Shown one piece after another: positions 1-19,059 of a DNA stretch of 19,059 nt. The translations under genes and the position numbers were made by a program. Positions within the stretch are counted from its first letter, which is position 1. Every line of letters begins with the position of its first letter. The stretch is from a bacterium. GTDB lineage: Bacteria > CG2-30-53-67 > CG2-30-70-394. The stretch covers positions 1-19,059 of the forward strand of contig JAJRSX010000037.1 in NCBI GenBank assembly GCA_024278555.1, given 5' to 3'. Below the pieces are notes generated by a model. That model saw only the letters and a program-made list of their open reading frames with translations, was not told the origin of the DNA and ran no database searches.

Positions 1-58
1 AGACCTGGATGGCCGGGTTTCACCATCGGGATCCTCAACAAGACTACCCTATCGCAAC

Positions 59-207
59 CTAGCAAAACTATAAGGTAAAGAACTGACCCTGAGTTCCCCT
101 GTAAGGTAAAGAACTGACCCTGAGTTCCCCTGCGCTGCTAGCAAAACTATAAGGTAAAGAACTGACCCTGAGTTCCCCTGCTGAGTTCCCGCTGACCCTG
201 AGTTCCC
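59..207. repeat. Direct repeat cluster (31/43-bp units)
   Basis: A 31-bp unit beginning TAAGGTAAAGAACTGACCCT and ending GAGTTCCCCTG occurs at 71-101, 102-132 and 150-180. Positions 59-101 and 138-180 are identical over 43 bp because the preceding CTAGCAAAACTA is also repeated. Two decayed partial units, CTGAGTTCCC and CTGACCCTGAGTTCCC, follow at 181-207. The units are AT-richer than the surrounding genes. No ORF in the area looks real. It may be a REP-like cluster or the remains of a mobile-element end, but no transposase is visible in the window. Confidence 0.9.
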
Positions 208-253
208 GCGTTGTGTTTCCGTGGCCTTCCGTGGATTCCGTGGCTGGTTCCCA
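208..253. repeat. Single arm of CACGGAA-family repeat
   Basis: Three copies of TTCCGTGG-type words (TTTCCGTGG, CTTCCGTGG, ATTCCGTGG, then CTGG) are spaced 9-10 bp apart. This matches the right arm of the complete palindrome at 1126-1294. No matching left arm is seen in the window, so it is a solo or broken arm just after the direct-repeat cluster. The rest of the gap to the hpt start (254-366) holds nothing I can name. Confidence 0.7.
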
Positions 254-366
254 TCACCGCCACCCCGTCCATGGCCCGGCACACCGCCGCTCTTTCCGGC
301 CACCACCCCATCATTTTCTCGTTCCCCCCTTCGTGGTGAAATGCGGCCCTCCCCCCCTTGCCACCG

Positions 367-897
367 ATGACCTCTCCCCAACCCACCCCGCTGTTCACCG
401 AGTCGGAGATCGCGGCGCGTGTGGCCACGCTGGCGGCGGCGATCTCCCGCGACTACGCCGACCGTGGCGAGCTGCTCCTCGTGGGAGTCTTGAAGGGGAC
501 CTTCATCTTTCTCGCCGACCTCGCGCGGCGCATCGAGGTCCGGCGGCAGATCGACTTTGTCGCCCTCTCCTCCTACCGCGACGGCGCCACCCGTCCCGCC
601 GAGCTGCGGCCGGTGATGGATCTCCGCGGCGACATCACCGGCCGCCACGTCCTGGTGGTGGAGGACATCGTCGACACCGGACGGACCCTGGCCTACCTGA
701 TGCCGCTCCTCGCCGCCCGCTCCCCGTCCTCCCTCGCGGTCTGCACCCTGCTGCACAAGCGGGCGCGGCGGGAGGTGGCGATCGAACCGGACTATGTGGG
801 CTTCGAGGTCCCCGACCGCTGGGTGGTGGGGTACGGCCTCGACCACGCCGAGCGCTATCGCGCCCTGCCGTACATCGGGGTGATCGAGGAGCGGTGA
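367..897 (+). CDS. hpt: Hypoxanthine (guanine) phosphoribosyltransferase
   Basis: This is a cytosolic purine-salvage enzyme transferring the phosphoribosyl group of PRPP to hypoxanthine or guanine. From the ATG at 367 the protein is 176 residues, normal for bacterial HPRT. Visible motifs are the LKGTF segment (about 42-46), the PRPP-binding stretch VLVVEDIVDTGRTL (about 95-108) with the acidic pair E99-D100, and the C-terminal segment PDRWVVGYGLDHAERYRALP (about 149-168) that forms the purine pocket. A TTG three codons upstream (358) is in frame, but the ATG gives the more usual N-terminus. No clear ribosome-binding site precedes either start. It is a single gene convergent with the epimerase. 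The family call is firm. Preference between hypoxanthine and guanine cannot be read from the sequence. Confidence 0.95.
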   Translation: MTSPQPTPLFTESEIAARVATLAAAISRDYADRGELLLVGVLKGTFIFLADLARRIEVRRQIDFVALSSYRDGATRPAELRPVMDLRGDITGRHVLVVEDIVDTGRTLAYLMPLLAARSPSSLAVCTLLHKRARREVAIEPDYVGFEVPDRWVVGYGLDHAERYRALPYIGVIEER

Positions 898-914
898 GCG
901 GCAATAACAGCTCG

Positions 915-947
915 CCACGGGGGACACGGGGAGGCGTGAGGGGCAAG
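915..947. repeat. Single arm of CACGGGG-family repeat
   Basis: CCACGGGGGACACGGGG followed by a G-rich stretch ending in GGGGCAAG. This is the left-arm form of the complete palindrome at 7127-7274, and related arms lie at 3332-3362 and 11507-11540. No complementary right arm is nearby. It sits 18 bp after the hpt stop codon. Confidence 0.7.
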
Positions 948-1005
948 GGGGTGCTGACGATTCCCGAAACTCCATCGCGACGGCTGCGATCGTGGGAAGG
1001 GATGT

Positions 1006-1060
1006 TTGCGCAGAGGCGCAGCCGTGGCCACCTGGAAGGCAGGTCTCACGCGAAGGCGCG
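1006..1060. repeat. Short quasi-tandem words GCGCAGAGGCGCAG and GCGAAGGCGCGAAG
   Basis: Two short quasi-repeats, TGCGCAGAGGCGCAG and CGCGAAGGCGCGAAG, lie about 35 bp apart in the hpt/epimerase convergent gap. A related sequence on the opposite strand is seen near 3250-3275 (CTGCGTCCCCGCGCCTCCGCG). They follow the same style as the other intergenic repeats (short word repeated every 8-9 bp) but are short. This is a weaker call. Confidence 0.45.
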
Positions 1061-1125
1061 AAGATCGGTCCCAAGCACCCCGGACGAGGGCAATCTCGCC
1101 GATCCGGTCGTTGCCCGGCAGGGAG

Positions 1126-1294
1126 TTAGCCACGGAATCCACGGAAGGGCACGGAAGGAGGGAGAGAGCGCGGCGGCGGGGGAAAAAAACGAAGTGGCGC
1201 CGACCGTGTTTCGAGCAGGAACGGGGTCCGGGCCGCTCGTTCAACCCAACGGGAGACCCCCACTTCCGTGCCCTTCCGTGGGTTCCGTGGCTAA
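1126..1294. repeat. Complete MITE-like palindrome, CACGGAA family
   Basis: This 169-bp element is bounded by 32-bp terminal inverted repeats. The left arm 1126-1157 starts TTAGCCACGGAATCCACGG; the reverse complement of the right arm 1263-1294 differs from it at only one base by my count. Each arm holds three CACGGAA words (1131, 1140 and 1150 in the left arm). The interior is non-coding. It is recognisably similar, roughly three quarters identical, to 3070-3143. It lies between two converging genes, so it could also act as a bidirectional terminator. No ORF of its own is visible, so any mobilisation would need an enzyme from elsewhere. Confidence 0.85.
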
Positions 1295-1351
1295 AAAGCC
1301 GCCTTCCAGGCCGAGCCGCAGGCCGGCGAACCCCGTGGGTAAGCGGTGCGG

Positions 1352-2326
1352 CTACTGCTTCCCGTACCACTCGACGAAGCGGCGGATCCCCTCGCGCATG
1401 GAGACCTTGGGCTGGTAGCCAAGGAGCCGCTTGGCCTTGGAGACGTCCGCAAAGGTGCGCGGTACGTCGCCGGGCTGCATGGGGAGCTGGTCGATGATCG
1501 GCTCCCTGCCCACCGCCTGGCCGATCATGTCGATGAGCTCGCGCAGGGTGGTCACCTCGTGCTCGCCGAGGTTGATGATCTCGTAGCCGAGCGGCCGGTC
1601 GATGGCGCGGATGAAGCCGTCTACGAGGTCGTCGATGTAGGTGTAGTCGCGCGAGGAGGTGCCGTCACCGAACATCTTGATCGGCCGGCCCTCGAGGATG
1701 GCGCGCAGGAAGAGGTGGATCGCCATCTCCGGCCGCTGGCGCGGACCGTAGACGGTGAAGGGGCGGAGGCAGGTGATATTGAGGCCGAAGAGGTGGTGGT
1801 AGGTGTGGGCGATGAGCTCACCCGCCCGCTTGGTGGCGGCATACGGGGAGATCGGGTAGTTCACCGGGTCGTCCTCGGCAAACGGCACCTTCTCGTTCTC
1901 GCCGTAGACCGACGACGACGAGATAAAGACGAAGTTCGGGACCTCGTGGTGGCGTGCCACCTCGAAGAGGTTGTTCGACCCCTCCACGTTCACCTTCTGG
2001 TAGAGGAGGGGCTCGACGATCGACGGCCGTACCCCGGCGCGGGCGGCGATGTGGATCACCACGTCGACCTGCTCCTCGTCGAAAAGGCGCTGCAAGAGCG
2101 GCAGGTCACAGATGTCACCCTCCACCAGGCGGTACCGATCGGAGGTGAGGGCCGCCTCGATGTTGCGCCGCTTGATCGCCGGGTCGTAGAAGTCGTTGAA
2201 GTCGTCGATGCACACAACCCGGTCGCCGCGCTCGAGGAGCCGATCGGTGAGGGTGGAGCCGATAAAGCCGGCACCGCCGGTAACAAAGATGGTCTTCGGA
2301 CCTTCGGGGAGGGGACGGCTGGCCAT
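1352..2326 (-). CDS. UDP-glucuronate 4-epimerase-like SDR enzyme
   Basis: This is an extended short-chain dehydrogenase/reductase of the nucleotide-sugar epimerase class. It probably interconverts UDP-glucuronate and UDP-galacturonate, or a related sugar, for surface polysaccharide in the cytosol. From ATG 2326 (GGAG five bases upstream) it has 324 residues. It shows the NAD-binding GGAGFIG (17-23), the acidic DDF after strand 2 (41-43), the SSSSVYG segment (137-142), catalytic YxxxK as Y162-K166 in SPYAATK, and LRPFTVYGPRQRPEMA (187-202), typical of the UDP-glucuronate epimerase group. A longer in-frame start at 2389 exists, but its extra N-terminus looks non-native. It is divergent from the brnT-like gene. 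Family confidence is high; exact substrate is moderate. Confidence 0.9.
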   Translation of the reverse strand: MASRPLPEGPKTIFVTGGAGFIGSTLTDRLLERGDRVVCIDDFNDFYDPAIKRRNIEAALTSDRYRLVEGDICDLPLLQRLFDEEQVDVVIHIAARAGVRPSIVEPLLYQKVNVEGSNNLFEVARHHEVPNFVFISSSSVYGENEKVPFAEDDPVNYPISPYAATKRAGELIAHTYHHLFGLNITCLRPFTVYGPRQRPEMAIHLFLRAILEGRPIKMFGDGTSSRDYTYIDDLVDGFIRAIDRPLGYEIINLGEHEVTTLRELIDMIGQAVGREPIIDQLPMQPGDVPRTFADVSKAKRLLGYQPKVSMREGIRRFVEWYGKQ

Positions 2327-2464
2327 GGGGGCTCCGGGGATGGGGGCAAAAAAGGAACGCGCAGCGGGCCGGGTTCTGAACCATCGCAACCACCAGCGTC
2401 AAGGTCGCCTTCGCGGGTAAATCGCCGAGGAACAGGGTGAGCTTTGAAGGTTGGCTCTGGATTC

Positions 2465-2491
2465 CAGTGTATACTACGATAACATACACTG
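2465..2491. promoter_or_regulatory. Operator-like palindrome and promoter of the brnT-brnA pair
   Basis: A perfect 8-bp inverted repeat, CAGTGTAT (2465-2472) and ATACACTG (2484-2491), is separated by 11 bp and ends directly at the toxin ATG (2492). A TATACT box (2470-2475) overlaps the left half-site. Candidate -35 hexamers TTGAAG (2444) and TTGGCT (2451) are poorly spaced, so the exact promoter is unsure. BrnTA modules are known to be repressed by their antitoxin, and this placement fits a repressor covering the promoter. The short or absent leader is notable. Confidence 0.6.
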
Positions 2492-2794
2492 ATGATCGAC
2501 CTCCAACGGATCGCGGGCTTTGACTGGGATACGGGCAACGAACGGAAAAATGCCGACAGCCACCAGGTTTCCCAAGCTGAAGCGGAGCAGCTTTTCTTTC
2601 ACGAACCGCTGTTGATCACCGTGGACATGTCACACAGTCGGCAAGAGACGAGGTACCACGCACTTGGCCAATCAGCCGCGGGCCGGTTGCTCCATGCCAC
2701 ATTCACCCTTCGTTTCGAAGACACAAAAATCCGCATCATCTCCACGCGGGACATGTCTCGCAGAGAGAGGAGGCTCTATGAGCAGGCGTCGTAA
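2492..2794 (+). CDS. brnT: BrnT-family toxin
   Basis: This 100-residue protein matches the BrnT family of RelE-fold ribonuclease toxins, which cleave RNA in the cytosol and are neutralised by a DNA-binding BrnA antitoxin. The family pattern is visible: an N-terminal FDWDTGNERKNADSHQVS segment (10-27) where the family has FxWDxxKxxxNxxKHGVS, the EAEQLFF block (30-36), and the C-terminal RIISTRDMSRRERRLYE (81-97) that carries conserved Arg residues. The usual Lys-His of the KHGVS motif appears as SHQVS, so the His is retained. Its last 17 bp overlap the next gene, which indicates translational coupling. ATG 2492 is the first start after the promoter palindrome. Confidence 0.88.
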   Translation: MIDLQRIAGFDWDTGNERKNADSHQVSQAEAEQLFFHEPLLITVDMSHSRQETRYHALGQSAAGRLLHATFTLRFEDTKIRIISTRDMSRRERRLYEQAS

Positions 2795-3050
2795 ACCCAT
2801 CCCGACGTTCAAAAGCGAGGCGGAAGAGCGGCTCTTCTGGGAGAGCCACGACTCCGCGGACTACCTCGACTGGAGCCAGGCGCAGGGCATGACACTGCCC
2901 AACCTGAAGCCGTCGACCAAATCGATCTCGATTCGTCTGCCCGTCGACCTACTGGAACGAATCAAGGTCGAGGCCAACCGCCGCGACGTCCCCTACCAGT
3001 CGCTCATCAAGATCTGGCTCAGTGAGCAGATCGGCAAGAAGGCTGCCTGA
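2778..3050 (+). CDS. brnA: BrnA/CopG-type antitoxin
   Basis: This 90-residue antitoxin pairs with the preceding toxin and probably represses the operon. The N-terminal part has the toxin-contact region (EAEERLFWESHDSADYLDW, 14-32). The C-terminal half (about 48-84) is a ribbon-helix-helix domain with the strand SISIRLP followed by helices LLERIKVEANRRD and PYQSLIKIWLSEQI, as in CopG-type antitoxins. The ATG at 2778 is preceded by a strong ribosome-binding site, AGAGGAGG, and lies inside the end of the toxin gene in another frame. Order toxin-antitoxin with a short overlap is standard for BrnTA. Confidence 0.9.
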   Translation: MSRRRKPIPTFKSEAEERLFWESHDSADYLDWSQAQGMTLPNLKPSTKSISIRLPVDLLERIKVEANRRDVPYQSLIKIWLSEQIGKKAA

Positions 3051-3059
3051 TCTCTCCTT

Positions 3060-3178
3060 GGGGAAGAGAAGGAGATGGCGCCTGCCGTGCTTCAAGCAAC
3101 AACGGGGTCAGGGTCGCTCGCTTAGCCCAAAGGACACCCCCTACTTCCGTGCCTTTCCGTGGATTCCGTGGCTGAAAA
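3060..3178. repeat. Truncated copy of the CACGGAA-family element
   Basis: From about 3070 to 3173 this resembles the interior and right arm of the complete element at 1126-1294. Shared blocks include TGGCGCC, ACGGGGTC, GCTCG and the arm CTTCCGTGCC..TTCCGTGG (3144-3173). The left arm is missing; in its place the end of brnA lies only 20 bp away. A small inverted repeat CTCCTT/AAGGAG (3056-3075) sits at the broken end. This suggests a 5'-truncated relic, or insertion next to the toxin-antitoxin module. Confidence 0.7.
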
Positions 3179-3244
3179 TCGCCTTCCGGGCTCACCTCGG
3201 CATTGCGTTGCACCACCGGTGACGCTTGTCCCCCGACCATCCAC

Positions 3245-3362
3245 GTATCTGCGTCCCCGCGCCTCCGCGCGAGCATCACCTTCACCCAGATGCAGGAGCC
3301 GCCCATGCGGCAATTGCTCTACGGAACTCTCTTGCCCCCAAGCGCCCCCGTGTCCCCCGTGG
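3245..3362. repeat. Further repeat arms: CTGCGTCCCCGCGCC and CACGGGG-family right arm
   Basis: Two more repeat relics fill the convergent gap. Around 3249-3275 there is a GCG-word stretch related to that at 1006-1060, on the opposite strand. At 3332-3362, TTGCCCCCAAGCG then CCCCCGTGTCCCCCGTGG is the right-arm form of the palindrome at 7127-7274. It includes the conserved TTGCCCCC edge, which on the other strand is the GGGGGCAAG edge seen at 7148, 11529 and, in shorter form, 941. No gene is seen in 3051-3372. Confidence 0.6.
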
Positions 3363-3372
3363 TCAAGCCGCC

Positions 3373-4074
3373 CTACGCCCCCCCTGCCAGGTAGTCGCGC
3401 AGCGCCGCGGCCACCTCGCCCTCGGGCCGCGCCTCCAGGCCGAAGTGCTGGAGGATGGCGATGGTGGCACCGCGGCCGGGCTCGCGCGGCATGCCGTGGT
3501 GGGCGGTGAAGCGCAGGAGGTTGTGGAGGGTGTGGAGGAGGAGGTGGCTCCGGTCGAGGTCGTCGACGTCGAAGGCAGCCTCGTACCAGACCACCAGGGA
3601 AGTTGTAGCGACACGACGCAACTCCGGGGTATCGATCGCCACGGGGGCGAAGCGGGTGGTCTCGCCGTACCAATGGCCGCCCGGCAGGGCAGGCTCGCGC
3701 CGCCGGACGAGAGTCGACTCCACCGACCATGCCGTCTCCCGCGTCTCCACCAGGTCGCCCAGCCAGTCGCGCAGGAGGGTCTGACGCAGAAAGCGCGCCG
3801 CCGCCAACTCCTCCGCCTCGAACTTGTTCAGCTCCGAGACCGCCTTCTCCAGGGCCTCGCACAGGAGGCGGGCGTGGTGGCCGCCGGTGGCGATGAGGAG
3901 GCGCTCGAAGTAGGCAAAGAAGGCGATTGCCAGGGGGCGGCCGTGGAGCGTCCCCTCCACCCGCCAGCCGTCGCCGTCGAGGGTCAGGCGTGCCGTCCCC
4001 ACCTCCGCCGGTGTCGGAGTGAGGCGGCGGATGAGGCGGCGCAGGGCGCCGCGTGGTTGATCGGTCTTACTCAT
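3373..4074 (-). CDS. Conserved-looking protein of unknown function
   Basis: The frame encodes 233 residues from ATG 4074, with a good ribosome-binding site (GGAGG, five bases upstream). I do not recognise a family. It is soluble, with no signal peptide or membrane span. A basic N-terminus (GALRRLIRRLTP, 9-20) leads into a possible beta-rich region around 26-60 (LTLDGDGWRVEGTLHGRPLAIAF). Predicted helices rich in Ala, Leu and Glu then alternate with an aromatic segment near HWYGETTRF (about 134-142). Codon use (G/C in third position) matches its neighbours, so it is probably a real gene. It is divergently transcribed from the HAD phosphatase across 71 bp, so co-regulation is possible but unproved. 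Confidence 0.75.
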   Translation of the reverse strand: MSKTDQPRGALRRLIRRLTPTPAEVGTARLTLDGDGWRVEGTLHGRPLAIAFFAYFERLLIATGGHHARLLCEALEKAVSELNKFEAEELAAARFLRQTLLRDWLGDLVETRETAWSVESTLVRRREPALPGGHWYGETTRFAPVAIDTPELRRVATTSLVVWYEAAFDVDDLDRSHLLLHTLHNLLRFTAHHGMPREPGRGATIAILQHFGLEARPEGEVAAALRDYLAGGA

Positions 4075-4145
4075 GGCATCCTCCGCCTCCGCAGGGGCGG
4101 TAGCTTATCCGCCCCGACGCCACCGCGCACCGCACCACCGCATCC

Positions 4146-4772
4146 ATGGCCCACGCCCTCCTCCTCTGGGACCTCGGTAACGTCCTCGTCCGCGTCGATC
4201 CGGTGCGCGCCTGCCTCGCCGCCACCGGCGGCGACCGGGCCGCCGCCGAGGCGCTGGTCGAGGCGGTGGTGGACTCGCCCGCCCACGACGCCTTCGAGGC
4301 GGGGCGGATCGACGCGCCGGGCTTCCACGCCGCCCTGGTGGAGGCGGGGCTCATCGACCTCGACCTCGATGGCTTCTGCCACCTGTGGACCGACATGTTC
4401 ACCCTCGACGAGACGGCCCTCGCGCTTTTGCAGGCGGCGGCGCGCCGCCGTCGCTGCTGGCTCCTCTCCAACACCGACCCCCTCCACTACCCGTGGATCA
4501 CCGGCCGCTGGCCGATCGAGCCGTCGCTGGCCGGCGCCACCCTCTCCTTCCGCGTGGGCGCGCGAAAGCCGGACGCCGCCATCTACCGGGCCGCCCTGGA
4601 GGCCGCCGGGGTGGCGCCGGGAGAGGCCGCCTTCATCGACGACCGGCCGGCCAACGTCGCCGCTGCCCGCGCCCTGGGGATCGACGCGGTCGTCTACACC
4701 GGTGGGGCAAAGCTGAAGCAGTGGCTGCAGGCGGCCGGCGACCTCACCGAACAAGGGCAGGATGGTCGCTGA
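4146..4772 (+). CDS. HAD-superfamily hydrolase, YihX-like phosphatase
   Basis: This 208-residue haloacid dehalogenase-like enzyme probably hydrolyses a small phosphate ester in the cytosol. Motif I is WDLGNVLV with nucleophile D9. The position two residues on, usually an Asp acting as general acid, is G11, as in the DLGNV sub-group that includes E. coli YihX (alpha-glucose-1-phosphate phosphatase). Motif II is LLSNTD (about 110-115), motif III is GARKPDAAIY (about 139-148, catalytic Lys), and motif IV is FIDDRPANV (about 165-173). An all-helical cap lies between motifs I and II (about 18-90), typical of subclass I. Start ATG 4146 has no clear ribosome-binding site. Substrate is not deducible. 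Confidence 0.88.
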   Translation: MAHALLLWDLGNVLVRVDPVRACLAATGGDRAAAEALVEAVVDSPAHDAFEAGRIDAPGFHAALVEAGLIDLDLDGFCHLWTDMFTLDETALALLQAAARRRRCWLLSNTDPLHYPWITGRWPIEPSLAGATLSFRVGARKPDAAIYRAALEAAGVAPGEAAFIDDRPANVAAARALGIDAVVYTGGAKLKQWLQAAGDLTEQGQDGR

Positions 4773-4833
4773 TCGGAGGTTGTCAGAGACCCTGGCGAAC
4801 AAACCGAGACTACGGTGAAGATTGGTGGCAAGA

Positions 4834-4965
4834 GACTAGGGGCTAGGGATTAGGGGAGGACGGCCCTTCGGGCCGGATACGTATGCCGATGGGACCTCAC
4901 TACAAAATGGATCGCCGGCCGCACAGCGGCCAACCAGCCCTGGTCCCTAATCCCTAGTCCCGAAC
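4834..4965. repeat. Palindromic element with CTAGGGATTAGGG arms
   Basis: The left arm GGGGCTAGGGATTAGGG (4839-4855) and the right arm CCCTAATCCCTAGTCCC (4945-4961) are inverted copies matching at 16 of 17 positions. A further CTAGGGG lies at 4836. The interior carries a tight hairpin CGGCCC-TTC-GGGCCG (4861-4875) and a second GGCCG/CGGCC stem near 4917-4931. It fills the gap between the HAD gene and fmt and could act as a terminator or be a relic of a small mobile repeat. No gene is seen in 4773-4989. Confidence 0.75.
4861..4875. terminator. Hairpin downstream of the HAD gene, possible terminator
   Basis: A 6-bp all G/C stem (CGGCCC..GGGCCG) closes a 3-base loop 89 bp after the HAD stop codon. 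There is no following T-run, so intrinsic termination is uncertain. The hairpin lies inside the larger palindromic element and may simply belong to it. Confidence 0.35.
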
Positions 4966-4989
4966 CCCCGCGAGCACAGCGAGCCCTCC

Positions 4990-5937
4990 ATGCGCACGAT
5001 CTACATGGGTACCCCCGACTTCGCCGTCCCGTCTCTCGACGCCCTGGTCGAGGCGGGGATCGACGTCCCCCTGGTGGTCACACGGCCGGACAAGCCGGCG
5101 GGCCGCGGGAAGCGGCTCCAGGCGCCGCCGGTGAAGCAGCGCGCCGAGGCCCTGGGGATCGAGGTCTTCCAGCCACGCACCCTCAAGGACGAGGCAGCCC
5201 AGGCGCGCCTGCGGGAGGTCGGGGCGGACGCCATGGCGGTGGTCGCCTTTGGTGCCATCCTCCCGAACGCGGTCCTGGAGATGACCCCCCTCGGGGCGGT
5301 GAACGTCCACGCCTCGCTCCTGCCGCGCTACCGCGGCAGCTCACCGATCAACTGGGTGATCGTCAACGGCGAGGGCGAGAGCGGGGTCACCACCATGTTC
5401 ATGGGCGAGGGGATCGACACCGGCGACATCCTCCTGCAGGAGCGCATCGCCCTCGACCCGCGGGAGACCGCCGCCACCCTCCACGACAAGCTCGCCGTCC
5501 TCGGCGGACCGCTCCTGGTGGAGACCCTGCGGCGGCTGGAGCGCGGCGACCTGACACCGACGCCGCAGGTGGAGGCGGACGCCCTCTACATCCCCAAGCT
5601 GACCCGCGAGGACGGCCGCCTCGACTGGAGCCGACCGGCCGAGGAGCTCGACCGCCGGATCCGCGGCTTCACCCCGTGGCCCGGCGCCTTCACCTTCCTC
5701 AAAGGCCACCGTCTCACCGTCCACGCCGCCCACCCGGTAGCGCAGCCCCCCGCCCAGGCGGCCGGTCAGATCGAGGCGGTGGAGGGCGGCGCGATGGTGG
5801 TGGCGTGCGGCGATGGCTGCCTGGCGATCACCGAGCTCCAGCCCGAGGGAAAACGGCGGATGGCGACGGACGCCTTTCTCCAGGGCCACCCGGTGGCGGT
5901 GGGCACCCCGCTGGGGGGGAGACCGCAGACGGACTAA
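4990..5937 (+). CDS. fmt: Methionyl-tRNA formyltransferase
   Basis: This 315-residue enzyme transfers a formyl group from 10-formyltetrahydrofolate to Met-tRNA(fMet) for translation initiation. The N-terminal catalytic domain (1 to about 205) shows MGTPDFAVPSL (6-16), N105 and H107 in NVHAS, the folate-binding SLLPRYRG (109-116) and D143 in GIDTGD. The Asn, His and Asp of the formyltransferase site are therefore all present. The C-terminal tRNA-binding OB-like domain begins near YIPKLTREDGRLDW (about 198) and runs to the end. Length is standard. It is not next to def or rsmB, its common partners: the upstream gene is a HAD enzyme and the downstream genes are of unknown function. ATG 4990 is the natural N-terminus. 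Confidence 0.96.
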   Translation: MRTIYMGTPDFAVPSLDALVEAGIDVPLVVTRPDKPAGRGKRLQAPPVKQRAEALGIEVFQPRTLKDEAAQARLREVGADAMAVVAFGAILPNAVLEMTPLGAVNVHASLLPRYRGSSPINWVIVNGEGESGVTTMFMGEGIDTGDILLQERIALDPRETAATLHDKLAVLGGPLLVETLRRLERGDLTPTPQVEADALYIPKLTREDGRLDWSRPAEELDRRIRGFTPWPGAFTFLKGHRLTVHAAHPVAQPPAQAAGQIEAVEGGAMVVACGDGCLAITELQPEGKRRMATDAFLQGHPVAVGTPLGGRPQTD

Positions 5938-6001
5938 TAACGACGGAGACGGTACACTTTTACCCAAAGGGAGGAGCCAACGTGAGGAAAGGAGAATCGA
6001 G

Positions 6002-6265
6002 ATGCCGTACACCTCACAGACGCTCATCAGCAAGATCCACCAGATGTACCCCACCATCCGCGACCACAACATCGAGGTGGTGGCGTGGCACGACCAGACC
6101 CAGGACACCTGGGTCATCACCCTGCAGAAGGGCGACCACACCCTGACCACCTACCTCGACGGCGCCGAAGCAGACCAGTGCATCGAGGGGGGCCGGTGCA
6201 TCTACCTCGGTCTCCACGTGGCCGAGTTCCTCGCCAACTTCGAGGACGAGCGGCTCGCCGCCTGA
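6002..6265 (+). CDS. Small conserved protein of unknown function
   Basis: The protein has 87 residues from ATG 6002, with a clear ribosome-binding site (AAAGGAG, seven bases upstream). It starts MPYTSQTLISKIHQMYPTI and contains WVITLQKGDHTLTTYLDGAEADQCIEGGRCIYLGLHVAEFLANFE in two adjoining blocks (about 37-81). Two Cys (about residues 60 and 65) flank an EGGR turn. I recall similar short proteins, with a KGxHxLTTxLxxxDAxxCxxGxxCVYLGxQIxxFxxNF pattern, in Desulfobacterota genomes. That is memory, not a search. No membrane segment or signal peptide is present. It is 64 bp after fmt, so possibly co-transcribed. Function is unknown. Confidence 0.85.
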   Translation: MPYTSQTLISKIHQMYPTIRDHNIEVVAWHDQTQDTWVITLQKGDHTLTTYLDGAEADQCIEGGRCIYLGLHVAEFLANFEDERLAA

Positions 6266-6369
6266 CCCTCTGCGGGCCGACCGGCCGAGGCAAAACCACG
6301 CAGGCCAGGAAGAGCGCGAAGGGGAGCAGCGGAAATAGCCCCGAGCGTTCCGCCGTCCTTCGCACCGCT

Positions 6370-6457
6370 GGAACACGAAACCACGAAAGGGGGAAGGCAC
6401 GAAAAACAACCGATTGACTTCTTTCGTGCTTTGAACTTTTCGTGCTTTCGTGTTCCC
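6370..6457. repeat. Complete palindrome, CACGAAA family
   Basis: Two arms of about 35 bp (6370-6404 and 6421-6457) form a near-complete hairpin with a 16-base loop. The left arm has CACGAAA at 6374, 6382 and 6398. The right arm carries the matching TTTCGTG words. The arms agree except in the stretch between the second and third words. As RNA this would be a strong hairpin about 100 bases after the stop of the 87-residue gene, so it could terminate transcription. It is AT-richer than the genome and lies in a 363-bp gap (6266-6628) where no gene is supported. Confidence 0.85.
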
Positions 6458-6628
6458 ACTCCCTCGAGGTCTCGGGAACATCGACTTTCTCGCCAGCCAT
6501 GATTTCCGCCGCTCCTCGAAGGGAAAGAGGGATTGCCCGAGCGCGGGCGCTCCGTACCGGCAGCGCGTGGTCCAATCCTCTCTACGCCGCTCCTTGTCCT
6601 CGCCGGGCCGCTCGCCGATCCTCCGGGT

Positions 6629-7117
6629 GTGCTCCGCCTCCCCACCACCGTCGCAATCCTCGTTGCCGTGCTCCTCTGCGCCACGCCCGCGGCGGCGGGT
6701 GACACGGGGTCGACCCTCAACACCCTGATCGAGGCGTCGCGCCTGCCGCGCTTTGCCCAGCCGGTGTGGGACCGGGCGGACCGCGCCGCCGAGAAGACGA
6801 CGATCAACGCCCTCACCACCCAGATCCCCGCACCCCTGCGACCGCCGGCGCGGATGATCCTCAAAGAGACCCTCGCCGGCCGCGTCCACCTCGCCCCCCA
6901 CTTCACCACCACCGAGATCGGCGGCCGGTCGATCCCCACCCTCGCCGACCTCGACCGCCTCCAGCGCGGCGATTTCTTCCGCTGGCAGCGCCTCCTCGGC
7001 CCCCTGCGCCTGCCGATCCCCGACCTCCCCCTGGTGGACATCGACATCCCCCTGATCGACAAGGTCGGCCACATCGGCCCGATCCCCATCGTGGTGCCGG
7101 AGATCTTGGTGCGGTAA
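6629..7117 (+). CDS. Secreted protein of unknown function
   Basis: I prefer the GTG start at 6629, which gives 162 residues beginning with a plain signal peptide: a hydrophobic core TTVAILVAVLLCATPAAA and a predicted cleavage after AAA (about residue 23). A longer frame from 6533 exists but would bury the signal peptide behind a Pro/Arg-rich leader. The mature part is soluble, with a helical first half (TLIEASRLPRFAQPVWDRAD, AEKTTINALTTQI). Its C-terminal 40 residues are rich in Pro, Ile, Leu and Asp (LPIPDLPLVDIDIPLID, then GPIPIVVPEIL), which suggests an extended interaction surface. No family is recognised. Codon use fits the genome. The start codon is uncertain because no good ribosome-binding site is visible. 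Confidence 0.7.
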   Translation: MLRLPTTVAILVAVLLCATPAAAGDTGSTLNTLIEASRLPRFAQPVWDRADRAAEKTTINALTTQIPAPLRPPARMILKETLAGRVHLAPHFTTTEIGGRSIPTLADLDRLQRGDFFRWQRLLGPLRLPIPDLPLVDIDIPLIDKVGHIGPIPIVVPEILVR

Positions 7118-7126
7118 ACCGCCGGA

Positions 7127-7274
7127 CCACGGGGACACGGGGGACGAGGGGGGCAAGAAAGCATTGGTGCCTCGGACACGCGAAGGAGGCATCTGCATTT
7201 CTCCCGGCAGTTGAGGACCGAGTAAGGGGACGACTGGCTGCCGGCCCCCCTCGCGTCCCCCGTGTCCCCCGTGG
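7127..7274. repeat. Complete palindrome, CACGGGG family
   Basis: The left arm 7127-7154 (CCACGGGGACACGGGGGACG then AGGGGGGC) and the right arm 7244-7274 (GCCCCCCTCGCG then TCCCCCGTGTCCCCCGTGG) are inverted copies. They differ only by a 1-base and a 2-base length change. CACGGGG words start at 7128 and 7136. The 148-bp element is non-coding and nearly fills the gap between the secreted-protein gene and the CopD-like gene (7118-7352). Single-arm relatives lie at 915, 3332 and 11507. Confidence 0.85.
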
Positions 7275-7352
7275 GGAATCCGTACGGGCTCCTTGGTTTG
7301 AGCCCCGACCTGCGCCAGCCTGCCGCGCTCAAACCACCCCTCGGGAACCACC

Positions 7353-7802
7353 ATGGCCATCGCCTACGCCCTCCACCTCCTCTCCGCGATCGTCTGGGTC
7401 GGCGGCATGTTCTTCGCCCACATGGTCCTGCGCCTCGCGGCCATGGAGCTGGAGCCGCCCCAGCGGCTCTCCCTCTGGCTCGGGGTCTTGCACCGCTTCT
7501 TCCTCTGGGTGTGGCTCGCCGTCATCTTCCTCCCCCCCACCGGCTACGCCCTCATCGGTGCCCACGGCGGCATGGGGGCGGTGGGGTGGCCGGTCCAGGT
7601 GATGCACCTCGTGGGGTGGGTGATGGTCGCCCTCTTCTTCTACCTCTTCTTCCTCCCGTACCGGCGGATGGAGACGGCTCTCGCCGCCGGCGATCTGCCC
7701 GCGGCGGCGGCGCAGCAGGCGGTGATCCGCCGAATCGTCACCACCAACCTCACCCTCGGCCTCACCATCTCCGCCCTGGTGGCGGCCGGGCGGTGGATGT
7801 AG
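7353..7802 (+). CDS. CopD-like integral membrane protein
   Basis: The 149-residue protein has about four membrane segments (roughly 3-25, 45-70, 80-100 and 125-147). It resembles the small CopD-domain membrane proteins seen in proteobacteria. The pattern AYALHLLSAIVWVGGMFFAH at the N-terminus, with H8 and W15, is characteristic; further His residues lie at about 47 and 86 (VMHLVGW). Such proteins are linked to copper or heme handling in the inner membrane, but the role of the short, stand-alone version is not established. ATG 7353 follows a weak ribosome-binding site. It converges with the polyferredoxin gene, 92 bp apart. Confidence 0.82.
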   Translation: MAIAYALHLLSAIVWVGGMFFAHMVLRLAAMELEPPQRLSLWLGVLHRFFLWVWLAVIFLPPTGYALIGAHGGMGAVGWPVQVMHLVGWVMVALFFYLFFLPYRRMETALAAGDLPAAAAQQAVIRRIVTTNLTLGLTISALVAAGRWM

Positions 7803-7841
7803 GGGCGGGAAGTGGTAGAGCCGGCTGCCGCCGGCGGAAGC

Positions 7842-7854
7842 GGCCCCAAGGGCC
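7842..7854. terminator. Hairpin between convergent genes, possible bidirectional terminator
   Basis: GGCCC-CAA-GGGCC forms a compact stem-loop in the 92-bp gap between the CopD-like and polyferredoxin genes. A second stem (GCCGGC..GCCGGC) lies just before it. There is no T-run on either side, so the assignment rests on position only. Confidence 0.35.
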
Positions 7855-7894
7855 GGCGGGGCCGAACGCCCCGATCGAGAGCGGGGGCTCGCTC

Positions 7895-8737
7895 CTACCG
7901 GTGACCGGTCGCCCGGGGCGGGTTCCTCTTTTCCCCGCCGGCGGCGAGTAGCGCAGCAGACCGCATCCGGTGGGCCCACCCGAGGGGCGGGGTCCCGTCA
8001 CGGCGGGCAAAGATGGCGTCGCAGGTGTCGAGGCAGGTACCGCAGGTGAGGCACTTGTCGGCAGCAAAGTCGTCGGCACGCGGGTCGAGCTCCACCGGGC
8101 ACGCCTTGGCGCAGGCGGCGCAGCCGCCACACACCTCCTCGGGGTCGGAGAAGGCGATTCGCAGGCGGTTGTCCTGGGCCATGATCCCGAGGTACCAGCC
8201 ATAGGGGCAGACCCGCTCGCACCAGAAGAAGCCGAGCCACAGCCCCTCGACGTAGAAGATCACGGTGAGCACCGCCGCCCACCGCCACGCCCCCACGAAG
8301 CCGGGCTGCCCCTGCTCCCAGAGGACCGAGAGGTGGGTGAACCAGTTGAGACAGATGAGGGCGCCGCCGAAGGCGACCGCCAGGGCGACCGGGTGGCGCA
8401 GGAGGCGGTGGCGCTTGCCCCAGCCGTGGTGGAGCCAGCGCGCCAGGCGGGCGAGCTGGCCGCCGGGGCACGACCAGCCGCAGAACATCCGGCCGAAGGG
8501 GTAGGTCGAGCCGAGGATGGTGAGGGCCGAGGCGACCGCAAAGAGGAGGAGCCCCTTCACCACCTTCAGGAGCGGTGCCGGATCACCACCGAGGTAGTAG
8601 ACCCCCGCCGGGATGTCGAGCTTGATCCAGTGGAGCGCCGGAATGGCGATGGCCACCGCCAGGGTGAGGCCGTAGGTGAGGCCGCGCAGGAGCTGGTACC
8701 GGTGGCCCGGACGGACCACAGAGCAGGAGACGGCCAT
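7895..8737 (-). CDS. NapH/RdxA-like membrane polyferredoxin
   Basis: This 280-residue inner-membrane iron-sulfur protein probably passes electrons from the quinone pool or serves in cofactor maturation. Starting at ATG 8737, several membrane segments (about 20-38, 60-78, 116-135, 152-172) enclose two CxxxCP-type motifs facing the same side: FCGWSCPGG (C86, C90) and WCERVCPYG (C173, C177). These are typical of the NapH/NosR/CcoG group. Two [4Fe-4S] clusters follow: C203, C206, C209, C213 and C229, C232, C235, C239. The stretch from 8962 to 8737 in frame overlaps hicB and is not credible. Without nap, nos or cco neighbours, the exact partner is unknown. Confidence 0.9.
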   Translation of the reverse strand: MAVSCSVVRPGHRYQLLRGLTYGLTLAVAIAIPALHWIKLDIPAGVYYLGGDPAPLLKVVKGLLLFAVASALTILGSTYPFGRMFCGWSCPGGQLARLARWLHHGWGKRHRLLRHPVALAVAFGGALICLNWFTHLSVLWEQGQPGFVGAWRWAAVLTVIFYVEGLWLGFFWCERVCPYGWYLGIMAQDNRLRIAFSDPEEVCGGCAACAKACPVELDPRADDFAADKCLTCGTCLDTCDAIFARRDGTPPLGWAHRMRSAALLAAGGEKRNPPRATGHR

Positions 8738-8758
8738 GGAGCACGAAGGGTGTCGGGC

Positions 8759-8792
8759 AGCCCGGGAGCAAACAAGCGCGGCGAGCCGGGCT
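8759..8792. terminator. Inverted repeat after hicB, weak terminator candidate
   Basis: AGCCCGG (8759-8765) and CCGGGCT (8786-8792) form a 7-bp stem with a 20-base loop, between the hicB stop and the polyferredoxin start, both on the minus strand. There is no T-run after it. It could separate the hicAB transcript from the next gene. Confidence 0.3.
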
Positions 8793-8799
8793 CGAAGTC

Positions 8800-9132
8800 T
8801 TACCTTCGCACCGCCCGGGACAAGGCTTCGGTAACCCACTGGTTGATGCTCTTGCCACTCCCACTGGCAGCGGTGGCCACGGCGGCGTGGATCTCGGGCG
8901 GGACACGCAACATGAGCCTTCCCGAGTAGCTCTTGTCGGGTACCCGTCCCACCTTCTCGCACGCCTCCAGGTAATCGTCCACCGCCTCTCTAAAGGCACC
9001 ACGAAGCTCTTCCACCGAGTCTCCGTGAAAACCAACAACGTCTCGGATACCGAGGACACGGCCAATAAAGCAATGGTCCTCTTCGCTGTACACGATGCTC
9101 GCCGCGTACCCTTTGTAGGTCATGGTGTTCAT
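8800..9132 (-). CDS. hicB: HicB-family antitoxin
   Basis: The 110-residue antitoxin neutralises HicA and probably represses the operon. The N-terminal part (4 to about 58) is the degenerate RNase-H-like HicB fold: YKGYAASIVYSEEDHCFIGRVLGI, then GDSVEELRGAFREAVDDYLEAC. The C-terminal part (about 70-108) is a ribbon-helix-helix DNA-binding domain: SGRLMLRVPPEIHAAVATAA, then GKSINQWVTEALSRAV. ATG 9132 overlaps the hicA stop as ATGA, which indicates coupled translation. A second in-frame ATG lies three codons on. Confidence 0.93.
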   Translation of the reverse strand: MNTMTYKGYAASIVYSEEDHCFIGRVLGIRDVVGFHGDSVEELRGAFREAVDDYLEACEKVGRVPDKSYSGRLMLRVPPEIHAAVATAASGSGKSINQWVTEALSRAVRR

Positions 9133-9383
9133 GGTTCAACCCCCGCCTTGGTCAAAAACTCTCGGGCATCGCGCACCTGGTACGGCTTCGTCTCCTTGGC
9201 TGGATGGGGACGATGGAAGGTCGCCATGACACCGTTAAGAAGAAATCGCACCCGGGAACCACGCCCCTCGATCCGTTCTGCCCCGAGTGAAAGGAACAGG
9301 GCTTCAATCCGTGCCCACTCCAGAGAGCTTGGCACCGGATCCGAAAAGATCGCGTCGAGGGTCTTGCGGTGCCTGCCCGTCAC
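9129..9383 (-). CDS. hicA: HicA-family mRNA interferase toxin
   Basis: This is a small double-stranded-RNA-binding-like ribonuclease that cleaves mRNA and is held inactive by HicB. The preferred start is GTG 9383, giving 84 residues: VTGRHRKTLDAIFSDPVPSS, then a helix with WARIEALFLSLGAERIEGRGSRVRF and the catalytic-His region ATFHRPHPAKETKPYQV. These match the HicA family closely. The frame also allows a GTG at 9413, which would add ten AT-rich residues and overlap the uvrB stop. Because paired TGATAGCA repeats lie in that stretch, the shorter start is more likely. It lies directly downstream of uvrB on the same strand. Confidence 0.9.
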   Translation of the reverse strand: MTGRHRKTLDAIFSDPVPSSLEWARIEALFLSLGAERIEGRGSRVRFLLNGVMATFHRPHPAKETKPYQVRDAREFLTKAGVEP

Positions 9384-9391
9384 GGCATGAA

Positions 9392-9412
9392 TGATAGCAT
9401 ATTTTGATAGCA
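9392..9412. promoter_or_regulatory. Paired direct repeats, likely hicAB control region
   Basis: TGATAGCA occurs at 9392-9399 and 9405-9412, starts 13 bp apart, in a short AT-rich island between uvrB and hicA. It lies just upstream of the preferred hicA start and resembles a binding site for a dimeric ribbon-helix-helix repressor such as HicB. The sequence could also contain the promoter (a TATGCTAT stretch on the minus strand). Confidence 0.5.
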
Positions 9413-11401
9413 CTATCGGCAGGCGAGCTGCCGCTGTTCCAGCTCCCGTATCCGGTCCCGGATGCGCGCCGCCTCCTCGAACTCCAGGGCCTTCGACGCC
9501 TTCCCCATCTCCACCCGCAACCGCTTGATGGTCTGCGGGATCTCCATGAGCGGCACGTAGTCCTCCCGCTCCTCGGCGGCGGTGGGGACGGTGACGTAGT
9601 CGTGTTCCGCCACCGCCTCGGCGAGGGAGGCGATCGCCTTCACCACCGTCGTCGGGGTGATCTGGTGCTCTTCGTTGTAGGCGGCCTGGATGGCGCGACG
9701 GCGCTCGGTCTCGTCGAGGGCACGCTGCATGGAGCCGGTAACCTGGTCGCCATAGAGGACCACCTGGCCGTGGACGTTGCGCGCCGCCCTCCCGATGGTC
9801 TGGATCAGCGACCGCTCGGAGCGGAGGAATCCCTCCTTGTCGGCGTCGAGGATCGCCACCAGGGAGACCTCCGGCAGGTCGAGCCCCTCGCGCAGGAGGT
9901 TGATACCGATGAGGACGTCGAAGACGCCCTCGCGCAGCTCCCGGAGGATCTCCATCCGCTCGATGGTGGGGACGTCGGCGTGCAGGTAGCGGCAGGCGAT
10001 CGAGAGCCCGGTGTAGTAGTCGGTGAGGTCCTCGGCCATCCGCTTGGTGAGGGTGGTGATCAGCACCCGCTCGCCGGCCTCCAGGCGGCCGCGGATCCGC
10101 TCCAGGAGGTCGTCCACCTGCCCTTGCGCCGGGCGGACCACCACCACCGGGTCCATGAGGCCGGTGGGACGGATGACCTGCTCCACCACGTGCTCCCCCG
10201 CCCGCTCCATCTCGAAGGGCCCCGGTGTCGCGGAGACATAGACCCGCTGCCCCACCCGTTGCTCGAACTCCTCGAAGGTGAGGGGCCGGTTGTCCAGGGC
10301 CGAGGGCAGCCGGAAGCCGTAGTCCACCAGGGTCTGTTTGCGGTTGCGGTCGCCGCGGTACATGCCGCCGATCTGCGGCACGGTGACGTGCGACTCGTCG
10401 ATCATCACCACCGCCCGCTTCGGCAGATAGTCCAGCAGGGTCGGCGGCGGCTCGCCCGCCACGCTACCGGTGAGGTGGCGCGAGTAGTTCTCGATCCCCG
10501 AGCAGTAGCCGAGCTCCTGGATCATCTCAAGATCGAAGAGGGTGCGCTGCTCCAGCCGCTCGCGCTCCAGGAGCTTGCCCTCACGCTCCAGCTCCGCGAG
10601 CCGCAGGCCGAGCTCCTGGCGGATCGACTCGATGGCACGCCGCTGGTGGGCCTCGTCGACCACGTAGTGCGACGCCGGGTAGATGGCGAAGTGGGTCAGC
10701 CGCGCCAGGGTGGCGCCGGTGAGGGGGTCGATCTCGCGAATCGAATCGATCGCGTCGCCGAACAGCTCGATGCGGATCGCCGTCTCCGCCGACGGCGGGA
10801 AGACCTCCACCACCTCGCCGCGGGCGCGGAAGCAGCCGCGCGACAGCTCGATGTCATTGCGCTTGTAGAGGATCTCCACCAACCGCTCGAGGAGGGCGCG
10901 GCGGCCGATCTCCTGCCCCTCCTCCAGGTAGAGGAGCATCCCCTGGTACGCCTCCGGCGAGCCGAGGCCGTAGATGCACGACACCGAGGCGACGATGACC
11001 ACGTCGTCGCGCTCCAGGAGTGCCCGGGTGGCGGCGTGGCGCAGCCGGTCGATCTCCTCGTTCACCGCCGAGTCCTTCTCGATGAAGGTGTCGGAGGAGG
11101 GGACATACGCCTCCGGCTGGTAGTAGTCGTAGTAGGAGACGAAGTACTCCACCGCGTTGTCCGGGAAGTAGCTCTTCAGCTCCGAGTAGAGCTGCGCCGC
11201 CAGCGTCTTGTTCGGCGCCAGGACCAGGGTCGGCCGGTCCACCTGCTCGATCACCTTCGCCATGGTGTAGGTCTTCCCGGAGCCGGTCACCCCGAGGAGG
11301 ACCTGGTGCTTCACCCCGTCGTCGAGGCCGCGCACCAGCGCCTCGATCGCCCGCGGCTGATCCCCCTGCGGCGAAAAGTCGGTGACCATGCGAAAGGGCA
11401 T
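9413..11401 (-). CDS. uvrB: Excinuclease ABC subunit B
   Basis: This is the damage-verifying helicase of nucleotide excision repair, working with UvrA and UvrC. From ATG 11401 it has 662 residues (E. coli 673). Visible are [14 protein letters not shown], Walker A GVTGSGKT (about 38-45), [20 protein letters not shown], the beta-hairpin region [16 protein letters not shown] that clamps DNA, the DEAD-like [10 protein letters not shown] (about 335-344), [11 protein letters not shown], helicase motif V/VI stretches [30 protein letters not shown] (split) and [11 protein letters not shown]-terminal UVR coiled-coil (about 625-660, [17 protein letters not shown]) binds UvrC. An upstream GTG/ATG extension to 11482 is not family-like. 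ATG 11389 is a possible alternative. Confidence 0.97.
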
Positions 11402-11506
11402 GGGGGGAGTGTACGGCGCTGGCGCGCCAACGCACCCCTCGGAGCGAGCCGCAGACGGTCGAACGCCATCGGCCATCGGCACGACCCACCCCTTCTACCG
11501 CCTTCG

Positions 11507-11540
11507 CCACGGGGACACCGGAGACCCGGGGGCAAGAGAG
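11507..11540. repeat. Single arm of CACGGGG-family repeat
   Basis: CCACGGGGACACCGGAGACC then CGGGGGCAAGAGAG is the left-arm form of the family at 7127, with the same conserved GGGGGCAAG edge. A looser similar word, CACCGAGGACACCCGACC, follows at about 11565. No right arm is nearby. It lies in the uvrB/RND divergent gap (11402-11805), where no gene is supported. Confidence 0.6.
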
Positions 11541-11736
11541 CCATACGGCCCCGTTGGCGCCGGTCACCGAGGACACCCGACCGGTGGGGGGTGTACCCTG
11601 CGCTTGCCACCGCCACGGGCAGCGCCGGAAGACGGCTCCCACGGTCGAGGGCTGATGCAGCGCCGGCTCGCAGACAGAGGCGACGAGAACCGCGCGTGGC
11701 GCGGACGGCACCTCGCCTGCGGGCCATCCCCGTTGC

Positions 11737-11779
11737 CACCACAAGGCGCATTCGTGTTCATCCGTATCCATTTGTGGTG
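11737..11779. repeat. Small palindrome with ATTCGTGTTCATCCGTATCC interior
   Basis: CACCACAA (11737-11744) and TTGTGGTG (11772-11779) are perfect inverted repeats 27 bp apart. The interior reads as spaced words TTCGTG, TCCGTA and CCATTTGTG. On the other strand this is the CACAAATGGATACGGATGAACACGAAT pattern split into words, another member of the CACG-word style. It ends 26 bp before the RND exporter ATG, so it may shape the leader of that mRNA. Confidence 0.6.
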
Positions 11780-11805
11780 AGGTGACGCCCCCGCCCGCCT
11801 CCTCC

Positions 11806-14100
11806 ATGGTCAGCCATCTCCCCACCTTCGTCGTCCGCCACGCCCGGGCGGTGCTCGTGGTTACCGTGGTGGTGGCGGCGGCGACGGCGAGCGGCATCTC
11901 CCGCCTCGCCTTCACCGCCAACTACCGCGTCTTCTTCACCCCCGACGACCCGCAGCTCCGTGCCTTCGATGAGCTCCAGGGGGAGTACACGCCGAGCGAC
12001 AACTGCCTCTTCTGCATCGCCCCCCACGACGGGCACGTCTTTACCCGCGATACCCTGAACGCGGTGTCCGAGCTCACCGAGGCGGCGTGGGAGCTACCCC
12101 ACGCTACCCGCGTCGACTCGCTCACCAACTACCAGCACACCTACGCCCGCGGCGACGACCTGGTGGTCGAGGACCTGATCCCCGACCCCGCCACGCTGAG
12201 CGGGGCGGAGCTAACACGGCGGCGCAAGATCGCCCTGGGCGAGCCCCTCCTCGTCCACCGCCTCCTCGACCCAAAGGCGTCGGTGACCGGGGTCAACGTG
12301 ATGGTGGACCTGCCGCCGGACGACGCCGGGGCGGTAGCCGAGACCGTGGCGGCGGCACGCGCCCTGCGCCAGCGCATCCAGGCACGCCACCCGGAGATCG
12401 ACCTCCACCTCACGGGGGTGGCGGTGATGAACCAGGCATTCCCCGAGGCGTCGGCCCACGACATGCGCACCCTGATGCCGCTCATGGGGGTGGTGACCTT
12501 CCTCATCCTCACCTGGCTGGTGCGCTCCATCACCGGCGCCATCGGGGCGATGCTGGTGATCGTCTTGGCGCTCGCCACCGCCATGGGGCTCGCGGGCTGG
12601 CTGGGGATCCAGATCACCCCCGGCTCGAACATCGCCCCAATCCTCATCTGCACCCTGGGGATCGCCGACTCGGTCCACCTCCTCAACACCATCCTCCACC
12701 ACCGTGCCGCGGACGAGAGCCGGCGTCGCGCGGTGGCAGAGGCGGTCCGGATCAACCTCCAGCCCATCTTCCTCACCAGCCTCACCACCGCCGTGGGCTT
12801 CCTGTGCATGAACTTCAGCGACGTCCCCCCCTTCCGCGACTTGGGCAACATCGTCGCCATAGGGGTGGTGGCGGCGTGGTTCTACTCGACCTTCTCGCTC
12901 CCCGCCTTCCTCACCCGGCTCCCCCCGCACGGGAGACGGCGCACCACCGAGGGGAGGGCGATGCGCCGCCTCGCGGACCTCGTCCTCGGCCACCGCCGCG
13001 CCCTCCTGCTGACCGCCGGCCCGGTGGTCCTGGTCCTCGCCGCGCTCACCCCGTTGAACGAGCTCGATGACCAGTTCGTCCAGTACTTCGGCCACTCCAT
13101 GGAGTTTCGCCGGGAGACCGACTTCGTGGTCAACCACCTCACCGGGATCTACCAGCTCGAGTACTCCCTCCACGCCCCGCCGGGCGACAGCGTCACCGAC
13201 CCCGCCTACCTGAAACAGGTGGACGCCTTCGCCCGCTGGTGGCGCGGCCAGCCGCGGGTCCTGCACGTGGCGAGCCTCGGCGACGTCATGCGCCGTCTGA
13301 ACCGTAACATGCACGGCGAGGACCCCGCCTACGACCGCCTGCCGGCACGGCGTGACCTCGCGGCCCAGTACCTGCTGCTCTACGAGATCTCCCTGCCCCC
13401 GGACCTCGACCTCACCCCCCTGGTCACCGACGACAAGTCGGCGAGCCACATGGTGGTGACCTTCGAGAACCTCACCTCCCGCCAGGTGCGGGCGGCGGCG
13501 GCGGCCGGGCGCCGCTGGCTGCAGGCCCACGTCCCCGACCTGCGGGCCCTAGGCGCGAGCTCCACCCTGATGTTCGCCCACATCACCCTGCGCAACATCC
13601 ACTCGATGCTCCTCGGCACCGGTCTCGCCCTGGTGGTGATCTCCGCCATCCTCCTCATCGCCCTGCGCTCGTGGCGAATCGGGCTGGTGAGCCTGCTGCC
13701 GAACATCGCCCCGGCGGCCATGGGCTTCGGCCTCTGGGGGCTCTTCGTGGGACGGATCGGCATGGCCCTGGCGGTGGTCGCCTCGATGACCCTGGGGATC
13801 GTGGTGGACGACACCATCCACTTCCTGTCCCGCTATCTGCGTGGCCGGCGGGAGCGCGGCCTGAGCCCGGAGGCGGCGATCCGCGACGCCTTTGCCACGG
13901 TGGGCAACGCCATGGCGGTCACCACGATCATCCTGGTGGCCGGCTTCGGGATCCTCGCCCTCTCCGACTTCCGGGTCACCGCCGACATGGGTCTCCTGTC
14001 GGCGACGGTCATCGCCCTGGCGCTCGCCGCCGACTACCTGGTCCTGCCGCCGCTCCTCCTGGCGCTGGAGGGAGGGCGAGGGAGGGAGATGGGGGGATAG
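11806..14100 (+). CDS. RND/MMPL-superfamily exporter (HAE3-like)
   Basis: This 764-residue inner-membrane transporter is built as two repeats of one membrane segment, one large periplasmic loop and about five further membrane segments. First half: segment at about 12-30, loop at about 31-215, membrane cluster at about 218-370 with the conserved IADSVHLL (about 286-293). Second half: segment near 405-420, loop to about 595, and a cluster containing GIVVDDTIHFLSRY (about 663-676), whose Asp pair is the likely proton-relay signature. Families of this type move lipids or hopanoid-like hydrophobic molecules outward. No partner membrane-fusion protein gene is adjacent. GTG 11782 is an alternative start. 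The last residues (GGRGREMGG) are encoded by G-rich repeat-like DNA. Confidence 0.88.
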   Translation: MVSHLPTFVVRHARAVLVVTVVVAAATASGISRLAFTANYRVFFTPDDPQLRAFDELQGEYTPSDNCLFCIAPHDGHVFTRDTLNAVSELTEAAWELPHATRVDSLTNYQHTYARGDDLVVEDLIPDPATLSGAELTRRRKIALGEPLLVHRLLDPKASVTGVNVMVDLPPDDAGAVAETVAAARALRQRIQARHPEIDLHLTGVAVMNQAFPEASAHDMRTLMPLMGVVTFLILTWLVRSITGAIGAMLVIVLALATAMGLAGWLGIQITPGSNIAPILICTLGIADSVHLLNTILHHRAADESRRRAVAEAVRINLQPIFLTSLTTAVGFLCMNFSDVPPFRDLGNIVAIGVVAAWFYSTFSLPAFLTRLPPHGRRRTTEGRAMRRLADLVLGHRRALLLTAGPVVLVLAALTPLNELDDQFVQYFGHSMEFRRETDFVVNHLTGIYQLEYSLHAPPGDSVTDPAYLKQVDAFARWWRGQPRVLHVASLGDVMRRLNRNMHGEDPAYDRLPARRDLAAQYLLLYEISLPPDLDLTPLVTDDKSASHMVVTFENLTSRQVRAAAAAGRRWLQAHVPDLRALGASSTLMFAHITLRNIHSMLLGTGLALVVISAILLIALRSWRIGLVSLLPNIAPAAMGFGLWGLFVGRIGMALAVVASMTLGIVVDDTIHFLSRYLRGRRERGLSPEAAIRDAFATVGNAMAVTTIILVAGFGILALSDFRVTADMGLLSATVIALALAADYLVLPPLLLALEGGRGREMGG

Positions 14101-14191
14101 GGGCGGTCGGTCGCGATCGCGGCCCACCGATCGCCCGGCGAATGGCCTCCACCTCCACTTCATCCAGCCCGGGGGCTGACCTCTCCCACCT

Positions 14192-14220
14192 CCCTACATC
14201 CCTATTTCCCTACATCCCTC
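14192..14220. repeat. Repeat arm CCCTACATCCCT, twice
   Basis: CCCTACATCCCT occurs at 14192-14203 and 14208-14219, 16 bp apart, with CCCTATTTCCC across the middle. The opposite-strand reading, AGGGATGTAGGG, is similar in style to the AGGGAGATGGGGGGATAGGG at 14084-14103, which includes the RND stop codon. The two may be decayed arms of one element spanning the convergent gap 14101-14227. No gene lies there. Confidence 0.55.
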
Positions 14221-14227
14221 ATCTGCA

Positions 14228-15604
14228 TCAGATCCACCCCAAACGGAGCGCCGTGGTCGCCAGACCGAGGAAGGCGGTGAAGCCGACGATGTCGGTGACC
14301 GTGGTGAGAAAGATGGAGGAGGCCTGGGCGGGATCGAAGCCGGCGCGACGGAGCCCCAGGGGAATCAGCGCCCCGAAGGCGCACGCCAGGGCCATGTTCA
14401 GGACCATCGCGGCTCCGATCACCATCCCGAGACCGGGACGACCGCTCACGAGCTGCGCGATGGCCGCGGTGAACAGCCCCACGGCGAGACCGTTGGCGAG
14501 GCCCAGACCGAGCTCACGCAGAATCACCCTCCGCCCCTGGCCCACCGGGATCTCCCCGAGGGCGAGACCGCGGATCACCACCGCCATGGTCTGGGCACCG
14601 GTGTTCCCCCCCTGACCGGCGACGATCGGCATGTAGACCGCGAGGATTGTGAGCTTGGCGATGGTCGACTCAAAGAGCCCCACCACCGAGGCGGCGGCAA
14701 AGGCGGTGGCAAGATTCACCAGGAGCCACGGGAAGCGCATGCGCAGGGCGTACAGAAAGGGGGAATCGATCCGCTCGTCGGCGCCGGCGCCCACCAGCCG
14801 CTGGATGTCCTCGCTCGCCTCCTCCTGGATGACGTCGATCACATCATCGACGGTGACGATTCCCACCAGCCGGCCCTCGTGATCGACCACCGGCACGGCG
14901 AGGAGGTTGAGACGCGAGATCACCTCCGCGACCTCCTCCTGGTCCGTGTCCACCGACACCGAGACCACCTCCGGCTTGGTGACATCGTCGATCAGGGCGA
15001 TGGTCGGCGCGAGGATGAGGTCGCGCATGGTGACCACCCCGATGAGGACGTCGTCGCGATCGACCACATAGGTGTAATAGATCTGCTCCAGCTCCATCGC
15101 CCGCCGGCGGATCGCGTCGATCGCCTCCCCCACGGTCCACTGGCGGCGGACCGACAGGACCTCAGGGGTCATCAGGCCGCCGGCGGTGTCCTCCGGGTAG
15201 TAGAGGAGCTCCTCGATGACGTCGCCGGCGTCACCCGACGCCTCCAAGAGGGCGTCGCGCTGGCGGCCATCCATCTCCGCGACGATGTCCGCGGCATCGT
15301 CCGGATCGAGCTCCTGGACCACCTCCGCCGCCCGCTGCAGGGCCGGGCGGCCGAGGGCGGCGGCGGCGGTCTCATCCGGGAGGTGGCTGAGGACCGCCGC
15401 CGCCCTCTCCGGCGGCAGGAGGCCGATCACCCGGCCGGCGGTCTCCTCGTCGAGCATCCGCACCACCTCGGCGAGGCGGTCCGGCTCCACCTGGGCGAGC
15501 ATCGCCCGCACCTCGTCCGCCGGCAGGGTGGCGAGGTGGTCGCTCCACGCCTCCGCGGTGAGCGAGGCGAGCTCTTCGTGATCGAGGTGGGTGTCGGACT
15601 CCAC
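14228..15604 (-). CDS. mgtE: MgtE-family magnesium channel/transporter
   Basis: This 458-residue inner-membrane Mg2+ channel is gated by cytosolic Mg2+. The MgtE N-terminal helical domain spans about 15-140 (ELDPDDAADIVAEMDGRQRD near 98-117). Two CBS domains span about 142-265 (MTPEVLSV, VTMRDLIL, VTVDDVIDVI). A plug helix precedes a five-segment membrane domain at about 285-458. MPIVAGQGGNTGAQTM (325-340) and the late ion-site Asp D438 in TTVTDIVGF are typical. The GTG start at 15604 is supported by a GAGGAGA ribosome-binding site four bases upstream. A sigma-70-like promoter lies just before it. No M-box riboswitch is recognised in the short leader. Confidence 0.95.
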   Translation of the reverse strand: MESDTHLDHEELASLTAEAWSDHLATLPADEVRAMLAQVEPDRLAEVVRMLDEETAGRVIGLLPPERAAAVLSHLPDETAAAALGRPALQRAAEVVQELDPDDAADIVAEMDGRQRDALLEASGDAGDVIEELLYYPEDTAGGLMTPEVLSVRRQWTVGEAIDAIRRRAMELEQIYYTYVVDRDDVLIGVVTMRDLILAPTIALIDDVTKPEVVSVSVDTDQEEVAEVISRLNLLAVPVVDHEGRLVGIVTVDDVIDVIQEEASEDIQRLVGAGADERIDSPFLYALRMRFPWLLVNLATAFAAASVVGLFESTIAKLTILAVYMPIVAGQGGNTGAQTMAVVIRGLALGEIPVGQGRRVILRELGLGLANGLAVGLFTAAIAQLVSGRPGLGMVIGAAMVLNMALACAFGALIPLGLRRAGFDPAQASSIFLTTVTDIVGFTAFLGLATTALRLGWI

Positions 15605-15652
15605 GGTCTCTCCTCACAGGATCCGGCGCCGTGGCACTGGCCCGCGTCTCTC

Positions 15653-15680
15653 ACGATAGAGTTGCCGCGAGAGGGGTCAA
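15653..15680 (-). promoter_or_regulatory. Sigma-70-like promoter of mgtE
   Basis: Read on the minus strand, TTGACC (15680-15675) and TATCGT (15658-15653) are separated by 16 bp, close to the sigma-70 consensus. Transcription would start near 15645, giving a leader of about 40 bases that holds the GAGGAGA ribosome-binding site. A leader this short leaves no room for a large riboswitch. Confidence 0.55.
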
Positions 15681-15689
15681 CTGTGCGGA

Positions 15690-15732
15690 GATGGTCGCCG
15701 TCCCGCAAGCCTGCCGTTTGCCGGCGACCATC
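15690..15732. terminator. Strong hairpin upstream of the mgtE promoter
   Basis: GATGGTCGCC (15690-15699) and GGCGACCATC (15723-15732) are perfect 10-bp inverted repeats. An inner GCAA/TTGC stem extends the hairpin. It lies after the barrel gene and before the mgtE promoter on the same strand, so it may end the upstream transcript or bind a regulator. There is no T-run. Confidence 0.45.
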
Positions 15733-15747
15733 GCCTGGGAGAGAAGC

Positions 15748-15817
15748 CGGTTCCCGCCCGCAAGCCGCGGTCCCCGGCCGCGATGGGCCTCACCGCCCGA
15801 ATCGCAATCGGGAACCG
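15748..15817. repeat. Inverted repeat in the 15605-15889 gap
   Basis: CGGTTCCCG (15748-15756) and CGGGAACCG (15809-15817) are perfect 9-bp inverted repeats around a G/C-rich interior that itself can fold (CGCGG..CCGCG). It lies about 70 bp downstream of the barrel gene's stop. It may be a terminator or another small palindromic element; I see no protein gene in the gap. Confidence 0.5.
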
Positions 15818-15889
15818 AGCACCGCTCCCTGACCCATAGCGCCCGCCAGGGCCAGAGAGCGGTGGCGATCACACCAACCAGACAGTCTC

Positions 15890-17746
15890 CTAGAAGGCAA
15901 CTCCGAAGAAGGCGCGCCACTCCGGAGCACCGATCCCCTTGTCGAGACCCCAGCCGAGGCCGCCGGTGAGGGAGAGCCTGCCGACCTTCAGGCCACGCCC
16001 ACCCACCAGGAGCTCCACCGGCGACGACTCCTCGTCGCCCCACAGGTGCGAGGTGGTGGTGCGGCTGTTGACCTCCGCGACCACCTCCGCGTCGCCGGCG
16101 ACCGATGCCACGACCCCGAGCCCCACGTCGACAAAGTCGGCGGTGGAGCCATTGCCGACACCGTCCACCGCCCGCCAGCCGGCGTTGGCAATCCACCGCA
16201 CCCCCTCGGTGACCGCACCGTCCATCACCAGACGGGCGCCATAGGAGAAGGTTCCGAGACCAAGAAGCTCGTCCTTATCCCCGGTGGGCAGGCCCACGAT
16301 GGGGACCAGGGCCAACCCTACCGCCTCTTTGGAGGGGTCCACGAGGCGGATCTTCGCCTCGATCTCCACGTCACCGAGGCGCCACGCGTCGACCCGCTCG
16401 ATGCCGGTGAGGCTCTTGCCGTCGATCAGATAATGGACCGGCAGGCGTACCCCCACATCGACGCCGTCCACCACGCCATAGGCGGCGGTGAGTTCCAGGG
16501 AGGCGAGGTCGATGAGCCGATCGTTCACGAAGTTGCCCCGCTCGTCCCCCACCACCACCGGATCGCGGGCGTAGGAGAGGAGGCCGCCGAAGGCCGCCGC
16601 GCCCGGGGCGAGGGGATGGCTGTCGTAAAGGGTGAAGGTGCCGTTGCCGTCCACCAGCGGACGCAGCCGCTGTGCCTCGATCCCCTCGGTCGCCCGTGCG
16701 CCGGAGGCGCCCAACAGAATGACGAGTGCGATCGCGAGCCAACCGCGACGACGGGCGACCACCGCCACCCCCAGGGGGAGGAGCAGGAAGGCGAGGTCGA
16801 AGAGGGAGCCTCCCGCCGCCCCGGGTACGGCCTGGCAGCCGTTGCCCTGGAGGCGGCGGGTGCGCGTCGTGGGGGCCGGAGCCGGAGGCGCCGGGGGAAG
16901 CACCACCGAGGTGGTCACCGCGGCGGTGTCGTTGGCGGCCACCGGATCGTTGGGGGTGCTCACCGTTGCCGTGTTGGCGGCATCACTGGCGGTGGCGTCG
17001 CTGTCGACGGTGGCGGTAACGGTCCGAGTCGTGGTCGCGCCCTCGGCGAGGGTGGCGATCGCCGGCCAGGTCACCGTCTGGCCGCTCGCAACCCCGCTGT
17101 CGCTCGCCGAGGCGAAGGTGAGGCCGGCGGGGAGCGCGTCGCTGAGAGCGATGCTGCGCGCGGTGCCGTGGCCGTTGTTAGTCACGGTCACGGTGTAGGC
17201 CACCGTGTCGCCGGGCTCTGCCGTCTCCACGTCCGCGACCACGGCCACCGCCACGTCGGGGGTGGAGTGGCCGATGACGAGCTGGCGGGCACCGCTGCCG
17301 GTCACCGTGGCCCCATCCACGGTGACCTCCATGGTCAGGGGGTCACCGTCAAAGGCCGGGGTGGCGAAGGCCGCCGCGGCGACGACCGAAGCACCTTCCA
17401 CGGCGGCTGAACCGCCACCGTCCGTACGGAAGAGGCGCACCTTACCGGGGGAGTTGTCGCTGGAGACCAGCCCCAGATCGCCCTCGTCCGTGAGATCGAT
17501 GCCGTAGCCGGAGCTCATGAGGCTGTCGCCGAAGCTCCCCCCGTCGGTGACCGTCGGCGGGTCCCCGGCGGTGATGTCGCTGATCTGCAGCCCCGAGGAG
17601 CCGAAGATGTGCGCCCCGTCCGGGGTGATCACCCCCCCGCGGTTGACCATCAAAAAGGTGGTGGAGGAGGCCGTGTCGTCGCTGGTGCGGACCACGTTGT
17701 TCGAGGCGTAGACCCAGGCGCCGTCGGGGGAGATCACCAACTCACG
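15890..17746 (-). CDS. C-terminal part of the interrupted propeller gene: DUF11, sorting signal, second signal peptide, outer-membrane barrel
   Basis: This continues the frame of the upstream gene directly after its TAG (17749-17747), with no frame change. Counting from the TTG at 17740: 1-110 finish the beta-propeller (VISPDGAWVYAS, VITPDGAHIFGS), and 163-275 form a DUF11 repeat (VTVTNNGHGTARSIALSDAL). A Pro-rich linker (280-292) leads to GC (C302), a membrane segment (312-328) and RRR (330-332), like MYXO/JDVT-type C-terminal sorting signals. A second hydrophobic stretch LAIALVILLGASGARA (335-350) then resembles a signal peptide. Residues 351-616 match the N-terminal barrel common in OmpA-family proteins of Myxococcota-like bacteria (QRLRPLVDGNGTFTL, VGVRLPVHYL), ending in a C-terminal Phe (FFGVAF) as outer-membrane barrels do. 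No convincing independent start is seen. Confidence 0.8.
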   Translation of the reverse strand, partial: RELVISPDGAWVYASNNVVRTSDDTASSTTFLMVNRGGVITPDGAHIFGSSGLQISDITAGDPPTVTDGGSFGDSLMSSGYGIDLTDEGDLGLVSSDNSPGKVRLFRTDGGGSAAVEGASVVAAAAFATPAFDGDPLTMEVTVDGATVTGSGARQLVIGHSTPDVAVAVVADVETAEPGDTVAYTVTVTNNGHGTARSIALSDALPAGLTFASASDSGVASGQTVTWPAIATLAEGATTTRTVTATVDSDATASDAANTATVSTPNDPVAANDTAAVTTSVVLPPAPPAPAPTTRTRRLQGNGCQAVPGAAGGSLFDLAFLLLPLGVAVVARRRGWLAIALVILLGASGARATEGIEAQRLRPLVDGNGTFTLYDSHPLAPGAAAFGGLLSYARDPVVVGDERGNFVNDRLIDLASLELTAAYGVVDGVDVGVRLPVHYLIDGKSLTGIERVDAWRLGDVEIEAKIRLVDPSKEAVGLALVPIVGLPTGDKDELLGLGTFSYGARLVMDGAVTEGVRWIANAGWRAVDGVGNGSTADFVDVGLGVVASVAGDAEVVAEVNSRTTTSHLWGDEESSPVELLVGGRGLKVGRLSLTGGLGWGLDKGIGAPEWRAFFGVAF

Positions 17747-18370
17747 CTATGCATTGCCCACCTCCCCGATGAAGGTGAGGCTCGTCGTGTCGAAGGCGAA
17801 GAGGCCGTTGCGGCCGGCCACGTAGACCTTGCCCCCGTCGGGGGTGACGGCGATCCCCTCCGGGGTGCCGGAGAGGTTGGTGAGGATCTCGGCGACCACC
17901 GAGTTGTCCGTCAGGTCTACCACCACGACTCCACCATCGTTGTCGCCGTCGGAGCCGCCGTTCTTCATCGCCACGTAGAGACGACCGCCGTCGGGGCTCA
18001 CCACCACGTCGTACGGCTCGTCGGTGGTCACCGCGGCTACATCGAGGTCGATGGTCGCCGCCACCTGCAGGGTGGCGGTGTCGATCACCGAGATCGTCCC
18101 CACGGTACCGCCGAAGCGGTTGGCCACGTAGACCCGACCGTTGTCCGGGGCGACGTCGATGCCCCGGGGCTCGGAGTCGACGTCGATCTGCGCCACCCAC
18201 CCGGGGGCATCCATGTCGAAGACCCACACCTGGTCGGAGTCGGTCGCCGAGACGTAGGCGAGGCGATCGCCCGGGCTCGGGGTGATATTGGCGGGCGGGG
18301 TTTGGGCCGCTACCGGGGCCGCCGCCAAGAGGAGTAACAACCAACACGCGCAGGAGCGAAAGAACTTCAT
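17747..18370 (-). CDS. N-terminal part of the interrupted gene: exported YVTN-type beta-propeller
   Basis: From ATG 18370, with an excellent ribosome-binding site (GGGAGGTG, about six bases upstream), the frame runs 207 residues to an in-frame TAG. A signal peptide (MKFFRSCACWLLLLLAAAPVAA, in two parts, cleavage near 22) is followed by YVTN-type blades with the repeat xPxGIxVxPDxGxVYVA: PRGIDVAPDNGRVYVA (68-83), PYDVVVSPDGGRLYVA (119-134) and PEGIAVTPDGGKVYVA (170-185). About four blades are complete. The remaining blades and all further domains lie after the stop codon, so the 207-residue product alone should not close a propeller. It is a nonsense-mutated gene, a readthrough gene or a sequencing error. 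Confidence 0.85.
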   Translation of the reverse strand: MKFFRSCACWLLLLLAAAPVAAQTPPANITPSPGDRLAYVSATDSDQVWVFDMDAPGWVAQIDVDSEPRGIDVAPDNGRVYVANRFGGTVGTISVIDTATLQVAATIDLDVAAVTTDEPYDVVVSPDGGRLYVAMKNGGSDGDNDGGVVVVDLTDNSVVAEILTNLSGTPEGIAVTPDGGKVYVAGRNGLFAFDTTSLTFIGEVGNA

Positions 18371-18484
18371 GAGAGCACCTCCCTTATTGTGGCCAGCGCA
18401 GCCGACCGGAAAAACCACACCACAGCACCCAATGGGGAAAGGGGCACGGTGGTCCATCACTATCACCGCAGGGTTCGGGTCACA

Positions 18485-18514
18485 ATTCTAGCCGCGGCTC
18501 CGACTGAGGGACAA
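18485..18514 (-). promoter_or_regulatory. Sigma-70-like promoter of the propeller gene
   Basis: On the minus strand, TTGTCC (18514-18509) and TAGAAT (18490-18485) are 18 bp apart. Transcription would start near 18478, giving a leader of about 108 bases before ATG 18370. TAGAAT matches the -10 consensus at five of six positions. Apart from this and the site below, I see nothing in the gap 18371-18709 except small G/C-rich hairpins (CCCCTGCCACGGGG near 18580). Confidence 0.5.
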
Positions 18515-18661
18515 CCTGCCGGGTTCACCCTCCGGGCAGCCCATGAGGGGGAGAAGAGACCACCCACCGAGGCCCCCTGCCACGGGGCGGGATGCCATCC
18601 GAACGCGAGGGAGGGAGAGGAGCATCCCCCTCCATAAACAGGTGTGTAGTGGCGCACCATC

Positions 18662-18675
18662 CGGGTGATCACCTG
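18662..18675. promoter_or_regulatory. Palindrome GGTGATCACC upstream of the sugar-kinase gene
   Basis: GGTGATCACC (18664-18673) is a perfect 10-bp palindrome inside a slightly imperfect 16-bp one. It lies about 37 bp before the kinase start, where an operator would be expected. No regulator gene is visible, so this is a weak call. Confidence 0.3.
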
Positions 18676-18709
18676 GGCATGAGGCGCTGGTGGCGTATGA
18701 TGGCCGCCC

Positions 18710-19059
18710 ATGGAGGGTCAACCCCACAGGATCGTGGTGGCGGGGGAGGTGCTGTTCGATGCCTTTCCCGATGGGGATCGTCTCGGTGGCGCGCCGTTCA
18801 ACTTCGCCTACCACCTCCACGGGCTCGGCCTCTCGCCCCTGCTCGTGTCGCGCGTCGGGGAGGACGAGCGAGGGGCACGGATCGACTCGGCGATGGTCGC
18901 CTGCGGTCTCTCCTCCGGCGGTCTACAGCGCGACCCGGACCGTCCCACCGGCTGGGTGACGGTGGCCCTCGACGGGGAGGGGGGCCATGCATTCACGATC
19001 CACCGCGAGGTCGCCTACGACTACCTCGACGCGGACGCGGTGGCCGCGGCGACGGCGGC
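18710..19059 (+). CDS. PfkB-family carbohydrate kinase, partial (3' end beyond the window)
   Basis: The frame opens at ATG 18710 and stays open to the window end: 116 codons, about a third of a usual 300-residue kinase. The N-terminus is characteristic: IVVAGEVLFDAFPDG (8-22), then RLGGAPFNFAYHLHGLGL (24-41), where GGAPFN is the sugar-binding signature of fructokinase-like members, then LLVSRVGEDERGARI (44-58). The family phosphorylates sugars with ATP in the cytosol; the catalytic GAGD motif lies beyond the end. A fructokinase is the closest guess, but the substrate is not provable here. It diverges from the propeller gene. Confidence 0.9.
   Translation, partial: MEGQPHRIVVAGEVLFDAFPDGDRLGGAPFNFAYHLHGLGLSPLLVSRVGEDERGARIDSAMVACGLSSGGLQRDPDRPTGWVTVALDGEGGHAFTIHREVAYDYLDADAVAAATA

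Follow-up and report, generated by a model that had tools for sequence, protein, structure and literature searches.

Intergenic Word Palindromes as Probable Gene-Less Members of a Small Mobile Family Carrying a GxxExxY Nuclease-Like Gene

Repeat Structures of the Window

The window, that is, the whole stretch of 19,059 nucleotides that was analyzed (contig JAJRSX010000037.1), contains intergenic palindromes with arms of tandem short words, accompanied by single arms and by arrays of other words. The features are the following:

217 to 245, minus strand: single CACGGAA arm
912 to 932, plus strand: single CACGGGG arm
1000 to 1066, no strand: flank motif CCTGGAAGGC surrounded by CGCAGAG and CGCGAAG words
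1105 to 1125, no strand: type A outer flank of the CACGGAA element (GCCCGGCAGGGAG), recurring outside many copies
1126 to 1294, no strand: complete palindrome of CACGGAA words with three in each arm, arms 37 nt, 92%
1295 to 1315, no strand: type B outer flank of the CACGGAA element (AAAGCCGCCTTCCAGGCC), recurring outside many copies
3073 to 3171, no strand: truncated CACGGAA element with half of the conserved loop, which resembles that of the 1126 to 1294 copy, and one arm (words 3145 to 3171)
3240 to 3275: CGCAGAG/CGCGAAG-type words
3340 to 3365, minus strand: single CACGGGG arm
4839 to 4961, no strand: heptamer-word (TAGGG) palindrome
6370 to 6457, no strand: complete CACGAAA-word palindrome, arms 35 nt, 83%
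7127 to 7274, no strand: complete CACGGGG-word palindrome, arms about 23 nt, 91%
11507 to 11535, plus strand: degenerate CACGGGG-like arm
11735 to 11782, minus strand: CGAATG-type word array
14180 to 14225, minus strand: heptamer-word (TAGGGA) single arm

The three complete palindromes are located exactly where the original prediction had placed them. As for its single arms, those at 217–245, 912–932, 3140–3175, and 3340–3365 are clear, whereas the one at 11507 is degenerate. The sequences it had called looser relatives are present, but they are a mixture of CGCAGAG/CGCGAAG-type words, TAGGG heptamers, and CGAATG-type arrays.

What is seen as a palindrome forms the central part of a longer repeat. 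In the CACGGAA family both the loop and the outer flanks are conserved, and the asymmetric loop of approximately 95 nt at 1126–1294 is common to many copies. The type B flank also adjoins CGCAAAG, CGCAGAT, and CACAGAG words. The palindrome at 6370–6457 is part of a repeat longer than 170 bp with conserved flanks, of which a near-identical copy, flanks included, is found at L050:14867. In a diverged relative (L069:11420), the outer words of both arms have changed to CACGAAG. At locus L336, an array similar to the CGAATG-type one surrounds a CACAGAG hairpin. The heptamer words at 4839–4961 and 14180–14225 seem to belong to the word class that surrounds four-helix-bundle genes (see below). They also resemble the cyanobacterial STRR heptamer repeats, which are generally described as tandem short intergenic words and are not known as the inverted ends of a gene-bearing element. 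The Rfam scan of the window returned only subthreshold chance matches to miRNAs and snoRNAs.

Distribution in the Host Genome and Its Sister Species

The search for palindromic tandem words gave four pair bins in the window, and at least one in a single sequence out of 200 order-3 Markov sequences. In the host sample (893 kb, part of it from contigs picked for CACGGAA words), 30 palindrome clusters were detected, all 30 in noncoding DNA, and none in Markov sequence. Genome-wide, CACGGAA pairs amount to 177 and the reversed pattern, used as control, to 0. The words belong to one class, CRCRRRR, reading inward in the same orientation as the arms of gene-bearing copies. Tandem words of this class occurred 204 times in noncoding and three times in coding DNA, the latter being 4.5 times larger. 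Their spacing is regular (8–10 bp), and the arms read in this analysis start with YACC or GGCC. Single arms and mosaics occur frequently. When only the CACGGAA family is considered, paired linker variation between the two arms gave p values of 0.06–0.16 from 10 copies, too few for a firm result.

Placement outside genes was borne out. In addition to the convergent and tandem gaps named in the original prediction, divergent gaps are occupied as well. Element densities per kb were 1.44 in convergent, 1.19 in tandem, and 0.80 in divergent gaps, values which are not genome averages because the contigs of the sample were partly chosen for CACGGAA words.

Strong intergenic inverted repeats, slightly denser in convergent gaps, are what would be expected of selected host features such as transcription terminators or stabilizers of RNA 3′ ends, and a structural role of this kind had been put forward. 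The copies in divergent gaps speak against it, and no terminator-like match (GC stem followed by a T run) was found on the three window palindromes. The arm mismatches of gene-bearing elements are without strand bias (54 G.U vs. 56 A.C), which argues against a sense-strand RNA hairpin. Moreover, the element is absent from the sister species in all six comparable word-bearing gaps, one of which shows a nested insertion, and at L074:2729-3287 a hairpin-plus-T intrinsic terminator, independent of the element, is kept in both species. Terminator and sense-RNA roles of the palindromes are therefore not supported, and this explanation is considered highly improbable.

The sister species has two CACGGAA pairs against the 177 of the host. 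This difference in the dominant word family also bears on the view that the arms are sites for a host chromosome-organizing protein, which would select near-helical spacing and whose sites a mobile gene would exploit. The regular spacing of 8–10 bp, the single word class, and the many copies would suit such a protein; the change of family between sisters, the patchy distribution over genomes, and the closer match of words within than between loci (see below) would not, and the chance of it being correct is very slim.

Two orthologous sites were compared further. In the one, the host (G000:C30) carries arms together with a gene, whereas the sister species (G001:C125) carries a gene-less palindrome. 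In the other, an element is present in the host (G000:C116) and there is no such element in the sister species (G001:C112).

GxxExxY Genes Between Word Arms

Genes of the GxxExxY family (PF13366, PD-(D/E)XK nuclease-like) occur in genomes unrelated to the host, where inverted arms of tandem words of this kind flank them, mostly within 100 bp. In a first set of loci, chosen by HMM score only, the inverted-word-arm score had a median of 20.5, compared with 9.0 in 109 shifted windows (maximum 14.5). An independent set of 80 named loci, 75 of which were scored, gave 47 loci above the 99th percentile of the shifted windows (p = 1e-16), distributed over about a dozen phyla. When the 207 small genes in the host sample were scored, the GxxExxY gene reached 31 and all the rest 15 or less. 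At the level of genomes, PF13366 is present in 20 of the 22 word-rich genomes and in 36 of the 211 others (Fisher p = 3e-12, odds ratio 49).

Left and right words match more within a locus than between loci (permutation p = 2e-4 for the fit to the own arm). Arm similarity also correlates with protein similarity (Mantel r = 0.32, p = 0.0005), a correlation that could be due to shared descent only. The host GxxExxY copies are flanked by CGCAGAG or CACAGAG arms, and in a genome of the same class (G002, locus L237) the gene is located between CACGGGG arms. No rRNA was found in a scan of 20 gene-bearing loci.

The following observations count against the palindromes being relatives of a mobile GxxExxY element. 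Short matches outside the arms of 32 gene-bearing loci, sought as target-site duplications, were no commoner than in the control. None of the host PF13366 loci has CACGGAA, CACGAAA, or CACGGGG arms, so that no gene-bearing copy was found for CACGGAA, the most abundant family here, and noncoding copies of the host sample showed no gene remnants. Arms are undetectable at about a third of the GxxExxY loci. The frequency of single arms and mosaics, the lack of PF13366 in some word-rich genomes (named below), and the weakness of the Foldseek matches (see below) are further points against it.

The two host proteins match PF13366 with 145.8 and 142.7 bits (cut-off 22) and TIGR04256 with 150.2 and 145.1 bits (cut-off 35). 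Across 30 proteins, G..E..Y, D67, E77xK79, and Q91 are invariant, and Y95 is conserved in at least 90%. The structure is predicted with confidence (pLDDT 95), and the best structural match of the model is SSO0001 (Z 9.4). Foldseek matches were weak (best E 0.0055), and the sequence search of the PDB found no relative among solved structures. GxxExxY has its D, ExK, and QxxxY motifs, as well as the kind of fold predicted for it, in common with the Cas4, RecB, and lambda-exonuclease PD-(D/E)XK nucleases, from which it differs in being a minimal single-domain protein and a putative nuclease.

The TIGR02436 four-helix-bundle (S23/IVP) genes examined show the same inverted-arm plan, with heptamer-like words. 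An arm plan common to two unrelated gene families could indicate that other machinery spreads the palindromes, for instance a trans-acting Y1 tyrosine transposase of the sort suggested for REPs, with the GxxExxY and four-helix-bundle genes as passengers. The host has four Y1_Tnp genes, the missing target-site duplication recalls HUH-type movement, and PF13366 is missing from some word-rich genomes (G005, G007, G015, and G234). The genome-level association of Y1_Tnp with the words is weak (odds ratio 7.7 at five or more words), that of PF13366 being much stronger, and matching word arms were found at none of the eight Y1 genes examined. Passenger genes would also not account for arms that co-vary with the nuclease protein, nor for a word class that changes with the gene carried. 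Movement by such machinery is accordingly judged unlikely. As the flanked gene itself, the Y1 transposase was rejected, the inverted-arm score around it being at most 11.5 at the eight loci, with no matching word arms.

Mutation alone, without any element, was considered as well. Replication slippage and template switching at palindromes are able to homogenize words inside an element. However, the word class and its inward orientation are constant across phyla, the arms tightly flank one gene family, and the CACGGAA family has conserved loops and flanks, so that next to no credence is given to this origin.

Discussion

The palindromes of the window are probably non-autonomous, MITE-like, gene-less forms of a small mobile element whose full form carries a GxxExxY nuclease-like gene. 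The anatomy, the co-occurrence with the gene over about a dozen phyla, the paired variation of the arms, the presence and absence between sisters, and one gene-bearing/gene-less orthologous site are direct observations; mobility is presumed from the comparison of sequences. This agrees with the suggestion in the original prediction of one family that diversifies its arm words, as the words form a single class (CRCRRRR) with a constant orientation, the left and right arms vary together across loci, and there is a gene-bearing form in common. A lack of genome-wide excess or of paired arm variation had been named as grounds for refuting it; the excess was present, as was paired variation across loci, and the suggestion was not refuted.

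The full element is about 430–510 bp long; the small PD-(D/E)XK nuclease-like gene (GxxExxY, PF13366) lies between an inward arm and an inverted copy of that arm. Each arm comprises two or three tandem words of consensus YACC-RC-RRRR with a period of 8–10 bp. The words may be the DNA sites recognized by the element's own nuclease, because similarity of the arms goes with similarity of the proteins, and words at near-helical spacing would place the protein along one face of the DNA. If near-helical spacing reflects protein binding, as was also proposed, the candidate binder is most plausibly this nuclease. It would act on the arms as duplex or as extruded hairpin, and repair or recombination would then copy the element to new places. 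In the host, the expansion of gene-less families such as CACGGAA seems to postdate the separation from the sister species.

MITEs are likewise short, multicopy, noncoding sequences with inverted ends, lineage-specific expansion, and gene-bearing relatives; here, in contrast, no target-site duplication was found at the 32 gene-bearing loci, no DDE transposase partner was identified, and the arms consist of tandem words. REP elements and the RAYT/TIRYT "REPtrons" and "TIRtrons" (PMC3733652) are similar in being small, high-copy intergenic palindromes, with a gene-bearing form that has inverted repeats and with gene-less relatives. They differ in their gene, which is an IS200-type tyrosine transposase there and a PD-(D/E)XK nuclease-like gene between tandem-word arms here, and the repeat-flanked Y1 gene that characterizes them was not found at the eight Y1 loci. 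A REP palindrome measures 20–40 bp and bears a GTAG or CGTC tag at one of its ends. The intervening sequence (IVS) of 23S rRNA is a selfish element of about 430 nt and patchy distribution, with terminal inverted repeats of ∼28 bp and one small S23/IVP ORF (PMC4990558). It is alike in size, inverted ends, and its single small ORF, and the TIGR02436 genes studied here also have inverted word arms. The GxxExxY elements, on the other hand, differ both in the gene carried and in the class of words and are not located in rRNA (20 loci), and excision from rRNA by RNase III, a feature of the IVS, is inapplicable to intergenic copies.

The literature search found no paper linking word palindromes to GxxExxY or heptamer word arms to four-helix-bundle genes, and no relevant paper for the exact word pairs. 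The family accessions appeared in unrelated context only, the search for S23 ORFs outside rRNA returned nothing, and the name GxxExxY occurs in two papers, one of which uses it simply to label a domain next to Cas4. As far as we know, the explanation of word palindromes by GxxExxY elements is new. Tentatively, it may extend to an undescribed class of prokaryotic mobile elements, in which a small Cas4/RecB-like nuclease gene lies between arms repeating its own recognition word, word and nuclease co-diversifying, with a parallel four-helix-bundle (S23/IVP) class using heptamer words.

Palindromes of this kind are found in many environmental genomes, where they give rise to spurious ORFs, and we know of no agreed origin for them so far. 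By linking the two, the GxxExxY family, which is conserved and nuclease-like, gains a candidate substrate in its own arms, and the word repeats gain a candidate mover. The results also suggest that the S23-bearing intervening sequences of rRNA could be part of a broader word-armed class rather than being an oddity of rRNA. If the nuclease and four-helix-bundle classes proposed above are real, they would jointly account for much of the so far unexplained word-repeat palindromes of environmental genomes.

Word Palindromes in the Window and the Host Genome

The window is contig C6 of the host assembly (3.06 Mb, 211 contigs). Its re-examination placed the three palindromes (1126–1294, 6370–6457, and 7127–7274, with the words CACGGAA, CACGAAA, and CACGGGG, respectively) and the clear single arms where they had been noted. 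A single 7-base word, repeated two or three times with 8–10 bp spacing and reading inward, makes up each arm. An excess over background was also found: the 19 kb contain four bins of palindromic tandem-word pairs, whereas at least one such bin occurs in only 1 of 200 Markov sequences. In 893 kb of the host genome (the host sample), 30 palindromic word clusters were located, all 30 noncoding, against none in Markov sequence. A chance origin is thus ruled out by the comparisons of both the window and the sample. Most words of the sample match CRCRRRR, and words of this type have three coding sites in all.

Noncoding word sites in the host sample, which is biased towards CACGGAA, this word being over-represented because part of the contigs were selected for it
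CACGGAA: 104
CGCAAAG: 20
CACAGAG: 19
CACGAAG: 18
CACGGGG: 14
CACGAAA: 12
CGCAGAG: 10

A third palindrome family, GGGGTCAGGCTTGCAAACTTGCAAGTTTG..., differs from the CRC words and has near-identical copies at L048:11345–11409, L050:19802–19867, and L092:4380–4444. At the contig end (window 55–205), several copies of TAAGGTAAAGAACTGACCCTGAGTTCCCCTG look like REP-type repeats linked to Y1 transposases; an akin hairpin, GGGGTCAGGTCTTTAC, is present in one gap of the same-genus sister species (G001).

Two other window regions were noted:
15890–17740 and 17747–18466, minus strand: ORFs in one frame with a single stop codon between them (17740–17749), which look like one broken beta-propeller/DUF11 protein
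2492–3050: a likely toxin–antitoxin pair, made up of a 100-aa ORF and a downstream CopG antitoxin that matches PF12441

The CACGGAA Family and Orthologous Gaps

Full CACGGAA copies span ∼160 bp from outer word to outer word. Their asymmetric loop (∼95 nt) is conserved, and so are the outer flanks, which come in two types (A and B); relative to these, the loop is found in either orientation. Short-loop (68–70 bp) and truncated copies are also present. Flank B adjoins other word families too, and therefore words and flanks recombine as modules. Exact CACGGAA word pairs number 177 in the host, two in G001, and one in G008, while 38 other genomes have none, which makes the expansion a lineage-specific burst.

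In the comparison of orthologous gaps with G001 (79% nucleotide identity to the host), host word elements are missing from G001 in six out of six comparable gaps. The gap at L074:2729–3287 measures 508 bp in the host versus 32 bp in G001. An ordinary hairpin-plus-T terminator is retained in the two species, and in the host a CACAGAG element is nested within a CACGGAA element. The gap size, the kept terminator, and the nesting speak for insertion of word elements and against the role in transcription ending that had also been considered. Nested word elements were also seen in G001 (L336:150–400), where a CACAGAG hairpin is enclosed by a larger CGAATG-type palindrome.

Word Arms around GxxExxY and Four-Helix-Bundle Genes

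Whether tandem words of this kind tend to surround GxxExxY (PF13366) and four-helix-bundle genes was put to the test. CACGAAG and CGCAGAG tandem words each occur in 49 of 241 genomes, with the largest bursts outside the host reaching 53 and 97 copies, respectively; reversed-word controls gave zero or one in most cases.

PF13366 genes of unrelated genomes are enclosed by inverted word arms. In 30 loci picked as top HMM matches, blind to arms, the median inverted-repeat score was 20.5, against 9.0 (maximum 14.5) in shifted windows, and Y1 transposase genes score at most 11.5. In a second set (80 named GxxExxY loci from a separate collection), 47 of 75 loci exceed the 99th percentile of shifted windows, with high scorers in Acidobacteria, Planctomycetes, Proteobacteria, Chloroflexota, Verrucomicrobia, Bacteroidetes, Armatimonadetes, Hydrogenedentota, Nitrospinota, KSB1, Chlorobi, and others. 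Among 207 small genes of the host sample, the GxxExxY gene is the sole high scorer (31; runner-up 15). PF13366 is carried by 20 of 22 word-rich genomes outside the host's class versus 36 of the 211 remaining. In G036, a CACGAAG palindrome lies directly behind a possible start codon (L230:3450–3560) and another arm inside apparent coding sequence (L230:555–600), so word elements may insert into genes there.

Inverted word arms likewise enclose genes of TIGR02436 (four-helix bundle, S23/IVP; L196–L225): 21 of 30 loci score >14.5, compared with 5 of 107 shifted windows (p=5e-13). Their words are heptamer-like (e.g., GGTAAAG, AGTCAGG, and GGTTAAT), and window features 4839–4961 and 14180–14225 look like members of this class. 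In 23S rRNA IVS elements (∼430 nt), the S23 ORF is enclosed by a 28-bp terminal stem (PMC4990558).

Paired Arms and Gene-Less Forms

Paired variation between opposite arms was recovered in 43 armed GxxExxY loci: in 23 of them, no right arm from another locus matches the left arm better than its own partner does (permutation p=2e-4, the lowest value attainable at that permutation number). Arm mismatches on the gene strand are G.U as frequently as A.C (54 vs. 56), and thus nothing in these loci points to selection on a sense-strand RNA hairpin. The similarities of proteins and of arms are correlated (Mantel r=0.32, p=0.0005), which fits co-evolution but also plain co-inheritance.

On host contig C30, a complete GxxExxY gene is enclosed by perfect 31-bp arms (TCACCGCAGAGACGCAGAGGACGCAGAGGGA), and the orthologous G001 site (C125) has a palindrome of the same words without the gene; gene loss from the element and gene gain by the palindrome would both fit. 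The CACAGAG-armed gene of host contig C116 has a G001 counterpart (C112) without such an element, indicating that the whole element was gained or lost. No target-site duplication was seen at gene-bearing GxxExxY loci.

The Protein and the Proposed Mechanism

In 30 GxxExxY sequences, G..E..Y, D, ExK, and Q are invariant and the Y of QxxxY nearly so. The structure is confidently predicted (pLDDT 95). Foldseek matches are weak, the leading ones being SSO0001, a Cas4 protein, and alkaline and lambda exonuclease; VIA-align also places SSO0001 on top (Z 9.4, rmsd 4.7, 103 aligned), above restriction-like nucleases, Cas4, and Holliday-junction resolvases. The predicted structure and these matches support a nuclease fold for this putative nuclease.

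Anatomy, association, paired arms, and presence/absence of the word elements are demonstrated. The weakest points of the mechanism proposed here are that movement of any word element was not observed, that some GxxExxY loci have no detectable arms, and that a gene-bearing CACGGAA copy was not found among host PF13366 loci. Novelty was judged against an open-access library. According to the proposed mechanism, the element's putative nuclease would recognize its word arms at the DNA level; the arms would then spread through repair or recombination, with the gene included or not.

Follow-up and report, generated by a model that had tools for sequence, protein, structure and literature searches.

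The window analysed here, a stretch of 19,059 nucleotides, probably carries the seam of a TraA/TraB-like fused gene (probability about 0.7). A surface protein, its Cys-containing sorting tail, a further signal peptide and an outer-membrane barrel would be made as one chain that is cut twice. The original prediction had read the segment as a Cys tail, a membrane span, RRR, a hydrophobic stretch, ARA and a barrel ending in Phe, and this order was recovered in a single minus-strand frame, with zero stops across the seam from 17740 to 15890 in the reading-frame translation of the window (Table 1). Codon usage backs the frame on both sides of the junction: the CAI of the DUF11, tail and barrel parts is 0.59-0.71, versus 0.18-0.38 in the other frames, while the short signal-peptide segment is ambiguous between frames. 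By itself, the window proves little about the seam, since 60 stop-free codons are unremarkable at the local G+C (P about 0.3-0.5). A chance open frame as the origin of the seam was rejected through its recurrence in other genomes, not from the window alone.

Table 1. Features of the fused locus and its surroundings, in the order of translation; positions are those of the window.
Feature	Position	Strand	Details
First signal peptide MKFFRSCACWLLLLLAAAPVAAQ	18302-18370	-	Strong Shine-Dalgarno GGGAGGTG before ATG 18370
YncE-like beta-propeller, N-terminal half, 207 aa	17750-18370	-	TIGR02276 59.6 bits, cut-off 27.85; PF01436/PF10282 above cut-off
In-frame TAG interrupting the propeller	17747-17749	-
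Remaining propeller region past the TAG	17258-17746	-	Open frame begins at TTG 17740
DUF11 domain	16913-17257	-	PF01345 79 bits, cut-off 24.6
Sorting-tail signature LQGNGCQAVPGAAGGS	16805-16852	-	Cys codon 16835-16837
First membrane span of the tail LFDLAFLLLPLGVAVVA	16754-16804	-
Candidate internal start GTG 16762-16760	16760-16772	-	Shine-Dalgarno-like GGGGGTGG at 16772-16765, 2 nt upstream
Predicted basic cytosolic linker RRRGW	16739-16753	-
Second signal peptide, h/c region LAIALVILLGASGARA	16691-16738	-
Predicted signal peptidase I site between GARA and TEG	16691/16690	-	Motif rule
TraB-type outer-membrane barrel, 266 aa	15893-16690	-	Mature from TEGIEAQ, last residue Phe; NF033763 54.7 bits
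Stop TAG of the barrel	15892-15890	-

Elsewhere in the window, short direct repeats with a 31-nt unit (TAAGGTAAAGAACTGACCCTGAGTTCCCCTG) and its derivatives occupy the left end (59-221). A dispersed element of 30-37 nt, TTCCGTG..TTCCGTGGATTCCGTGGCT, occurs in both orientations (217-246, 1126-1162, 1258-1294, and 3139-3174) and is possibly a small mobile repeat family. No tRNA or Rfam families were found in the window.

In the proposed mechanism, the ribosome would make a single chain covering the surface half and the barrel, and the first signal peptide would take the surface half out. The span of the tail would halt transfer and leave the Arg linker in the cytosol, and the second hydrophobic stretch would restart export. 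A sorting intramembrane protease would cleave beside the first span, the surface half would become anchored, probably by a lipid at the Cys, and signal peptidase I would release the barrel to the Bam machinery. The two halves would then act as partners, with the fusion yielding 1:1 amounts and joint delivery. The order of the parts, its recurrence and the relation to TraB are computational results; from them the two cleavages, the anchoring and the partnership are inferred.

The recurrence of the seam was traced through the barrel. A first contig scan with the window junction as the query found nothing, and a three-row alignment yielded two relatives, one MAG from the Oligoflexia and one from the Deltaproteobacteria. 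A first round with the barrel against 98 genomes gave four further matches inside very long frames, with the parts in the same order. With a profile from 12 barrels, searched in 146 genomes from the G035 phylum and 386 drawn from across the domain, 41 distinct in-frame junctions of Cys tail, basic linker, second signal and barrel were found. They fall into eight genome families (f1, f30, f35, f72, f159, f193, f242, and f252; the f30 cases include many close kin and are non-independent) and at least three phyla. Certainly distinct are the phyla of the window (eight species), of G077 (five species), and of G035, which also has bona fide traAB. Four of the five species in the G077 phylum carry the fusion, in frames of 2,245-2,674 aa at 37% G+C, and G040 has a fused frame of 3,336 codons at 44% G+C. 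The original prediction would have been refuted if this strain alone lacked a stop between the parts, which is not the case. The comparison of homologues proposed with it places the halves in separate adjacent genes in some genomes and in fused genes in many. A seam with a CTLNP-type tail was also seen within a frame of 8,019 codons (L081/L097, G438:C369).

The automatic classes of fused and split loci were checked by eye. L078 had been wrongly called fused and L018 was spurious; L051, L094, L107, L158, L160-162, and L166 are fused but had been classed as "none"; and the "split" rows L128, L130, L131, and L148 have non-Cys tails. In L130 (G329), L131 (G419), and L148 (G139), a separate gene of ~1,100-1,200 codons with a PEP-CTERM-like non-Cys tail precedes the barrel, so that the pairing of surface protein and barrel may extend to further sorting-tail types. 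For a tree of 83 barrels, made with a quick method and containing long branches, the minimum is eight switches between the fused and the unfused state, of which strongly supported branches force five; the count is possibly one too high, as L132 is labelled not fused in the tree yet is fused like its near-copy L133. Fusion and separation have thus alternated, as expected if both halves work together.

The linker between the two spans was analysed in 42 junctions (41 of the Cys type and one of the GlyGly type), a number that comes from a recount under a stricter seam test. It has 5-21 residues (median 12) and a median net charge of +4, versus 0 in the 15-residue flanks ahead of the first span and past the second; part of this excess is built in, as two basic residues are needed for a seam to be recognized. 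The charge pattern fits the positive-inside rule for a predicted hairpin with a cytosolic loop. ATG, GTG, and TTG are all absent from 15 of the 42 linkers and ATG from 31, which makes a separate initiation of the barrel impossible or unlikely there.

These linkers bear on the alternative of nested genes, in which translation of the barrel starts at a codon of its own inside the frame (in the window, GTG 16762-16760), and the longer frame simply happens to be free of stops. For the window, internal initiation at this GTG is possible: the product would begin with a textbook signal peptide, MVARRRGWLAIALVILLGASGARA, and GGGGGTGG lies 2 nt before the codon, although G runs are commonplace in the G+C-rich DNA of the window. 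Many fused homologues likewise have some ATG, GTG, or TTG in or near the linker, and traA and traB overlap as ATGA in the genome that has them split. Against nested genes stand the 15 start-free linkers, and neither a start nor a Shine-Dalgarno position is conserved among the junctions compared. At 37-44% G+C, moreover, stops arise easily, yet they are absent through thousands of codons. On balance, nested genes are an unlikely explanation. The polyprotein topology put forward in the original prediction is favoured by the comparison of genomes: by the linker charge of +4, the start-free linkers, and halves that are separate neighbours in some genomes and fused in many. It loses through the TAG in this copy, the possible GTG start and the lack of a clear myxosortase in the genome, and its cleavages are putative.

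The barrel is related to TraB. All 12 barrels of the profile alignment match the TraB model NF033763 (best E 4e-161), and the profile search recovers the window barrel among the TraB-like barrels. The window barrel itself covers profile positions 21-291 with an E of 4.4e-15 and has the N-terminal TraB-type barrel; its 54.7 bits compare with a cut-off of 700. The protein ends after the last strand of the barrel, and the C-terminal OmpA peptidoglycan-binding domain is absent. The description of the barrel as "OmpA-like" was imprecise, as no Pfam family matched it, including the OmpA families PF01389 and PF13505, whereas TraB did.

The predicted structure gives a further hint. AlphaFold reached a pLDDT of 31 from the single sequence; with three sequences, it gave an all-beta model of low confidence (pLDDT 43, pTM 0.45). 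In a Foldseek search with this low-confidence model, the 50 matches listed were all beta-barrels or barrel-containing complexes, none of them significant, and the best TM-scores among those listed belonged to FapF and a COG4313 channel. The barrel profile is also weakly similar to FapF (E 0.0044), and PF13557 was weakly matched in five relatives. Together, these matches weakly suggest a barrel of the FapF/COG4313 type rather than the 8-strand OmpA type.

In Myxococcus xanthus, traA and traB are separate genes with a 4-bp overlap (PMC3325183). The TraA/TraB pair (NF033759/NF033763) and the window share an exported protein with a Cys sorting tail (the receptor in TraA) and, immediately downstream of it, the coding sequence of an outer-membrane barrel; the barrels are homologous. 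They differ in that the pair is encoded by two genes, whereas the window lacks PA14, Cys repeats and the OmpA domain and scores far below the TraB cut-off. TraA and TraB are reported to occur in a 1:1 ratio, and a TraB that lacks the OmpA domain can still form foci and, together with TraA, adhere (PMC12045341). By analogy, this adhesion would fit a barrel-only partner in the window. Both arrangements are found side by side in G035, which has a true traA (1,126 bits, cut-off 750) and traB (999 bits, cut-off 700) as separate genes overlapping as ATGA, as well as two fused paralogues.

The closest described case is the Myxococcus family of MXAN_5598. This protein is described as carrying its MYXO-CTERM inside the chain, with an outer-membrane barrel and an OmpA domain after it, and its gene lies between ftsA and ftsZ; a gene fusion has been suggested and processing of the N-terminal part proposed (PMC11980579). 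The largest fused genes of G145 (L167, 7527-15599, minus strand) and G035 (L025) likewise lie between ftsA and ftsZ. Like MXAN_5598, the window combines a large surface region, a Cys tail, a span, a basic linker, a second signal peptide and a TraB-type barrel, and from the tail to the barrel these parts lie in one stop-free frame. In contrast to MXAN_5598, its surface part consists of a propeller and DUF11 and is interrupted by a TAG, the spacer from the Cys to the span is longer, no TSP3/OmpA domain follows the barrel, and the locus lies in another phylum and away from ftsAZ. The core idea has thus already been published for one protein; the breadth, the recurrence and the rhombosortase version described below appear to be new.

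The window tail (GNGC..LFDLAFLLLPLGVAVVA..RRR) presents Cys, span and Arg cluster in the order of MYXO-CTERM, but internal to an open frame. It matched neither the MYXO-CTERM models TIGR03901 and TIGR03382 above cut-off nor the GlyGly-CTERM model TIGR03501, and the nearest curated tail model was the MXAN_0125 family (11.7 bits, cut-off 65). A terminal counterpart exists in the same genome: an S8 protease with type-3 thrombospondin repeats (L114, G000:C207:24724-24837, minus strand) has a Cys tail at its true C-terminus. This tail reads GGGGGGCQAAGPVAPGAAW..RRKKGDRTLF-stop (in another excerpt, GGGGGGCQAAGP..RRKKGDRTLF) and ends six residues past RRKK. JDVT-CTERM/MrtJ and other Cys-type tails (Haft 2024, as cited in PMC11980579) share the Cys, the longer spacer, the span and the Arg cluster with the window. 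The fusion tails of G419 and G438 read CSLNP and CTLNP. The likeness to JDVT-CTERM/MrtJ ends where no model matches the window tail and the CPBP protein of the genome falls below the MrtJ cut-off. This protein is the only CPBP protein there and reaches 188 bits for TIGR03008 (cut-off 81), 25 bits for MrtJ (cut-off 75), and 15.6 bits for the Mrt core (cut-off 100).

No clear myxosortase (MrtX, MrtC, or MrtJ) for the Cys tail was found in the window's genome. This agrees with an unprocessed tail, in which the surface protein and the barrel would stay joined through a hairpin of the two spans, as one uncut, envelope-spanning protein. The insertion of a barrel through Bam requires a free periplasmic chain, which counts against such a hairpin. 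In the window, as in most junctions, the second hydrophobic stretch also ends in the A-x-A typical of signal peptidase I, and the Cys signature is present in the tail of all 41 Cys-type junctions; an uncut protein is accordingly very improbable.

The same genome holds a second fusion with another kind of tail. In an intact frame of 2,879 codons (L121, G000:C110:1-14500, frame 1478-10117, plus strand), PKD domains are followed by GRGGSGGIGG-span-RRR, a second hydrophobic stretch ending in PAAA and an OmpA membrane domain, for which PF01389 and PF13505 are both above cut-off. At 10114 begins a gene for a rhombosortase (TIGR03902 148 bits, cut-off 84), which overlaps the stop of the fusion by 4 bp. 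The tail has no Cys and reaches 12 bits for GlyGly-CTERM, below the cut-off of 15.5. Among the other 144 genomes searched, no comparable GlyGly-type fusion was found, with two weak barrel matches only. The GlyGly-CTERM/rhombosortase system thus shares the idea of a tripartite tail with the window, and its protease gene overlaps a fused GlyGly-type gene in the window's own genome. It differs in that the window tail has a Cys and that known GlyGly tails are C-terminal.

The window copy is interrupted upstream of the seam. The propeller had been described as in frame with the barrel, which holds only downstream of a TAG at 17749-17747 that had been missed and that interrupts the propeller. Tail and barrel share a frame that opens no earlier than 17740, without the first signal peptide and half of the propeller, and owing to the TAG, the complete surface half does not share this frame. 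Recoding of the TAG as a sense codon was considered and rejected: TAG terminates five neighbouring genes and is therefore a true stop in this organism. The copy may be non-functional or mis-sequenced, and possibly no active polyprotein is made here.

The TAG also raises the alternative of a decaying or mis-assembled locus, a pseudogene of a two-gene or fused locus, with both the TAG and the stop-free seam as signs of decay or error. The in-frame TAG is real, and the source genome is a draft of 3.06 Mb in 211 contigs, with the window as contig C6. The surface half has no homologue in the other seven genomes of the phylum, in which the barrel gave nothing beyond a weak barrel-only match in G006. 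On the other side, the TAG is a single lesion in the about 826 codons of the gene, none of the larger parts departs from normal codon usage, and the seam resembles intact fusions elsewhere, one of them in the same genome. Decay or error is a sizeable minority possibility for this copy, and it would leave the general reading of the seam untouched.

Read as the join of a surface protein to its own barrel, the segment may stand for a general class of envelope polyproteins, in which an internal sorting tail on the surface protein precedes the signal peptide of the barrel. Such a class would have arisen repeatedly in several phyla and would rely on sorting proteases of two unrelated kinds, one for Cys-type tails (CPBP) and one for GlyGly tails (rhombosortase), with both forms present in the window's genome; the chances of this wider claim are about even. 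Internal sorting tails have been regarded as rare oddities, with one protein discussed in the literature found. The seam in at least three phyla, fused and split and with two kinds of tail, suggests a recurring unit of a surface protein and its own barrel like TraA/TraB. Sorting proteases may thus take substrates with more protein beyond the span. The fusions point to many partners of surface proteins that can be tested, and they predict stoichiometric co-delivery of both halves from one chain.
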